The notes under the pieces were generated by a model, which saw only the letters and a list, made by a program, of their open reading frames with translations, had not been told where the DNA came from and did no database searches. A stretch of 64,000 bases of DNA from Candidatus Handelsmanbacteria bacterium. GTDB lineage: Bacteria; Latescibacterota; UBA2968; UBA8231. Location of the stretch: positions 1-64,000 of the forward strand of contig VGJS01000009.1 of assembly GCA_016867395.1 (NCBI GenBank). The letters run 5' to 3'. Of the stretch, positions 1 through 64,000 are shown piece by piece. A program made the position numbers and the translations under genes. How positions within the stretch are numbered: position 1 is the stretch's first letter; the number at the start of each line of letters is the position of its first letter.

Positions 1-459
1 AACAAGCAGGCCCTAGCTGAGAGCGGCCTGCCCTTCAGCCTGCACGCCCTGGTGGGCGGCCAGCTCGAAAACGACCGCGAGCACAAGCTGTACCTGCTCT
101 ACCCCCAGGCCAACTGGGTGGAGATCGGCGAGGGTACCCCGTACCATATCATCGGCGGGACCGGGTACGGCAAACCCCTGCTGGACCGGGCCCTGCGCTG
201 GGAAACCCCGATGCAGCTGGCTCTCAAGATCGGCTACCTGGCCTTCGACGCCACCCGCACTAGCGCCACCGATGTGGACTTTCCCCTCGACATCGTCAGC
301 TACCGGTGTGGCTCCTACACCCTGGCCGAGCACTGCTTTGGGCGGGAGGCGCTGATTACTACCTCGGACTGGTGGCAGGAGCAGTTGCGTCTGCTGGTGG
401 ACCAGGCACCGGCCCCCTGGATCGGGGAGATCTTCGCGCCGGGCCCCGCCGCCCCCTGA
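1..459 (+). CDS. Anbu proteasome-type peptidase, 3' part (5' end outside window)
   Basis: The reading frame is open from base 1 to the TGA at 457-459, so only the C-terminal 152 residues are seen. The stretch VGGQLENDREHKLYLLYPQ, followed by an acidic TPY segment and then YGKPLLDRAL, is the pattern of Anbu (ancestral beta subunit, COG3484), an Ntn-hydrolase related to HslV and proteasome beta subunits. The N-terminal nucleophile Thr/Ser lies upstream of the window, so activity cannot be judged. Known Anbu loci carry a transglutaminase-like gene, an alpha-E domain protein and an ATP-grasp protein. The transglutaminase-like gene that starts 4 bases downstream fits this. Family call is firm; cellular role remains unclear for the whole family. 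Confidence 0.85.
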   Translation, partial: NKQALAESGLPFSLHALVGGQLENDREHKLYLLYPQANWVEIGEGTPYHIIGGTGYGKPLLDRALRWETPMQLALKIGYLAFDATRTSATDVDFPLDIVSYRCGSYTLAEHCFGREALITTSDWWQEQLRLLVDQAPAPWIGEIFAPGPAAP

Positions 460-463
460 GGCT

Positions 464-1291
464 ATGGAGGTGAGATTCTCGATCCGCCACACCACCCGCT
501 TCAGCTGCGACCGGCCTGTCTTCCTTGAACCCCATACCCTGCGCTTTCAGCCCCGGTCTGCCCCGGCGCAGCGGCTGGCGGGTTGCCACCTAAAGGTTTC
601 TCCCGCCCCAGCCGGCCTCTCCCCCTGCCTGGAGCTGGAGGGCAACGCGGCGACGCGGCTGTGGTTCGAGGGGAACACCTGGGCCTGGAGGTGGAGTCGG
701 AGGTGGAGACGGCGGGCCCAATCCCTTTGATTTTTTTCTCGGGCCCCAGGCCCTGCAACTGCCCCTGCGCTGCCCGCCTTGCCTGGCCCCGCTGCTGGCC
801 CCGTACCTGGACAAGCCCCCGGGCGGGGAGGTGGCGGCCCTGGCCGGGGACCTGGCCCGGGAGGAGGGGGGGACACCCTCCGCTTCCTGCGCAGCCTGAA
901 CACCCACCTCCACCAACACTGGGGCCAACTCTTCCGGGCCGATGGCGATCCCTGGCACCCAGAGCGTACTTTATTGGAGCGCCAGGGGGCCTGCCGGGAC
1001 CTGGCGGTCCTCTTCATGGCGGCCTGCCGTTGCCAGGGCCTCCCGGCCCGCTTTGTCAGCGGGTACCAGGCCGACGCCCCGCTTGAGGAGGCCCACCAGC
1101 TCCATGCCTGGGCCGAGGTCTACCTGCCGGGGGCGGGCTGGCGCGGGTACGACCCCGCCCAGGGCCTGACGGTGGCCGAACGTCATGTGGCCCTGGCCGC
1201 CGGCCCAACTTACGAGTTGGGCCGGCCCACGGAGGGGACCTTCCGGTGCACCGGGGCCCTGTCCACCCTAAAGGCGCAGATCTCGACCTAG
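464..1291 (+). pseudogene. transglutaminase-like cysteine protease, frame broken three times
   Basis: The start at 464 gives an N-terminal domain typical of bacterial transglutaminase-like proteins of Anbu loci (IRHTTRFSCDRPVFLEPHTLRFQPR). Homology then changes frame near 670, again near 718 (giving NPFDFFLGPQALQLPL) and again near 870. The last frame holds the catalytic core: Cys in GACRDLAVLF, His in HAWAEVYLPG and Asp in YDPAQGL, ending at TAG 1289-1291. The three shifts add up to a multiple of three and sit in or beside runs of G, C or T, so sequencing or assembly indels are as likely as real decay. If the frames were restored the protein would be about 275 residues, the usual length for this family. 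It probably worked with the Anbu peptidase just upstream. Confidence 0.7.
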
Positions 1292-1327
1292 ACCAGTCCC
1301 ACACCTTAGCCAAAAAGGAGCAAACCC

Positions 1328-2617
1328 ATGACCCTATTAGCCCAAGATACCAAGCTGGCCCTTCGCGGCGGGCCCAAGGCCGTGCAGCGCGAGGCCGGAG
1401 ACGCCTTCACCTGGCCCATCGTCACCCCCGAGGACGAGGAGGCGGCGCTGGAGGTGCTGCGCCGGGGGGCCATGTCGGCCACCGACGTAACCCGCAAATT
1501 CGAGGAGGACCTGGCCCGGTGGTTCGGGCTCAAACACGCCCTATGCCACAACACCGGCACTGCGGCCATCCAGGCGGCCATGTATGCCTGCGGGGTGCGG
1601 ACCGGGGACGAGGTAATCTGCCAGAGCCTGACCTACTGGGGCTCGGTCTTACAGGTCTTCACCCTGGGGGGGACGGTGGTCTTCGGCGAGACCCACCCCC
1701 AGACCCTCACCCTGGACCCCGCCGATGTGGAGCACCGCATCACCCCGCGCACTAAGGCCATCGTCGCCGTCCACTACTGCGGCCACCCCACCGACATGGA
1801 CCCGATCATGGAGATCGCCAGTCGCCGAGGGCTTAAGGTGATCGAGGACGTCTCCCACGCCCAGGGCGGCCTGTATAAGGGCCGGCTCTTGGGAACCATC
1901 GGCCATGTGGGGGCCATGTCTATTATGTCGGGCAAGTCCCTGGCCTGCGGGGAGGGCGGCTTTTTGGTCACCGACGACGAGGAGATCTACCAGCGGGCCG
2001 CGGCCTTTGGCCACTACGAGCGGGGGCCGGAACTGACCCATCCCGACCTCAAGCCGTTTGCCGGCATGCCCCTGGGCGGTTACAAGTACCGCATGCACCA
2101 GCTCTCCTCGGCAGTGGGGCGGGTGCAATTGCGCCACTACCGCGAGCGCATGGGGGAGATCCAGCAGGCCATGAATTACTTCTGGGACCTGCTCGAAGGG
2201 GTGCCCGGTATCCGCGCCCATCGGCCCCCCAAGGGCTCGGGCAGCACCATGGGGGGGTGGTATGCGGCCCACGGGATCTACCTGACCGAGGAGTTGGACC
2301 ACCTGCCCATCGCCCGTTTCTGCGAGGCAGTGCGGGCCGAGGGGGTGCCCTCCTGTAACCCCGGCGCCAACCCCCTGATGCACCTGCACCCAGTTTTCAA
2401 CGAGGCCGACGTGTACGGCCACGGCAAACCCACCCGCATCGCCCACAGCGACCGCGACCTGCGCCAACCTAAGGGCAGCCTGCCCGTCAGCGAGAGCCTG
2501 CCGGAGCGCTGCTTCTGGATTCCCTGGTTCAAGCGCTTCCGGCCCGAACTGATCGAGGAGCACGCCCTGGCCTTGCGCAAGGTGGCCGAAAACGCCGGGG
2601 AGCTGGCCCGTGGCTGA
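1328..2617 (+). CDS. DegT/DnrJ/EryC1/StrS family PLP aminotransferase
   Basis: This 429-residue protein is preceded by a clear AAGGAG Shine-Dalgarno 6 bases before the ATG. It has the DegT fold landmarks: HALCHNTGTAAIQAAMYA near residue 80, HYCGHPTDMDPIM, VIEDVSHAQGG for the PLP-binding Asp, and the Schiff-base Lys in MSGKSLACGEGGF near residue 205. Family members transfer an amino group to keto-sugars or act as sensor-like regulators. A gap of 36 bases separates it from the upstream transglutaminase-like gene. It overlaps the next gene by 8 bases and is followed by a broken Gfo/Idh/MocA gene, a common DegT neighbour in sugar-modifying loci. No nucleotide-sugar genes are present, so the substrate is unknown. 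Confidence 0.85.
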   Translation: MTLLAQDTKLALRGGPKAVQREAGDAFTWPIVTPEDEEAALEVLRRGAMSATDVTRKFEEDLARWFGLKHALCHNTGTAAIQAAMYACGVRTGDEVICQSLTYWGSVLQVFTLGGTVVFGETHPQTLTLDPADVEHRITPRTKAIVAVHYCGHPTDMDPIMEIASRRGLKVIEDVSHAQGGLYKGRLLGTIGHVGAMSIMSGKSLACGEGGFLVTDDEEIYQRAAAFGHYERGPELTHPDLKPFAGMPLGGYKYRMHQLSSAVGRVQLRHYRERMGEIQQAMNYFWDLLEGVPGIRAHRPPKGSGSTMGGWYAAHGIYLTEELDHLPIARFCEAVRAEGVPSCNPGANPLMHLHPVFNEADVYGHGKPTRIAHSDRDLRQPKGSLPVSESLPERCFWIPWFKRFRPELIEEHALALRKVAENAGELARG

Positions 2618-3413
2618 TCCCCTGCGGGCAAGGCTCTTTGGTTATGGGGTGCCGTACCGGGCGAGGCTGGCTGGGGCCGGCCACCTGCTGCCCCTGGAAA
2701 CTAGCCCAGCCCGGGAAGCCGGGGACCTGGCCGGGGAGTTGGCTGCCCTGTGCGGCCAGCCGGCGTGGGCGCCAACAGATCCGGGGGAGTGGGCCACCTG
2801 CGTGCCCTTTGGCAGGTGCGGGGTGAAAAACCTTCCGCTGGAACATCTTAAAGTGTTCAACTTGATGGAGGGGTGGCTGGAAGTGTTGGATTCAAATGGG
2901 GTTCAGGAACTCCCGCTGCGCGAGGGGGAAGGGGTCCACATCCGCCCGCGCAGTGTGGTCCGGCTGCGGGCCCGGCCCCGGCCGGGCCGGAGGGTGCTGG
3001 TGGCCTTCCAGACCCAGGACCGCACCCCGCTCATGGGTAATGCCGCGCCCTTCACCCTGGACGGCCATGCCCCCGACGAATACGCGGCCCGGCTGGGCAA
3101 AGCCCAGGAAGCCTTTGTCGCGGTGCGGGCGCTGGCCCAGGCCGATCCCAACGCCTACAGGGCTGCCCTGGAGGGCTTTTTCGGGCGCATGGCACGGAAA
3201 GTGGAGGGCGACCCCCAGGTGGCCCAGACCCAGGCCCAGGCCCGGCAGGAGGGGGCGTACGGGACCGACAGAGAGGAGGAACTCTTTGCAAGGCAGCAGG
3301 GGCTGCTCAGCCCGGAGGTGATCAGCCGCATCCGCCAACAGGACCCGGAACTCTTCCGCTTTCCGGGCATGTTCGGGGGGATCACCACTTTGTTCAGGAT
3401 AAACAACGCATAG
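2610..3413 (+). CDS. Unknown protein with a possible cupin-like barrel
   Basis: I do not recognise this 267-residue protein. The GTG start at 2610 overlaps the stop of the DegT gene, which argues for translational coupling. Residues about 70-135 alternate short hydrophobic strands with Gly and Arg (LPLREGEGVHIRPRSVVRLRARP), and this could be a cupin-like beta barrel, but the His/Glu metal triad of cupins is not evident. Residues about 150-267 are mostly helical and Gln-rich. There is no signal peptide or membrane segment. It sits between a DegT enzyme and a MocA-type gene, so a role with them in small-molecule metabolism is possible but not shown. Confidence 0.6.
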   Translation: MADPLRARLFGYGVPYRARLAGAGHLLPLETSPAREAGDLAGELAALCGQPAWAPTDPGEWATCVPFGRCGVKNLPLEHLKVFNLMEGWLEVLDSNGVQELPLREGEGVHIRPRSVVRLRARPRPGRRVLVAFQTQDRTPLMGNAAPFTLDGHAPDEYAARLGKAQEAFVAVRALAQADPNAYRAALEGFFGRMARKVEGDPQVAQTQAQARQEGAYGTDREEELFARQQGLLSPEVISRIRQQDPELFRFPGMFGGITTLFRINNA

Positions 3414-3424
3414 GAGATTTTACG

Positions 3425-4407
3425 TTGGCCAAGAGCAAGATACGCATCGCGTTAATCGGCTGCGGCGGCAATATGCGCGGCGCCCATGTGCCCCGGCTGC
3501 ACGAGGACGCCAAGGTCGAACTGGTGCCGGTGATGGACACCGAAGAAACCCAGGCCCGACTTCTGATGGTTAGGTACGGTAAGTAGGTGCCCTACTACAC
3601 CGGCCACAAGGCCAGTTGCGTAAAGCGCAGTTGGACTCGGTCTTCATCACTTCCCCCCATGCCTCCCACTACGCCCAGGTCAAGGCACCCCTGGAGCGGG
3701 ATCTGCATGTGCTGGTCGGAAAACCCCTGACCATCACCCCGGCCAAGGCTTGGGCTCTGATCGAACTGGCCCGCAACCGCGAGCGCTTCCTCCAGGTGCG
3801 TTACCAGCGCAATTGCCCCTTTCCGCAGGTCTATGCGCGGGAATTGTTTGCGAAGGGGGCTTTAGGTGAAATTAGAAGCTTGGTGGCCTTTGTGACCCAG
3901 AACTGGAAGGGGGTGCGGGGCTGGCGCCTGGTCCCGGAGTTGTCGGGCAGGGGGATGTTCTTCGACACCGGCAGCCACCTGGTGGCCTCCACCTTGTGGG
4001 TGACGGGTTTGCAGGCCGAGCGGGTGAGCGCTTTTATCGACAACGAGGGCAAGGCGGTGGATATCAAGGCCGTGGTCAATGTGCGCTTCAAAGACGGGGC
4101 CCCGGGCACCCTCAACACCTTTGGCAGCGCCAGCCGGCACGACGAGCGCCTTGCCATCCACGGCAGCAAGGGCTGTCTGGTCTTCCACCTGCACCAGTGG
4201 CAGGTCAAGACCGTGCTGCCCAACGACCAGCCCCTGGAGGTTCCCCCCCGCATAAAAAAGGACGACCCGGACGCGGCCCTCTTCCGTTGGATCCGCAACG
4301 GGGGCAAGGGGTACGCGGAGCCCTGGTACGCCCTGGAGGTGGCCCGGTTTTCGGACGCGGCCTACCGCTCGGCGCGGCAGGGCAAGCCGGTGAAGGTGGC
4401 CCGCTGA
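3425..4407 (+). pseudogene. Gfo/Idh/MocA family oxidoreductase, interrupted
   Basis: Starting at TTG 3425 the frame reads KIRIALIGCGGNMRGAHVPRL, a Rossmann start typical of the family. An in-frame TAG at 3584-3586 follows RYGK, and the homology then continues one frame over from about 3610 as LRKAQLDSVFITSPHASHYA. The catalytic-domain Lys appears in VGKPLTITPAKA, where EKP is more usual. The rest reads well to TGA 4405-4407. The total length is one base short of a multiple of three, so a single lost base near 3610 would repair the frame but not the TAG. Members use NAD(P) to oxidise or reduce sugars and their derivatives. Broken gene or two base errors are both possible. Confidence 0.75.
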
Positions 4408-6536
4408 GGTTCTTTGCCACCACCCCGCGCGGCATGGAGCCGCTGTTGGCGGCCGAGTTGCGGGAGCTGGGGGTCGCCCCGGTCCAGACCGACCGGGCCG
4501 GGGTGTGGTTCGACGGGGAGCTGGAGGCCGGGTACCGGGCCTGCCTTTGGTCTAGATGTGCCAGCCGTATCCTGTTGGAACTGAGCCGTTTCCCTGCATC
4601 AGACCCCCAGGAAATCTACCGGGGGGTGGGCCGGATCGACTGGTCGGCGCACCTGGCCCCGGAGGGCACCCTGGCCGTGGACTGCACCGCCGGCAAATCC
4701 CCCATCACCCACACCCACTTTGCCGCCCTCAAGGTCAAGGACGCCGTCGCCGACCAGTTCAGGGAAGGGTTTGGGCTGCGGCCGTCGGTGGACCTGGATC
4801 GGCCGGACCTGCGGCTGCACCTGCACCTGGAGGGGGAGGAGGGCACCCTGAGCCTGAACCTAGCCGGCGAGAGGCTGCACCGGCGGGGTTACCGGCAGGA
4901 GGGCCTGGCCGCCCCCCTCAAGGAAAACCTCGCAGCCGCTATCCTTATGCGGGCCGGCTGGCCGGCCATCGCCGGAGGGGGCGGGGGGCTCTTGGACCCC
5001 CTCTGCGGTTCGGGCACCCTGCTCATCGAGGGGGCGCTGATGGCCGCCCAGAGCCCGCCGGGCTGGGGGCGGGGTTACTGGGGGTTCCAGGGGTGGAAGG
5101 GGCACCAGCCCCAGAACTGGGAAGCCCTGCTGGCCCAAGCCGGGCCGCTGCGGGCGGCGGGGCTGGAGCGCCTGCCACCGATCCGGGGCTGCGACGCCGA
5201 CCCCCGGGCCATCGCGGCGGCCAGGGCCAATGCGGCGCGGGCCGGGCTGGAGGGCAGGGTCCACTTCGAGCAGGGGGCCTTTACCCAGATGGGGCCCCAG
5301 GGGCTGCCGGGCCTGGTGGTGGCCAATCCCCCGTACGGGGAGCGGCTGGGCCAGGAGCGGGAGTTGGCCCGGCTCTACCTGCAACTGGGCCAGGTGCTCA
5401 AGGAGCGCTTCGGCGGCTGGCAGGCCGCCCTCTTCGCCGGCAATGCGGAATTGCGCCTCCCCCTGCGGCCCCGCCGGTCCTACACCCTGTACAATGGCCC
5501 GCTGCGCTGCCGGCTCCTGGTCTATCACCTCGATGCGGCCCCCCGTCAGACCCTCCCGCCACCTCCCCCCCTGACCCCGGGCGGGGAGATGCTGCGCAAC
5601 CGGCTCAAGAAGAACCTGCGCACCCTGGGCCGCTGGGCCCGGCGCCAGGGCATCACCTGTTACCGCCTGTACGACGCGGACCTGCCCGAGTACGCCTTAG
5701 CCGTGGACGTTTACAGGGGGGACTCGACCTGGGCCCACGTCCAGGAGTACCAGGCCCCCGCCGAGGTGGAGCCGGCCAAAGCCGCCTCCAGGCGGGAGGA
5801 AGCCCTCGCCCTCCTGCCCCAGGTGCTGGAGATCCCCCCGGCCCACCTCTACTTCAAACTGCGCCAGCGGCAGCGGGGCAAGGCCCAATACGGAAAGCTG
5901 GGGGAGGCGGGTCTCTTTCACCAAGTACAGGAGGGGCCCTGCCGCTTTCTGGTCAATTTCGCCGACTACCTCGACACCGGCCTCTTCCTCGACCACCGCC
6001 TGACCAGGGCCCTGATCGGGGAACTGGTCAAAGGCCGGTGCTTCCTCAACCTCTTTGGCTACACCGGCACGGCCACGGTTCACGCGGCCCTGGGCGGGGC
6101 CACCGGGACCACCACCGTGGATCTGTCGCGGACCTATCTGGACTGGGCCGGCCGCAACCTGGCTCTCAACGGCCTGGAGCGGGGCCACGAGCTGGTGCAG
6201 GCCGACTGCCTCGAATGGCTGGGCCAGGCCCGGCGGGAGGGGCGGCGCTACGGCCTGATCTTCCTCGACCCGCCCACCTTCTCCAACTCCAAACGCATGG
6301 AGGAGACCCTCGATATCCAGCGCGACCACGGGGAACTGATCCAGGGGGCGGTAAGGTTGCTGGACCCGGAGGGGGTGCTGCTCTTCTCGACCAACAACCG
6401 CCGCTTCAGGCTGGACCAGGGCGCCCTGGCCGGGCTGGAGGCCGAGGACCTGTCCCGCCGCACCCTGCCAGAGGATTTCGCCCGCAACCCGCGCATCCAC
6501 CAGTGCTGGCGGATCAGCCGCCAGGGAGGGGCCTAG
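4404..6536 (+). CDS. rlmL: Bifunctional 23S rRNA guanine methyltransferase RlmKL
   Basis: The protein (about 710 residues) starts LRFFATTPRGMEPLLAAEL, which matches the usual MRFFATTPRG start, so I take the CTG at 4404 as start; it overlaps the upstream TGA. An ATG at 4434 is the fallback. Order of domains: THUMP at about 45-160, an RlmL-type methyltransferase with DPLCGSGTLLIEGA and the catalytic NPPYGERL, then an RlmK-type methyltransferase with FLNLFGYTGTATV and LDPPTFSNSK. RlmL makes m2G2445 and RlmK makes m7G2069 on 23S rRNA, using S-adenosylmethionine. Length is close to the 702 residues of the E. coli protein. The last 23 bases overlap the convergent regulator gene. Confidence 0.92.
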   Translation: MRFFATTPRGMEPLLAAELRELGVAPVQTDRAGVWFDGELEAGYRACLWSRCASRILLELSRFPASDPQEIYRGVGRIDWSAHLAPEGTLAVDCTAGKSPITHTHFAALKVKDAVADQFREGFGLRPSVDLDRPDLRLHLHLEGEEGTLSLNLAGERLHRRGYRQEGLAAPLKENLAAAILMRAGWPAIAGGGGGLLDPLCGSGTLLIEGALMAAQSPPGWGRGYWGFQGWKGHQPQNWEALLAQAGPLRAAGLERLPPIRGCDADPRAIAAARANAARAGLEGRVHFEQGAFTQMGPQGLPGLVVANPPYGERLGQERELARLYLQLGQVLKERFGGWQAALFAGNAELRLPLRPRRSYTLYNGPLRCRLLVYHLDAAPRQTLPPPPPLTPGGEMLRNRLKKNLRTLGRWARRQGITCYRLYDADLPEYALAVDVYRGDSTWAHVQEYQAPAEVEPAKAASRREEALALLPQVLEIPPAHLYFKLRQRQRGKAQYGKLGEAGLFHQVQEGPCRFLVNFADYLDTGLFLDHRLTRALIGELVKGRCFLNLFGYTGTATVHAALGGATGTTTVDLSRTYLDWAGRNLALNGLERGHELVQADCLEWLGQARREGRRYGLIFLDPPTFSNSKRMEETLDIQRDHGELIQGAVRLLDPEGVLLFSTNNRRFRLDQGALAGLEAEDLSRRTLPEDFARNPRIHQCWRISRQGGA

Positions 6537-7938
6537 CCCAGGGCTTCTTCAGGCCGAAACGTTTCATTCTGGAGACCAGGGTGGTGGGCTTGAGTCCCAG
6601 GCTCTCGGCCGCCCCGCCTGGGCCGTAGATCCGCCAGTTCTTCTGCTCCAGGTGCCGGGCGAGGATCTCCCTCTCCCACCGCTCCAGGTCTTCCAGGCTG
6701 GCCGGGGACTCGGGCGCACTGCGGGGCTCAGGGAAGGGGGAGGAGGGCGGGGGATCACCCCGGCCTGGCAGTTCGAAGCGCAGGGGACCGCCTCTGGCGA
6801 TGATCAGGGCCCGCTCGATCACATGCTCTAGTTCGCGCACATTGCCGGGCCAGTCGTACTGCTGGAGGGCCTCCAGGTCGCCCTCTCCCAGGGTGGGTTC
6901 GGGCAGGCCCAGCCGGCAGGCCGTCGCCCTGGCAAAGTGGCGGGCCAGCAGGGGGACATCGCCCCGGCGCTGCCGCAGGGGGGGCACGGGGATGGGGAAG
7001 ACGCTAAGGCGGTAGTAGAGGTCCTCGCGGAAGCGCCCCCTGGCTATCTCCGCATCCAGGGGGCGGTTGGTGGCGGCGATGAGGCGCACGTCCACACTGC
7101 AGGTCTGGTCGCTGCCCACCGGCTCGAACTGCCCCTCCTGCAAGACCCGCAATAGCTTGCTCTGGAGTTCAAGGGGGATCTCCCCCACCTCGTCGAGGAA
7201 GAGGGTGCCCCCGTCGGCCAGCTCGAAGCGGCCCATGCGGTCGCGCACCGCCCCGGTGAAGGCCCCGCGCACGTGGCCGAAGAATTCGCTCTCGAAAAGA
7301 TCCTTGGGCACCGCGGCGCAGTTGACCCGGATCAGGGGCCGCTGATTGCGCAGGCTGCGCCGGTGCAGGGCCCTGGCCACCAGCTCCTTGCCGGTCCCTG
7401 ACTCCCCGGTGATCAGCACCGCCACGTCGGTGGGGCCCACCGTGGCCACCTGCTCCAGCACTTTGGCGATGCCAGGGCTCTGCCCCAGGAGCTGGCTCTC
7501 GCCCAGATCCCCCCCGAACTCCTGGCGCAGGTACTCGTTCTCCCCTTCGAGATGGCGGCGGGCGCTGATGTCGCGCAGGGAGCCGATGGTCCCCTGGATC
7601 TGGCCCTCCTCGTCCACAAAAGGCACCCCCTTGATTGAGACCCAGACCTGGGCCCCGTCCTTGCGCTGCACCTCCAATTCATACTCCTCTGCGGCGCCGG
7701 CCAGGCGCTGCCGCAGCCGCGCCTGCATCTGCGGCCAGGGGGAGGCAGGGACCAGGGCCTCGTAGCTGCGGCGCCCCAGCAATTCGCTGCGGCTGTACCC
7801 AGTGATGGCGCAGGTCTGGTCGTTGACGTAGGCGATCACACTCTCCCGGTCGGTGATGATCAGGCCGTCGGGGAGGCTCTCGATCACCTCGACGAAGAAA
7901 TTGGGGCATACCGCAAGCAGTTGGTCAAAAGGCTTCAT
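6514..7938 (-). CDS. PAS-domain sigma-54-dependent transcriptional activator
   Basis: This is a 474-residue enhancer-binding protein. Residues about 18-130 form a PAS sensor domain (GLIITDRESVIAYVNDQTCAITGYS). The AAA+ domain has Walker A GESGTGKE at 178-185, the sigma-54 contact loop GAFTGA at 225-230, GTLFLDEVGEIP and the R-finger region NVRELEHVIERALI. A Fis-type helix-turn-helix ends the protein (AAESLGLKPTTLVSRMKRFGL). There is no receiver domain, so a small ligand or redox signal bound by PAS is the likely input. The gene is divergent from the DoxX gene, whose upstream region has a sigma-54-type promoter, making that gene its most likely target (inference). It overlaps rlmL at the 3' end. 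Confidence 0.92.
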   Translation of the reverse strand: MKPFDQLLAVCPNFFVEVIESLPDGLIITDRESVIAYVNDQTCAITGYSRSELLGRRSYEALVPASPWPQMQARLRQRLAGAAEEYELEVQRKDGAQVWVSIKGVPFVDEEGQIQGTIGSLRDISARRHLEGENEYLRQEFGGDLGESQLLGQSPGIAKVLEQVATVGPTDVAVLITGESGTGKELVARALHRRSLRNQRPLIRVNCAAVPKDLFESEFFGHVRGAFTGAVRDRMGRFELADGGTLFLDEVGEIPLELQSKLLRVLQEGQFEPVGSDQTCSVDVRLIAATNRPLDAEIARGRFREDLYYRLSVFPIPVPPLRQRRGDVPLLARHFARATACRLGLPEPTLGEGDLEALQQYDWPGNVRELEHVIERALIIARGGPLRFELPGRGDPPPSSPFPEPRSAPESPASLEDLERWEREILARHLEQKNWRIYGPGGAAESLGLKPTTLVSRMKRFGLKKPWARPLPGG

Positions 7939-8102
7939 CGCCGCACGCCTCGGGCACAGGGGGATGGGCCAAACGGAAATCAGGTGTTAATCACGAGATT
8001 TCGTTGGAAATAGTAAGTAAAGAGGGGTGGAAACCTCCGAGTCGCAGACGGGTTAAGGAATAAGATGTATAAAAACAAAAACTTAAGAACCCTCCTCCCA
8101 TC

Positions 8103-8118
8103 TGGCACACCTTTCGCA
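8103..8118 (+). promoter_or_regulatory. Sigma-54 (-24/-12) promoter for the DoxX gene
   Basis: TGGCACACCTTTCGCA has the invariant GG (8104-8105) and GC (8116-8117) exactly ten bases apart. The -24 element TGGCAC is perfect and the -12 element is TCGC instead of TTGC. Transcription would start near 8129, leaving a short leader with GAGGAGGAT just before the ATG at 8163. A GAAATC/GATTTC inverted repeat at 7976-8002 could be an upstream activator site. The neighbouring divergent gene encodes a sigma-54 activator. Confidence 0.6.
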
Positions 8119-8162
8119 ACAGAGAGGGCAAGACAACCCAATTCCCTCGAGGAGGATACTCC

Positions 8163-8658
8163 ATGGCAAGCAACAGCATCCTTCAACGACTCCTGGCCAA
8201 CAGCCCGAACTGGGCCACCCTCCCCCTCCGCCTCGTCCTCAACGTAGTCATGGCTGCCCACGGGGCCCAGAAGCTCTTTGGCTGGTTCGGAGGCCACGGC
8301 TTGGAGGGCACCGGCGGCTTTATGGAGAGCAACCTGGGCCTGAGCCTTGGGGTCTTCTGGGCGGCCCTGGCCGGGGGGCGAGTTCTTCGGCGGGTTATTG
8401 GTGCTGGCCGGCCTGGGCACCCGGCTGGCCTCCATCAACCTGGCGTTAGTCATGGTGGTGGCCATCACCCAGGTTCACGCCGACGCCTTCTTCGCATCCG
8501 CCGGTTTTGAGTATGCCATGACCCTGCTGGGGTTATCCCTGGCCCTGGTGGTGTCGGGCGGGGGCTCCTTGTCGGTGGACGCCCTGCTGCAAAAACGTTA
8601 CAGTGGTGCGGCCCAGACCCAGACCCGGCCCGAGATCGAGGTGGTCGAGGCCGCCTGA
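8163..8658 (+). CDS. DoxX family membrane protein, one apparent +1 frameshift
   Basis: The ATG at 8163 follows a strong GAGGAGGAT ribosome site. Residues 1-70 read LPLRLVLNVVMAAHGAQKLFGWFGGHG, the start of the DoxX family with its conserved HGxQKLFG pattern. At the six-G run near 8373-8378 the homology moves one frame over and continues as GEFFGGLLVLAGLGTRLASINLAL to the TGA at 8656-8658. Total length is one base over a multiple of three. The corrected protein, about 164 residues, would have four membrane helices, as usual for DoxX. DoxX proteins act at the membrane in redox or sulfur-related processes, with the biochemical role unsettled. It is probably activated by the divergent sigma-54 regulator. 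Confidence 0.75.
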
Positions 8659-8722
8659 CATCCACGGGACCGATGCGGAGCCCTGACCATGTTCCGGTCC
8701 TTCTCTGTCAGGAGGTGCAGTC

Positions 8723-9508
8723 GTGGTAGCAGATGAGACCGAATTTTACCAACCGCTGATCCGGCAGATCGAGCTGCGGGTGAGGGACCGGGCACGAATG
8801 GCCGGGTTCTACCAAGAGGTGCTGGGGCTGGAGCCGATAGGGGAGGAGGGAGGCCAGATCCTGCTGGAAAGCCCCGCGGGACAGGCCCAGGTCCTGCTGG
8901 TCGAGTCGCCGGGGGCCCGGCCGCGGCGACCCCACACCACCGGGCTGTACCACGCGGCCTTCCTCTTTCCCAGCCGCCGGGCCCTGGCCGGGCGGATCGC
9001 CCTCCTGCTGGAGAAGCGCTGGCCCCTGCACGGGCTGGTCGATCACGGGGTCAGCGACGCGCTGTACCTGAGCGACCCGGAAGGCAATGGACTCGAACTG
9101 ACCGCGGACAAGCCCTACGAGGAGTGGCCTTTCCGGGGGGAGAAACTGGCGATGTTCACCGAGCCGCTTTCCCCAGAGCGCTACGTGCAGGAGGGTATGG
9201 CCGGGCCGGCGCGGGGGGAAGGGGGGGCGCCCCTCATCGGCCATCTGCATCTTAGTGTGGGGGATCTGGAAAGGGCCAGAAGCTTCTTTGTCGAGGGGCT
9301 GGGCCTCCAGATCACCCAGGATACCTACCCAGGGGCCCTCTTCTTCGCCAAGGGGGCCTACCACCACCACTTTGCCGCCAACACCTGGGCCGGGACCGAC
9401 GCCCCGGCGCCCGTCGCCAATACGGTGGGCCTCATCGGCTGGGAACTGGCAGATGGCTCGCGCTGGGCGCTGGAGGGGGGCCTGGCCCCCGCTTCTCCAC
9501 CACCATGA
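8723..9508 (+). CDS. VOC-superfamily protein, CatE-like two-module dioxygenase
   Basis: GTG at 8723 has GGAGG seven to twelve bases upstream. The 261-residue protein has two vicinal-oxygen-chelate modules, about residues 10-125 and 165-255, like CatE catechol-2,3-dioxygenase proteins. In the first module the usual first metal His is Gln (LIRQIELRV), while His in GLYHAAF and Glu in DPEGNGLEL remain. The second module keeps His in GHLHLSVGD and a His run (GAYHHHF). Whether it is an active extradiol dioxygenase is therefore uncertain; other VOC activities are possible. Its last 77 bases overlap the convergent methyltransferase gene, so one of the two 3' ends may be extended. Confidence 0.75.
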   Translation: MVADETEFYQPLIRQIELRVRDRARMAGFYQEVLGLEPIGEEGGQILLESPAGQAQVLLVESPGARPRRPHTTGLYHAAFLFPSRRALAGRIALLLEKRWPLHGLVDHGVSDALYLSDPEGNGLELTADKPYEEWPFRGEKLAMFTEPLSPERYVQEGMAGPARGEGGAPLIGHLHLSVGDLERARSFFVEGLGLQITQDTYPGALFFAKGAYHHHFAANTWAGTDAPAPVANTVGLIGWELADGSRWALEGGLAPASPPP

Positions 9509-10568
9509 TATCCGCCTCCCGGCCCAGCACCCCCACCGAGCGCGCCGGCTCGGCCAGGTGCAGGGCCGGCTGCTTCATGAGGGCATCCCGCAGCAGCCGG
9601 CCCTCGCTGGTGAGGAAGACCGCCCGGGCTCCGGGCCTCAGTACCCTGGCGGTCTCGGCCAGGACTGCGGTGTAGAGCGAGGGGTTGGTCCGGGCCGAAC
9701 CGTGCCGGCCCCCCCAGGGCAGGTTGGCCGCCACCCGGTCCACGCAGGCATCCCCCAGGGGCAGGCGCGACGCGTCCCAATGCAGGAGGCCCCGGGGCCG
9801 GTGCCGGGGCCCGAAGTTGGCGGCCGCGGCGATCAGGGCCGCCCGGTCCAGGTCCCCGCCCAGGAGCAGGTGGTGCCGGCCGGTCCGGGCCCGCTCCAAG
9901 AGCAGGGTGCCGGTCCCGCAGGTGGGGTCGAGGAAGACCTGCCCCTCCTGCACCCCCGACAGGAAGACCAGGGCGTGGGCGATGGTCGGTCGCAGGGAGC
10001 CGGGCAGATGGGCCGCCTTGTAACTGCGGTGGCGCAGGTGGCGGTCCGAAAGGCGTAGGCCCAGCACCAGGGTGCGGTCGGCCTGCTGCGCCCAGAACTC
10101 CAGATCCGCATCCTCTTCCACCGCCCGCCAGCGCGGAAAGCGCCGGCCCACCCCCGCGATTACAGCCTTTTGGATCTCGACCCGCCGGTAGTGCCGCCAG
10201 GCCGCGTCCCGGGCCTGCACCACCACCCGGAAGGAGGTGCGCTTGTGTTCGCGGCGGGGGGCCAGTTGGCGGTGCAGGGCCAGGGCCGGGTCCAGGGGCA
10301 GGTCCCGCACCTGGGATTGCAGGGCTTCCAGGTCCGCCACGGCCCCGCTCAGGGGCATGGCCCCCAAGTGGTAATAGAGATCCTCGATGGTGCCCAGTTC
10401 CAGCAGTTCGCCGGGGGGGCCGGCAAAGGTGAAGGCGTTCAGGTCCCAGTCGCGGACCCGGTTGGAGCGCAACTGGCTGATCTTATTGCCAAAGCGCTGC
10501 CGCAACTCCCGCTGGGTGATGGAGCCGAGGCCGCGGAAGGAGGTGGTGTACAGGGGGAAGGTCGCCAT
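9432..10568 (-). CDS. THUMP-domain S-adenosylmethionine RNA methyltransferase (Trm11/TrmN-like)
   Basis: This is a 378-residue protein. The first 60-160 residues look like the ferredoxin-like plus THUMP RNA-binding module (SFRVVVQARDAAWRHYRRVE). The C-terminal half is a Rossmann methyltransferase with DPTCGTGTLLLERA, a GGDLDRAAL motif for the S-adenosylmethionine ribose, and ANLPWGGRHG, the variant of the NPPY catalytic motif seen in archaeal and bacterial TrmN/Trm14 enzymes that make m2G in tRNA. The likely substrate is therefore guanosine in tRNA. The last 20 or so residues are Pro-rich and overlap the VOC gene. It is the third gene of a minus-strand group, 15 bases after the PhyH gene. Confidence 0.82.
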   Translation of the reverse strand: MATFPLYTTSFRGLGSITQRELRQRFGNKISQLRSNRVRDWDLNAFTFAGPPGELLELGTIEDLYYHLGAMPLSGAVADLEALQSQVRDLPLDPALALHRQLAPRREHKRTSFRVVVQARDAAWRHYRRVEIQKAVIAGVGRRFPRWRAVEEDADLEFWAQQADRTLVLGLRLSDRHLRHRSYKAAHLPGSLRPTIAHALVFLSGVQEGQVFLDPTCGTGTLLLERARTGRHHLLLGGDLDRAALIAAAANFGPRHRPRGLLHWDASRLPLGDACVDRVAANLPWGGRHGSARTNPSLYTAVLAETARVLRPGARAVFLTSEGRLLRDALMKQPALHLAEPARSVGVLGREADIMVVEKRGPGPPPAPSASHLPVPSR

Positions 10569-10583
10569 GGGCGGTGGAGGCCG

Positions 10584-11411
10584 CTACCTCGCTTGGTTGG
10601 GGTTGCTCATCCCTTGTCCGGCCTCGCGGCGCTTCTGGGCCGCCTCGAGGGCAACGCTGCGCCAGGCGAGGAATTCGGGGGTATCCACCGCGTCGTGCAG
10701 GGTGGCCCGCTGCTGGTAGGGCAGGTAATTGCCCAGGTGCCAGAGGGTGTTGCGGTACAGGCAGAAGTCGCCGGCCCCCAGGTGCAGGCGCACAGCGCCG
10801 GGCAGGCTGCGGCAGTATTCGAGGCAGAGCTGCTCGCGTTCTTCGTAGCTCTTGCCCTCCAGTGCCGGGCCGGGGATGGGCCGCTGGGGGAAGCGGGCGG
10901 CCTCGCCGGGCAGATCGCGCCGCAGGTGGGAACCGGGCACTACCCAGGTGCAGGCGTCGTCGTACAGGGCGCAGTTGGTCTGGTTGAAGTAGTCCACGTC
11001 GGAGAAGTGGGCGTCCCACATGGCCAGATCCAGGCCGGTGACGTTGTCGCGCCAGTCGCGGTGCCACTGGGTGCACCAGGGCAGTTCCCCGGGCTCCAGC
11101 AGGATGCCCAGCATCTGGGGGTTGCCGTGGGTGTGGCGCGCGGTGAGGGTGCGCTGGATGGCGTCGTTGAGGGGGGCCAGTTCGGCGTAATCGCGGAAGG
11201 GCTGTTGGTCGAGTTCGGGGTACTTGCCCACTGGCTGCAGGCGCTGGGTCTGGGCCCCGCGCTGCTGGCGGGCGATCTGCCTGGCCTGGGCCGCCACCCG
11301 GCGCAACTCGCCCAGGAGCGCGGGGGGCAGGATCTGGCGGAAGACGGTGTAGCCCTGGGTGTGGTACTGGTCGATGTGCTGGTCGGTGAAGGCGAAGGCC
11401 ATAGTATGCAC
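10584..11411 (-). CDS. Phytanoyl-CoA dioxygenase (PhyH) family oxygenase
   Basis: This 275-residue protein has the 2-oxoglutarate/Fe(II) oxygenase facial triad: H117 and D119 in QWHRDW and the distal His near 225 in NTLWHLGNY. ACTWVVPGSHLR before the distal His is also typical of PhyH. The family hydroxylates fatty acyl chains and many natural products, so the substrate here cannot be named. The start could be ATG 11411 or the in-frame ATG three codons later (MAFAFTDQHID). It follows the SGNH esterase gene by 17 bases and precedes the THUMP methyltransferase by 15, so the three are probably cotranscribed. Confidence 0.85.
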   Translation of the reverse strand: MHTMAFAFTDQHIDQYHTQGYTVFRQILPPALLGELRRVAAQARQIARQQRGAQTQRLQPVGKYPELDQQPFRDYAELAPLNDAIQRTLTARHTHGNPQMLGILLEPGELPWCTQWHRDWRDNVTGLDLAMWDAHFSDVDYFNQTNCALYDDACTWVVPGSHLRRDLPGEAARFPQRPIPGPALEGKSYEEREQLCLEYCRSLPGAVRLHLGAGDFCLYRNTLWHLGNYLPYQQRATLHDAVDTPEFLAWRSVALEAAQKRREAGQGMSNPNQAR

Positions 11412-11428
11412 TCAGATCGCTTGAGGTA

Positions 11429-12121
11429 TCAGCGGCGCTCCAGCTCTATAAACACCCGGGCGTAGCGGTGGCCCAGTTCGCGGAAGGCGGCTGCCGAGAA
11501 GTGCACCTGGTCCCCGCAGTGCCCCAGACCTTCAGCGCTCACCAGTCCGCAACAGGGAAGGATCTGAGCGGCGTGGGAGAGGGCTTGGTTGACCACCTGT
11601 GGGTGGCCGAAGCGCGCGTCGTCGCCGAGGAAATGGCCCAGCTCGCCCACCACCAGGGGGGCCTGGACATGGCCCAGGTCGGCGCGCAGGGCCGCGATCA
11701 TGCCGGTGAAACGGGCGAAGTAGGTCTGGGCTAGCTCCATTTCGAGGGCGTCGTTCTCCCCCTGGTGCCAGAGGAGGCCGCGCAAGTGCCCGGCCTCCAG
11801 GGCTGGGCGGGTCCACTCCAGGGCGCGCTGATACAGGTCGGCGCCTGGCTCCCAGCGCCAGAGGGGGGTGCCGCCCTGGGCGGCAGGGATCAGGCCCACT
11901 CGCCGCCCAGGGCACTGCTCCACCAGATGCAGGGCAAAGCTCATGGCCAGCCCGGCGCCGGCCCGCTCGGTGTCCAAGTGCAGGGGCTCCACCGCCTGCT
12001 GCCAGGTTCCCTCCCGGTACATGAGGATATCGGGGTGGGCGATGGGCTCCACCTGGCCGAGAGTACCGCGGCCGGCCATGTTGGACTGGCCGATGAGCAG
12101 GAAGACGTCGAGGGGGGGCAT
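11429..12121 (-). CDS. SASA-type SGNH esterase (sialate O-acetylesterase-like)
   Basis: This 230-residue protein begins with the block I motif GQSNMAG, giving nucleophile Ser13. LLWHQGENDA is the block III-like motif of the SASA/DUF303 carbohydrate esterase family, and a late Asp-x-x-His is present in DQVHFSAAAF. There is no signal peptide, so it acts in the cytoplasm or is exported in an unusual way. Members remove acetyl groups from sialic acid or plant polysaccharides. It is the first gene of a short minus-strand group and is divergent from the propeller-protein gene at 12205, with an 83-base shared upstream region. Confidence 0.85.
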   Translation of the reverse strand: MPPLDVFLLIGQSNMAGRGTLGQVEPIAHPDILMYREGTWQQAVEPLHLDTERAGAGLAMSFALHLVEQCPGRRVGLIPAAQGGTPLWRWEPGADLYQRALEWTRPALEAGHLRGLLWHQGENDALEMELAQTYFARFTGMIAALRADLGHVQAPLVVGELGHFLGDDARFGHPQVVNQALSHAAQILPCCGLVSAEGLGHCGDQVHFSAAAFRELGHRYARVFIELERR

Positions 12122-12204
12122 CGGGGTTCGCCTTGATCGGGAAATCTCGCCGGACTATTGTACACACTGCGGCAGCCGGCGGCCAGCAGAAAGGAAGACC
12201 CGCG

Positions 12205-13485
12205 ATGCCCGTGCAGCTGGTGCAGCACATCGAGGCCCTTGACTGGGGCGGGGAGACGGTGCGGATCGGCGACCTCGACGGAGACGGCGCCCCGGACCTG
12301 CTGGTGGCGCAGAGCGTCTACGGCTCGCGGGTCATCGAATCCCTCACTGCCCTGACCGTCGCCGGCCAGCGGCTATGGCAGTGGGGAAGGCCTTCGGCGG
12401 CCAATGGCCAGTGCTACAGCGATTTGCCGGTCCAGGTCTACGACTGGGACGGCGACGGGGCCAACGAGGTGCTCTTTGTCGAACAGGCGGTGTACGCCGA
12501 ACCCATTGAATACGGCGAGTTGCGCATCCGCGAACGGGCCAAGCGCTACGAGGGCGATGCCTGGATGGTGGTGCTGGAGGCGGCCAGCGGGCGCGAGAAG
12601 TCGCGATTCCCGATTCCGGCGCCGGCCGACGATTCCTTCCTCTTCGCCGATCTCACCGGACGGGGCCGCCGCCAGGACCTGGTGGTGAAGGACCGATACT
12701 GGAACATGTGGGGCGTGGCCTTCGCGGGCGAGGTGTTGTGGCACTGGGCCGGCTCGGTGGGCCACTACCCGGCCATTGCCGACGTGGACGGGGACGGCTG
12801 CGACGAGGTCTTTGTCGGCTGCGCCCTCCTCGACCACGATGGCCGCGAGGTGTTCAGTCGCGACCCGGGCGGGTCGCACCAGGACGCCGCGCACCTGGCG
12901 CAGCTGCCCGACGGGGAGTGGCGGCTGCTCTTCGGCAACGGCGGCCTGCACTGTCTCGACCTGGACGGCAGGGAGGTGTGGCGCCAGCCCCTGCGCGAGG
13001 TGCAGCACGTGGTGGCGGGCCGGTACCGGCCCGACTCCCCCCTGCAGGTGGCGGTCATCGACCGGGGGCATCCCCGCACCCCTGAAGGCAAACCTGCAAC
13101 CCTGCACCTGTACGACCTGGAGGATGGCCGCCAGTACTGGCAGCGTCTCCAACCCCCCGGCGGCTGGGTGGCCGCGGCCCTCGACATCCGCTGGACGGGC
13201 AAGCCGGACCTGAAGGAGATCCTGGTCTACGAGCGGGTCGCCGGCCAGCCCATGGCCATCTACGATGGCTGGGGCGAGATGCTCGACACCCTCGAGGTGC
13301 CGCCCGAGATCTGCGGGGTGTACCACGGCAATCCCGGCATCCACATCGCCTACCGGGCCGATGTGTGGGGCGACTCCCGCGAGGAGGTGCTGGTGGCTGG
13401 TTGGAAGGGGCTGCGCATCTGCACCAACCGCCGGCCCCTGGCCATTCCCACCCTCTACAACAACACCCTTTACCACGGGATGTAG
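12205..13485 (+). CDS. FG-GAP/beta-propeller-like protein of a sugar-related operon
   Basis: ATG 12205 with AAGGAAG upstream gives a 426-residue protein. It contains repeated Ca-binding-like Asp loops: IGDLDGDGAPDLLVAQ, VYDWDGDGANEVLF and IADVDGDGCDEVFVG. These resemble the FG-GAP repeats of integrin-type and rhamnogalacturonan-lyase-type propellers. WHWAGSVGHYPAIADVDGDG and the later LYNNTLYHGM end are of the kind found in rhamnogalacturonan lyase (PL11-like) proteins, but I cannot confirm catalytic residues. There is no signal peptide at the chosen start. The UroD-like gene begins 6 bases after its stop, so it belongs to the same transcription unit. Confidence 0.65.
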   Translation: MPVQLVQHIEALDWGGETVRIGDLDGDGAPDLLVAQSVYGSRVIESLTALTVAGQRLWQWGRPSAANGQCYSDLPVQVYDWDGDGANEVLFVEQAVYAEPIEYGELRIRERAKRYEGDAWMVVLEAASGREKSRFPIPAPADDSFLFADLTGRGRRQDLVVKDRYWNMWGVAFAGEVLWHWAGSVGHYPAIADVDGDGCDEVFVGCALLDHDGREVFSRDPGGSHQDAAHLAQLPDGEWRLLFGNGGLHCLDLDGREVWRQPLREVQHVVAGRYRPDSPLQVAVIDRGHPRTPEGKPATLHLYDLEDGRQYWQRLQPPGGWVAAALDIRWTGKPDLKEILVYERVAGQPMAIYDGWGEMLDTLEVPPEICGVYHGNPGIHIAYRADVWGDSREEVLVAGWKGLRICTNRRPLAIPTLYNNTLYHGM

Positions 13486-13491
13486 GCGCCG

Positions 13492-14532
13492 ATGGCAGAC
13501 AGCGGCGCGACGCTCATCGCCCAGCGCAAGGAGCGCTGGGCACGTTTCTACCAGCCCTCCCATCGCGGGCACCTGCTGCTGATCCGGCTGGCCGAGGAGG
13601 TGCCTCCCCGGCCCCTGCCGCATCCGGACCGGCGGGGGGAACGGGTCGAGTGGGCGTGGCAGCGGTACCAGGCCCAGCTCGAACGCCTGGCCTGGCTCGA
13701 AGACGACAGCCTGCCCCACCTCGACGTGTACACCGGCACCGAGATCTTCGCCGCGGCCTTCGGCTGTCCGGTGCACCGCCCCGAGGACCAGATGCCCTTC
13801 GCCCTGCCGCTGATCCGGCGGGCCAGCCAGGTATCCTCTCTCCGGGTGCCCTCGCTCGACGAGCCGGGTCTGGCCCTGCTCTTAGGCATGGCCGACGAAC
13901 TGCGGGCCCGCGCCGGTCCCCGGGCCCTGCTCAAGCTGGTGGACATCCGGAGCCCGATGGACATCGCCGCGCTGATCTGGGACAAGTCCTCCTTCTATGC
14001 GGCCCTGCTCGAAGCGCCCGAGGCGGTGCGGGAACTGGCAGCAAAGGTGAAGGAACTGCTGACCGCCTTTCTCGACGAGTGGTTCGCCCGGTACGGCCGC
14101 GAGTACCTCGCCCACTACCCGGACTACTATATGGAGGGGGGGATCACCCTGTCGGAGGACGAGATCGGCGCGGTGGGCCCTCAGGTCTACGCCGAGCTGT
14201 TCCACCCCGAGTTGGTCGAGTTGTCCGGGCGGTACGGGGGCATCGGCGTCCACTGCTGCGCCCACGCCCGGCACCAGTGGGCCGGCCTGGCCTCCCTGCC
14301 GGAGCTGCGCTTGCTCAATCTGGTCCAACCGCCTCCGGTGCTGGCGTCGGCCTATGGGTATCTTGCCGCCAGGGCCGGCCAGATGCACAGCTGGTGCGGC
14401 GACGGGGACGTGCTCACCTGGGCCGAGAGCCTGCCCGCAGGCAGCCGGGTGGTGTTGCAGGCGCCGGCGGCGAACCTGCGCGAGGCCGAGGCGCTGGTGG
14501 AGCGTTTCCGCAGCCTGCCCGAAAGGAGCTGA
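13492..14532 (+). CDS. Uroporphyrinogen decarboxylase (UroD)-like protein 1
   Basis: This 346-residue protein has the UroD/MtaA TIM-barrel pattern: DVYTGTEIFAAAFGCPV near residue 80, a middle LLKLVDIRSPMDIAALIW helix and a C-terminal GAVGPQVYAELFHPELVEL segment. The string IGVHCCAHARHQW carries His and two Cys where MtaA/MtbA methyl-corrinoid transferases place a zinc-binding HxC motif. True haem-pathway UroD enzymes do not need that motif. This points to methyl transfer rather than porphyrin decarboxylation (inference). No corrinoid protein is encoded nearby. It is 3 bases from the second UroD-like gene. Confidence 0.75.
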   Translation: MADSGATLIAQRKERWARFYQPSHRGHLLLIRLAEEVPPRPLPHPDRRGERVEWAWQRYQAQLERLAWLEDDSLPHLDVYTGTEIFAAAFGCPVHRPEDQMPFALPLIRRASQVSSLRVPSLDEPGLALLLGMADELRARAGPRALLKLVDIRSPMDIAALIWDKSSFYAALLEAPEAVRELAAKVKELLTAFLDEWFARYGREYLAHYPDYYMEGGITLSEDEIGAVGPQVYAELFHPELVELSGRYGGIGVHCCAHARHQWAGLASLPELRLLNLVQPPPVLASAYGYLAARAGQMHSWCGDGDVLTWAESLPAGSRVVLQAPAANLREAEALVERFRSLPERS

Positions 14533-14535
14533 GGC

Positions 14536-15681
14536 ATGCCTCCCCTCAAGTGGGCCACCCACGCCGACCTGGCCATCCGCAAGACCCCCAGCGTAGGCCG
14601 CGAGGAATACCTCGACCACATGACCTTCCTCCGCAACGAAGGGCCCCTCTTCACCGAGATCTTCGGCCCCATCATCGGGCTTAAGGAGGAGTGGCAGGAG
14701 CAGGGAGCCACTCCGGAGGAGCTGGATTTCTCGGCCTTCCGGTACCACTGCGAGGGACGAGGCATGGTGCCAGTGAACACCGGCCGGCTGGGTGGGTATA
14801 CGGAGGAGGTGCTGGAGGAGAATGCCGAGCACCGGATCTGGCGCGACGCGTACGGCCGCACCATGAAGATGCCTCTGGGCCGGGCCACCCTCGGGTTGAC
14901 CCTTGACCATCCGGTTAAAACCATGGACGACTGGCGGGGCATCCGACACTGGTACGAGTACTCCTCGGAGCGGCTGGCCGGCGACTGGGAATCAAGGGCG
15001 CGGGAACAGCTGGCCGAAGACCGGGTGCTGGGGATCTCCAGCCCCGGCGGGTTTGACGAGCCGCGCCAGTTGCTGGGGGAGGAGACGCGGTGCGTGGCCC
15101 ATTGCGAGGATCCGGAACTGGTCCACGACATGCTGCAGGTCATGGGCGAGACCGCCTTCCAGGTGCTGGCGGAGGTGACCCGCAGGGTGCGGGTGGACGT
15201 GCTCTTCGTCCACGAGGACATGGCCGGCAAGTCCGGGCCCCTGGCCGGACCGGCGCAGATCGCCGAGTTTATCGCCCCGTACTACCGGCGCTGCTGGGGC
15301 CTCTTGCAGGAGCGGGGGGCCCGGCTCTTTGACAAGGACAGCGACGGGGACATGAACCCGGTCATCGAGTCCTTCCTCCAGGCCGGGATCAACTGCATGC
15401 ACTCCATGGAGCCGGCCGCCAACATGGACATCGTTGCCCTGCGCGCCCGCTACGGCCGGCGGCTGGCCTTTTACGGGGGACTGGACAAGCACGTGCTGCG
15501 CCGTTCCCCCGAGGAGATCACCCGGGAGCTGGAGGCCAAGATCCCGCCGATGGTGAAGAGCGGGGGCTGTGTGCTGGCCCTGGACCACCGCATCCCCAAC
15601 GGCACCCCGCTGGAAAACTACCGCTTCTATATCGCCAAGGTGTGGGAGATCCTGGAGCGGGAAGGGGCGGCCCTTGGCTGA
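14536..15681 (+). CDS. Uroporphyrinogen decarboxylase (UroD)-like protein 2
   Basis: This is a 381-residue protein. The C-terminal half is a clear UroD-family match: a DVLFVHEDMAGKSGPL segment, then DSDGDMNPVIESFLQAGINC, MHSMEPAANMDIVALRARYG and RLAFYGGLDKHVL. In corrinoid methyltransferase relatives the first position usually holds HSCG-type zinc ligands; here it is Asp-rich, so metal binding would differ from protein 1. The pair could form a heterodimer or act on successive substrates. Expression is coupled on both sides: 3 bases from the gene upstream and an 8-base overlap with the kinase gene downstream. Confidence 0.75.
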   Translation: MPPLKWATHADLAIRKTPSVGREEYLDHMTFLRNEGPLFTEIFGPIIGLKEEWQEQGATPEELDFSAFRYHCEGRGMVPVNTGRLGGYTEEVLEENAEHRIWRDAYGRTMKMPLGRATLGLTLDHPVKTMDDWRGIRHWYEYSSERLAGDWESRAREQLAEDRVLGISSPGGFDEPRQLLGEETRCVAHCEDPELVHDMLQVMGETAFQVLAEVTRRVRVDVLFVHEDMAGKSGPLAGPAQIAEFIAPYYRRCWGLLQERGARLFDKDSDGDMNPVIESFLQAGINCMHSMEPAANMDIVALRARYGRRLAFYGGLDKHVLRRSPEEITRELEAKIPPMVKSGGCVLALDHRIPNGTPLENYRFYIAKVWEILEREGAALG

Positions 15682-16531
15682 GTTTCCCCTGCCGGCACGG
15701 TTGGCGGAAAAGTGCCGCCAGGATCCCGACAAGGCCCAGTGGCTGGCCCGTTTGCCGGCCGTGGTGGCGGAACTGGTGGAGCGCTGGGGCCTGCACCTAA
15801 GTGCCCCCTACGAGCAGGAGGTGAGCTGCGCCTGGGTGGCCCCGGCCACCTTGGGGAACGGCGCCCCGGCGGTGCTCAAGGTGGGGTTGCCGCACATGGA
15901 GGCTCGGGAGGAGATCGAAGGACTGTGCTGTTGGGACGGGGAGCCCACCGTCCGCCTGCTGGAGTCCGACAAGGAGTGCAATGCTCTGCTATTGGAGCGC
16001 TGCGAGCCGGGCACCCCGCTGCGCGCCCTGCCCGAACCCGAACAGGATGTGATCTTGGCCGGGCTGCTGGGTCGGCTCTGGCGCATCCCGCCGGAACCCC
16101 ATCCCTTCCGGCCCCTGGCCGAGATGACCGCGTACTGGAGCGAGGAGTCGCTGGCAGGGGCAGACACCTGGCCCGATACGGGTCTGGCCCAGGCAGGCTT
16201 GGAGCTTTTCTGGGAACTGCCGCTCAGTGCCCCAGACCACGCGCTCCTGGCCACGGACCTGCACGCCGGCAATGTGCTCTGTGCCCAGCGCCAGCCCTGG
16301 CTCGTCATCGATCCAAAGCCCTTTGTCGGCGACCCGGCCTTTGACCTGACCCAGCACCTGCTCAACTGCAAGGGGCGGCTGGCGGCCGATCCTGCAGGAT
16401 TCATCCGCCGGCTTGCCGAGTTGTGTGGGGTGGAGGAGGAGCGGGTGCGTTTGTGGACCTTCGCCCGCCTAGCCGCAGAGCACGATTCCTGGCACGGCAC
16501 CCATGCCCTTACCCGGGCCCTGGCACCCTGA
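15674..16531 (+). CDS. Aminoglycoside/hydroxyurea phosphotransferase-like kinase
   Basis: TTG at 15674 overlaps the end of the UroD-like gene and gives 285 residues. The protein-kinase-like fold of the APH(6)/hydroxyurea kinase family is seen in LLLERCEPGTPLRALP, the catalytic loop LATDLHAGNVLCA and the metal site VIDPKPFVGDPAFDLTQHLL. Such enzymes phosphorylate small amino or hydroxy compounds with ATP. In this operon a metabolic substrate is more likely than an antibiotic (inference). A start further upstream inside the UroD gene is possible in frame but would not match the family. Confidence 0.78.
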   Translation: MAEFPLPARLAEKCRQDPDKAQWLARLPAVVAELVERWGLHLSAPYEQEVSCAWVAPATLGNGAPAVLKVGLPHMEAREEIEGLCCWDGEPTVRLLESDKECNALLLERCEPGTPLRALPEPEQDVILAGLLGRLWRIPPEPHPFRPLAEMTAYWSEESLAGADTWPDTGLAQAGLELFWELPLSAPDHALLATDLHAGNVLCAQRQPWLVIDPKPFVGDPAFDLTQHLLNCKGRLAADPAGFIRRLAELCGVEEERVRLWTFARLAAEHDSWHGTHALTRALAP

Positions 16532-16548
16532 TCACAACTGGAGGAAGC

Positions 16549-17175
16549 ATGTCGAGTTTCAAGGAGATCATCCGCACCGAAGAGGAGTTGCGCGTCATCA
16601 TGGGCCATCCCACGCAACGCGCAGTGGACAAGACCATCGCCGCCCTCGACGAGCACTGCCGGGCCTTCATCGCCTCCTCGCCCTTCCTGCTCATCGCCTC
16701 CAGCGACGCGCAAGGTCGGCACGACGTCTCGCCCAAGGGGGACCCGCCCGGCTTCGTGCAGGTGCTCGACGAGCGCACCCTGGCCATCCCGGACCGGCCG
16801 GGCAACCGTCGGGCCGACACCTTTGCCAATATCCTCCAGCAGCCCCAGGTGGCCCTCTTGTTTTTCATCCCCGGCAAGGAAGACACCCTGCGGGTGAACG
16901 GCAGGGCCCAGATCGTGCGGGACTTGGCCCTGCGGGAACACATGGCCGTGCAGGGCAAGGTCCCGGACCTCACCCTGGTGGTGGAGGTGCAGGAGGCCTT
17001 CATCCACTGCCCCAAGTGCATGGTCCGCTCCCAGCTGTGGGAACCCGAACACTGGCCCAGCCTGAAGGAGGTACCCACCATGGCCCAGACCTTCGTGGCC
17101 CATGCCAAGATCGACCAGCCTGTGGCAGAGGTGCAGGCCTCCATCGACCAGGCGGTGAAGGAACGCCTTTACTGA
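16549..17175 (+). CDS. PPOX-class FMN-dependent flavoprotein (pyridoxamine oxidase-like)
   Basis: ATG 16549 follows GGAGGAAGC and gives 208 residues. The split-barrel flavin fold is shown by SPFLLIASSDAQGRHDVSPKGDPPGF, IPDRPGNRRADTFANILQ and VALLFFIPGKEDTLRVNGRA. This is the pattern of the MSMEG_1061 family of PPOX-type proteins rather than of true PdxH. Members bind FMN or F420 and reduce or oxidise small molecules. The C-terminal part has FIHCPKCMVRSQLW, a Cys pair common in this group. It lies 17 bases after the kinase and 10 before the glycosidase fusion. Confidence 0.82.
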   Translation: MSSFKEIIRTEEELRVIMGHPTQRAVDKTIAALDEHCRAFIASSPFLLIASSDAQGRHDVSPKGDPPGFVQVLDERTLAIPDRPGNRRADTFANILQQPQVALLFFIPGKEDTLRVNGRAQIVRDLALREHMAVQGKVPDLTLVVEVQEAFIHCPKCMVRSQLWEPEHWPSLKEVPTMAQTFVAHAKIDQPVAEVQASIDQAVKERLY

Positions 17176-17185
17176 GAGGAAGACG

Positions 17186-19690
17186 ATGAGCGACCGGACG
17201 GAGTGGTTGGCCCGCAAGGGCTGGGGGGTGTTCTGCCATTGGCTGGGCGCCGCGCCCAGCGCGGATGGAGGCGCCGGCTTGAGCGCCGAGGAGTGGAACG
17301 AATGGGTGGATGCTTTCGACGTGGAAGGGCTGGCCGGCCAAATGGCAGGGGCAGGAGTGCCCTATTTCCTTCTCACCATCGGCCAGAACTCCGGTCATTA
17401 CCTGGCCCCCAACCCGGTGTACGACGAGTTGGTGGGCATCCATCCCAGCAAATGCGCCCGCCGCGACCTGGTGGCCGATCTACACGCCGCCCTTGCCAAG
17501 CGCGGCATCGACCTTTTGGTGTACCTGCCTAGCGGGGCCCCGGCCGCGGATAGGGTGGCGGTGGAGCGGTTGGGCTGGGAATGGGGCTTCGAGAGGGATT
17601 GGCCCGCCTGGGGCACGGGGCGCAGGGGCAAGCGGCTGGCCGAGTTCCAGCACAAATGGGAGCAGGTCGTCGCGCACTGGTCGCGGCAATGGGGCACCAA
17701 GGTGAAGGGCTGGTGGATCGACGGCTGCTACTTTGCCGACGAGATGTACCGCCACCCCGGAGAGCCCAACTTCGCCAGCTTTGCCGCCTCGCTACGGGCC
17801 GGCAACCCGGAGGCCATCCTCGCCTTCAATCCGGGGGTGCTGGTGCCGGTCATCTGCCACAGCGAGGAGGAGGACTACACCGCCGGGGAGATCGCCGGGG
17901 CCCTGCCCGAATGCCCTGGCCCCTGGGTGGAGCGCAAAGGCCACCGTGCCCGGTATCATTTGCTTAGCTATCTGGGCCAGAGTTGGTGCCAGGGGTCGCC
18001 GCGCTTCCCTGCAGAACTTGCCGTGGGCTATACCCGCCACGTTACCGGCAAAGGCGGGGTCATCACCTGGGACGTGCCTATAGACCGCAAGGGGCTAATC
18101 CCCGGGGACTTCCTGCGCCAGTTGGAGGCCATCGGCGCGGCGCAGACAAAGAGCTGGTTGGAGGGCGGCCCGGTGCCCGAGGCGGCGGTGCGCAGCAGCC
18201 GGGCTCTGCGCGAAAGATTGCTGGCCGACCCCACCCGGCCGCGTTACCACTTCTGTCCTCCCGAGGACCAGGGCATGCCCGGCGACCCCAACGGGGCCTT
18301 CTTCGCCAATGGCCGCTATCACCTTATGTACCTCTACAACCGCAGCGGCTCGGGTTTCTGCTGGGGCCATATCTCCAGTGCGGACCTGGTCCACTGGCGG
18401 CACCACCCCGACGCCATCGGCCCGGGGGATGGGGACGAGGGCTGTTTCAGCGGCGGGGCCTTTGTGGACAAGGAGGGCATTGCCACCCTTTCGTACTGGA
18501 TGCTGTGGGGGGACAAGGGCATCGGCCTGGCCCAAAGCCGGGGCCCAAAGTACGATATCTGGACCAAGCTGGCGGCCAATCCGGTGATCAAGTCCACTGA
18601 ATGGGGTGTCACCGAGATGAAGGACGCACAGGGCCAAAGCTTCTGCGTGGGCTCGGCCGACCCATCCAACATCTGGAAGGAGAATGGGCGATACTACATG
18701 CTCACCGGAAATCTGCTGGTGCTCAACAAGCTGGGCCGCGCCCCGGAGGCCCCCCCGTCCGAGCAGGGGGACCGGCTTTACCTCTTTGTCTCCGACGATC
18801 TCAAAACGTGGGAGTACCAACACGTCTTCTACCAGCGTCGGCCCGAATGGACCCAGGCCAGCGAGGACAATATGTGTCCCAGTTTCCTGCCCCTGCCCGC
18901 CAGCCCCGAGGGCGGGCCGCCCAGCGGCAAACACCTGCTGCTCTTCATCAGCCACAACCTCGGCTGCCAGTACTATGTGGGCACCTACCGCGATCTGCGC
19001 TTCTATCCAGAGACCCACGGCCGCATGACCTGGGTGGACAACACCTATTTCGCCCCCGAGGCCCTGATCGACGGCCAGGGCCGGCAGATCATGTGGTCCT
19101 GGCTGCTCGACAACCCCGAGGGGGAAAAGGAGCGGGGCTGGTCCGGGGTGTACGGCCTGCCTCGCACCTTGTGGGTGGGGGAGGACCACACCTTGAGGAT
19201 GGCCCCGGTGCCGGAGTTGGAGATGCTGCGCGGCTCCCAGCGCCGCTGGCGGGCCGGGGCTTTGAAGGAGGGCCAGGCCCGGGTGCTGGAGGGGATCGAC
19301 GGGTGCTCCTGCGAGCTGGAGCTGGAGATCGAGGTGGGGGATGCGGACCGCTGCGGGATCAAGGTGCGGGCTGGTGGGGACGAGGAGACCTTGCTCTACT
19401 ACGACCGCCCGGCACAGGAACTGGTCTTCGACAGCACCCACAGCGGAAACATGGGCCGGCGGGTGGTGGAGCGGGCGCCCCTGGCCCTGGGGCGGGGCGA
19501 GGCGCTGCGCCTGCGGGTCTTTGTGGACCAGTCGGTGGTGGAGATCTTCGCCAACCAGCGCCAGGCCATCGGCCGGCGGGTGTACCCGGCGCAGGCGGAC
19601 AGCGACCAGGTGGTGCTCTTCGCCGAGGGCGGCGCGGCCCGCCTGAAGCGCGCAGTGGGCTGGGAGATGGCGCTGGCCAATCCCTATTGA
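17186..19690 (+). CDS. GH29-like / GH32 fusion glycosidase
   Basis: This is an 834-residue protein without signal peptide. Residues about 1-340 resemble an alpha-L-fucosidase (GH29) barrel: KGWGVFCHWLG, YFLLTIGQNSGHY and a WWIDGCYF strand where the nucleophile Asp would lie. Residues about 355-830 form a GH32 five-blade propeller plus its beta-sandwich: GDPNGAFFANGRYHLMYLYN near 366 carries the nucleophile Asp, ADPSNIW stands in for the RDP motif, and VDNTYFAPEAL and FVDQSVVEIFANQR are typical. The EC motif that supplies the acid/base Glu is replaced by NMCPSFLP near 562. Fructan hydrolysis is thus uncertain; another glycoside or a binding role is possible. Its last 7 bases overlap the convergent FMN oxidase gene. 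Confidence 0.8.
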   Translation: MSDRTEWLARKGWGVFCHWLGAAPSADGGAGLSAEEWNEWVDAFDVEGLAGQMAGAGVPYFLLTIGQNSGHYLAPNPVYDELVGIHPSKCARRDLVADLHAALAKRGIDLLVYLPSGAPAADRVAVERLGWEWGFERDWPAWGTGRRGKRLAEFQHKWEQVVAHWSRQWGTKVKGWWIDGCYFADEMYRHPGEPNFASFAASLRAGNPEAILAFNPGVLVPVICHSEEEDYTAGEIAGALPECPGPWVERKGHRARYHLLSYLGQSWCQGSPRFPAELAVGYTRHVTGKGGVITWDVPIDRKGLIPGDFLRQLEAIGAAQTKSWLEGGPVPEAAVRSSRALRERLLADPTRPRYHFCPPEDQGMPGDPNGAFFANGRYHLMYLYNRSGSGFCWGHISSADLVHWRHHPDAIGPGDGDEGCFSGGAFVDKEGIATLSYWMLWGDKGIGLAQSRGPKYDIWTKLAANPVIKSTEWGVTEMKDAQGQSFCVGSADPSNIWKENGRYYMLTGNLLVLNKLGRAPEAPPSEQGDRLYLFVSDDLKTWEYQHVFYQRRPEWTQASEDNMCPSFLPLPASPEGGPPSGKHLLLFISHNLGCQYYVGTYRDLRFYPETHGRMTWVDNTYFAPEALIDGQGRQIMWSWLLDNPEGEKERGWSGVYGLPRTLWVGEDHTLRMAPVPELEMLRGSQRRWRAGALKEGQARVLEGIDGCSCELELEIEVGDADRCGIKVRAGGDEETLLYYDRPAQELVFDSTHSGNMGRRVVERAPLALGRGEALRLRVFVDQSVVEIFANQRQAIGRRVYPAQADSDQVVLFAEGGAARLKRAVGWEMALANPY

Positions 19691-20844
19691 GGTGGGGCTA
19701 GCCGCTCGATATCGGCCAGGGTGGCGCAGCCCAGGTTGACCAGGTTGGCGTTGAGGTCGACTAGCAGATTTTCGGCCAGCAAGTCGCCGCCCTCCTCGCC
19801 CAGGGCAGCCACCGCGTAAAGGAAGGCCCGCCCCAGGAAGACGAAGTCGGCGCCCAGGGCCAGGACCCGCAGGATGTCCAGGCCGGTACGGATGCCGCTG
19901 TCGAAGAGCACCGGCACCCGGCCGCCGATCTCTTTCACCATGGCCGGTAGGGCCTCGATGGCCGAAGGGGTGCCGTCGAACTGCCGAGCGCCGTGGTTGG
20001 AGACCTGGATGGCGTCGACGCTCGCCTCGAGGGCCGGCGCCACGTCGGCCGGGTGGATCAGGCCCTTGATCACCAGGGCGCCGCTCCACTCCTGGCGCAC
20101 CTCCTTGAGGTACTCCCACGACAGGGTGCCGCCCACGTGGTGGGCCACGAAGGCGATCACATCCTTCCAGCCGCGGGAAGAGGCGTACTTTTCCAGGGTG
20201 CGCAGGGAGGGCAGGCCCTCCTGCAGGGTGCAGAGGGTCCAGGATGGGTGGCAGAGGGCCTCCCAGACAAAGCGGGGGCCGATGACGGGGGGCATGCGCA
20301 GGCCGGCGCGGATGGTCCGCTCGCGACGGCTGCCCACCGGCACATCGGCGGTCACCACCAGGGTGTGGAAACCCGCCTCCCGGGCCCGTCGCAGGATATC
20401 GGCGCGGACGTGGCGCTCCCGGGGCGGGTAGAGCTGGAACCAGCCCATCTCTCCGACCAGGGGCCCCACGGTCTCGGGGGTCTGGGTGGCCACGGTGCTC
20501 ATGCAGTAGGGAAAGCCGTAGCGGGCAGCGGTGCGGGCCAGGATCAGCTCGGCCCGGGGCCAGATCAGGCCGCTCAACCCCATGGGCGACACCCCAAAAG
20601 GGACGCGGTACTGCCGGCCCAGGAGGGTGGTCGAAGGGTCGGGCTTGAGCTCCCCCTTCATGAAGCGGGGCAGCAGGGTCACCTCGGACATTTTTTCCAG
20701 ATTCCGCGACACGCCGCGCTCGTCGCCGGTGCCGGTCTCCAGGTACTCCCAGGCCACGTGGGGGATGCGGCCCTGGGCCCGCCGGCGCAGGTCGGCGACC
20801 GTGGGGTAGTGCTGCATCAGTTTTTTAAGGCGCTGCTCGTCCAT
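19684..20844 (-). CDS. FMN-dependent alpha-hydroxy-acid oxidase/dehydrogenase
   Basis: This 386-residue protein belongs to the lactate oxidase/glycolate oxidase/LldD family. Seen landmarks are PFGVSPMGLSGLIWPRAELILARTA, WFQLYPPRER, LVVTADVPVGSRRERTIRAGLR, the FMN Lys in LVIKGLIHPADV and the active-site SNHGARQFDG with catalytic His and Arg near residues 282-285. PVLFDSGIRTGLDILRVLALGAD binds the FMN phosphate. It oxidises 2-hydroxy acids such as lactate or glycolate; the electron acceptor is not clear. It faces the GH29/GH32 gene and is divergent from the epimerase gene, with about 95 bases between the two starts. Confidence 0.9.
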   Translation of the reverse strand: MDEQRLKKLMQHYPTVADLRRRAQGRIPHVAWEYLETGTGDERGVSRNLEKMSEVTLLPRFMKGELKPDPSTTLLGRQYRVPFGVSPMGLSGLIWPRAELILARTAARYGFPYCMSTVATQTPETVGPLVGEMGWFQLYPPRERHVRADILRRAREAGFHTLVVTADVPVGSRRERTIRAGLRMPPVIGPRFVWEALCHPSWTLCTLQEGLPSLRTLEKYASSRGWKDVIAFVAHHVGGTLSWEYLKEVRQEWSGALVIKGLIHPADVAPALEASVDAIQVSNHGARQFDGTPSAIEALPAMVKEIGGRVPVLFDSGIRTGLDILRVLALGADFVFLGRAFLYAVAALGEEGGDLLAENLLVDLNANLVNLGCATLADIERLAPPQ

Positions 20845-20875
20845 CTTTTCTGCTCAGGAAGATCAGTCGGTTTTC

Positions 20876-20905
20876 TTGACAAGAGGAGGGTCAGGGTGGT
20901 AAATA
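20876..20905 (+). promoter_or_regulatory. Sigma-70-type promoter of the SDR epimerase gene
   Basis: TTGACA at 20876-20881 and TAAATA at 20900-20905 are separated by 18 bases in otherwise GC-rich DNA. This is a near-consensus housekeeping promoter. Transcription would begin near 20912, leaving a 28-base leader that ends in AAAGGAG before the TTG start at 20940. Confidence 0.6.
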
Positions 20906-20939
20906 AGCGAAATCCCAACCCATCGCGAAAGGAGCGGAT

Positions 20940-21734
20940 TTGTCGCCGGTATTCAGGGTTTTGCTGCTGGGCGGCCGGGGCAACATCGGTTCCGGCCTGC
21001 GGCGGTACCTGCCGCAACTCGATGCGCGGTACCGCTTTGTCTCCATCGACCTGCCAGGTGCGGTCAACCGCATCCCGGTCAATGGCACAACGGAGGAATT
21101 GGTCGACCTCGATTTCTTTGCCCATCCTCAGGCCCTGCGCCGGCAGCTGCAGGGCGTCGACCTAGTGGTGTACCTGGCCCGGCAGGGCGGCCTGGCCGAG
21201 ATGAACCAGATGACCGACCTGGTGTACGAGTCAGTGCTGGAACTGGAGCCGGCCCCGCTGATCGTAGGGTCCAGCTCGGTGCACGCCGTGGACGCGGCCT
21301 ATCTGTGGTACGAGAAAGACCCCTATCCTCTCATCGCCCAGCGCCGCTTCGCCGAACTGGGCGACTGGCCGCACCTCCCAGCCACCCTGCCGGCCTGCCC
21401 GATGAACGACTACGGCTCCGAGAAGGCCTACGTCGAGGCCTGGACCCACCAGCTGGCCCTGCGGGGAAGGCCCGCAGTGGCGGCGCGCTGGGGCGGGGTC
21501 AACGCCGAGAACCGCATGACCAGGGAGGTTGCCTACTTCTCGGTGTGGTGCCACCAGGAGGACGCAGCCCGCTTCGTCCATGCCTGCTTCACCGCCCACC
21601 GGGAGGGCCGGCTGAGGAGTGGGGCTCACTACTTCGTCATCTCCGACAATACCTACAGCATCTTCGACATCGCCACCCCGGCCGCCGAGGTCGGGTACAG
21701 GCCGGTCCACAATGCCGAAGTGTTCTACCGCTGA
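20940..21734 (+). CDS. NAD-dependent epimerase/dehydratase (extended SDR)
   Basis: TTG 20940 sits 6 bases after AAAGGAGCGG; the 264-residue product begins FRVLLLGGRGNIGSGLRRYLP, the Rossmann Gly motif of extended SDR enzymes. VSIDLPGAVNRIPV, DLVVYLARQGG, a GSSSVHAV Ser-containing strand and the active-site YGSEKAYVEAW (YxxxK) follow. Length is at the short end for epimerases. The likely reaction is oxidation, reduction or epimerisation of a sugar or its lactone with NAD(P). It stands alone with its own promoter; what follows downstream is decayed. Confidence 0.85.
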   Translation: MSPVFRVLLLGGRGNIGSGLRRYLPQLDARYRFVSIDLPGAVNRIPVNGTTEELVDLDFFAHPQALRRQLQGVDLVVYLARQGGLAEMNQMTDLVYESVLELEPAPLIVGSSSVHAVDAAYLWYEKDPYPLIAQRRFAELGDWPHLPATLPACPMNDYGSEKAYVEAWTHQLALRGRPAVAARWGGVNAENRMTREVAYFSVWCHQEDAARFVHACFTAHREGRLRSGAHYFVISDNTYSIFDIATPAAEVGYRPVHNAEVFYR

Positions 21735-21829
21735 GCCGAAGGGCGCGGCTTTCCTTCCGGCAAGAACTTTCTTGCTGTACTCAGTGGAGGGGCCTCACGC
21801 AGCATGAGTTTAGCCGGGTCGGTGGTGTG

Positions 21830-23619
21830 GTGAATCGCGACGGCAAAGCGGCAGACAGGAAGATCCCTCCCCTATGGCGCATCGGGCTGGTCGTGTTGGC
21901 GCTGAACCAGGGAACACCCGCCCAGGCCTCGAAGGGGGACCTGAACCGCTTTTTCTCCGAGGAGGTGCAGATCGTCACCGCCGACCGGCTGCCCTGCGCG
22001 CTGCTCCAGGTGCCGGCCAGGGTCTACGTGATCCCCGGCGCGGCGGTGCAGACCGCGGGCGGCCAGCGCCTGTGGGAGGTCCTGCGCCGGGTTCCCGGAG
22101 TCGAGATGATGATCCCGCGGGCGTAACAGGGTGAGGTGAATATTTGCGGCCTGGGCAAACCCCTTAGCAACCGCACCCTGATCCTGCTCGACGGGCGGAC
22201 CGTCCTCAACAGCTTCTTCGACTTCGTCCTCTGGGAAGCCATCCCCGTCCTGCCCGATCAAATCGACCGTGTCGAAATCGTCGAAGGCCGTAGTTCAGCG
22301 CTGTGCGGCGCCAACGCCTTGAATGGCGTGATCAACATCATCACCAAGGCGCTCGCAAAGATGCACGGGGCGCAGGTGCAGGTGGGCGCCGGGCAAGGGC
22401 GCAGCCGGTCGGCCAGTGCGCTGTGGGTGGGCAACGCAGGCCGCGTCAGCTATCGCCTGGGCGCATCCTGGCGTCGGGCAGGACAGTTCGAGCACTCGGA
22501 CCGCTTGGCCACCCCGGTCGCCAGGGTGCGCGGGCAGGTGGACCGGACCCGCAACCAGCTGACCTCCGGTGTCACGGGGACCACGGACCCCTCCTTCACG
22601 GCCCGGAACGTGCGCCTGGATGCTATCTACCACCGGGTGAAACTGGGCGGGTTCTGGAACTAGGGTTCGGGAAGGTTCGACCACTTCGGCCTGTTGAAGG
22701 AACGCTTGGTCGAGTACGGCATCGGGGAGCTGAGCGCGCAGCGGCGCTTCGCTCTTCCGACCGGCAACCTGCTGGTCGCCGGCGCGAGCGTCCGCCGCCT
22801 CGACATGCGCGCGGGCGCCTTCGCACATCGGTCGGTGGACCAGAGCATCTGGTCGTTGTATTTCGAGGACGAATGGCGGATCCGGCCCCGCCTCAGCGTC
22901 GTGTCCAGCGGTCGCCCGGACTAGTACGAGCTGGCGGGCGCGGCGTTCTCCCCGCGCCTCGCCGCGATATACACCCCCTGGCCCGGCCAGGTGTTCCGGG
23001 TCGCAGTCGCCACGGCGTTCCGCTATCCCAACCTGAACGAGAATCTACTCGACCTGGAACAGCAACTGCCCGTGCCGCGGTTCCTCCCGCCGAACGCTGG
23101 TTTCACCGGCATGTCTGTGTCGATCCACGGCAATCCGGACCTGCGGAAGGAGCGGATCCGCCTTGCCGAGGTGGCGCACCGGGGGCGCTTCGGCACCCTG
23201 GAAAACACCCTTGCCGGCTACCACTGCCGGCTGCGCGACATCATCGTATTCCAGGCCCACCCACCTGGCAGAGATCGCGCCGCCGGTCTTCCACCTGGAG
23301 GATGCCTTCGCCAACCCGGGCAAAGCCTGCGCCTGGGGCCTGGGGGTGGGGGCGGAGTGGCGCTGCCGTCCCTGGCTTTCCATGGCGGCCAACTACTTCT
23401 TCCTGCGCCTGCGGGGGTCCGGGGATCCCCGCAGGCGCGCGCCGGGAAAGTCCCGCCCACAAGGGCAATGCCGGGGTGGACCTGCGCCGGGGTCGCCTGG
23501 CGGCGGGTCATAACGTAGTTGTGGAGCGGGTCAATCAAGGCCGACTGCGGGCCGTCAACCGGGTGATGATCTCCGGCCGTGGTTCCGGCGCGCGGACCGC
23601 GGTGGGCGGCCAGGTCTGA
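21830..23619 (+). pseudogene. TonB-dependent outer-membrane receptor, decayed
   Basis: Signal-peptide-like IGLVVLALNQGTPAQA, a FFSEEVQIVTADR start, a plug domain (LWEVLRRVPGVEMM; LSNRTLILLDGRTVLNSFFDFV; QIDRVEIVEGRSSAL; NGVINIITKALA) and barrel segments (FSPRLAAIYTPWPGQVFRVAVATAFRYP cut here into two blocks, and HKGNAGVDLRRGRLAAG at the end) make the family certain. The frame is cut by TAA 22124-22126, TAG 22661-22663 and TAG 22922-22924 and shifts near 23265 and again before 23460. Conserved residues are also lost: NICGLG for NIRGLG, SALCGANA for SALYGANA. This argues for real decay rather than read error. It would have taken up a siderophore, cobalamin or glycan. Confidence 0.85.
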
Positions 23620-23642
23620 ACCTTGGGCGCATCGATTAGAGC

Positions 23643-24113
23643 GTGGCCGGCTCGCGCGAAGGCACCCTGACCTCGCTGTAGTTGGGCACCAGCATGGCGG
23701 TGGGGGTGACCGTGGAACAGGCTGAAAAACTGGACTGCCTGGAACGGTTCCTGGAGCAGTGGACGAGGCATATGGCCCAGTTGCTGAAGCGCATAGGCGT
23801 TCCCAGCTTGGGTCCGGTGCGGATCCGCAACCTCCTCCATGCTGCCTCCGAACAGCGCCGCAAGGTGTTGCTGTATCATACCCGCCAACTGGGCCGGCTG
23901 GCCAAGTTGCACCAGCAGTTGCTGGGCGAATATCGAGCCATCGAAGAGCAGATCAACAAGGTGCGCGAACTGGAGATCTAAGTGCGCGAGAAGGTCCACC
24001 CCGGCGTCAATATCCGCCTGGGCATCTACCAGCTCAACCTCGCCGCGACGCACCAAGCGGCGCGCTTCCGTGCGGTGGGCAGGAAAGTGCGCGAGGAGGT
24101 TCTCAACGTCAGG
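23643..24113 (+). pseudogene. DUF342/FapA-like protein fragment
   Basis: The frame reads GSREGTLTSL, then TAG at 23679-23681, then LGTSMAVGVTVEQAEKL, a long helical segment (KLHQQLLGEYRAIEEQINKVRELEI), TAA at 23979-23981 and finally VREKVHPGVNIRLGIYQLNL. The glycine-rich repeats before and after a coiled coil match the C-terminal half of DUF342 (FapA-like polymer-forming) proteins. Only this half is present and the reading is stopped twice, so the gene is dead. It directly follows the dead TonB receptor, so the two probably decayed together. Function of the parent family is not well known. Confidence 0.6.
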
Positions 24114-24324
24114 CATAGGCGGGTCAGACCAGCCAACTGCCCACCTCGATCCGATGCGACCCAACCCTACCGGGATGAGCTGATCCTTGGAAACGGCCCC
24201 ATCATGCCGTTGTTGCTGGCCAGGGGTGCAGCCATCGATAGAACCGGCCCACCCCCCGGATTCAGGCCAGAGCCAGAGCCGGGACTTCCTCCGGGGAGAT
24301 AGGATCGAGGCCGTCGAGTTGGCG
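24114..24324. other. Intergenic stretch without recognisable gene
   Basis: This 211-base stretch lies between the DUF342 remnant and the 3' end of the DUF362 gene. Short frames here lack ribosome sites and recognisable protein patterns. It may be further remnant of the decayed locus. Confidence 0.4.
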
Positions 24325-25267
24325 CTACTTGTTCACCTCGTCGAGGTTCCAGGACACTGCCGAGCCGTCGGGACGGAAGCGCCGGTAGTACCCGCGCTCG
24401 GCGCGGCGCAGCGCCCGGGTCTCGCCCCGGGTCAGGGATCTGCCGGTGGGCAGATGGACCACCTCGATGTCGTCGATGCGGTTGGTGCCCACCGCATCGA
24501 CTTCGACCGGGTTCTCCCCCAGCAGGGTCCAGCCCAGCGGGTAGTTGCGGCCCTCGTTGAAGGCGGTGCCGTCGCGGCAGGCCCAGGCTGCGGTGGGCGG
24601 CGAGCAGATCGCAGAGCTTGTCGAGGAAACGGTTCTCGTGGACACTCAGGCCGTTGGTCTCCAGACGCCAGCGCTCCTCGCCGATGCCCTCGTCCACCTG
24701 CTGGACGCTGCAGATGTGCCGTTCGGGGGTGGCCAGGGTGCCCATCAGTTTCTTCATCGCCAGGGTGGTGCAGACCAGGTTGTGGCACTTGGCCACCGGC
24801 GCGTTAAAGAAAAAACACCAGTCGGTCACCTCGCGGGCAATGGGGTAGTGGGTGTGGACCACCCCGCCGGGCACCGCCACCTGCCGGGCCTCCACCTGGG
24901 CGAGCACCGCCGGGCGCACCTGCTGCTGGGCCAGCATGGCCCGGTACCCGCGCTTTTCCCAGGTGTGGCCGTGCTTGGGCTGCTCGCCGGCCTGACCCTC
25001 GGCCATTACCAGCCGCTGGCGGGGGACCCCCTTCTCCACCAGGGCATCGATCATGCCGGCCAGGAAAGCGGGGTGGGTGATCACCCGGCGGTCGGCGGGG
25101 AAGAGCACGGTGGCGTTGGGTTTGAGCAGCATGGTGCCTCCGGTCGGCAGGTCGGGCTCCAACAACCGCAGCGCCGCGTGGGCCAGTTCGCGATAGGTGG
25201 CAAAAGGGGCGTGGTTGGTGGTGATGGGCACTCGGTAGAGGTACACTGTGTCGGGCTTGATCTTCAT
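24325..25267 (-). CDS. DUF362 domain protein, one apparent +1 frameshift
   Basis: ATG at 25267 starts [14 protein letters not shown]. The DUF362 signature is [21 protein letters not shown], followed by [11 protein letters not shown] and [19 protein letters not shown]. Near 24595 the homology jumps one frame and continues as [36 protein letters not shown] and SWNLDEVNK to the stop at 24325. Total length is one base over a multiple of three, so a single extra base in an intact gene explains it. The corrected protein is about 313 residues. DUF362 proteins are of unknown function, sometimes with an Fe-S domain, which is absent here. Confidence 0.7.
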
Positions 25268-25406
25268 CGGGCGCCTCCTCCGGGTCCTCCCTGGTACAAT
25301 GCGCAAGACCCCACTGCCCGTCCAATGGCCCGCAATGGGGGCGGGGCTTATATTGACACGCGGCGCGCCGGCGGCGGCCCCTCCCCCAACCTGTGAGGAA
25401 GAAACC

Positions 25407-26357
<951 letters not shown>

Positions 26358-26361
26358 GTGC

Positions 26362-28264
26362 TCAGACCTCCAACTGCAGTCCCAGGACCACCACCCGGTT
26401 GGGCGGGATGCGGAAGAACTGGCTCACGTCCCAGGCGTTGTGGGAGAGGAAGGAGAAGAGCCGGCGCTGCCAGCGCGGAACCTTCCAGGAGGAGCGGCGG
26501 CGGACGACCAGGTTTTCGCGGCCCAGGAAGAAGGTGGTCTGCATCAGCGCCAAATTGAAAGATTGGGGTTGGATCCGGGGCAGGTCGGCGCTCAGGTCCG
26601 GGATCTCGCAGAAGCCGTAGCGCAGGATGAGGCGGTAGAATCCCTCGCCCAGGGAGGTCAACTCGGCCCGCTCGCCGAAGTCCAGGTAGGGGACCGAGGC
26701 GGTCTGCACGGTCAACAGGACGATGGTTTCGTGCAGCACCTTGTTGTGCTTGTAGTTGTGCAGCAGGGTGATCGGAATGCCCGCGGGGTTGCCGCTGAGG
26801 AAGACGGCAATGCCCGGCACCCGCAGGGGCGCGTGCTGGGCGGCCTCCTGGAGGAAGAGCTCCACCGGCAGCAGCATCTCCTGGATACGGTCCCGCAGGT
26901 GGGCGCGGCCCTGCTCCCAGGTGGACATCAACAGGTAGATGGTCCCGGCCATCAGCAGGGGCACCCAGCCCCCGTCGTGGACCTTGAGCAGGTTGGCCGC
27001 CAGGAAGCACAGGCCCGGGGTGGCGAAGAGGCCGGTCATGACCAGGGCAGCCAGGGGGGGCCAGGACCAGACCTGGCGGGCGGCGCTGTAGAGCAGGAGG
27101 GTGGTGAAGAACATGGTGGTGGAGACGGCGATCCCGTACGCGGCCGCCAGGTTCCCCGACTCGCGGAAGACCAGCATCAGGAGGATGGTCCCCGCCATCA
27201 GCATCCAGTTGATGGCCGGCAGGTAAACCTGGCCGATCTCGCTGGTGGATGTCTGGCGGATCTCCAGGCGGGGGCAGTACCCCAGTTGCACGGCCTGGCG
27301 GGTGAGGGAAAAGGCGCCGGAGATCACCGCCTGGGAGGCGATCACCGTGGCCGATGGTGGCCAGGGCCACCATCGGGAAGAGGCCCCAGGAGGGGACGAG
27401 GAAGTAAAAGGGATTGGCGGTCGCCCCCGGGTCGCGCAGGAGCAGGGCGCCCTGGCCGAAGTAGTTGAGCAAGAGACAGGGCAGGGCGGCGCAGCACCAG
27501 CCCAGTTGGATGGCGCGCCGGCCGAAATGCCCCATGTCCGCGTACAGGGCCTCTCCCCCGGTGACCACCAGGAACACGGCGCCCAGCACGGCAAAACCCC
27601 GCCAGCCCTCGGCGGCGAAGAAATCCAGGGCATAGAGGGGGCTGAGGGCCACGAGCACCTCGGGGGTATGGGCGATGGAGAAGGCGCCCAGCAGGCCGAT
27701 GACGGCGAACCACACCAGCACGATGGGGCCGAAGACGTTGCCGATCTTCCCGGTCCCGAAGTGCTGGAAGCAGAAGAGGCCGAGCATGATGGCGATGTAA
27801 AGAGGCAGCACGTAGGGCTGGAACAGGGGGGTGGCCACGCTGAGTCCCTCCACGGCGCTGAGCACCGAGATGGCCGGTGTGAGCATGCCGTCGGCGTAGA
27901 GCAGGGCCGCGCCGAACACCCCCAGGGCCACCAGGGTCCAGCTTCGCTGGGGCCGTTTCGAAGTCACCAGCGCCATCAGCGCCAGGATGCCGCCCTCGCC
28001 GCGGTTGTCGGCCCGCAGCAGGAAGACCAGGTACTTCAGGGTGATGATCACCAGAAGGGACCAGCAGATCAGGGAGAGGATGCCCAGGACGTTGACGTGG
28101 GTGGGGGGCAGGCCGTGGCTGCCGGTGAAACACTCACGCAGCGCGTAGAGCGGGCTGGTGCCGATGTCGCCGTAAACCACCCCCAGGGCGCCCAGCACCA
28201 GCATCGGCAGCGGGTTGTGGTGGACGTCCTCGGGAAGGTCGATCTGGGGGGCGGGCTCGGTCAT
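26362..28264 (-). CDS. kup: Kup/Trk-type low-affinity potassium transporter, one +1 frameshift
   Basis: The N-terminal half (LGALGVVYGDIGTSPLYAL, LKYLVFLLRADNRGEGGILAL, LLYADGMLTPAISVLSAVEG) is unmistakable Kup. At about 27352 the frame changes: GLFPMVALATI is followed in the next frame by ATVIASQAVISGAFSLTRQA, the conserved next helix. Length is one base over a multiple of three. The C-terminal half continues normally with PAINWMLMAGTI and ends LQLEV. The corrected protein is about 633 residues with twelve helices. Kup imports K+ with protons. The start at 28264 overlaps the kinase stop in an ATGA, so it is coupled to the two-component system. The shift lies inside a perfect 12-base inverted repeat. 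Confidence 0.82.
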
Positions 28265-30096
28265 GCTTTTTCCTGGTTGGCGATGGGCAGGGTGAAGGTG
28301 AAGGTGCTGCCGGCGCCGGGGGCGGACTCCACCCAAATGGCGCCGCGGTGGGCGCGGACGATCTCCCGGCAGATGGCCAGACCCAGGCCGGCGCCCTGGT
28401 GCTCGGCCGGCCCGTGGACCTGGACGAACTTGTCGAAGATCTTGGCCTGGTACTCCGGGGGGATGCCGATCCCGTCGTCGCGCACGGACAGGCGGAGCTG
28501 ATCGCCGGCCTGGCGGGCCGCGACGCAGACGTGCCCGCCCTGGTCCACGTAGCGCAGGGCATTGGAGACCAGGTTGGTCAGCACCCAGGTGATCTTGTTG
28601 GCATCGGCCCGGACCGGCGGCAGTTCAGGGGGGAGTTCGGCGCGGATCTCCACCCCCTGGGCCTGGGCCTGGGGGGCGAAGATCTTCCTGACCTGCTCCC
28701 AGAGCAGGGACACCGGCGCCCGGTCGAGCTCCAGTTCGATCCTGCCCGCCTCTATCCGCTCCAGGTCCAGCAGTTCCTCCACCAGGTGCTTGAGCCGCCG
28801 CACCTCGGCGTGGGCGGTGGCCAGGAGCTGGTTCTGGCGCTCGTCCAGCCGGTCCGTCGCCCCCTCCAGTAGCAGGTCGATGCTCATGCCGATGCTGGTC
28901 AGGGGCGTCTTCAGTTCGTGGGAGGCGGTCATCACGAACTGGCTCTTGAGGCGCTCCACCTCCTTGAGCCGGGTCACGTCGCGCAGCAAGAGCACTACCC
29001 CCAGTATCTCGTCGGGGCGCAGGTGCACCGGGGTGATGGAGTAGAGCAGCTGGCGCGGTTCGGGGCCGCCCTCCACGGTGAGGATGTCAGAGCCCGGGGA
29101 GACGGGCGGCGGCTGGCCGGTGGCGAGCGCTTCCTTTGCCAGGCCCAGCAGGCGCGCGTCGCCGATGAGCTGGGTCAGGGGTCGGCCGAAGACCGACTTC
29201 GGCGAGAGCTGGAGCAGGTGGAGGGCGGCGCGGTTGACGTTGGCCACCCTGAACTGACCGTCCACGACCATCAGGCCGTCCTCGATGCTGCGCAGGATGG
29301 CCTCGCTCTTCTGCTGCTCGGCCACGAGCTGGTCCACGTTGAGACGGTGGAAGGCCTGCAGGCGGTCGGCCATGGCGTTGAACTCCCCGGCCAGCTGGTC
29401 CAGCTCGGTGTTGCCGGTGGCCGGCACCTGGACCTCGTACTGTCCTTCGCCGATGCGCCGGGCGGTGAGCACCAGCTGCCGCAGCGGACGGACCAGGCGC
29501 CGGGAGAGCAGGATGCTGAAGGCCAGGCCGGCGACCAGGGCCAGGGCGCCTATGGCGGAGGTGTACCAGATGGCGCGCTCGGCAATGGCATCGGCCTGCT
29601 GGCTGGCCCGGTACATGGCCTCCTCGTTGACTTGGCGCAGGCGGAGAGCGGTCTGGCGCAGGGACTGGAACGCGGGGAGCAGGGATTGGCGGTAGTAGGC
29701 CGCTGCCTCCGGGGGGTTCAGGCGCATCAGCCTGGAAAAGGCTTCCAGGCACCCTGGATAGTCCTGGGTGAGGGAGTGGATGACCTGGTCTTCGCCGGGG
29801 AGGGTGATGTTGGCCTGGGCGCGGCCTAGCCATTCGGAGAAGCGGATCTCCTGGGCCCTGAACAGGGCCTCGCCCTCCTCCCTGTGCCCCATTAGCACCA
29901 GCAGGCAGGCCCGGTCCTGTTCGCCCAGGGCCCCGGCCAGGTAATCGGCGGCGGCGATGCTGCGGTAGTTTTTTCTCAGGATGGCCTCGCTGGCCCGGCC
30001 CAATTCCTCCAGGTCGAGGACGGCCCACAGGAGCACGGTGCAGACCAGGGCCAGGGCCACGCCGTACCCGGCCAGTATTTTTTTATGCAAAGTCAT
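28261..30096 (-). CDS. Sensor histidine kinase (KinB/NtrY type: HAMP-PAS-HisKA)
   Basis: Start ATG 30096 (MTLHKKILAG) has AAGGA upstream. The 611-residue protein has a first membrane helix at about 7-27, a helical extracytoplasmic domain to about 174, a second helix at 175-197, HAMP, a PAS domain (SIEDGLMVVDGQFRVANVNRA), phospho-His near 393 in TASHELKTPLTS, and ATPase boxes DANKITWVLTNLVSNALRY, DDGIGIPPE and GAGLGLAICREIV. It resembles KinB, partner of the AlgB response regulator. The companion sigma-54 response regulator lies just upstream. A sigma-54-type promoter sits in the 133-base gap before this gene. Signal is probably ionic or envelope stress tied to K+ (inference from kup). Confidence 0.9.
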   Translation of the reverse strand: MTLHKKILAGYGVALALVCTVLLWAVLDLEELGRASEAILRKNYRSIAAADYLAGALGEQDRACLLVLMGHREEGEALFRAQEIRFSEWLGRAQANITLPGEDQVIHSLTQDYPGCLEAFSRLMRLNPPEAAAYYRQSLLPAFQSLRQTALRLRQVNEEAMYRASQQADAIAERAIWYTSAIGALALVAGLAFSILLSRRLVRPLRQLVLTARRIGEGQYEVQVPATGNTELDQLAGEFNAMADRLQAFHRLNVDQLVAEQQKSEAILRSIEDGLMVVDGQFRVANVNRAALHLLQLSPKSVFGRPLTQLIGDARLLGLAKEALATGQPPPVSPGSDILTVEGGPEPRQLLYSITPVHLRPDEILGVVLLLRDVTRLKEVERLKSQFVMTASHELKTPLTSIGMSIDLLLEGATDRLDERQNQLLATAHAEVRRLKHLVEELLDLERIEAGRIELELDRAPVSLLWEQVRKIFAPQAQAQGVEIRAELPPELPPVRADANKITWVLTNLVSNALRYVDQGGHVCVAARQAGDQLRLSVRDDGIGIPPEYQAKIFDKFVQVHGPAEHQGAGLGLAICREIVRAHRGAIWVESAPGAGSTFTFTLPIANQEKA

Positions 30097-30120
30097 GGGA
30101 TTGATCCTTGAATAAGGCAA

Positions 30121-30136
30121 TGCACATCCTGTGCCA
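30121..30136 (-). promoter_or_regulatory. Sigma-54 (-24/-12) promoter of the kinase-kup unit
   Basis: On the minus strand the sequence is TGGCACAGGATGTGCA, with GG and GC exactly ten bases apart and a perfect TGGCAC -24 element; the -12 element is GTGC instead of TTGC. Transcription would start near 30110, about 14 bases before the kinase ATG, leaving room for AAGGA. The gene upstream encodes a sigma-54 response regulator. Confidence 0.65.
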
Positions 30137-30180
30137 GAGGAAAGGCTGCAGCAAAGCAGGGGGAGGAGAACAGGGGAATA

Positions 30181-30227
30181 TTGCAGGATGCAACAGTTCG
30201 CCCGCAATGGCCTTGCAGATTACAAGG
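30181..30227. promoter_or_regulatory. Candidate activator sites upstream of the kinase promoter
   Basis: TTGCAGGATGCAA at 30181-30193 is a perfect inverted repeat (TTGCA, 3-base spacer, TGCAA). CCTTG at 30211-30215 and CAAGG at 30223-30227 form a second one, also containing TTGCAG. They lie about 77 and 109 bases upstream of the predicted kinase start point, the usual distance for sigma-54 activator binding. A TTGCAGG half-site recurs upstream of the other promoter, on the minus strand near 32092-32098. Confidence 0.4.
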
Positions 30228-30229
30228 GG

Positions 30230-31579
<1,350 letters not shown>

Positions 31580-31654
31580 TGAAGGCTCTTCCTGTCTGCT
31601 GGTTACTCGGTTCCCCCCATAAAAGAGCGTTTTTTTGGCGGTGTTCCCCGTCAT

Positions 31655-31969
31655 TCACCCTATTCCAGTACAGATCTCCCCCCGCAGGCACCAGGCCAGG
31701 GTGCGGGACAGATTGGCCTGGGCCGGCCTGTACGCCGGGTCAAAGGCCAGGGCCGCCCGGTAGTACTTGCGGGCAAAGCCCCAGTCCCGGCCGAGTTCCA
31801 GCAGGGCTCCCATCAGGTTTAGGGCCTCGGGCCGGGAAGGGTCGAGGCCCAGGGCCTTCCGCACGTGGGTCTTGGCGGCGCGGTACTCCTTGCGGGCGAT
31901 GCAGGCCCTGGCCTGGTCCAGCAGGGTGTTGTACTGATCGGCAGCGGTGTACTCGGAGCAGGTATTCAT
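31655..31969 (-). CDS. Small TPR protein of the two-component/kup cluster
   Basis: The 104-residue protein begins MNTCSEYTAADQYNTLL and contains about two TPR units: LLDQARACIARKEYRAAKTHV and KALGLDPSRPEALNLMGALLEL, followed by ARKYYRAALAFDPAYRPA. There is no signal peptide or membrane segment. It is the first gene after the sigma-54-type promoter at 31993-32008 and is followed by the response regulator after 75 bases. A protein-protein adaptor in the signalling pathway is likely, but the partner is unknown. Confidence 0.75.
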   Translation of the reverse strand: MNTCSEYTAADQYNTLLDQARACIARKEYRAAKTHVRKALGLDPSRPEALNLMGALLELGRDWGFARKYYRAALAFDPAYRPAQANLSRTLAWCLRGEICTGIG

Positions 31970-31992
31970 GGTCGCTCTCCCCCCATCAGAAC

Positions 31993-32008
31993 TGCAAATC
32001 CGGGGCCA
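31993..32008 (-). promoter_or_regulatory. Sigma-54 (-24/-12) promoter of the TPR-regulator unit
   Basis: The minus strand reads TGGCCCCGGATTTGCA: GG and GC are ten bases apart, the -12 element TTGCA is perfect and the -24 element is TGGC followed by CC. Transcription would start near 31983, about 13 bases before the TPR start codon, with a GGGGAGAG ribosome site between. Confidence 0.6.
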
Positions 32009-32153
32009 GGGGGAGGAGCGCGGGGCAAGTGCTTGTTTTACGTGGAGGGAGCGCTAGAGGAGGGCTGGCAGGCAAGGGCCGGGGCTGGTAACCTGCAAGC
32101 CACAGGGCAGGGAAGGATTGAAAAGTGCAAGGGGGTATAAGATGCTGCCGGTG

Positions 32154-32393
32154 CGTCGGGGAGTGACCCACTGCGGCCTTTTCCAAGGCGAGTCTTTCCC
32201 ACCCTGCTCGGTAGCCCCGCCCTGCCGTCCAACCCCCGCAACGGCCCATACATTGGGGCGTTGCGGCTCTGCTCTCCCCCAACCCCTCAAGCGGACTTCC
32301 CTACCCGACCACTCCTTGAACAAGGAATGCCCCCGCCTGCCGCTCGCTAACCCTCCCGGCCCACCCTGCTGGGGCCATCTCCCCGCCGCAAGC
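32154..32393 (+). repeat. Intergenic repeat, copy A (most complete)
   Basis: This fills most of the 424-base gap 31970-32393; the rest is the sigma-54-type promoter and GC-rich DNA with no gene. CGTCGGGGAGTGACCCACT at its start recurs with one mismatch in copy B (35349). CTTCCCTACCCGACCACTCC recurs with one mismatch in copy D (58601). Its end, GGCCCACCCTGCTGGGGCC followed by ATCTCCCC, recurs in B and in part in D. A TCCTTG-AA-CAAGGA hairpin at 32313-32326 has a differently sequenced hairpin at the same place in D. Confidence 0.6.
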
Positions 32394-33521
32394 TCACACC
32401 GCGTACGCCACCGAGCCGTCCTTGCACAGGGGGGTCTGGGCGCTGTTGAGGGATTTGAAGGGGGTCTGGGCGATCAGCGCCTCGTCCAGTTCCACCCCCA
32501 GGCCGGGGACCTGGGGGATGGGGATGTACCCGCCCACTCTGTTGTAGGCCACCTTGTAAACCGCGTTGTGGGCGGCCTCGTCGCCCTTGGTGTACTCCTG
32601 GGTGACAAAGTTGGGGATGCTGGCGTCCAGGTGCAGGGAGGCGCAGGTGGTCAGCGGGCAGAGGAAGTTGTGCAGCACCACGGCGCAGTGGTAGGACTCG
32701 GCGATGCCGGCGATCTTCTTGCAGTGGGAGAGACCCCCGGCCAGGGCCACGTCCGGGCGCACGTACTGGGGGCCGCCCCTTTCGAGCAGCTCGCGGAACT
32801 CCCAGATGGTGGTCAGGCGCTCGCCGTTGCCCACCGGCATGGGGAAGCGGCGGGCCAGCTCGGCCTGGGACTGGATGCTGTCGATCTGGATGGGGTCCTC
32901 GATGAAGTAGAGGTTGAAGGGGGCCAGGGCCTGGGCCAGGGCCAGGGAGGAGAGGGGGGTGAGCTTGCGGTGGACCTCGACGATGAGGTCCAGGTCCGGG
33001 CCGCCCCCTTCGCGGGCCGCGGCCACCAGGTCGCGGGCGGTCTTCACCATCCGGTCCTCGGCCATGTCGTAGTAATTGCCCACCACCGGGTCGAACTTGA
33101 GGGCGGTGAAACCCTCGGCGAGGGCTTCCTTGGCCACCTGGTGCATGGACTCGGGGGTGGAGCCGCCATTCATCAGATGGAGGCGGATCTGGTCCCGGCA
33201 GTTGCCGCCCAAAAGCTGCCAGACCGGGGCCTGGAAGTGTTTGCCCTTGATATCCCACAGGGCGATATCCACGGCGCTGAGGGCCCCGCACAGCACCGTA
33301 CCCCGGAAGGGCCCCATCCGATAGAGGTACTGCCAGTGGTGCTCGATGCGCAGGGGGTCCTGGCCGATGAGATACTTGGCGAAAACCTCCACCACCTTCT
33401 GCACGGCCTCGGGGTAGCCCCAGCAGGCGGTGGAGCCGACGCCGCTCAGACCGGTGTCGGTGTGGATGCGGGTCACGTAGCTGTTGCCGATGAGGAAGGA
33501 CTCGATGCGGTCGATTTTCAT
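32394..33521 (-). CDS. Enolase-superfamily (mandelate racemase/ManD-like) sugar-acid dehydratase
   Basis: ATG 33521 (MKIDRIESFLIGNSYVTRIHT) gives 375 residues. ALSAVDIALWDIKGKHFQAPVWQLLGG is the N-terminal capping region. Metal ligands are EVH in IVEVHRKLTP, E in FIEDPIQ and E in VGNGERL. The remaining catalytic part is RPDVALAGGLSHCKKIA and LHNFLCPL with a His. The string EVHRKLTP mirrors DVHHRLTP of D-mannonate dehydratases, but Asp is replaced by Glu, and KFDPV replaces the KxK base of racemases. Dehydration of a sugar acid is therefore likelier than racemisation (inference). It is divergent from the SDR/aldo-keto pair, which may act on its product. Confidence 0.85.
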   Translation of the reverse strand: MKIDRIESFLIGNSYVTRIHTDTGLSGVGSTACWGYPEAVQKVVEVFAKYLIGQDPLRIEHHWQYLYRMGPFRGTVLCGALSAVDIALWDIKGKHFQAPVWQLLGGNCRDQIRLHLMNGGSTPESMHQVAKEALAEGFTALKFDPVVGNYYDMAEDRMVKTARDLVAAAREGGGPDLDLIVEVHRKLTPLSSLALAQALAPFNLYFIEDPIQIDSIQSQAELARRFPMPVGNGERLTTIWEFRELLERGGPQYVRPDVALAGGLSHCKKIAGIAESYHCAVVLHNFLCPLTTCASLHLDASIPNFVTQEYTKGDEAAHNAVYKVAYNRVGGYIPIPQVPGLGVELDEALIAQTPFKSLNSAQTPLCKDGSVAYAV

Positions 33522-33599
33522 GGCGGGCTCTCGGTGGTATGGAGGGGGGAAATCCTCTATATTATCAGCCTTGTAAGGGCAGCCGACAAGGAGTTGGAG

Positions 33600-34355
33600 A
33601 TGCCGCAACTGCGTTTTGCCGCGCCCGTGGAAAGGCGCGCCGCCCTGATCACCGGCGGAGCCAGGGGGTTGGGGCGGGCCTGCGCCCTGCGCCTGGCCGA
33701 GGCGGGGAGGGATATCCTCATCGCCGACGTGCTGGCCGAAAGAGGAGCGGAAACCGTCAAGGAGATCGAGGCCCTGGGGCAGAGGGCCGCGTTCGTCGAG
33801 ACCGACGTGACCGACGAGGCGGCAATGCAACAGGCGGTGGCTCGGGCCGTCGAGGTCTTTGGCCGGCTCGATATCCTGATCTGCTGCGCCGGTATCCTGG
33901 GCTGGGAGAAACCTTTCTTCGAGCAGCCCATCGGTCAGTTCGACAAGGTGATGCGCATCAACGTACACGGCGTGTACCTGGCGCACCAGGCCGCGGTGCC
34001 CCACATGCTGGAACGGGGCTGGGGCCGCTGCGTCACCATCACCTCGGGGGCGCGTTTCGGCTCGCCCAACCAGGTGCCCTATTGCGTGTCCAAGGCCGCG
34101 GTCTACTGCCTGGTCCAGTCCCTGGGCAATGCCTGGCCCAAGCAGGGGGTCCTGGTCAATGGGGTCGAACCCGGTCGGGCCCTCACCGACATGGTGGTGC
34201 CGCGTTTCTCCGCCGAGCACCTGGCCAATCCAGGGACGCCCATTGGCCGCTACTCCGACCCCGAGGAGGTGGCCGAGGTGGCGGAGTTCCTCTGCTCCGA
34301 GCGCAATACCTACACCACGGGATCGGTGTGGAGCGTGAAAGGAGCGAGCGGCTAG
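33600..34355 (+). CDS. Classical short-chain dehydrogenase/reductase
   Basis: The ATG at 33600 follows AAGGAG and gives 251 residues, standard for classical SDR enzymes. AALITGGARGLGRACALRLAE is the NAD(P) motif (GGxxxGxG), LICCAGILG is the NAG-like motif, and Ser in TITSGARFG with YCVSKAA (YxxxK) forms the active site. NGVEPGRALTDM follows as usual. The Asp in LIADVLAE suggests preference for NAD over NADP. The aldo/keto reductase gene starts at the very next base after its stop. A TATATT at 33559-33564 in the divergent gap could be its -10 element. Confidence 0.9.
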   Translation: MPQLRFAAPVERRAALITGGARGLGRACALRLAEAGRDILIADVLAERGAETVKEIEALGQRAAFVETDVTDEAAMQQAVARAVEVFGRLDILICCAGILGWEKPFFEQPIGQFDKVMRINVHGVYLAHQAAVPHMLERGWGRCVTITSGARFGSPNQVPYCVSKAAVYCLVQSLGNAWPKQGVLVNGVEPGRALTDMVVPRFSAEHLANPGTPIGRYSDPEEVAEVAEFLCSERNTYTTGSVWSVKGASG

Positions 34356-35324
34356 ATGGAATACCGCAAGCTGGGGCAGGCCGGGGTCAAGGTCTCGCGG
34401 ATCTGCTTGGGGACGGCATTCCGGGCTTTCTGGAACGGGCAGAGCGACGAAGGGACCTGTATCAAGGTCATCGAAAAGGCAATAGAGCTCGGATGCAATT
34501 TCCTCGACTGCGCCAATTACTACTTCGGTGGCCGCTGCGAGGAGGTGCTGGGCCGGGCGGTGGCGGGGATGGGGAAGCGCGACGACCTCTTCATCACCTC
34601 CAAGGTCTGGAGCCCCATCGGCGAGGGACCCAACGACCGGGGGCTCTCGCGTTTTCACATCATGCGAGAGGTGGAGCGCAGCCTCAAGCGCCTGCGCCTG
34701 GACCACCTCGACCTGTACCTCTTGCACAACTGGGATGCCGAAACCCCCCTCGAAGAGACCCTGCGGGCCATGGACGACCTGGTGCGCCAGGGCAAGGCCC
34801 GCTACGTGGGCGCCTGCAACTTCAGCGCGGCCCAGGCGGTGGAGGCCCTGTGGGTGGCCCAGGCGGGCGGGTACGATCCCCTGGCCTGCCTCCAGAACCA
34901 CTACAACCTGCTCCACCGCCAGGAGTGTGAGCCTGAGTTGCTGCCCCGCTGCCGGCGGCACGGCCTGGGCATGATGACCTACAGCCCCCTGGCCATCGGC
35001 CTTTTGAGCGGGCGCTTCCGGCGGGGCCAGACCCCGCCCCCGAACACCCCCTGGAGTGGGGGGCAGTACGATTTCGAGAAAACCATGACCCCCCGGGCCG
35101 ACCGGGTGGTGCAGACCCTCATCGACCTGGCCGCCGCCAGGGACGCCACCCCGGCCCAGGTGGCCATCGCCTGGATTCTGGACCACCCCGAGATCAGCGC
35201 CCCCATCATCGGCCCGGATTATCCCGAGCAGGTGGAGGAGGTTTTCGGGGCTCTCGAGCTCAAACTGACCCTGGAGGAACGCGCCGCCTTGGATCAGGCC
35301 TCCGCCGAAGAGGAGAAACCCTGA
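34356..35324 (+). CDS. Aldo/keto reductase
   Basis: This is a 322-residue TIM-barrel reductase, standard length. The catalytic tetrad is visible: Asp and Tyr in FLDCANYYFG, Lys in FITSKVWSP and His in LYLLHNWDAE. QVAIAWILDHPEISAPIIGPDYPEQVEE is the NADPH-binding C-terminal helix. Start ATG overlaps nothing but abuts the SDR stop (TAGATG), so the two are cotranslated. It reduces aldehydes or keto-sugars with NADPH. With the SDR and the divergent dehydratase it may form a sugar-acid pathway (inference). Confidence 0.9.
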   Translation: MEYRKLGQAGVKVSRICLGTAFRAFWNGQSDEGTCIKVIEKAIELGCNFLDCANYYFGGRCEEVLGRAVAGMGKRDDLFITSKVWSPIGEGPNDRGLSRFHIMREVERSLKRLRLDHLDLYLLHNWDAETPLEETLRAMDDLVRQGKARYVGACNFSAAQAVEALWVAQAGGYDPLACLQNHYNLLHRQECEPELLPRCRRHGLGMMTYSPLAIGLLSGRFRRGQTPPPNTPWSGGQYDFEKTMTPRADRVVQTLIDLAAARDATPAQVAIAWILDHPEISAPIIGPDYPEQVEEVFGALELKLTLEERAALDQASAEEEKP

Positions 35325-35348
35325 TGGCGCACCCAGGGGATTTTGTCC

Positions 35349-35455
35349 CGTCGGGGAGCGACCCACTCCGGTCCCAGAGGAATACCCCCCCACCTGCCGC
35401 TGCGCCAACCCTCGCGGCCCACCCCGCTGGGGTCATCTCCCCTCCGCTCCACACT
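35349..35455 (+). repeat. Intergenic repeat, copy B (short form)
   Basis: CGTCGGGGAGCGACCCACTC at its start and CCTGCCGCTG, AACCCTCGCGGCCCACCCC and GCTGGGGTCATCTCCCC at its end match copy A with few mismatches. The middle part that A and D share, including the hairpin, is absent. It lies between the aldo/keto reductase and the GH20 gene. Confidence 0.55.
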
Positions 35456-35472
35456 TGAGAAGGAGGTGCGCC

Positions 35473-37308
35473 ATGTCCGCTTCCCTGAAAAAAACGGTGC
35501 TCCTGCCCCAGCCGCGCCGGGTCTCGCCGCGCCACGGGGCGCTGGTTCTGCCCGCCACTGGGCGCATCGTCTGTGCTGGCGACGTGGCTCAGCTTTTGCC
35601 TTTGGCCCAGCAGGTGCAGGGGGATCTGGCGCAGTTGCAGCAGGTGCATTGGGAGTTGGGGGCCGGGGAGGGGGGGATGGTGCGCCTGGGCCTGCGGCGG
35701 GGCTTGCCGGCCCAGGGCTACCGCCTCGACATCGGCGAGAAAGGCATCGAACTCAGCGGCGGGGACCTGGCCGGGGTGCGTTACGGGGTGCAGACCCTGC
35801 GCCAACTCCTGCGCCAGTGCCAGGGGGCCTTGCCTCTGGGCCGCATCGAGGACCACCCGGACTTTGCGGTGCGCGGGGTCATGCTCGACGTGACCCGCGA
35901 CAAGGTGCCCAGCCTGCCCACCCTCTATGCCCTGGCAGACAAGCTGGCCGAGTGGAAGTTCAACCACTTGGAGCTGTACACCGAGCACACCTTTGCCTAC
36001 CGCAATCACCGCGAGGTCTGGGCCCAGTCCAGCCCGTACACCGGCGGGGATATCCTGCAACTCGACGCCCACTGCCGGTCCCGGGGGATAGAGCTGGTCC
36101 CCAACCAGAACTCCTTCGGCCACCTGCACCGCTGGCTGGAGTTGCCCCGCTATCGCGATCTGGCCGAATGCCCCGACGGCTTCGACTTCCCCTGGGGCCG
36201 CAGCGAGGGGCCTTTCAGCCTGAGCCCGGCGCATCCGGGCAGTCTGAAGCTGATCGGGGAACTCTTCGACGAGCTGCTCCCTCATTTCAGCAGTCAAAAA
36301 TTCAACGTGGGCTGCGACGAGACCTTCGATGTGGGGCAGGGCAAGAGCAAAGCCCTCTGCGAGAAGAAGGGCAAGGGGCGGGTGTACCTCGATTTCCTCA
36401 AACAGATCTACAGGCTGGTGCGCCGCCACGGCCGCACCATGCACTTCTGGGGGGACATCATCATCGAGCACCCGGAACTAGTGAAAGAACTGCCCCGGGA
36501 CGTGGTGGTGCTGGAGTGGGGGTACGAGGCGCACCATCCCTTTGCCGAGCACGGGGCCAAGTTCGCCGAGGCCGGCCTGCCCTTCTACGTGTGCCCTGGC
36601 ACCTCCTCGTGGAACTCCATTGCCGGCCGCACCCGCAACTGCCTGGGCAATCTCCAGAGCGCCGCTCAGAATGGGCTGAAGAACGCGGCGGTGGGCTTCC
36701 TGATGACCGACTGGGGGGACAACGGCCACTGGCAGTATCTGCCCGTCAGTTACCTCGGTTTTGCCGCCGGAGCGGCCCTGTCCTGGTGCCGGGCCAGCAA
36801 CGAGGGGGCGGACTGGGCGCCGGCCCTGGACCTGCACGCCTTCGGGGATCGGGCCGGGGTGATGGGCCGGGCCGCGGTAGCCCTGGGGGACGCCTACCTG
36901 CGCACCGGGCACCAGCCCCACAACTCCAGCCCGCTCTTCCACATCATCCAGCGGCCCCTCAACCAGAAGTTACACCGGGCGGTGACGGAAAAGAGACTGG
37001 TCGCCACCCGCGAGTACATCGAGGCGGCGGCCGCGCCCCTTTCCCTGGCGCGCATGGAAGGGGTGGAGGGGGCGCTGGTGCGCGATGAGTACGCCAATAC
37101 CCTAGCCCTGCTCCGCCACGCCTGCGAGCGGGGCCTGGCCCTGCGGCAGGGGACGGTGGGACGGAGCGGAGTGAAACGCCGGCTGGCGGCGGAGCTGCGG
37201 CAGATCCTGGGCGAGCACCGCCGGCTGTGGACCTCGCGCAACCGCGAGGGCGGCCTGCAGGACAGCGCCGGCCGTTTAGAGCGCCGGCTGGCGGAGTACA
37301 CCGGGTGA
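35473..37308 (+). CDS. GH20-family beta-N-acetylhexosaminidase-like protein
   Basis: ATG 35473 follows GAAGGAGGTGC and gives 611 residues. Residues about 1-125 form the GH20 N-terminal alpha/beta domain (GYRLDIGEKGIELSGGDLAG, VRYGVQTLRQLLRQ). The barrel follows with AVRGVMLDVTRDKVPS, WKFNHLELYTEHTFAY and the catalytic Asp-Glu pair in FNVGCDETFDVG near residues 281-283, with WGDIIIEHPELV and a late Trp. There is no signal peptide, so the substrate is probably imported. GH20 enzymes release N-acetylglucosamine or related sugars by substrate-assisted catalysis. About 150 bases separate it from the aldo/keto reductase, with a repeat between. Confidence 0.82.
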   Translation: MSASLKKTVLLPQPRRVSPRHGALVLPATGRIVCAGDVAQLLPLAQQVQGDLAQLQQVHWELGAGEGGMVRLGLRRGLPAQGYRLDIGEKGIELSGGDLAGVRYGVQTLRQLLRQCQGALPLGRIEDHPDFAVRGVMLDVTRDKVPSLPTLYALADKLAEWKFNHLELYTEHTFAYRNHREVWAQSSPYTGGDILQLDAHCRSRGIELVPNQNSFGHLHRWLELPRYRDLAECPDGFDFPWGRSEGPFSLSPAHPGSLKLIGELFDELLPHFSSQKFNVGCDETFDVGQGKSKALCEKKGKGRVYLDFLKQIYRLVRRHGRTMHFWGDIIIEHPELVKELPRDVVVLEWGYEAHHPFAEHGAKFAEAGLPFYVCPGTSSWNSIAGRTRNCLGNLQSAAQNGLKNAAVGFLMTDWGDNGHWQYLPVSYLGFAAGAALSWCRASNEGADWAPALDLHAFGDRAGVMGRAAVALGDAYLRTGHQPHNSSPLFHIIQRPLNQKLHRAVTEKRLVATREYIEAAAAPLSLARMEGVEGALVRDEYANTLALLRHACERGLALRQGTVGRSGVKRRLAAELRQILGEHRRLWTSRNREGGLQDSAGRLERRLAEYTG

Positions 37309-37350
37309 GCTGGTTTCCGGCGTGGCTGGTGTGCAGCCGGGATCTGACCT

Positions 37351-40082
37351 TCAGCGGATCAGGTCCCGCAGCCGGGCTTCGGTTACCGATGACCAGCCCG
37401 AAAAAACCTCTGCGATGCGGCCGTCGGGTCCGACGATGAAGGAGAGCGGGATGGTGATCTCCTCGCCGGCGAACAACTGCTCAAAGGCCGAAGGTTCGGT
37501 GGTGAAGATCGGGTATTCGATCCCCATCCGCGAGATCATCTCCGGGATCCTGGCTTGGGCTTTGCCCATGTCGGGGCTGACGCCCAGGATCTCCACCCCG
37601 GAGCGCTGCAGTTCGGGATAGAGGCGCTGCAGGTGCGGCATCTCCTCGCGGCAGGGCACGCAGTAGGTGGCCCACAGGTTGACCAGATAGGTCCTGCCCG
37701 GCTGGCGCAGCGCCGCGAAGTCGACGGCCTGGCCCTGCAAGGGCTTGAGCGGAATGGACGGGAACAGGTCGCCAGGCTTGTTCTTCAGGGTGTGGTGGAC
37801 GAAGTCCCCGGCCTGGGCCGGCTGCGGCAGGGAGAACCGCCGTTCCTCCAGCTGCAGGAGCACATCCTGGCCCTCGACCACCTTCACCGCGGCGCCGGCC
37901 GGCACCGGCCCGAATTGGTGCCGCGTCCCCGCCGGCCACCGCACTTCGAGCCACTCGGCCTGCGCGTCGTTCCCCAGGCCGAAGAGCAACCGGGGGTCGC
38001 TCTGGGAGATGAAGCCAGAGCCGCCGGCCTTGATCTTGGTGAGCCCCCCGGCCGAAGTCTTGAGGCGCACCTCAGCGCCTTACGCGTCCTGGCCGCTGGC
38101 GCGCCCCTCCAGGCTCACCCGGACGAAGTGATTCTCCTGCCCGACGTTGTTCCGGAACAGGTAGTGTATTTGCCCCTGTAGGGTGGTCAGGAAGACGTCC
38201 AGGTCCCCGTCATTGTCGAAATCCCCGTACGCCGCGCCGCGCCCGTCGCTCACCGAATCGAGCCCGCTGAGCCCCGATACCTCGATGTACTTCTGACCCT
38301 GGTTGTTGAGGAAGAGTTTGTCGCGCTCGAAACCGCTGAAAGAGAACCCCTCGCTGAAGATCTTGCCAAGATGGTAGTGGCCTGCTCCATTTCCACGGTA
38401 GACGCCAGCACGTGGCGCCAAAACAGGCTTCAGGTGTCTTTCAGCGACTTGCCGGTGATGAAGCCGTTGGGGGTGTGGAGATCCTCCCAACCGTCGTTGT
38501 CGATGTCGATGAACCCCCCCCCCGCCCCAGGCCCAGTTGGCCGGGAAGGGTCCCATAGCCGCGCTCACATCCTCGTAATTGCCGCCCCCCAGATTCCGGA
38601 AGAGGGTATTGCCGGCGGCCAATTTGTGGAGCACCCGGGTGTCCTCCCGCTGGGTGGTCGCTTCCGGAAAGAGGCGTTTGATGATCCGGTTGCCGGCAGT
38701 GGAGGACATGTTGGTGATATGCAGGTCCAGGTCGCCGTCGTTGTCGAAGTCGCCCAGCAAAAGCCCCATGCCGTTGCCCGGGTCGAGCATGCCGCGCTCA
38801 GCGGCGACATCGCGGAAGCGAGTTCCATCGTTGAGGTAGAAGGCCTTTTCTCCGAAGTCGTTGGCCAGGTAGAGGTCGGGGCGGCCGTCCTCGTTGAGAT
38901 CGGCGATCTGTGCCGCGTAACTCCAGCGGTTGTCGGCCACACCCCACTGGGCGGCCTGTTCGGCGAAGCGGTTGCCGCCCTGATTGATGAAGAGCAGGTT
39001 GGGGGTGCCGTTGGTGGCCTGATGCCAGGAATTGGGCATCACCAGGCCGTAATGGTTGTAAGAGGCCACGTAGATGTCGGGGCGGCCGTCGAGGTTGACG
39101 TCGCCGGCCACGGCGCTGTAGCCCTGGGCCGGCACCGCGATCCCGCCTGTTGCGAGATATCGACCAAGGCCAGGTGCCCGTCGGGGACCAGGCGGTTCTC
39201 CTAAAGGATCTGCTCGCCCTGGGTCGAAGGGAAGAGATCCTCGTCGCCGTCCCCGTCGCTTTCGAGGAAGAGCGGGGCCGTGGTCTGGGGGGTGATCTGG
39301 AGCCCCACCCGGGCCGCCCGGTTCTCAAAGGTACCGTCCCCCTTGTTGATATAGAGGAAGTTTTCTGCCAGGCCGGTGGCAAATGCATCGACCAGGCCGT
39401 CCTGGTCCACGTCGCACGCCGCCACCCCTCGGGAGGTGAAGCGCTGGTTGCCGGGGGTGCTGAAAGGCGGCACGGCCAGGTACACCCCGGCCGGCAGGGT
39501 CACCTCGCTGAACAACTCGGCTGTGGCGACCCGGTCGGTGAACTGGTAGACCTCGAAGTGGTCGATCAGCTAGGTGCTGTCGGGTTGCAGGGCGGCTTCG
39601 AGATGGGCCCGGCCTTCAGCCCATTCGCGCTGTCGTTGGGGATCGCGGGCAATGACGTAGAAGTAGATGCTGGCGTCGGCATGCCCCGGCTGTGGGTAGG
39701 TGGCCTGCTTCACCTTGAAACGGACGTCTTCTACCTTGGAGAGCCGGTCGAGGAAGGCGGACCAGGTGGCGACGAACTGGGCGCGGTCCAGGTCTTTGGG
39801 GATGGGTCCGAGGCGGCGCTGGGACATCCACCTCAACTCCGGGGTAAGATCGCCGGTTGGGACCGGCAGGCCGGCGCCGACCATGCGGTGCGAGAAGTGA
39901 GTGGCCAGCTTTTCCAGGTTGCGGGCGCGCAAAGCCAGGGAGAGGTCGTGGAGCTGGTTGGCCAGGGACTCGGTGTGGTCCTCGATCTGTTCGAGCTGTC
40001 CGCGGTCCACCTCCTGGGCCTGGGCAACCTCTGGCGGCAGGGTCCATCCAAGAGCAATGGCAATGAGCAACGGCCTCGTCAT
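37351..40082 (-). pseudogene. FG-GAP/ASPIC-TlpA fusion protein, decayed
   Basis: Read from ATG 40082: a signal peptide (MTRPLLIAIALGWTL, then PPEVAQAQ), a helical domain, FG-GAP repeats (AGDVNLDGRPDIYVASYNHYG; IADLNEDGRPDLYLANDFG; LGDFDNDGDLDLHITNM; YGDFDNDGDLDVFLTT), an ASPIC/UnbV domain (GSGFISQSDPRLLFGLGN) and a TlpA-like thioredoxin domain with CVPC in LWATYCVPCREEMPHL. Damage: TAG 39570-39572, TAG 39201-39203, a frameshift near 39150, two compensating shifts between a ten-C run at 38514 and about 38405 with a TGA inside, and TAA 38080-38082. The intact protein, about 900 residues, would have been exported and redox-active. The fusion itself is uncommon. Confidence 0.8.
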
Positions 40083-40148
40083 CGGCGATCCCTTCATGGG
40101 TTTCCAAAAAATATTAGCAAATGCGCGTTTCCCGGCAAATCGCGGCGC

Positions 40149-40178
40149 TTGCTGGCAGGGGAGGCCGGGGGGTATATT
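40149..40178 (+). promoter_or_regulatory. Sigma-70-type promoter of the amidotransferase operon
   Basis: TTGCTG at 40149-40154 and TATATT at 40173-40178 are 18 bases apart. The start point would be near 40185, with a GGAGAGAG ribosome site before ATG 40214. The match is moderate, but AT-rich hexamers are rare in this DNA. Confidence 0.45.
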
Positions 40179-40213
40179 GCACCAAGTCCATGACACTGGC
40201 GGAGAGAGCAGCG

Positions 40214-40909
40214 ATGATCATCTGGGTGCGGGTTGAGACCCTGGAGAATTACGAGGCGGGCAACGGAGATTTCAACCTCAAGCGTAGGTTCGAGCAGCTC
40301 TCCGGCGAGCCCTGCCTGGTGCTGCACATGACCCAGGCCACTCCCGAGCTTGTGGGCAGCCTCAGGCCCCGCGCCCTGCTGTTGAGCGGCTGCGGCACCT
40401 GGTTCCGCGACTTTGAGGTGGAGGAGTTCTACGTCTTTGAAGACCTGGTGAAGGCCACGCCCCAGATTCCCGCCCTGGCCTTCTGCGGCAGCCACCAGTT
40501 GCTGGGCTTCATGTACAACCGGGGTTTCCGCAACATGCAGAAGGTGGAGGACGAGCCCATGCGCCGGCTCCTGCCCGGCGAGGCCCAGGTGGGCGCGGTG
40601 AGCCCAGACAACGCAGGGTACTTCGTCGAACAGGGCTTCTACCCCATCCAGAAGGTGGGGGCGGACCCGCTCTTCGCCGGCCTGCCCGATCCCTTTGTGG
40701 TGCGCGAGTCCCACACCTGCGAGATCAAGCAATTGCCCGCCGGGTTCGAGCTGATCGCCACCAGCGGAAACTGCCGCATCCAGGGGATGAAGCACCGGGA
40801 GCGGCCCCTGTGGAGCACCCAGTTCCACCCCGAAGCCTGGCAGGAGGAATACCCGCAGGGCAAAGAAATCTTGATCAACTTTTTCCGTTTGGCCGGCATC
40901 ACACACTGA
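40214..40909 (+). CDS. Class I glutamine amidotransferase-like protein (orphan)
   Basis: ATG 40214 has GGAGAGAG upstream and gives 231 residues; an in-frame ATG at 40190 is possible but has no ribosome site. The triad of class I amidotransferases is present: nucleophile Cys91 in ALAFCGSHQLLGF and His205/Glu207 in STQFHPEAWQEEYP. These enzymes hydrolyse glutamine and pass ammonia to a synthase; no synthase domain or partner is encoded here. A gamma-glutamyl hydrolase or a different peptidase role is possible. It leads a four-gene cluster, 12 bases before the DegT gene. Confidence 0.78.
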   Translation: MIIWVRVETLENYEAGNGDFNLKRRFEQLSGEPCLVLHMTQATPELVGSLRPRALLLSGCGTWFRDFEVEEFYVFEDLVKATPQIPALAFCGSHQLLGFMYNRGFRNMQKVEDEPMRRLLPGEAQVGAVSPDNAGYFVEQGFYPIQKVGADPLFAGLPDPFVVRESHTCEIKQLPAGFELIATSGNCRIQGMKHRERPLWSTQFHPEAWQEEYPQGKEILINFFRLAGITH

Positions 40910-40921
40910 GAGGAGGCACTG

Positions 40922-42106
40922 ATGTACCGCATGGGCGAGGAAGAGGTCCGGCGCGTCAGGAAGGTGATCCAGAGCGGCCGGATGTTCCGCTACTACGAAG
41001 GGGCCGAATGCGCCCGCTTCGAGAAGGACTGGGCCAGGCACGTGGGGGTGAAACACGCCCGTCTGACCACCAGCGGGACCACGGCCCTGTACGCGGCCCT
41101 GGTGGGTTTGGGGATCGGTCCGGGCTGCCAGGTGATCGTCCCTTCCTACACCTACATGGCCACGGCCCTGGCGGTGCTGGCCGCCGGCGCCATCCCGGTG
41201 GTGGCCGACGTAGATGAATCCCTCACCCTCTCGCCCAAAGACCTGGAGCGCCGCATCACCCGCCACACCAGGGCAGTGATCCCGGTGCACATGGTGGGCC
41301 TGCCCTGTGACATGGACAAGATCATGCGCATCGCCCGGAGGCACAAACTGCTGGTGGTCGAGGACGCCTGCCAGGCCGTGGGCGGGGGATACAAGGGGAA
41401 GAAGCTGGGCAACTTTGGCCACGCCACCGGCTTCAGCTTCAATTTTTTCAAGAACATCAGCGCCGGCGAGGGCGGCGGTTTCGTCACCAATGACGAGCGG
41501 GCCTTCCTGCGCGGCTCGGTGGCGGTGGACTGCTGCGCCTACTACTGGAACCCCGAGGACAAACGGGAGGATCTCCAGTTCGCCGGGCACAATTTCCGCG
41601 CCAACGAGTTCTCCGGGGCCCTGCTCAACGTGCAGTTGGGTCGCCTTGCGGATATGCTGAAGCGGATGCGCAGCCACAAGCAGGAATTGCTTGAGGTGGG
41701 TATCCAAGCGGGGCTGCGCTCCATTAAGAACAACAGCCTGGAGCACGAATGCGGCACCCACCTGGGCTTTTGCTTCAGGAACGAGAAGACCGCCCGCGCC
41801 TTTTGCGACCACCTGCGGGCCCAGAAGGTGGGGGCCTTCCTGCCCATGGACACCGGCCGGCACGTGTACACCCGCTGGGACCCCATCCTGCGCTACCAGG
41901 GGGCCCACCACCCGGCCCTGGACCCCTTCAAGATCCCCGCCAACAAGAAGTGCCGGGTGCGGTACACCAAGGGCATGTGCCAGGACTCCCTCGATATCCT
42001 CAATCGGGCGGTGCTCATCGGCATGCACCCTGACCACACCCGCAGCCGCATCGGCCAGCTCGCCAGGGCCATAGGCGGGGGGGCCAAGGCGGTGGCCGGC
42101 AACTGA
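40922..42106 (+). CDS. DegT/DnrJ/EryC1/StrS family PLP aminotransferase
   Basis: This 394-residue protein follows a GAGGAGG-like site. Landmarks: LTTSGTTALYAAL, IVPSYTYMATALAVLAAGAIPV, VIPVHMVGLPCDMDKIM, VVEDACQAVGGGYKGKKLG and the Schiff-base Lys near residue 176 in FNFFKNISAGEGGGFVT. It differs clearly from the DegT enzyme at 1328 (for example FFKNISAGEGG against SGKSLACGEGG). It overlaps the next gene by one base (TGATG). Acting between an amidotransferase and a permease, it may use glutamine-derived or imported amino compounds (inference). Confidence 0.88.
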   Translation: MYRMGEEEVRRVRKVIQSGRMFRYYEGAECARFEKDWARHVGVKHARLTTSGTTALYAALVGLGIGPGCQVIVPSYTYMATALAVLAAGAIPVVADVDESLTLSPKDLERRITRHTRAVIPVHMVGLPCDMDKIMRIARRHKLLVVEDACQAVGGGYKGKKLGNFGHATGFSFNFFKNISAGEGGGFVTNDERAFLRGSVAVDCCAYYWNPEDKREDLQFAGHNFRANEFSGALLNVQLGRLADMLKRMRSHKQELLEVGIQAGLRSIKNNSLEHECGTHLGFCFRNEKTARAFCDHLRAQKVGAFLPMDTGRHVYTRWDPILRYQGAHHPALDPFKIPANKKCRVRYTKGMCQDSLDILNRAVLIGMHPDHTRSRIGQLARAIGGGAKAVAGN

Positions 42107-43872
42107 TGGGAGGGGAAGCCTGGTTCACTCTCGGCCTCCTGGGGCTGATGCTGGGGCTGTTGGCCTTCACCCGTCTCAGCGTCGACCTGGTGATGGTGGG
42201 CACCCTGGTGGCCCTGTTGGTCTCCAGGGTGCTTACCCCGGAGCAGGCCCTGGCCGGCCTGGCCAACGAGGGCATGGTCACTGTGGGGGTGCTCTTTGCG
42301 GTGGTGGCCGGGCTCAAGGAGACCGGCGGCATCGCCGTCCTGGCCCAGCGGGTCCTGGGCCGGCCCCTCACCATCGTCCAGGCCCAGGTCCGGCTGATGC
42401 TGCCGGCGGCGGCCATCAGCGCCTTCGTCAACAACACCCCCATCGTCGCCATGCTGCTGCCGGTGGTGGTGGAGTGGGCCAAGAAGCACCAGCTCTCGGT
42501 CTCGCGCCTGCTCATCCCCCTCAGTTTTGCCACGGTGCTGGGCGGGCTGTGTACCCTGGTGGGGACCAGCACCAACCTGGTGGTCAGCGGCCTCTTGGCC
42601 AAGACCACGGGCGAGCAGTTGGGCCTTTTCGCCCCGGCCTGGGTGGGGGTGCCCACCGCCCTGGCGGGCCTGCTTTACATGCTGGCCGTGGGGCGCTGGC
42701 TCCTGCCCGAGCGCCAGCCCCCGCTCAAGCGCCTCGAAGACCCCCGCCAGTACACCGTGGAGATGCTGGTGGCCCCCGACAGCCCCCTGGTGGGCCGGAC
42801 CATCGAGGAGGCGGGGCTGCGGCACCTCCAGGGCATGTACCTGATGGAGATCGACCGGGGCGACGAGGTGCTGGCCGCCGTCTCCTCCCAGGAAAGGCTC
42901 AGGGCCAATGACCGGCTGGTCTTCGTGGGCATCGTCGAGTCGGTGGTGGAGTTGCACAAGATCCGCGGGCTGGCGCCGGCCACGGACCAGGTCTTCAAGC
43001 TCGACGCACCCCGCGCCAACCGCAGCCTGATCGAGGCGGTGGTTTCGGACTCCTGCCCCCTGGTGGGCCGCAGCATCCGCGAGGGGCGCTTCCGCGCCGT
43101 GTACCATGCGGCGGTGGTGGCGGTGGCCCGCAACGGGGAACAGTTGCGCCAGAAGATCGGCGACATCGTGTTGCGCCCCGGCGACACCCTGCTCCTGGAG
43201 GCCCATCCCTCCTTTGTGGATCAGCAGCGCAACTCCCGCGACTTCTTCCTGGTCAGCCGCCTGGAGGACTCCAGCCCGCCGCGGCACGAGCGCACCTGGA
43301 TCGCCCTGGGCATCCTGGCGGCGATGATCGGGGCGGCCAGCCTGGAACTGATGAGCATGCTCAGCGCCGCCGTGCTGGCGGCCGGGACCATGATCCTCAC
43401 CCGTTGCTGCAGCCGGCTGCAGGCGTACCGGGCCATCGACTGGGAGGTCCTGGTGGTCATCGCCGCTTCCTTTGGCCTGGGCAAGGCCCTGGAGGTAAGC
43501 GGGGCTGCCGCCCATATCGCCGGGGCCCTGGCGGCCATAGCTGGGGGCGATCCGTGGACCTCCCTGGTCCTGATCTACCTCATGGCCCTGGTCTTCACCG
43601 AGGTGCTGACCAACAACGCCGCGGCGGTGCTGGTTTTTCCCATCGCCATGGCCACGGCCTCCAGCCTGCACGTCAGCCACATGCCCTATATCATGGCGTT
43701 GATGATGGCGGCCTCCGCGGCCTTTGCCACTCCCATCGGCTATACGACCAATCTCATGATCTACGGACCGGGCGGGTACCGCTTCACCGACTTCAGCCGC
43801 ATCGGCCTGCCCCTGAACATTGTGGCCGGGGTGGTGACCGTGCTCCTGGCGCCCCTGGTGTGGCCTTTCTGA
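42106..43872 (+). CDS. SLC13-family anion permease with two TrkA-C domains
   Basis: This is a 588-residue membrane protein. The two halves, about residues 1-200 and 395-588, each hold several helices and a SNT-like loop: AFVNNTPIVAML and VGTSTNLVVSGLL in the first, EVLTNNAAAVLVFP and PIGYTTNLMIYGPGG in the second. Between them residues about 212-290 and 305-375 are TrkA-C (RCK-C) ligand-binding domains (LVGRTIEEAGLRHLQGMYLMEI; LVGRSIREGRFRAVYHAAVV). The family moves sulfate, di- or tricarboxylates with Na+. The RCK-C pair probably senses ions or nucleotides. Start ATG overlaps the DegT stop. Confidence 0.9.
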   Translation: MGGEAWFTLGLLGLMLGLLAFTRLSVDLVMVGTLVALLVSRVLTPEQALAGLANEGMVTVGVLFAVVAGLKETGGIAVLAQRVLGRPLTIVQAQVRLMLPAAAISAFVNNTPIVAMLLPVVVEWAKKHQLSVSRLLIPLSFATVLGGLCTLVGTSTNLVVSGLLAKTTGEQLGLFAPAWVGVPTALAGLLYMLAVGRWLLPERQPPLKRLEDPRQYTVEMLVAPDSPLVGRTIEEAGLRHLQGMYLMEIDRGDEVLAAVSSQERLRANDRLVFVGIVESVVELHKIRGLAPATDQVFKLDAPRANRSLIEAVVSDSCPLVGRSIREGRFRAVYHAAVVAVARNGEQLRQKIGDIVLRPGDTLLLEAHPSFVDQQRNSRDFFLVSRLEDSSPPRHERTWIALGILAAMIGAASLELMSMLSAAVLAAGTMILTRCCSRLQAYRAIDWEVLVVIAASFGLGKALEVSGAAAHIAGALAAIAGGDPWTSLVLIYLMALVFTEVLTNNAAAVLVFPIAMATASSLHVSHMPYIMALMMAASAAFATPIGYTTNLMIYGPGGYRFTDFSRIGLPLNIVAGVVTVLLAPLVWPF

Positions 43873-43882
43873 GACGGAATCG

Positions 43883-45124
43883 ATGAAGCGCGAGGTCGAG
43901 GTGCTGGTGATCGGCGGCGGGGTGGTGGGGGTCTGCGCGGCCTATTTCCTGGGAAAGCAGGGCCGGCAGGTGGTGTTGGTGGAGAAGGGGGAACTCTGCG
44001 CGGGCAGCTCCTACGGCAACGCCGGCCTGGTAGTGCCCAGTCACAGCGTGCCTTTGGCCGCGCCAGGGGTGGCCTTCAAGGCCCTGAAGTGGATGCTGGA
44101 CCCGGAGAGCCCCTTCTACGTCGCGCCGCGCTGGGACGCGGCCCTGTGGCGCTGGCTGTGGAATTTCTGGCGCACGGGCAACGAGAACCACGTGCGGCGG
44201 GCCCTGCCCCTTCTGCGCGATCTCCACCTGGCCAGCAAGGGGCTCTTCGCCGAGTTGACCCGCCTGAAGGGCATGGCCTGCGCCTACGAGGAGCGGGGCG
44301 CCCTCTACGCCTTCAGGACCAGGGCCGGGCTGGAAGCCGGGATCGCGGAGGGCGAACGCCTGGGCGGGGCCGGCCTGCCCCCGCAGGTGCTGGACCGGGC
44401 CGGGGTGGAGGCCCTGGAGGGGATGGAAGCGCGGGTGGAGGGCGGGGTGTACTACCCCCAGGACGCCCACCTGGTGCCCGACCGCTTCGTGCGGGGGATG
44501 GGGCAACACCTGCGGGGCGCCGAGGTGCTGACCCAGACCGAGGTGCTGGAACTGAGGCGGGAGGGCGGGCGCATAGTGCTGGTGCGGACCACGCGGGGGG
44601 ATTTTGCCCCGCGCGAGGTGGTGCTGGCCGCGGGCTCCTGGTCGCCGCTGCTGGCCCGGCAGGCGGGGCTATCCCTGCCCATCCAGGCGGCCAAGGGATA
44701 CAGCATCACCCTCAAGAAGCCCCTGCCCTGCCCGGCGGTGCCGCTGCTTCTGGGCGAGGCCAAGGTGGGGGTGACGCCGATGGGGGAATGGCTGCGCTTC
44801 GCCGGGACCCTGGAGCTGGCGGGACTGGATCTGCGTATCAACCAGCGGCGGGTGGAGGCCATCCTGCGGGCGGTGCCATCGTACCTGCCCCAGATCGAGC
44901 CGGCGAAACTGGAACTGGTCGAGATCTGGCGAGGGCTCCGGCCCGCCACGCCCGATGGCCTGCCCTTCCTGGGGCGGGCGCCCGGGTGCGGGAATCTCAC
45001 GGTGGCCGCGGGCCATGCCACGATCGGCCTGTCGCTAGGGCCGATCACCGGCAAGCTGGTGGCCCAGGTGGTCTGCGGCTCGCCCGAGTTCGATCTGAGC
45101 CTGCTGCGGGTGGATCGGTTCTAG
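43883..45124 (+). CDS. FAD-dependent D-amino-acid dehydrogenase (DadA-like)
   Basis: This 413-residue protein begins VLVIGGGVVGVCAAYFLGKQGRQVVLVEK, the FAD Rossmann motif, followed by GSSYGNAGLVVPSHSVPLAAPG, the typical DadA start of the substrate domain. AAGSWSPLLARQAG, QAAKGYSITLKKP and the C-terminal GLRPATPDGLPFLGRAP with GHATIGLSLGPITGKLVA complete the fold. Length is normal. It oxidises D-amino acids to keto acids and passes electrons to the respiratory chain. It ends the cluster of amidotransferase, DegT and permease, 10 bases after the permease stop, with repeat-like DNA downstream. Confidence 0.88.
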   Translation: MKREVEVLVIGGGVVGVCAAYFLGKQGRQVVLVEKGELCAGSSYGNAGLVVPSHSVPLAAPGVAFKALKWMLDPESPFYVAPRWDAALWRWLWNFWRTGNENHVRRALPLLRDLHLASKGLFAELTRLKGMACAYEERGALYAFRTRAGLEAGIAEGERLGGAGLPPQVLDRAGVEALEGMEARVEGGVYYPQDAHLVPDRFVRGMGQHLRGAEVLTQTEVLELRREGGRIVLVRTTRGDFAPREVVLAAGSWSPLLARQAGLSLPIQAAKGYSITLKKPLPCPAVPLLLGEAKVGVTPMGEWLRFAGTLELAGLDLRINQRRVEAILRAVPSYLPQIEPAKLELVEIWRGLRPATPDGLPFLGRAPGCGNLTVAAGHATIGLSLGPITGKLVAQVVCGSPEFDLSLLRVDRF

Positions 45125-45391
45125 AGCGCCGGGGGGCCGGGGATACCCTTCCGGTGTTTCTCCAGGCGCGTCCTTCCCATCCTGCTCGCAAATCTCCGCT
45201 CTCCTCTCAACCCCTCCTGGCGTCATCACCGCGATACCCTCGTCGGTGTGGACGCGCACATGGGTCCACCTGCGGCCGCAGGGGGACTGCACCCGTTAGC
45301 CGGTCAGGTCGGAGTCATCCTCCCAGGCTCCTTCCTGGCGGTGGAGGCGACTGCCCCCGTAATGGACGCCTGGTCCACCTGCTGTCATCAC
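45125..45391 (+). repeat. Gene-free stretch with a weak repeat copy (C)
   Basis: The gap 45125-45451 holds no gene I can support. From about 45128 to 45240 it resembles the intergenic repeat only loosely (GCGCGTCCTTCCCATCCTGCTC, then CTCAACCCCTCCTGGCGTCATC, each written here as fragments of 20 or fewer aligned bases), and it sits after an operon end like the other copies. The remainder leads into the promoter at 45392. Confidence 0.3.
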
Positions 45392-45420
45392 TTGGTGGGG
45401 GCGGGGGTTTTTTATATAAT
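45392..45420 (+). promoter_or_regulatory. Sigma-70-type promoter of the sugar-use locus
   Basis: TTGGTG at 45392-45397 and a perfect TATAAT at 45415-45420 are separated by 17 bases. Transcription would start near 45427, with AAAGGAG before the ATG at 45452. This is the best housekeeping -10 element seen in the window. Confidence 0.6.
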
Positions 45421-45451
45421 TAGCCGCCAATCCCCGCGAAAGGAGACCCCC

Positions 45452-46360
45452 ATGCAGATCGAGAAACTGGCCGAGGAAAACGCCCTGGTGGGCGAAGGCC
45501 CCTTGTGGAACCCCGAGGAGCAGAAGCTCCTGTGGACCGACATCCACAACGGGAAACTCTTCAGCTACGACCCGGCCACCGGTAAGAATACGCTCATCCA
45601 CCAGGGGGCCAAGGTGGGCGGCTTTGTCCAGAACCGCCAGGGCGGGTACGTGCTGTGCATCTGGGACGGGATCTTGTTGTGGCGCTCGGACGCGGACTGG
45701 GTGCGCTTCCAGCCCGAAAGCCACGAGGGGGAACCGCTGCGCTTCAACGACGTGATCGGCGACCCGGGCGGGCGGGTCTTCGCCGGCTCGTACTTCGGCG
45801 ACAAACCCGGAAAACTCTACCGCTTCGACCCCGACGGCAAGGTGAGCATCGCCGCCGAGGGCATCGGCTGCAGCAACGGCATGGGCTTCTCGCCGGATCT
45901 CAAGACCATGTACTATACTGACGCGGCGGCGCGGACCATCTATGCGTACGATTACCAGAAGGAGACCGGCGAGATCTCCAGGCAGCGGGTCTTCGTCAAG
46001 GTCTCGGACCGCGACGGGGTGCCCGACGGCATGACCGTGGACGCCGAGGGTTTTGTCTGGAGCGCCAACTGGTTCGGGGCCTGCATCATCCGCTTTGACC
46101 CCGATGGAAAGGAAGAGCGGCGCATCCAGACCCCGGCCAAACAGACCTCCAGCGCCATGTTCGGGGGCAAGGACCTGGACGAACTCTACTTCACCTCCGC
46201 CGACTACAAGTGTGAGCCCGGCTCCGCTTTGGACCCGGTGGGGTACGATTGGGACGACTACGGCCGCGCCTACCGGGGCGGGGGGCTCTTCCGCGTCCTG
46301 GGCCTGGGCATCCGGGGCCGCGAGGAGTTCAAGGCGGATTTCCCCTGGCCAAAAAAGTGA
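45452..46360 (+). CDS. SMP-30/gluconolactonase family protein
   Basis: ATG 45452 lies 7 bases after AAAGGAG; the product has 302 residues, standard for the family. The six-blade propeller metal site is visible: Glu15 in LVGEGPLWNP, Asn in LRFNDVIGDPGGRVFAGSY, Asn in CSNGMGFSPD and Asp in VPDGMTVDAEGFVW. Such enzymes open sugar lactones with one divalent metal ion. The typical substrate is an aldonolactone made by an NAD-dependent sugar dehydrogenase, two of which (Gfo/Idh/MocA type) lie downstream. It starts the sugar-use locus and is 7 bases ahead of the TPR protein gene. Confidence 0.88.
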   Translation: MQIEKLAEENALVGEGPLWNPEEQKLLWTDIHNGKLFSYDPATGKNTLIHQGAKVGGFVQNRQGGYVLCIWDGILLWRSDADWVRFQPESHEGEPLRFNDVIGDPGGRVFAGSYFGDKPGKLYRFDPDGKVSIAAEGIGCSNGMGFSPDLKTMYYTDAAARTIYAYDYQKETGEISRQRVFVKVSDRDGVPDGMTVDAEGFVWSANWFGACIIRFDPDGKEERRIQTPAKQTSSAMFGGKDLDELYFTSADYKCEPGSALDPVGYDWDDYGRAYRGGGLFRVLGLGIRGREEFKADFPWPKK

Positions 46361-46367
46361 GGTGCCC

Positions 46368-47012
46368 ATGTACCGGCTCGCCATCACTTCATCCATCGCC
46401 CTGATCCTGTCTGCAGCCCTGTGGGCCGCCTCCAGTGCGCCCCGGCCCGCCCCAGCCCCGGCGGTCCTCACCCCCGAGCAACAGGCCACCGAGCACTACA
46501 ACCGGGGACTGGAGCACCAGCAGAAGGCCTGGGACCACGAGAAGAAGGCGGCCAAAGCCAAGGACCCGCAGAAGGAGATGGCCAAGGTAGGGTCCGAGTA
46601 CGAGAAGGCCATCGCCGCCCAGCGGGAGGCCACCCGCCTGAACCCCAAATTCCACGAAGCCTTCAGCAGCCTGGGCTATGCCCTGCCCAAGACCGGCGAC
46701 TACCCGGGGGCCCTCAAAGGCTATGACGCTGCCCTCGCCCTCCAGCCCGAGTACGCCGAGGCCGTCGAGTACCGCGGCGAGGCGTACCTGGGCCTCAACC
46801 GGGTGGAGGAGGCGCAGCAGGCGTACGAGTGGCTCTTCCTGCACGACCCCACCAAGGCCGCAGCCCTGCTGGCGGCCTTCAAGGAGTGGGGGAGCCGGGC
46901 CGCCGGGGTCGAGCCGGCAAAGGTGGACGCAGTGGGGGCCTGGGTGGCCCAGAAGGAGGCCGCGGCCCAGGAGATGAGCGGGACCCGGGAGACCGGCAAG
47001 AAGGAATGGTAG
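46368..47012 (+). CDS. Exported TPR protein of the sugar-use locus
   Basis: ATG 46368 gives 214 residues. The start MYRLAITSSIALILSAALWAA, written here as a hydrophobic export signal without a lipobox Cys, points to secretion. Two to three TPR-like units follow (LTPEQQATEHYNRGLEHQQKA; ATRLNPKFHEAFSSLGYAL; GYDAALALQPEYAEAVEYRG), with a Lys/Glu-rich coiled stretch in the first. A role as a periplasmic partner of the transporter is plausible because the binding-protein gene starts 25 bases downstream. No catalytic motif is present. Confidence 0.7.
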   Translation: MYRLAITSSIALILSAALWAASSAPRPAPAPAVLTPEQQATEHYNRGLEHQQKAWDHEKKAAKAKDPQKEMAKVGSEYEKAIAAQREATRLNPKFHEAFSSLGYALPKTGDYPGALKGYDAALALQPEYAEAVEYRGEAYLGLNRVEEAQQAYEWLFLHDPTKAAALLAAFKEWGSRAAGVEPAKVDAVGAWVAQKEAAAQEMSGTRETGKKEW

Positions 47013-47037
47013 CCAACCCCTCAACGGGAGATAGCGT

Positions 47038-48333
47038 ATGAAGAAGCTCACACACGGGGTGCTGTGCGCCCTGCTGCTGGCCGGGGGCGCCAGGGCTCAG
47101 GAACAGTCCGTCACCATCTGGTGGGCCCAGTGGGCCCCGGCCGACGCCCTGCAGGCCCTGGGCAAAGAATTTCAGCAGGAGACCGGGATCGGGGTCAAGG
47201 TACACCAGATCCCCTGGCCCTCGTACCAGGAGCAGGTCTTCCTCAACTTCGGCAACAAACAGACCGACTTCGATGTGGTGGTGGGCGACAGCCAGTGGAT
47301 AGGCCGGGGGGCCACCAAGGGCCTGTACCTGGACCTGAGCGACTGGTTGCCCACGGCGGTGGATATCAAGACCATCCACCCCCGCGCCGCCAAGTACCTG
47401 TGCGAGTACCCCCCCGGCAGCGGCAGTTACTTCGCCGCCCCCTGCGAGACCGACGCGCTCGGTTTCATGTACAGAAAAGATTGGTTCGAGGACGCGGCAA
47501 ATCAGGCGTCCTTCAAAGCCAAGTACGGCCGGGACCTCAAACCCCCCGATACCTGGGCCGAGTTCCGCGACCTGGCCGAGTTCTTCCACCACCCCGAGCA
47601 GAAGCGCTACGGCTGCTCGCTTCTGACCGGCCGGGAGTACGACTCGATCGTCATGGGCTTCCAGCCCTTCCTCTGGTCCTGGGGCGGGTCCTGGGGGGAC
47701 CCGGCCACCTTTGCGATCAAGGGGCACCTCAACACCCCGCAGGCAGCCGCGGCCCTGCAGTTCCTAAAGGATCTGCTGGCCTTCACCCCGCCCGGGGGCA
47801 GCAACGCCGACTATTCTGTCACCCTCGACGCCTTCAGCAACGGCTCCACCGCCATGGTGCTGGACTATTTCCCCTTCTATCCAGGCGTGGTGGCCAGCAT
47901 GGGGAATCAGGTGGGTTTCTTCGTCATGCCCGGCAAGGACGGCCAGCGGGCCATCAGCCTGGGCGGGCAGGGCTTCAGCATCTCCACCAAGGTGCCGGCG
48001 GCCCAGCAGGAACTGGCCAAGCAGTTCATCGCCTGGTTCCAGCAACCGCGGGTGCAGGAGAAGTGGATCACCTATCCTGGGGCCTTCACCGCCAACACCG
48101 CCCTGCTCAAGAGCGAGGCGTTTGCCGCGGCGTCGCCCTACAACGCCACCTTCGCCGCCTCGCTGGACCACCTGCAGGACTTCTGGAACGTGCCGGTGTA
48201 CAACGAGCTGCTGGCCAAGGCCGTGCTGCACCTGGGCGAGGCCCTCGACGGGGTGAAGACCCCGCAAGCGGCCCTCGACCAACTCGCCGAGGAGCACGAA
48301 CTCATTATGCAGCAGGCCGGCCTGCTTAAGTGA
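47038..48333 (+). CDS. Sugar ABC transporter substrate-binding protein
   Basis: This 431-residue protein has a signal peptide (MKKLTHGVLCALLLAGGARA) and no lipobox, followed by a cluster-B (family 1) sugar-binding fold: WWAQWAPADALQALGKEFQQ, TDFDVVVGDSQWIGRGA, YFAAPCETDALGFMYRKDWF and GGQGFSISTKVPAAQQEL. It would bind a mono- or oligosaccharide outside the membrane and deliver it to the two permeases encoded next. The sugar cannot be read from sequence; the GH127 enzyme at the end of the locus suggests an arabinofuranoside. It lies 13 bases ahead of the first permease. Confidence 0.9.
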   Translation: MKKLTHGVLCALLLAGGARAQEQSVTIWWAQWAPADALQALGKEFQQETGIGVKVHQIPWPSYQEQVFLNFGNKQTDFDVVVGDSQWIGRGATKGLYLDLSDWLPTAVDIKTIHPRAAKYLCEYPPGSGSYFAAPCETDALGFMYRKDWFEDAANQASFKAKYGRDLKPPDTWAEFRDLAEFFHHPEQKRYGCSLLTGREYDSIVMGFQPFLWSWGGSWGDPATFAIKGHLNTPQAAAALQFLKDLLAFTPPGGSNADYSVTLDAFSNGSTAMVLDYFPFYPGVVASMGNQVGFFVMPGKDGQRAISLGGQGFSISTKVPAAQQELAKQFIAWFQQPRVQEKWITYPGAFTANTALLKSEAFAAASPYNATFAASLDHLQDFWNVPVYNELLAKAVLHLGEALDGVKTPQAALDQLAEEHELIMQQAGLLK

Positions 48334-48346
48334 GAGGGACGGCGGG

Positions 48347-49222
48347 GTGAGCGGGAGGAGGGACTGGCTCAAGTACGGCTTCGTGGCGCCGGCCCTCCTC
48401 CTGCTCATCGCCATGAACGTCTTCCCCCTGCTCTACAGCATCTTCCTCAGTTTCACCGACGCGGACCTGGTGGGCGGGGAAACCCAGGGGGTGGGGAGTA
48501 GCAACTACGGCCTGGTTTTCCGGGCCCCCCAGTACGCGGCGGCCCTGCGCACCACGGCCCTCTTCGCCGCCCTGGCCGTAGCCATCGAACTGGTCCTGGG
48601 TTTCGCCCTGGCCCTGTGCCTGAAGGCGCGTTTCCGCTTCAAGTCCGCCCTGCTCACCCTGCTACTCGTGCCCATGATGCTGCCCCCGGCGGTGATGGGC
48701 ATCTACTGGAAGCTGGTGCTCAACGGCAGCTACGGGGTCCTCAACCAGGGGCTGGCCGCCCTGGGCCTGGGCCAGCCCCAGTGGATCACCGATCCCAAGC
48801 TCAAGTTCTTTTCCATCCTCATGCTGGACGTGTGGATGTGGACCCCCTTCATGATGCTGATTGGCCTGGCCGCCCTCAACGCCATTCCCCCGTACCTCTA
48901 TGAGGCGGCGGCCATTGACCGGGCCTCGCCCTGGCGGGTCTTCCGCCGCCTCACCCTGCCCATGTGCGCCCCGCTCTTGGGCCTGGCGGTGCTCCTGCGG
49001 GCCACCGACGCGCTCAAGCAATTCGACCTGGTCATGGCCATCACCGGGCCCAACGACGCGGCTACCCAGACCCTCAGCGCCCTGCTCTACCAGGTGATGT
49101 TCCGCGACGGCAAGGTGGGCCTGGGCACGGCCTATTCCTACGTGGTGCTGGTGCTGGTCATCGCCCTGGCCAGCGTTTTCTTACGCTACCTGGAAAGGCT
49201 GCGGCAGCGGGGGGCGGCGTGA
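48347..49222 (+). CDS. Sugar ABC transporter permease 1 (MalF-like)
   Basis: GTG 48347 begins a 291-residue protein with six hydrophobic segments, the first at FVAPALLLLIAMNVFPLLYSI, broken here at 21 residues by description, and an EAA loop (EAAAIDRASPWRVFRRLTLP) that contacts the ATPase. This is the CUT1 first permease, usually paired with a shorter second permease. The last bases overlap the second permease start by four (GTGA). No unusual residues are noted. It carries the sugar through the membrane together with permease 2. Confidence 0.88.
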   Translation: MSGRRDWLKYGFVAPALLLLIAMNVFPLLYSIFLSFTDADLVGGETQGVGSSNYGLVFRAPQYAAALRTTALFAALAVAIELVLGFALALCLKARFRFKSALLTLLLVPMMLPPAVMGIYWKLVLNGSYGVLNQGLAALGLGQPQWITDPKLKFFSILMLDVWMWTPFMMLIGLAALNAIPPYLYEAAAIDRASPWRVFRRLTLPMCAPLLGLAVLLRATDALKQFDLVMAITGPNDAATQTLSALLYQVMFRDGKVGLGTAYSYVVLVLVIALASVFLRYLERLRQRGAA

Positions 49223-50076
49223 AGATCCTGCGCTGGTTCTTGGTCGCCGTCTATTTCGGCGTCGCCTCCCTGCCCCTGGCCTGGCTGGGAATCACCTCGC
49301 TCAAGGACAAGAACACCAGCATCAGCATCCAGCCAAAGCTGCTGCCCTCTCCTTCGGGATCGGAGGAGGGGATCTGGTACGCCCCCACGCTGGCGGCCTA
49401 CCGCCAGCTCAACCAGACCTACGCCGGAGCGGCCCAGCCCTTCTTCCATTACTTGTGGAACAGTGTCCTGATCGGCCTCCTCAGCACCCTGGGGGCGGTG
49501 GCGCTGGGCACGGCCTGCGCCTACGGCTTCAGCCGTTTCCAGATCGGCGGGGCGCGGGACTGGCTCTTCTTCATCCTCTCCACCCGCTTCCTGCCGCCCC
49601 TGGCGGTGGTGATGCCGGTGCTGATGATGTACCGCGAATTCGATCTCCAGAACACCCACCTGGGCCTGGTCCTGCTCTACACCACCTTCAACCTCTCCCT
49701 GGCGGTGTGGCTGATGAAGGGCTTCATCGACGAGATCCCTAGGGCGTACGAGGAGGCGGCCCTGGTGGACGGGTACACCCGCCTCCAGGTATTCTGGCGG
49801 ATCACCGTGCCCCGCGCCGCCCCCGGAATGGCGGTGACCGGGGTCTTCTGCCTGATCTCGGCCTGGAACGAGTACGGCTTTGCCATGACCCTCAACAACC
49901 AGCAGGCTGTCACCGTGCCGGTCTTCTTCGCAGGCCTCCAGGGCAACGTGCAGGGCCTGCCCTGGCCGCAGATCGCCGCCGGGGTGCTGCTCTTCGTGGC
50001 GCCGATGGTGGTGTTCACCGTGCTGGTGCGCCGGCACCTGTTGCGGGGGGTCAGCTTCGGGACCATTAAGCGATGA
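49219..50076 (+). CDS. Sugar ABC transporter permease 2 (MalG-like)
   Basis: GTG 49219 overlaps the upstream TGA and gives 285 residues with six membrane segments. The EAA loop is EEAALVDGYTRLQVFWRITVP. A periplasmic loop after the first helix (residues about 25-70) is longer than in many MalG proteins and is rich in Ser and Gln. TRFLPPLAVVMPVLMMYREF and the ending FGTIKR are typical of the family. It overlaps the start of the small membrane protein by four bases (ATGA). Confidence 0.88.
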   Translation: MKILRWFLVAVYFGVASLPLAWLGITSLKDKNTSISIQPKLLPSPSGSEEGIWYAPTLAAYRQLNQTYAGAAQPFFHYLWNSVLIGLLSTLGAVALGTACAYGFSRFQIGGARDWLFFILSTRFLPPLAVVMPVLMMYREFDLQNTHLGLVLLYTTFNLSLAVWLMKGFIDEIPRAYEEAALVDGYTRLQVFWRITVPRAAPGMAVTGVFCLISAWNEYGFAMTLNNQQAVTVPVFFAGLQGNVQGLPWPQIAAGVLLFVAPMVVFTVLVRRHLLRGVSFGTIKR

Positions 50077-50240
50077 TCACCTGGCTCGATCGCATCGCCC
50101 GGGCCGGCATGGCCCTGGGCGCGGGGCTGATGCTGCAGCCCTGGTGGCAGGGGGGCCTGCGCTGGGGTTTCTTCGCCACCGCCTGCTTCAGCCTGCTGCA
50201 CATCCTCACCTCCCATCTGGTGGTGCGGGAGCGGCCATGA
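50073..50240 (+). CDS. 55-residue membrane protein within the ABC operon
   Basis: ATG 50073 overlaps the permease 2 stop and its own TGA (50238-50240) overlaps the ATPase start at 50237, so it is fully coupled on both sides. The product begins MITWLDRIARAGMALGAGLM and has two hydrophobic segments, residues about 10-25 and 31-50 (WGFFATACFSLLHILTSHLVV is 21 residues, quoted here in part: FFATACFSLLHILTSHL), ending RERP. I do not recognise the family. The exact coupling and clean hydrophobicity argue that it is real and works with the transporter. Confidence 0.65.
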   Translation: MITWLDRIARAGMALGAGLMLQPWWQGGLRWGFFATACFSLLHILTSHLVVRERP

Positions 50241-51283
50241 GTTTCCTCTGCCTTCGCGGCCTGGAGAAGACCTACCCGGACGGCACCCGGGCGGTCGGGG
50301 GCATCGACCTGGAATGCGGGGAGGGGGAGTTCGTGGTCCTCTTGGGGCCATCGGGCTGCGGCAAGACCACCACCCTGCGCATGGTGGCCGGCCTGGAGAC
50401 CCCCACGGCCGGTTGCATCGAGGTGGGGGGCGGGGAGATCACCTCCCTGCCGCCGGGGGCCAGGGACGTGGGTTTTGTCTTTCAGTTCTACGCCCTCTAC
50501 CCCCATCTGCGGGTGCGCGAGAACGTCGAATTCCCCCTCGCATGTATGGGGGTGAAAAAGGCCGACCGGCGGCAGCGGGCCTCCGAGGTGCTCCAGCGCC
50601 TGGGGCTGAATTCCCTGGCCGAGCTGCTGCCCGAGCAGCTTTCGGGCGGGGACCAGCAGCGGGTGGCCCTGGCCCGGGCCATGGTGCGGCGGCCCCGTCT
50701 CTACCTGATGGACGAGCCTTTGGGCACCCTCGACGTGGAGTTGCGCCTGGAGCTGCGCGAATTGATCCGCGCCCAGCAGTTGGAGACGGGGGTCACTACC
50801 CTGTACGTTACCCACGACCAGGAGGAGGCCATGAGCCTGGCCGACCGGGTGGTGGTGATGGAGGGCGGGTTAATCCGCCAGCAGGGACCGCCCGATCAGG
50901 TCTACGACCGGCCGGCGGATCTCTTCGTGGCCCACTTCATCGGCAGCCCGGGGATGAATTTCATCGCCGGCCAGGTGCGGGCAGGGCGCTTTGCCGGGGA
51001 GGGCTGGTCCCTGCCCCTGGCGCAGGTTTTCCCTGACGGGCCGGCCACCCTGGGGGTGCGGCCCGAGTATCTGCGCCTGGACCCCGAGGGGCCGCTTCGG
51101 GGCCGGGTGGCCATGGACGAGTACCTGGGGGCCTGCCGGTACCTATACCTCGACACCCCGGCCGGCCGGCTTGCGGTGCGGGTGGAGGGTGAAGGGGGGA
51201 GGGCCGTTGGTGAGGAGGTGGGGTTGAGCGCGGAGATGGGGCGGGTGCGGCTCTTCGACCCCGCTACGGGGAGGGGGCGATGA
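50237..51283 (+). CDS. Sugar ABC transporter ATPase 1 (MalK/UgpC type)
   Basis: This 348-residue protein has Walker A GPSGCGKTT, Q-loop FQFYALYPHL, signature LSGGDQQRVALARA, Walker B LYLMDEPLGTLD and switch His in YVTHDQEEAM. Residues about 240-348 form the MOP/TOBE regulatory barrel (LGVRPEYLRLDPEG). All catalytic residues are present. It belongs to CUT1-type importers and would energise the two permeases. It overlaps the next ATPase gene by four bases. The presence of two separate ATPases suggests a heterodimer. Confidence 0.9.
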   Translation: MSFLCLRGLEKTYPDGTRAVGGIDLECGEGEFVVLLGPSGCGKTTTLRMVAGLETPTAGCIEVGGGEITSLPPGARDVGFVFQFYALYPHLRVRENVEFPLACMGVKKADRRQRASEVLQRLGLNSLAELLPEQLSGGDQQRVALARAMVRRPRLYLMDEPLGTLDVELRLELRELIRAQQLETGVTTLYVTHDQEEAMSLADRVVVMEGGLIRQQGPPDQVYDRPADLFVAHFIGSPGMNFIAGQVRAGRFAGEGWSLPLAQVFPDGPATLGVRPEYLRLDPEGPLRGRVAMDEYLGACRYLYLDTPAGRLAVRVEGEGGRAVGEEVGLSAEMGRVRLFDPATGRGR

Positions 51284-52326
51284 TGGGGGCCTTCCTGCGC
51301 CTGGCGGGGGTGTCGGTGCGCTACGGCCCGGTCCGGGCCCTGCGGGAGGTGGACCTGGAGGTGGGGCCCGACGAACTGCTGGTGGTGCTGGGGCCCACCG
51401 GTGCGGGCAAGACCACCCTGTTGCGGGCCATCGCCGGCCTGGAAGCCCCCGCTACCGGGCGCATCGAGATGGGAGGGGAGGAGATTACCCACTGGTCCCC
51501 GGCCAAGCGGGACGTGGCTCTGGTTTTCCAAAATTTTTCCCTGTACCCGGACTGGAGCGCGCGGCGCAACCTCGAATTCCCCCTCAAGGCGTTGGGGCGG
51601 CAACTCAGCCCGGCCCAGATCGCCGAGCGGGTGGCGTGGGCGGCGGAGCTGCTGCACATCGGGGGCTTGCTGGACCGGCCGGCCGCCCGGCTTTCGGGCG
51701 GGGAGATGCAGCGGGTGGCTATTGGCCGCTGCCTGGTGCGCCGGCCCCGGCTCTTCCTCTTTGACGAGCCCCTGACCAACCTCGACGCCAAGCTGCGCGA
51801 GACCCTGCGGGTGGAGCTGGCCCTGTTGCGCCGGCGGCTGGGCATCCCGATGATTCTAGTGACCCACGACCAGGCCGAGGCCCTGTCCATGGGCGACCGC
51901 CTGGTGGTGCTGGACCAGGGGCGGGTGTTGCAGAGGGGGACCCCAGAGGAGGTGTACCGCCGACCCCTCTCGCCCCTGGTGGCCAGGCAACTGGGCCAGC
52001 CCCGCATCAACCTGATCGAGGTGCGGGCAGAGGCGGGGTACTGGGTGGCCGGCAAAGGGGTGCGGGTGCTGGAGGCCGGTGGCGGGGAGGAGCGGATGCT
52101 CTTAGGGGTGCGGCCAGAGGATCTGCTCCCCTCAGGGGGACCGGACCCGGCCAGGGTGCGGGTGGTGGAGGACACGGGCCCAGTGCAGATCCTGCTGGCC
52201 GACTGGGGCGGGTGCCCGGTACACCTGCTGGTGGGGCATGAGCGGCGGTACGCCCCGGGCGACCAACTCTTCCCTAAGGCGCGGCCAGGTGGGGTCCTGC
52301 TCTGGCCCAGCAGCGCGGCTTCTTGA
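51280..52326 (+). CDS. Sugar ABC transporter ATPase 2 (MalK/UgpC type)
   Basis: This is the second 348-residue ATPase, with Walker A GPTGAGKTT, Q-loop FQNFSLYPDW, signature LSGGEMQRVAIGRC, Walker B LFLFDEPLTNLD and switch His in LVTHDQAEAL. The C-terminal barrel has LLGVRPEDLLPSGGP. Both ATPases look competent, and they are clearly different in sequence, so this is not a recent duplication. GTG/ATG overlap with ATPase 1 argues for equal amounts. A heterodimeric motor is inferred. Confidence 0.9.
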   Translation: MMGAFLRLAGVSVRYGPVRALREVDLEVGPDELLVVLGPTGAGKTTLLRAIAGLEAPATGRIEMGGEEITHWSPAKRDVALVFQNFSLYPDWSARRNLEFPLKALGRQLSPAQIAERVAWAAELLHIGGLLDRPAARLSGGEMQRVAIGRCLVRRPRLFLFDEPLTNLDAKLRETLRVELALLRRRLGIPMILVTHDQAEALSMGDRLVVLDQGRVLQRGTPEEVYRRPLSPLVARQLGQPRINLIEVRAEAGYWVAGKGVRVLEAGGGEERMLLGVRPEDLLPSGGPDPARVRVVEDTGPVQILLADWGGCPVHLLVGHERRYAPGDQLFPKARPGGVLLWPSSAAS

Positions 52327-52357
52327 CGCACCTTTCCTTTTGCGAAACGAGCGGGTG

Positions 52358-54658
52358 ATGACCCAGATCTGCAATCCGGCCCGGTTGGGCGAGTTGTTGC
52401 GGCAGGGTGGGGCAGTAGACCAGGACGGGCTCTACACCTTCTGGCTGTGGGCGCCCCAGGGCAGCGAGGCGGCCCTGGAGGTGAAGGGGCAGCGCTTCGA
52501 GCCCACGCACACCGGCGCCCCGGCCCCCTGGTACTCCTGGATCAGGGCCGGACAGGTGGCGCTGAAGAATGGGCAGCCCTTCCCTGTGGGCCTGCGCCTC
52601 CAGCAGGGATTGGGGGAGGAGGCAGGGGTGGCCCTGGCCTTTTCGGCGGAGAAGGGATTCGATCCTCGGCAGAGCTTTGAGGTGAGCCGGGTGTTGCAGC
52701 GCGAGCCGGGCCCGGTTACAGACCGCCGCTGGCAGGTGCGGGACGGGGACACCCCCTGGACCCTGCGCCCCTGGCCCAGCCGCGAGGTCTGGGAGCGGCG
52801 GGCCGCCCATATACGGCAGCGCCTGCTGGTGAGCCTGGGCCTGTGGCCCCTGCCCGAGCGCACCCCTCTCAAGCCCCGGATCAGCGGCCGCCAGGAGCGC
52901 GAAGGGTACAGCGTGGAGAAGGTCCGCTTCGAGAGCTTGCCCGGTTTTCTAGTCTGCGGCAACCTCTACCGGCCCGCCGGTAAAGGGCCTTTCCCGGGGA
53001 TCGCCTCGCCCCACGGCCACTGGCGGGAGGGGCGGCTGGAGCACTCGGCGGACTGTTCGGTGCCGGGTCGCTGCATCAACCTGGCCCGCCAGGGGCACGT
53101 GGTTTTCTCCTACGACATGGTCGGGTACCTTGACAGCGACCAGCTCCACCACCATCATCCAGGTTTTGGCCGGCTCGAGGCGCTGTGGGGCATCGGTCTG
53201 ATGGGCCTGCAGCTGTGGAACAGCATGCGGGCGGTGGATTTTCTGCTTTCCCTGGGGGAGGTGGACCCCGGGCGCCTGGGCTGCACCGGGGCCTCGGGAG
53301 GGGGGACCCAGTGCTTCGCCCTCACCGCAGTGGACGACCGAGTCAAGGCCTCTGCCCCGGTGAACATGGTCTCGGCCCACATGCAGGGGGGGTGCGGCTG
53401 CGAGAACCAGGGCCACCTGCGGGTGGAGATGAACAACGTCGAGATCGCCGCCTGCATGGCTCCCCGGCCTTTGCTCCTGGTCTCGGCCACCGGGGACTGG
53501 ACCTGCCACACCCCGGAGGTGGAGTACCCGGCCATCCGCCAGGTGTACCGGCTCTACGGGGCGGAGGAGCGGGTCAGCGAAAAACAGTTCGAGGCCGGCC
53601 ATAACTACCACCAGGGCAGCCGCGAGGCGGTGTATGCCTTCTTCGGCAGATGGTTCCTGGGGGTGGACGACCCGGAGCGCTTCCGGGAAAAACCCTTTGT
53701 GGTTGAAAAGCGCGAGGACCTGCTGGTCTTTGCGGACCAGGCAAGGCCACCCCACCTTCTGGACCAGGAGGGCCTGGTTAAGGCCCTGATCCAGCGCAGC
53801 GAAAGGCGGATGCAAGACCTGCGGCCCACCGATGGTTCCAGCCTCAACCGCTGCAAGAAGGCCCTGGCCCCGGCCCTGGGCCACGCCCTGTCCGCGGGGA
53901 TGCCGGCCCCTGGGGAGGTGGAGGCCCAAAACCTGGGCCGGGCCCGCCGCCCCGGCCTGGCAGTGCAGCGGCTGCTTCTGGGCCGGCGCGGCGAGGGGGA
54001 CCAGATCCCGGCCCTGTGGTATCTGACCCGGCCGCACCAGCCGGGTACTCCGGCCGTGCTGGTGGTCCACCCAGAGGGCAAGGCCGCCCTGGCAGATATG
54101 CGCCGGGGCCAGCCCGGCCCCCTGGTGGCCGATCTGCTGGGGCAGGGATACTCGGTGCTGGCCATCGACCTTTTCCTCACCGGCGAGGCCAGGGGCCTCC
54201 GCCCCGAGCAAGGACCGCACTTCCACACCTACAACCAGAGCACCAGCGCCTGCCGGGTGCAGGATATCCTCACGGCCCTGGCTTTTTTAGATTCTACGGA
54301 GGAGGCCGGTGCGGTGGACCTCTTAGGCCTGGGGGCCGCCGGTCCCACGTGCCTGCTGGCCAGGGGCCTGGCCCCGGGGGTGCGGCGGACCGCGGCGGAT
54401 TTCAACTACCTGGCCGCCGGCGACGACCGGGCCTGGGCCGAGGAGTTGTTCGTGCCGGCCATCCGCCGGGTGGGGGACCTGCGCAGCGCCCTGGCCCTGA
54501 CTGCCCCCGGCCATCTGCTGGTGCATCGAACCGGCAAGGGTTTCCCCGAGGACTGGGCCAGGGCCGCGTACCGGGCCGCCGGCAAGGAGGAGCGGCTGGT
54601 GGTCGCGGGCCGGCGGCTAAAGTGGGAGGCGGTGCTGGAGTGGTTGAGCGCCCAATGA
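52358..54658 (+). CDS. Two-domain alpha/beta hydrolase (acetyl-xylan-esterase-like)
   Basis: ATG 52358 gives 766 residues. Domain 1 (about 190-500) is a full hydrolase: nucleophile Ser in GCTGASGGGTQCF, acid Asp in SATGDWTCHTP and His in AGHNYHQGSREAVYAFFG. It matches acetyl-xylan-esterase-like proteins. Domain 2 (about 560-766) keeps the fold (PAVLVVHPEGKAALAD; GYSVLAIDLF) but its elbow reads LLGLGAAGPT, so the nucleophile Ser is Gly. It is probably a structural or binding module. The N-terminal 180 residues have a beta-sandwich look. No signal peptide is seen. Deacylation of an imported sugar ester fits the locus. Confidence 0.75.
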   Translation: MTQICNPARLGELLRQGGAVDQDGLYTFWLWAPQGSEAALEVKGQRFEPTHTGAPAPWYSWIRAGQVALKNGQPFPVGLRLQQGLGEEAGVALAFSAEKGFDPRQSFEVSRVLQREPGPVTDRRWQVRDGDTPWTLRPWPSREVWERRAAHIRQRLLVSLGLWPLPERTPLKPRISGRQEREGYSVEKVRFESLPGFLVCGNLYRPAGKGPFPGIASPHGHWREGRLEHSADCSVPGRCINLARQGHVVFSYDMVGYLDSDQLHHHHPGFGRLEALWGIGLMGLQLWNSMRAVDFLLSLGEVDPGRLGCTGASGGGTQCFALTAVDDRVKASAPVNMVSAHMQGGCGCENQGHLRVEMNNVEIAACMAPRPLLLVSATGDWTCHTPEVEYPAIRQVYRLYGAEERVSEKQFEAGHNYHQGSREAVYAFFGRWFLGVDDPERFREKPFVVEKREDLLVFADQARPPHLLDQEGLVKALIQRSERRMQDLRPTDGSSLNRCKKALAPALGHALSAGMPAPGEVEAQNLGRARRPGLAVQRLLLGRRGEGDQIPALWYLTRPHQPGTPAVLVVHPEGKAALADMRRGQPGPLVADLLGQGYSVLAIDLFLTGEARGLRPEQGPHFHTYNQSTSACRVQDILTALAFLDSTEEAGAVDLLGLGAAGPTCLLARGLAPGVRRTAADFNYLAAGDDRAWAEELFVPAIRRVGDLRSALALTAPGHLLVHRTGKGFPEDWARAAYRAAGKEERLVVAGRRLKWEAVLEWLSAQ

Positions 54659-54674
54659 CAGCAGCGAGGAAGGG

Positions 54675-55592
54675 ATGAGAATCGGCATCGTAGATTTGGA
54701 CACCTCCCACCCCCAGAACTGGATCCCCATCGAGCGCGAGCTGGGGCACGAGGTGATGGGGGTGTGGGACGGGGGCGAGCTCCACCCGCCCGAGTACGTG
54801 CGGGACTTTGCCCAGAAGCACCAGCTCCCCAAGGTGTATGCCAGCCTCGAAGAGATGGCAAAGGATGTGGACTGCGCCGTGCTGCACAGTTGCAACTGGG
54901 ACACCCGCATCGAGCGGGCCCGGCCCTTTGTGGCGGCTGGCAGGGCCATCCTGCTGGACAAACCCGTGGCCGGCAATCCCGGGGATCTGCGCCAACTACT
55001 TGAATGGGAGGCCCAAGGGGTGCGGCTGACGGGGGGTTCCTCGCTGCGTTTTTGCTGCGAGGTGCAGGAGTACCTAGCCCGGCCCGAGTCGGAGCGCGGG
55101 GCGCTGCACACGGCCCTCTGCGGCTGCGGGGTGGACGAATACAACTACGGCATCCACGCCTACTCCCTGCTGGCCGGGCTGCTGGGGGCCGGGGCCCAGA
55201 GCGTGCGGCACCTGGGCCAGGGGGGGCAGCGCCGGGTGCAGGTCAGGTGGGCAGACGGGCGCAGCGGCCTGCTGGTGATCGGGACCACCACCCGCTGGCT
55301 GCCCTTCCACGCCACGGCCATCACCGACCGCCAGGTAAGCCAGTTCCAGGTGGACGCGGGCCGGCTGTACCGCTCGCTGTTGGAAAAGGTGTTGCCCTAC
55401 CTGGAGGGCAAGGGGCCGCCGCCGGTGACGCTGCGCGAACTGCTGGAGCCAGAGCAATGGGCCCTGGCGGCGCGGCGATCCTGGCTGGAGGGAGACCGGG
55501 AGGTGAGGTTGGACGAGTTGGGGGAGGAGGGATACGACGGGGCGGCCTTTGGACGCTTCTACCGCGAACAAAAATACGGAACGGGGAGTTGA
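54675..55592 (+). CDS. Gfo/Idh/MocA-type oxidoreductase 1 of the sugar-use locus
   Basis: This 305-residue protein begins MRIGIVDLDTSHPQNWIP, an NAD-binding start with the Gly motif altered to IVDLDTSH, a variant seen in some family members. LLDKPVAGNPGDLRQLLEW provides the conserved Lys-Pro of the active region (usually EKP). GCGVDEYNYGIHAYSLLAGLLG carries the Tyr/His of the C-terminal domain. Length is short for the family. It would oxidise or reduce a sugar with NAD(P). It lies 16 bases after the esterase gene and 2 bases before the second MocA gene. Confidence 0.75.
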   Translation: MRIGIVDLDTSHPQNWIPIERELGHEVMGVWDGGELHPPEYVRDFAQKHQLPKVYASLEEMAKDVDCAVLHSCNWDTRIERARPFVAAGRAILLDKPVAGNPGDLRQLLEWEAQGVRLTGGSSLRFCCEVQEYLARPESERGALHTALCGCGVDEYNYGIHAYSLLAGLLGAGAQSVRHLGQGGQRRVQVRWADGRSGLLVIGTTTRWLPFHATAITDRQVSQFQVDAGRLYRSLLEKVLPYLEGKGPPPVTLRELLEPEQWALAARRSWLEGDREVRLDELGEEGYDGAAFGRFYREQKYGTGS

Positions 55593-55594
55593 TC

Positions 55595-56662
55595 ATGGGA
55601 GAGAAATACCGGGCGGTCATCGCCGGCTGCGGCAGCATGGCCAGCGGCCATGCCATCGGGTACCGGAGCCTGGAAAACGTCGAGGTAGTGGCCCTTGCCG
55701 ATCCGGAGGCCGAGGCGCGGACCAGTTTCGGCGAGCGCTACGGAATCAAAAAGCAGTACGAGGACTTCAGGGAGATGCTGGACCAGGAGCGGCCCGACAT
55801 CGTCAGCATCGTCACCTGGCACCGCCTGCACGCGCCCATGACCATCGCCGCCTGCGCCCGCAAACCCAAGGCCGTGCTCTGCGAGAAACCCATGTCGGTG
55901 AGCCTGGGGGACTGCGACGAGATGCTCGTCGCCGCCCACCGCAACCAGGTCAAGCTGGCCATCGCCCACCAGCGCCGCTTCAACCCGGCCTGGAACGAGG
56001 CGCGGCGGCTGATTATGGAGGGGGCCATCGGCCGGCCCAAGCAGGTGGTGGCCAGGGGCGGCCAGGGCCTGCTCAACGACTGTTCCCACCTGTTGGACAT
56101 GATGCGCTACGTGCAGGGGGACGTGGAGGCCGACTGGGTGATGGGTAATGTCGAACGCAAGACCGACCGCTACGAGCGCGACATCCGCATCGAGGACCGT
56201 AGCGCCGGCATCATCCACTTCAACAACGGAGCCCTGGGGTTGCTGCTCCAGGAACTGGACGGCCCCAACTGGCAGGGCGGGATTTTCTACGGCACCGAGG
56301 GCACTATCGAGCTGGACGAGCAGAAGGTGCGTCACCTCAGCAGCAGGACCGCCAAGTGGGAGGAGCGGATGGTGACGGGGGAGGACCCCAGTGTGGCCCA
56401 GGCCCGCGAGCTGGTGGCCTGGATCGAGGGGGTGACCGAACACCGGGGCCGGGCCGAGAACGGCCGGGCCGCGGTGGAGATTATCATGGCCATCTACGAG
56501 TCGGCCCGCATGCACGAGGTGGTCTCCCTGCCCCTCAAGACCAGGGCCTGCCCCCTGGACCTGATGGTGGAGAGCGGGGCCCTGCCGCTGGAGCGGCCGG
56601 GGCGGTACGATATCCGCGCTTTCCTGCTGCGGGGCGAGGCCATGACGCCGGGTCAGCCATGA
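55595..56662 (+). CDS. Gfo/Idh/MocA-type oxidoreductase 2 of the sugar-use locus
   Basis: ATG 55595 gives 355 residues. The Rossmann start is YRAVIAGCGSMASGHAIGYR, the adenine strand is VVALADPEAEA, and the catalytic CEKPMSVSLGDCDEML carries Lys. AHQRRFNPAWNEARRLI and GQGLLNDCSHLLDMMRY, where the Asp and His of the active site lie, are all typical. It is the more canonical of the two dehydrogenases of the locus; the pair could act on successive steps or form a heterodimer. It overlaps the GH127 gene by four bases. Confidence 0.9.
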   Translation: MGEKYRAVIAGCGSMASGHAIGYRSLENVEVVALADPEAEARTSFGERYGIKKQYEDFREMLDQERPDIVSIVTWHRLHAPMTIAACARKPKAVLCEKPMSVSLGDCDEMLVAAHRNQVKLAIAHQRRFNPAWNEARRLIMEGAIGRPKQVVARGGQGLLNDCSHLLDMMRYVQGDVEADWVMGNVERKTDRYERDIRIEDRSAGIIHFNNGALGLLLQELDGPNWQGGIFYGTEGTIELDEQKVRHLSSRTAKWEERMVTGEDPSVAQARELVAWIEGVTEHRGRAENGRAAVEIIMAIYESARMHEVVSLPLKTRACPLDLMVESGALPLERPGRYDIRAFLLRGEAMTPGQP

Positions 56663-58497
56663 GCCTCCAGCCCCGCGCCTTCGCCCCCCTGCCCTTGGGC
56701 AGCATCCGGCCCCAGGGCTGGCTGCTGCGGCAACTGCGAATCCAGGCCGAGGGGCTCACCGGGCATTTGGACGAGTTCTGGCCCGACGTCATGGACAGCG
56801 GCTGGATAGGCGGTCGGGCCGAGGGCTGGGAGCGGGGCCCGTACTGGCTGGACGGGCTGGTGCCCCTGGCCTTCTCGCTGGACGACGAGCGGCTCAAGGC
56901 CAAGGCCGCCCGCTGGGTGGAGTACATTCTGGACCACCAGCACCCCGAGGGCTGGCTGGGGCCGGCGCAGTCCAAAGGCTACCAGGCCCACGACCCCTGG
57001 CCGGCCTTTGTAGCCCTCAAGGCCCTGAGCCAGTACTGCGAGGCCACCCAGGAGGCCCGCGTCCCCCAGGCGGTGGAGCACTTCCTGCGCTGGCTCGACC
57101 GCCGGCTCGACGAGCAGCCCCTCTTCGAGTGGGGCAAATCCCGCTGGGCCGATCTGTTGCTGAGCGCCCAATGGCTTTACGAGCGGCGGGGGGATATGTG
57201 GCTGCCCAGGTTCGGCGAGAAGCTGCGGGCGCAAGGGTACGACTGGCGGGCCCATTTCGCCGATTTCCGCCACCGAGCAAAGATGCGGCCCGAGGAATGC
57301 CAACAGTGCACCCATGTGGTCAACAACGCCATGGCCCTTAAGCAGCCGGGGCTGTGGTGGCGGCAATCGGGGGACGAGGGGGACCGCCAGGCGGTGTACC
57401 ACATGCTGCACATGCTCGATGCCTTCCACGGCCAGGCCACGGGTATGTTTAGCGGGGACGAGCACTACGCCGGCCTGGACCCCTCCCAGGGCTCGGAGCT
57501 GTGCGCGGTGGTGGAGGCGATGTACTCCCTCGAGGTGTTGTGCGGGGTGCTGGGTGCCCCCCGCCTGGCCGACCGCCTCGAACGCCTGGCCTACAACGCC
57601 CTGCCGGCCGCCTTCAAACCCGACATGTGGGCCCACCAGTACGACCAGCAGGCCAACCAAGTGCTCTGTGCGGTGACGCCGGACCCCATCTGGACCAACA
57701 ACGGGCCGGACGCCAATATCTTCGGATTGGAGCCCCACTACGGCTGCTGCACCGCCAACATGCACCAGGGCTGGCCCAAGTTCGCCTCGCATTTGTGGCT
57801 GGCTGCGCAGGAGGGGGGGGTGGCCGCGATGAGCTACGCCCCCTGCCGGGTGCGGCGGGGGCCGCTGCAGTTGGAGGTGCGCGGCGAATATCCTTTCGGC
57901 GAGGTGGTGGAGATCAAGGTGCAGGGGGCGGGGGCCTTCCCGCTGTACCTGCGCATCCCCGGCTGGGCCGCGGGGGCCACCGTGGCGTTGGCCGGCCACC
58001 AGACTTCCGCCATGCCCGGCACCTTCCACCGGGTCGCCGCAGACTGGCACACCCCGGCCCTGGTGCGGTTGACCCTGCCCATGCCCGTCGAGGTGCGCCG
58101 GGGCTATCGCGGCAGCGTCTCCCTGTCGCGGGGGCCCCTGGTCTACGCGCTCCGGGTGGGGGAGGACTGGCGCAAGCTGAAAGGGGAGGAGCCCCACGCC
58201 GACTGGGAGGTGTATCCCACCACACCCTGGAACTACGGGCTGGCCCTGGATCCGGAGGACCCCCAGGTCCAGTTTACACCGGGGCAGGTGGGGGAGTGTC
58301 CTTTCTCGCCGGAGGGGGCGCCGGTGAGGATAAGGGTTGCGGGGCGGCGGGTGCCCGGATGGGGCCTGGAGCGCAACGCGGCCGGAACGCTGCCGCAGAG
58401 CCCGGTGGCATCGTCCGAGCCGATAGAGGAGTTGGAGCTGATCCCGTACGGGTGTACGAATCTGAGAGTGACGGAGTTCCCGCTGCTGGTTGACTAG
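56659..58497 (+). CDS. GH127-family beta-L-arabinofuranosidase-like protein
   Basis: This 612-residue protein belongs to the former DUF1680 family. RPQGWLLRQLRIQAEGLTGHL and WERGPYWLDGLVPLAF are typical of the N-terminal (alpha/alpha)6 barrel. The GH127 zinc-thiolate centre is present: Glu-x-Cys in GSELCAVVEAMYSL near residues 279-281 and the Cys pair in HYGCCTANMHQGWP near 363-364, where the nucleophile Cys lies. C-terminal beta domains end at 612. It would release L-arabinofuranose from imported material. No signal peptide. The gene closes the locus and is followed by repeat copy D. Confidence 0.85.
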   Translation: MSLQPRAFAPLPLGSIRPQGWLLRQLRIQAEGLTGHLDEFWPDVMDSGWIGGRAEGWERGPYWLDGLVPLAFSLDDERLKAKAARWVEYILDHQHPEGWLGPAQSKGYQAHDPWPAFVALKALSQYCEATQEARVPQAVEHFLRWLDRRLDEQPLFEWGKSRWADLLLSAQWLYERRGDMWLPRFGEKLRAQGYDWRAHFADFRHRAKMRPEECQQCTHVVNNAMALKQPGLWWRQSGDEGDRQAVYHMLHMLDAFHGQATGMFSGDEHYAGLDPSQGSELCAVVEAMYSLEVLCGVLGAPRLADRLERLAYNALPAAFKPDMWAHQYDQQANQVLCAVTPDPIWTNNGPDANIFGLEPHYGCCTANMHQGWPKFASHLWLAAQEGGVAAMSYAPCRVRRGPLQLEVRGEYPFGEVVEIKVQGAGAFPLYLRIPGWAAGATVALAGHQTSAMPGTFHRVAADWHTPALVRLTLPMPVEVRRGYRGSVSLSRGPLVYALRVGEDWRKLKGEEPHADWEVYPTTPWNYGLALDPEDPQVQFTPGQVGECPFSPEGAPVRIRVAGRRVPGWGLERNAAGTLPQSPVASSEPIEELELIPYGCTNLRVTEFPLLVD

Positions 58498-58502
58498 TGT
58501 AT

Positions 58503-58656
58503 TGGGGCAGCGGGTAGCGATCCACTCTGGCCGCTCTTAAGGCGCGCCCCTCCCCCTGGCTTGCTCATCGCTCCGCTACCCGGCCACCCTGCCACGCGGT
58601 CTTCCCTGCCCGACCACTCCCCGAGGGAGTCCTACGGGGCCACTCCCCGCCGCCGG
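58503..58656 (+). repeat. Intergenic repeat, copy D
   Basis: The start GGGTAGCGATCCACTCTGG is like copies A and B. CTTCCCTGCCCGACCACTCC at 58601-58620 matches copy A with one mismatch, and GGGGCCACTCCCCGCCGCC matches its end. An ACTCCC-CGA-GGGAGT hairpin at 58616-58630 takes the place of the TCCTTG/CAAGGA hairpin of copy A. The following TATAGT (58657) or TATATT (58667) may be the -10 element of ettA. Confidence 0.55.
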
Positions 58657-58710
58657 TATAGTCCTTTATATTTTCTGATCCCAATCCCAAACTAGCCAGC
58701 CAAGGAGTCT

Positions 58711-60384
<1,674 letters not shown>

Positions 60385-60386
60385 TC

Positions 60387-61163
60387 ATGCACAATGCACT
60401 CAAAGCCCTGCTGCGCGAGGGCAAGGTGGCCCTGGGGGCCCAACTGCGCTTCGGCTCCCCGGCCATCGCCGAGCTGTGCGGGCTGGCCGGGTACGACTGG
60501 CTGCTCATCGACACCGAGCACGCCCCCCAGACCCCGCCGGGGGTCATGGCCCAGTTGCAGGGGGCCGGCTGCACCCCGGCCACGGCTCTGGTGCGGGTGG
60601 CCAGGAACGACCCGGACCTGATCAAGCTCTATTTGGACATGGGCGCCGTTGGTATTGTGGCGCCCTTTGTCAACACGCCAGAAGAAGCCAAGGCCGGGGC
60701 CGACGCCTGCCGTTACCCGCCCCTGGGCACCCGGGGCTGGGGACCGGGCCGGGCCGCTGGGTACGGGCTGCGCGCGCAGAAGTACACCGAGGCCAGCGAC
60801 CGGGAGGTGATGTTTGTGCCCATCATCGAGTCGGCCCAGGCCATCGCCAATATCGAGGGCATCCTCGGCACCGAGGGGGTGGACGGCTGCATCGTCGGGC
60901 CGGCGGATCTGTCCATCTCCCTGGGCACCGCCTTCGACTACCAGAGCGCGGTGTTCCAGCGGGCCCTCGACGCGGTGCTGGCGGCGGCGTGGCATACTGG
61001 CAAGCCGGGCGGGATCGGGGTGTATGGCCCGGTCTTCGACGGGAAGCTGGCCGCCGAACTGGTAGCGCGGGGTTTCCGCCTGCTCCTGGCCGGGGGGGAC
61101 GAATGGATTCTTGGGGCCGGGTGCCGGCTGGTGCTGGACCAACTTGCAACGCTCAAGGGGTGA
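60387..61163 (+). CDS. HpcH/HpaI family class II aldolase
   Basis: I take ATG 60387; a GTG at 60381 overlapping the ettA stop is the alternative. The 258-residue protein has AELCGLAGYDWLLIDTEHAPQT with the His/Asp base, a metal-binding Glu in VPIIESAQAIANIEGI, the Asp in CIVGPADLSISLG, and YPPLGTRGWGPGRAAGYG, the Arg-rich substrate loop. Such aldolases cleave 4-hydroxy-2-oxo-acids, giving pyruvate plus an aldehyde. The dehydrogenase 4 bases downstream could handle a related 2-oxo/2-hydroxy acid (inference). Confidence 0.9.
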   Translation: MHNALKALLREGKVALGAQLRFGSPAIAELCGLAGYDWLLIDTEHAPQTPPGVMAQLQGAGCTPATALVRVARNDPDLIKLYLDMGAVGIVAPFVNTPEEAKAGADACRYPPLGTRGWGPGRAAGYGLRAQKYTEASDREVMFVPIIESAQAIANIEGILGTEGVDGCIVGPADLSISLGTAFDYQSAVFQRALDAVLAAAWHTGKPGGIGVYGPVFDGKLAAELVARGFRLLLAGGDEWILGAGCRLVLDQLATLKG

Positions 61164-61167
61164 GGCC

Positions 61168-62139
61168 ATGCGCAGACTCAAGGTGCTCTTCCTGCCGGTG
61201 ATGCGGCAGTACCACCCCTGGGGCGAGGACGTGGTGGAATTGGTGGGCCGTAACCACGATCTGACCATCTACGATCCGCAGCAACCGCTGGAAGGACAGT
61301 TCGCCCAAGTGGACGCGGTCATCGACCACGGCGGGGCCCAGGGCACCCGGGCGATGATGGACGCGGCGAAACAAGCGCGGCTCTGGCAGGTGACCACCAC
61401 CGGCTTCGAGCACGTCGATGTGGCCTATCTCAAGCAGCGGGGTATCCCCGTGGCCCACAGCCCCGGCTTTTTCAGCTGCGCGGCCCTGGCCGAGACGGCG
61501 ATGATGTTCATCCTGATGCTGAGCCGCCGGTACCGCCAGGCCGCTGAGCTTTTTGGCCAGGGACAGCTTTACGAGCCGATGGGGGAGGAGCTGGGGGGCA
61601 AGGTGCTGGGCATCGTCGGCTTTGGCGCCAGCGGCCAGGAACTGGCACGGCGAGCCAGGGGCTTTGGCATGAAGGTACAGGCCATCGACCTGCACCTTCC
61701 AGAGCCGGCCGTGCTGGAGGAATTGAAACCCGAGTTCATGGGGAGCCCGGCGGACCTGGACCAGGTGGTGGCCCAGGCCGACTTCCTCTCCCTGCACCTG
61801 CACTCCAACCCCCAGACCCACCACACCATCGACGGGCGCCGTTTAGGGTTGATGAAACCCACAGCCTGCCTGATCAATGTGGCGCGGGGGGCGCTGGCCG
61901 ACGAAGAGGCGTTGTACGAGGCTTTAATAGAAGGCCGCATCGGTGGGGCCGGCCTCGATGTCTTTGCCCGCGAGCCCATCGACCCAGGAGCCCCCGTCTT
62001 CCAGTTGCCCAACGTAGTGGCCACGCCGCACACCGCCGGGGTCACCCGCCAGGTTTCCCGGCGCCGGGCCCAGGGGGCGGCGGAGAACGTGGACCGGGTG
62101 GCCAAGGGCTTCGAACCCCTCCACCGCATCGACACCTGA
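61168..62139 (+). CDS. D-2-hydroxyacid dehydrogenase (SerA/GyaR-like)
   Basis: ATG 61168 gives 323 residues. The NAD motif is LGIVGFGASGQELARRARGFG; catalytic residues are Arg in CLINVARGALADE, Glu in DVFAREPIDPG and His in VATPHTAGVTRQVS. TTTGFEHVDVAYLKQRGIPVAHSPG is the substrate-binding loop (where GVxNxD is usual). No ACT domain follows, so it is not a regulated SerA. It interconverts 2-oxo and D-2-hydroxy acids and probably acts with the aldolase just upstream. It converges on the ribonuclease gene. Confidence 0.88.
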   Translation: MRRLKVLFLPVMRQYHPWGEDVVELVGRNHDLTIYDPQQPLEGQFAQVDAVIDHGGAQGTRAMMDAAKQARLWQVTTTGFEHVDVAYLKQRGIPVAHSPGFFSCAALAETAMMFILMLSRRYRQAAELFGQGQLYEPMGEELGGKVLGIVGFGASGQELARRARGFGMKVQAIDLHLPEPAVLEELKPEFMGSPADLDQVVAQADFLSLHLHSNPQTHHTIDGRRLGLMKPTACLINVARGALADEEALYEALIEGRIGGAGLDVFAREPIDPGAPVFQLPNVVATPHTAGVTRQVSRRRAQGAAENVDRVAKGFEPLHRIDT

Positions 62140-62143
62140 GGCC

Positions 62144-63964
62144 TCAGGCCGGCTGGAAGTGGGCCTCCAGCCGGGGCAGGTCCACCCCGCGTAGTTCGAG
62201 GGAGACGGAGCTGTTGAGGGGCGGGTCCGCAGGCAGGTGCGCCGACAGTTCCAGGGCCAGCGCGGGGATGATCAGAATGCTGCGCCGGTCTCGGCGGTCT
62301 ACCAGAATACCCTCCCACCACGAACCGATCCTCTCCATTAAAAAAACCAAGGTCCAGTGCCGGTTGCTCAGGCGCTCGGCCTGGCGCACCGCCCCGGTAA
62401 CTGCCTGGGCAGCTCCCACCCTCGCCAGCAACTGGTCGGCGGCCAGGGTGCGATCCCCCCGCACCTGGGCCCGCAACTGCTGGTGGACCACCAGATCCAG
62501 GTAGCGCCGCAGCGGGCTGGTGGCCTGGGCATAGGCTTTGAGGCCCAGGCCGGCGTGGGGGCTGTGGGCGCTCTTGAGCTGGCTGCGCCTAAGGGTGCGG
62601 CGCTGGGCGAACATGCCGGCCAGCCCCTCGGCCGAGGGCAGGGGCTCGCGTTCCTCGGGCGGGTCCTGGGTGGAGAAGGGGAAGGGCAACTGCTCGTCAA
62701 GGGCGAAGCGGGCGGCGGCGGCCCCGGCCATCAGCATGGCCTCGGTGACCAGGTCCCGGCTGGGCAGGGAAGGCAGGGGTTTGATGCTCACCTGGCCCTG
62801 CTCGACGCGGATCTTGAGCTCGGGCAGGTCGATGAATAGGGCGCCCCTGGCCCGGCGTCGGGCCTGGGAGGCCAGGGCCAGGCGATGGAAGGTCTGGAAA
62901 GGTTCCTCGACGATGCGCTGGTCCACCTCCTCGTAGGTAAGCCGGGTCACCCGCACCAGGGAGGGGGCGATAGTCAGGCCCACCACCTCCCCGGCCGGGC
63001 TGAGATCCAAGCCGAATGAAAGGGCCGGCGAGGTCTCGGCCAGCCCCAGGCCCAACTGCTGGGTCACCTGGGGGGGCAGCATGGGCACCACCCCTTCGGG
63101 CAGGTAGAGGTTGGCGCCCCTGGCCCTGGCTTCCAGGTCGATGGGGCTGTCGGGCTCCACCAGGGCGGCCACATCGGCCACGTGGACCCACAGGCGCCCC
63201 CCCTCGATGCTGAGGGCGTCGTCGGGGTCCTGGTTGCCCTCGTCGTCGATGGCAAAGGCGGGCAGGTGGGTCAGGTCCAGGCGGGGCTCCTGGCGCACGG
63301 AGGGCACCCCCAGGTGGGGTGGGTGGATGGGCAGGTCCAGGCGGCGGGGATGGGGATTGAGGGTGTGGTCCCAGCAGCCCAGTTCGAGCAGGAGAGCGTG
63401 GGCGTTCTCATCGGTCTCCCCGCTACCCAACTGGCGCAGGAGGCGGCTGCCGGGCTGCCGGCCCAGGGCCAGTTGCTCGGTCTCGGCCAGCAGGCGGCGG
63501 TCGGCGGGCAGGACCTGGCGGGCCCTGACCCTGGCGACGAAGTCCTCCCAGGCCCGCTCCTGCTCCTCCCTGGCCCGGCGGCTGGCCCTTTCGGCCTCCA
63601 CCTCGGCCAGGGCGCAGGCCCGCACCGCATCGGGAGTGCCGCGAAAGTAGAGACCATCGGCCACCAACTGCCAGGTGGCCCAGGCCGTGGCCGGGGTGAA
63701 GTCGCCAAAGACCAGCTCGGACACCTCCGCCAGGGGTGCGGCGTTGCCGGCCAAAAGTTCCCAGGCGGTCTCCACCTCGCCCTGCGGGGGCTGTAATTCC
63801 CCGAGGCCCCGCAGGGGCCCTGGGTGCAGCAGCACCGCGTCCTTGGGCCGCACCTTCTGCGAACGGCCGTCCTCTAGTTCGAGGTCGAGGCGGTCGCCGG
63901 CGCTGCGCACCCGGGCGGGCCGGTTCTTGTAGAGCACCAGGCTGTCGGCGGGGATCGTCTGCAT
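62144..63964 (-). CDS. RNB-domain exoribonuclease (RNase II/R-like)
   Basis: This 606-residue protein starts at ATG 63964 (MQTIPADSLVLYKNRPARV). Residues about 1-60 are a small beta barrel, then a helical part. The RNB catalytic domain (about 235-500) has the Asp cluster AIDDEGNQDPDDALSIEGGR and the C-terminal motif YAQATSPLRRYLDLVVHQQL. The last 100 residues look like an S1-type barrel. The length is near that of RNase II and much shorter than RNase R. It digests RNA from the 3' end with Mg2+. Its upstream region lies at the window edge. Confidence 0.87.
   Translation of the reverse strand: MQTIPADSLVLYKNRPARVRSAGDRLDLELEDGRSQKVRPKDAVLLHPGPLRGLGELQPPQGEVETAWELLAGNAAPLAEVSELVFGDFTPATAWATWQLVADGLYFRGTPDAVRACALAEVEAERASRRAREEQERAWEDFVARVRARQVLPADRRLLAETEQLALGRQPGSRLLRQLGSGETDENAHALLLELGCWDHTLNPHPRRLDLPIHPPHLGVPSVRQEPRLDLTHLPAFAIDDEGNQDPDDALSIEGGRLWVHVADVAALVEPDSPIDLEARARGANLYLPEGVVPMLPPQVTQQLGLGLAETSPALSFGLDLSPAGEVVGLTIAPSLVRVTRLTYEEVDQRIVEEPFQTFHRLALASQARRRARGALFIDLPELKIRVEQGQVSIKPLPSLPSRDLVTEAMLMAGAAAARFALDEQLPFPFSTQDPPEEREPLPSAEGLAGMFAQRRTLRRSQLKSAHSPHAGLGLKAYAQATSPLRRYLDLVVHQQLRAQVRGDRTLAADQLLARVGAAQAVTGAVRQAERLSNRHWTLVFLMERIGSWWEGILVDRRDRRSILIIPALALELSAHLPADPPLNSSVSLELRGVDLPRLEAHFQPA
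62149..62174. terminator. Hairpin between convergent genes, possible two-way terminator
   Basis: CCGGCTGGA at 62149-62157 and TCCAGCCGG at 62166-62174 form a perfect 9-base stem with an 8-base loop, at the point where the dehydrogenase and the ribonuclease converge; it overlaps the last codons of the latter. There is no T tract, so intrinsic termination is not certain. Confidence 0.35.
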
Positions 63965-64000
63965 GGGGGGGAAAGGTAGGGTAGGGGGACGGCGATCACA

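Follow-up and report, generated by a model that had tools for sequence, protein, structure and literature searches.

The window analysed here is a stretch of 64,000 nucleotides of one contig (C9) of the 4.9-Mb genome of a Candidatus Handelsmanbacteria bacterium (Latescibacterota). Its forward strand carries an open reading frame that, from its ATG start, encodes a protein of 834 amino acids in which a GH29-like N-terminal half is joined to a GH32-type C-terminal half (Table 1). Upstream of the fusion lie two adjacent, different genes of the uroporphyrinogen-decarboxylase (URO-D) family, a small-molecule kinase-like gene and a PNPOx-type flavoprotein gene that ends ten bases 5′ of the fusion start. 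Open reading frames related to the flavoprotein gene also stand just upstream of the fusion in the three nearest related loci (L017, L018 and L019). Several open reading frames of the window had no Pfam match, and DUF2961 was absent from those scanned. When read by eye, the N terminus of the fusion protein displays no evident signal peptide.

Table 1. Features of the fusion gene and of the genes upstream of it, in window coordinates.
Feature	Position	Strand	Basis or observation
Two URO-D genes	13492-15681	+	
Kinase-like gene	15662-16531	+	PF04655 (aminoglycoside/hydroxyurea kinase family), E 5.8e-32
PNPOx-type flavoprotein gene	16543-17175	+	
Whole fusion gene	17186..19690	+	834 aa; open reading frame; both halves under purifying selection
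GH29-like half, residues 1-320	17186..18145	+	hhalign; PDB profile matches; Pfam PF01120 in relatives
D179 (GWWIDG), expected GH29 nucleophile Asp	17720..17722	+	aligned with WFD Asp of GH29
E235 (DYTAGE), candidate acid/base	17888..17890	+	invariant in 9/9 family members; putative role
Join, residues 321-347	18146..18226	+	between GH29-like half and GH32 propeller
GH32 propeller, Pfam PF00251, residues 355-674	18248..19207	+	E 3.5e-35
D367 (PGDPNG), nucleophile Asp, kept	18284..18286	+	Asp in 93/93 branch members covering the site
A491-D492 (SADPSN; SADPSNIW)	18656..18661	+	RDP Arg lost, transition-state Asp kept; no Arg 96/96, Asp 94/96
E560-D561, acidic pair new to the branch, proposed acid/base	18863..18868	+	pair in 96/96
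M563-C564 (SEDNMCPSFLP), canonical EC Glu replaced	18872..18877	+	Glu 0/96 branch, 51/51 canonical
H590 (ISHNLG), His invariant in the branch	18953..18955	+	96/96 branch, 1/51 canonical
F622, place of YASK Tyr	19049..19051	+	never Tyr in 96; Tyr in 43/51 canonical; profile alignment with YASK Tyr
GH32 C-terminal sandwich, Pfam PF08244, residues 677-826	19214..19663	+	E 8.7e-29

Residues 348–834 comprise a GH32-type propeller and sandwich, and both Pfam domains score above their cut-offs (PF00251, 122.5 bits against 22.1; PF08244, 101 bits against 21.9). An AF2 model of this half is mostly good (blocks mostly 75–97), with weak stretches near residues 410–416 and 648–651, and superposes on solved GH32 enzymes with a Z score of 36.3 and an rmsd of 2.6–3.0 over 417–453 residues, displaying the five-bladed propeller and β-sandwich of the family. 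The displayed Foldseek and VIA matches concern the GH32 half alone. The motifs NMCPSFLP, ADPSNIW and DPNG are present where a sequence-only reading had placed them, and that reading correctly identified a protein in which the nucleophile Asp is kept while the EC Glu and the RDP Arg are lost. The Asp of the WMNDPNG motif persists as D367 without the WMN portion, the RDP motif retains its Asp with Ala (A491) in place of Arg, and Met (M563) occupies the position of the EC-motif acid/base Glu. By sequence the protein groups with GH32; by its catalytic motifs it departs from the family in two of the features examined and would not be filed as an ordinary GH32 β-fructosidase.

PMC3360783 assigns the role of acid/base to the EC Glu, describes the RDP Arg, called completely conserved in clan GH-J, as protonating that Glu, and places the Tyr of the YASK motif beside it. 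GH32 β-fructofuranosidases of this clan (plant invertase 2ac1, Thermotoga 1uyp and Frischella 7vco) have in common with the window protein the propeller and sandwich, the nucleophile and transition-state Asp residues and the C-P that follows the EC position, at up to 31% identity in structural alignment. The window protein and its relatives differ from these enzymes in lacking the EC Glu, the RDP Arg and the YASK Tyr, in place of which they have a fixed (E/D)D pair and a His. A 60-residue query around the motif found no solved relative sharing it among PDB sequences at E up to 10, though a query this short provides weak evidence; residue-by-residue comparison covered the best 5 of 36 PDB GH32 sequences.

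For the N-terminal half, a profile built from nine relatives matched GH29 genes with an hhalign probability of 97.8 over 277 columns. By hmmsearch it matched PDB α-L-fucosidases, the best at E 1.7e-34, with another 55 distinct sequences at E of 0.1 or below, bearing out the earlier suggestion of an α-L-fucosidase-like N-terminal half. The window sequence scores below the PF01120 cut-off of 25.2 bits (14.8 bits as the whole protein, 19.6 bits for the half alone); eight of the nine family members match this Pfam entry at E up to 1, the best at 4.7e-13. Profile homology to GH29 α-L-fucosidases, with 9pnj as the best solved match, extends over most of the half and aligns the nucleophile Asp; the window protein differs from these enzymes in its score below the Pfam cut-off and in carrying GQNSG for KHHEG in the hhalign alignment, so that the His pair is not kept. 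This KHH pair belongs to the sugar pocket of GH29. A model of the N-terminal half alone was not reliable (pLDDT 37, with four sequences). On the strength of the profile matches, we regard residues 1–320 as a divergent GH29 relative. PMC10154630 describes a conserved GH29 nucleophile Asp, an acid/base that varies between subfamilies and a family that also holds α-glucosidases and α-galactosidases; given this breadth, fucose is not a safe guess for the substrate of this half. A search of open-licence literature for papers on PDB codes 9PNJ and 9PNK found none.

The altered GH32 motifs recur well beyond the window. Thirty-eight related loci emerged from one scan of genome contigs, with GH32 halves 55–87% identical by blastp and labels that include Verrucomicrobia, Lentisphaerae, Armatimonadetes, Planctomycetes and Bacteroidia. 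All members covering these sites display a third motif of ADP or SDP type without Arg and the pattern (S/N/T)ED(N/D/S)MCPSF. Distant relatives at about 33–44% identity follow the same logic, pairing HDPC with GEDCAVPDFF, FDPH with EEDCACPDFF, WDPH with FEDISCPDFF and FDPC with GDDGACPYFW. Canonical plasmid controls, further relatives and, by way of the loci from other phyla, the GH32 genes found in 20 genomes were added to these sequences. In a first set, position 560 was Glu in 70 and Asp in 20 of 90 branch sequences, position 561 was Asp in all 90, and the EC Glu was found in 0 of 90 versus 16 of 16 canonical sequences. Neither set is random, the first having been assembled largely by similarity to the window protein and the second drawing on the 30 loci returned by its own scan and 18 picked by hand among the listed places. 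Three entries read as non-GH32 (L082, L016 at 2745-4160 and L052 at 20897-22909), fragments shorter than 250 residues (first set) or 200 residues (second set, two rows) and exact or contained duplicates (five in the second set) were dropped before counting.

In the enlarged set, 147 of 149 GH32-type sequences fall into two mutually exclusive motif states. Fifty-one carry the RDP Arg and the EC Glu and no acidic pair; the other 96, the window protein among them, have neither residue, and every one has the (E/D)D pair just upstream and a His at the position of H590. This branch of 96 sequences spans six phyla. The column of the YASK Tyr is occupied in the branch by Phe (59), His (24), Gly (6), Asn (5), Ser (1) and Ala (1). 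Two branch members, L076 and L102, have the third-motif Asp replaced as well (AGAPC), one canonical sequence, L174, is the only one with His in the H590 column, and the nucleophile column holds Gly in three canonical rows. Two sequences fit neither state. In L136, from the genome of L041, the nucleophile has changed along with the RDP Arg and the EC Glu (WMSNPGG, AHDP and YDSP) and the acidic pair is missing too, so that it is likely a dead enzyme, and L162, from the genome of L032, combines SDP with an intact ECP as the sole sequence of the 149 with the Glu and without the Arg. Open-licence literature yielded no papers on GH32 with Latescibacterota, with Planctomycetes, or with GH172 and GH29, and no title or abstract opening among the other papers listed described such a branch. 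A tblastn of phages gave only matches below 60% identity.

Trees built with the motif columns removed place the branch on one side of a single split. The first tree separates 55 branch from 13 other rows with an SH-aLRT support of 96, and the second separates 52 from 41 canonical and 2 other rows with a support of 99, both being quick trees with some long branches. Rows shorter than 300 or 330 residues and rows more than 85% or 80% identical were left out. In the second tree, the branch adjoins a Streptomyces sequence (L094) and two other sequences with Arg and Glu. The association between the lost and the gained residues is perfect within the two states, yet it rests on one change: a single change in the tree makes the perfect association one event, and its weight lies in conservation since that change over many diverged lineages.

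The fusion itself is narrow. The three nearest loci also encode it in a single frame, L017 and L018 at 83% identity to the window protein over its full length and L019 cut off at a contig end; two of the three are labelled Latescibacterota and L019 is labelled Gemmatimonas. Within the genus of the window, G001, G002 and G004 carry the fused form (truncated in G004), G003 gave no match to it, and genomes of this genus are the only ones in which it was found, in line with the earlier expectation that such a fusion is rare. Both halves are under purifying selection, with dN/dS values in three pairwise comparisons of 0.14–0.17 for the N-terminal half and 0.17–0.22 for the GH32 part. An N-terminal extension typical of the GH32 branch begins at about residue 329, inside the join. 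Free-standing copies of the N-terminal half occur at 60% (L058), 52% (L059 and L060) and 66% identity (L061, partial), and two genomes with such copies (G049 and G053) also carry a branch GH32 on another contig, indicating that the fusion joins genes that exist apart. The changed motifs are not tied to the fusion; they mark a whole GH32 branch in several phyla, mostly without a GH29-like part. A tie between the odd motif and the GH29 fusion is ruled out by the occurrence of the fusion in one genus and of the motif in six phyla. Damage to the EC motif or sequencing error is likewise ruled out, given a motif state common to 96 sequences and a fusion repeated in relatives.

The GH29-like partner is specific to the genus; other branch members have either LamG modules or no partner. 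A scan of ten proteins covered what lies N-terminal of the GH32 domain: seven of nine close branch members have LamG, accompanied by PF06439 in the L020 member, and two have none, while the tenth, the second branch GH32 of L023, has LamG too. A second GH32 is found in 9 of the 38 loci. Around a Bacteroidia member (L037), 20 kb hold a true GH29 (E 3.9e-96), GHL6, GH20, a second branch GH32, DUF2961 and the close GH32 homologue itself, together with a GntR regulator, ThuA, an oxidoreductase and an aldo-keto reductase, and open reading frames related to several of these neighbours recur in L038, L040, L041, L042 and L052. Elsewhere, a canonical GH32 in L020 is accompanied by genes for a periplasmic sugar-binding protein and a permease, the GH32 of L021 is flanked by a melibiase gene on one side and a GH95 gene on the other, and in L123 an apiosidase-like gene follows the GH32. 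In L121, an arabinofuranosidase-type gene lies just upstream of a free GH29-like gene. The stop-to-stop frame of this PF06964 gene (L121:5351-8015, forward strand) overlaps the free GH29-like frame, which is 60% identical to the N-terminal half of the window protein, by two bases.

These arrangements resemble operons of the difructose dianhydride I pathway that combine GH172 with GH32, for which PMC8605356 equates DUF2961 with GH172. In both L037 and L027 a DUF2961 gene lies near a branch GH32, the one in L027 being on the other strand, and DUF2961-related open reading frames are found in L038, L040, L041 and L042. The GH32 partner in those operons is described in PMC8605356 as a putative β-fructofuranosidase. 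The neighbours, which were chosen by us for scanning and not exhaustively, suggest glycans containing fructosides or other furanosides, in some cases along with an α-linked deoxyhexose or galactose.

Our proposal for catalysis builds on what was observed: the homology, the motif states, which segregate together on the tree, the match of the GH32 half to the family fold and the selection acting on both halves. The EC Glu, the RDP Arg and the YASK Tyr are lost together in the branch, and D367 and D492 stay. We favour, with a probability of roughly 0.55, an active retaining furanosidase in which E560 or D561 is the acid/base. The C-terminal GH32-fold part would attack the anomeric carbon with its usual Asp, D367, as D492 of the third motif holds the sugar. 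The trio of EC Glu, RDP Arg and YASK Tyr would have been exchanged for E560 and D561, three and two residues upstream, and H590, all three of which are predicted to line the pocket. The proton donor would be E560, slightly ahead of D561, in what is expected to be a retaining furanosidase. The claim that the acid/base Glu is lacking thus stands for the EC Glu, which is absent, and gives way for the site as a whole, as exactly that branch has a fixed acidic pair and a fixed His; the acid/base centre has probably been replaced. The loss of the EC Glu and the RDP Arg bears out the suggestion that cleavage needs another acid.

Alignments divide on which residue of the pair would serve. With an opening of three residues before the CP, HMMER places E560 on the catalytic Glu of 7vco, 6num and 3pig, but the Glu of plant invertase is matched by M563 rather than E560, which counts against E560. 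Of the two candidates, D561 is kept more strictly and E560 aligns better with bacterial enzymes. The Asp at position 560 in 20 of 90 sequences and the absence of the third-motif Asp from L076 and L102 count against a moved acid/base.

That E560 aligns with the Glu of bacterial GH32 enzymes also fits a simpler account, in which E560 is the usual Glu, offset by a three-residue insertion before CP yet occupying its normal place, in a protein with ordinary β-fructofuranosidase activity. The distance from the conserved W542 to position 560 is 17–18 residues in 81 of 84 sequences, as it is to the Glu in three canonical plasmid sequences (17 in two and 18 in one), and canonical GH32 and sugar importer genes adjoin the branch member in L020. 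However, canonical distances from W542 to the Glu range from 11 to 26, which makes this register argument weak, and a plain insertion does not explain why the Arg and Tyr partners are also lost while the His and D561 are fixed. We consider this account rather unlikely.

A catalytically dead GH32 half, acting as a sugar-binding or scaffold module for the GH29-like half, would explain the absence of the canonical acid/base, and L136, devoid of nucleophile, Arg and Glu, illustrates that truly degenerate GH32 proteins exist elsewhere. However, the nucleophile Asp persists in 93 of 93 branch sequences and the Asp of D492 in 94 of 96, the new positions are fixed across six phyla, and most branch members have no GH29-like partner to serve. 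A moved acid/base is favoured over a dead enzyme because an inactive protein is not expected to hold a new acidic pair and a new His constant in every member, and we consider the dead-module reading improbable. Slightly less probable still is an acid supplied by H590, the substrate or a bound ion, with E560 and D561 binding a substrate group or metal: H590 is as invariant as D561 and, by profile alignment, adjoins the place of plant invertase D239, yet carboxylates are the usual acid and we know of no precedent in clan GH-J for an acid from His, substrate or ion. According to PMC3360783, D239 contacts the glucose of sucrose.

Returning to the active furanosidase with E560 or D561 as its acid/base, the window protein would be a two-domain glycosidase, probably cytoplasmic. 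Its substrate would be fructoside-like or another furanoside, and a substrate differing from that of the usual GH32 enzymes is plausible. The halves may cooperate, with the GH29-like barrel most likely removing the adjoining sugar of the same oligosaccharide. What appears to be new is a branch of the GH32 fold whose acid/base surroundings have been replaced, represented in the window by a protein that is fused, in this genus alone, to a GH29-like domain.

More tentatively, and with clear doubt as to the whole, one deep change of the acid/base from Glu-Arg-Tyr to an acidic pair and His may have accompanied a move from β-fructofuranosides to another furanoside or leaving group. The branch would then represent a family-level catalytic variant of clan GH-J that spans six phyla under a generic annotation and is joined in the window protein to a GH29-like barrel with the role of cleaving off the adjacent sugar. 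The EC Glu and the RDP Arg are the residues by which catalysis in GH32 and clan GH-J is explained. If the proposal is true, this large branch would be a natural experiment on an acid/base catalyst moving within one fold, and many environmental GH32 genes would be annotated differently.
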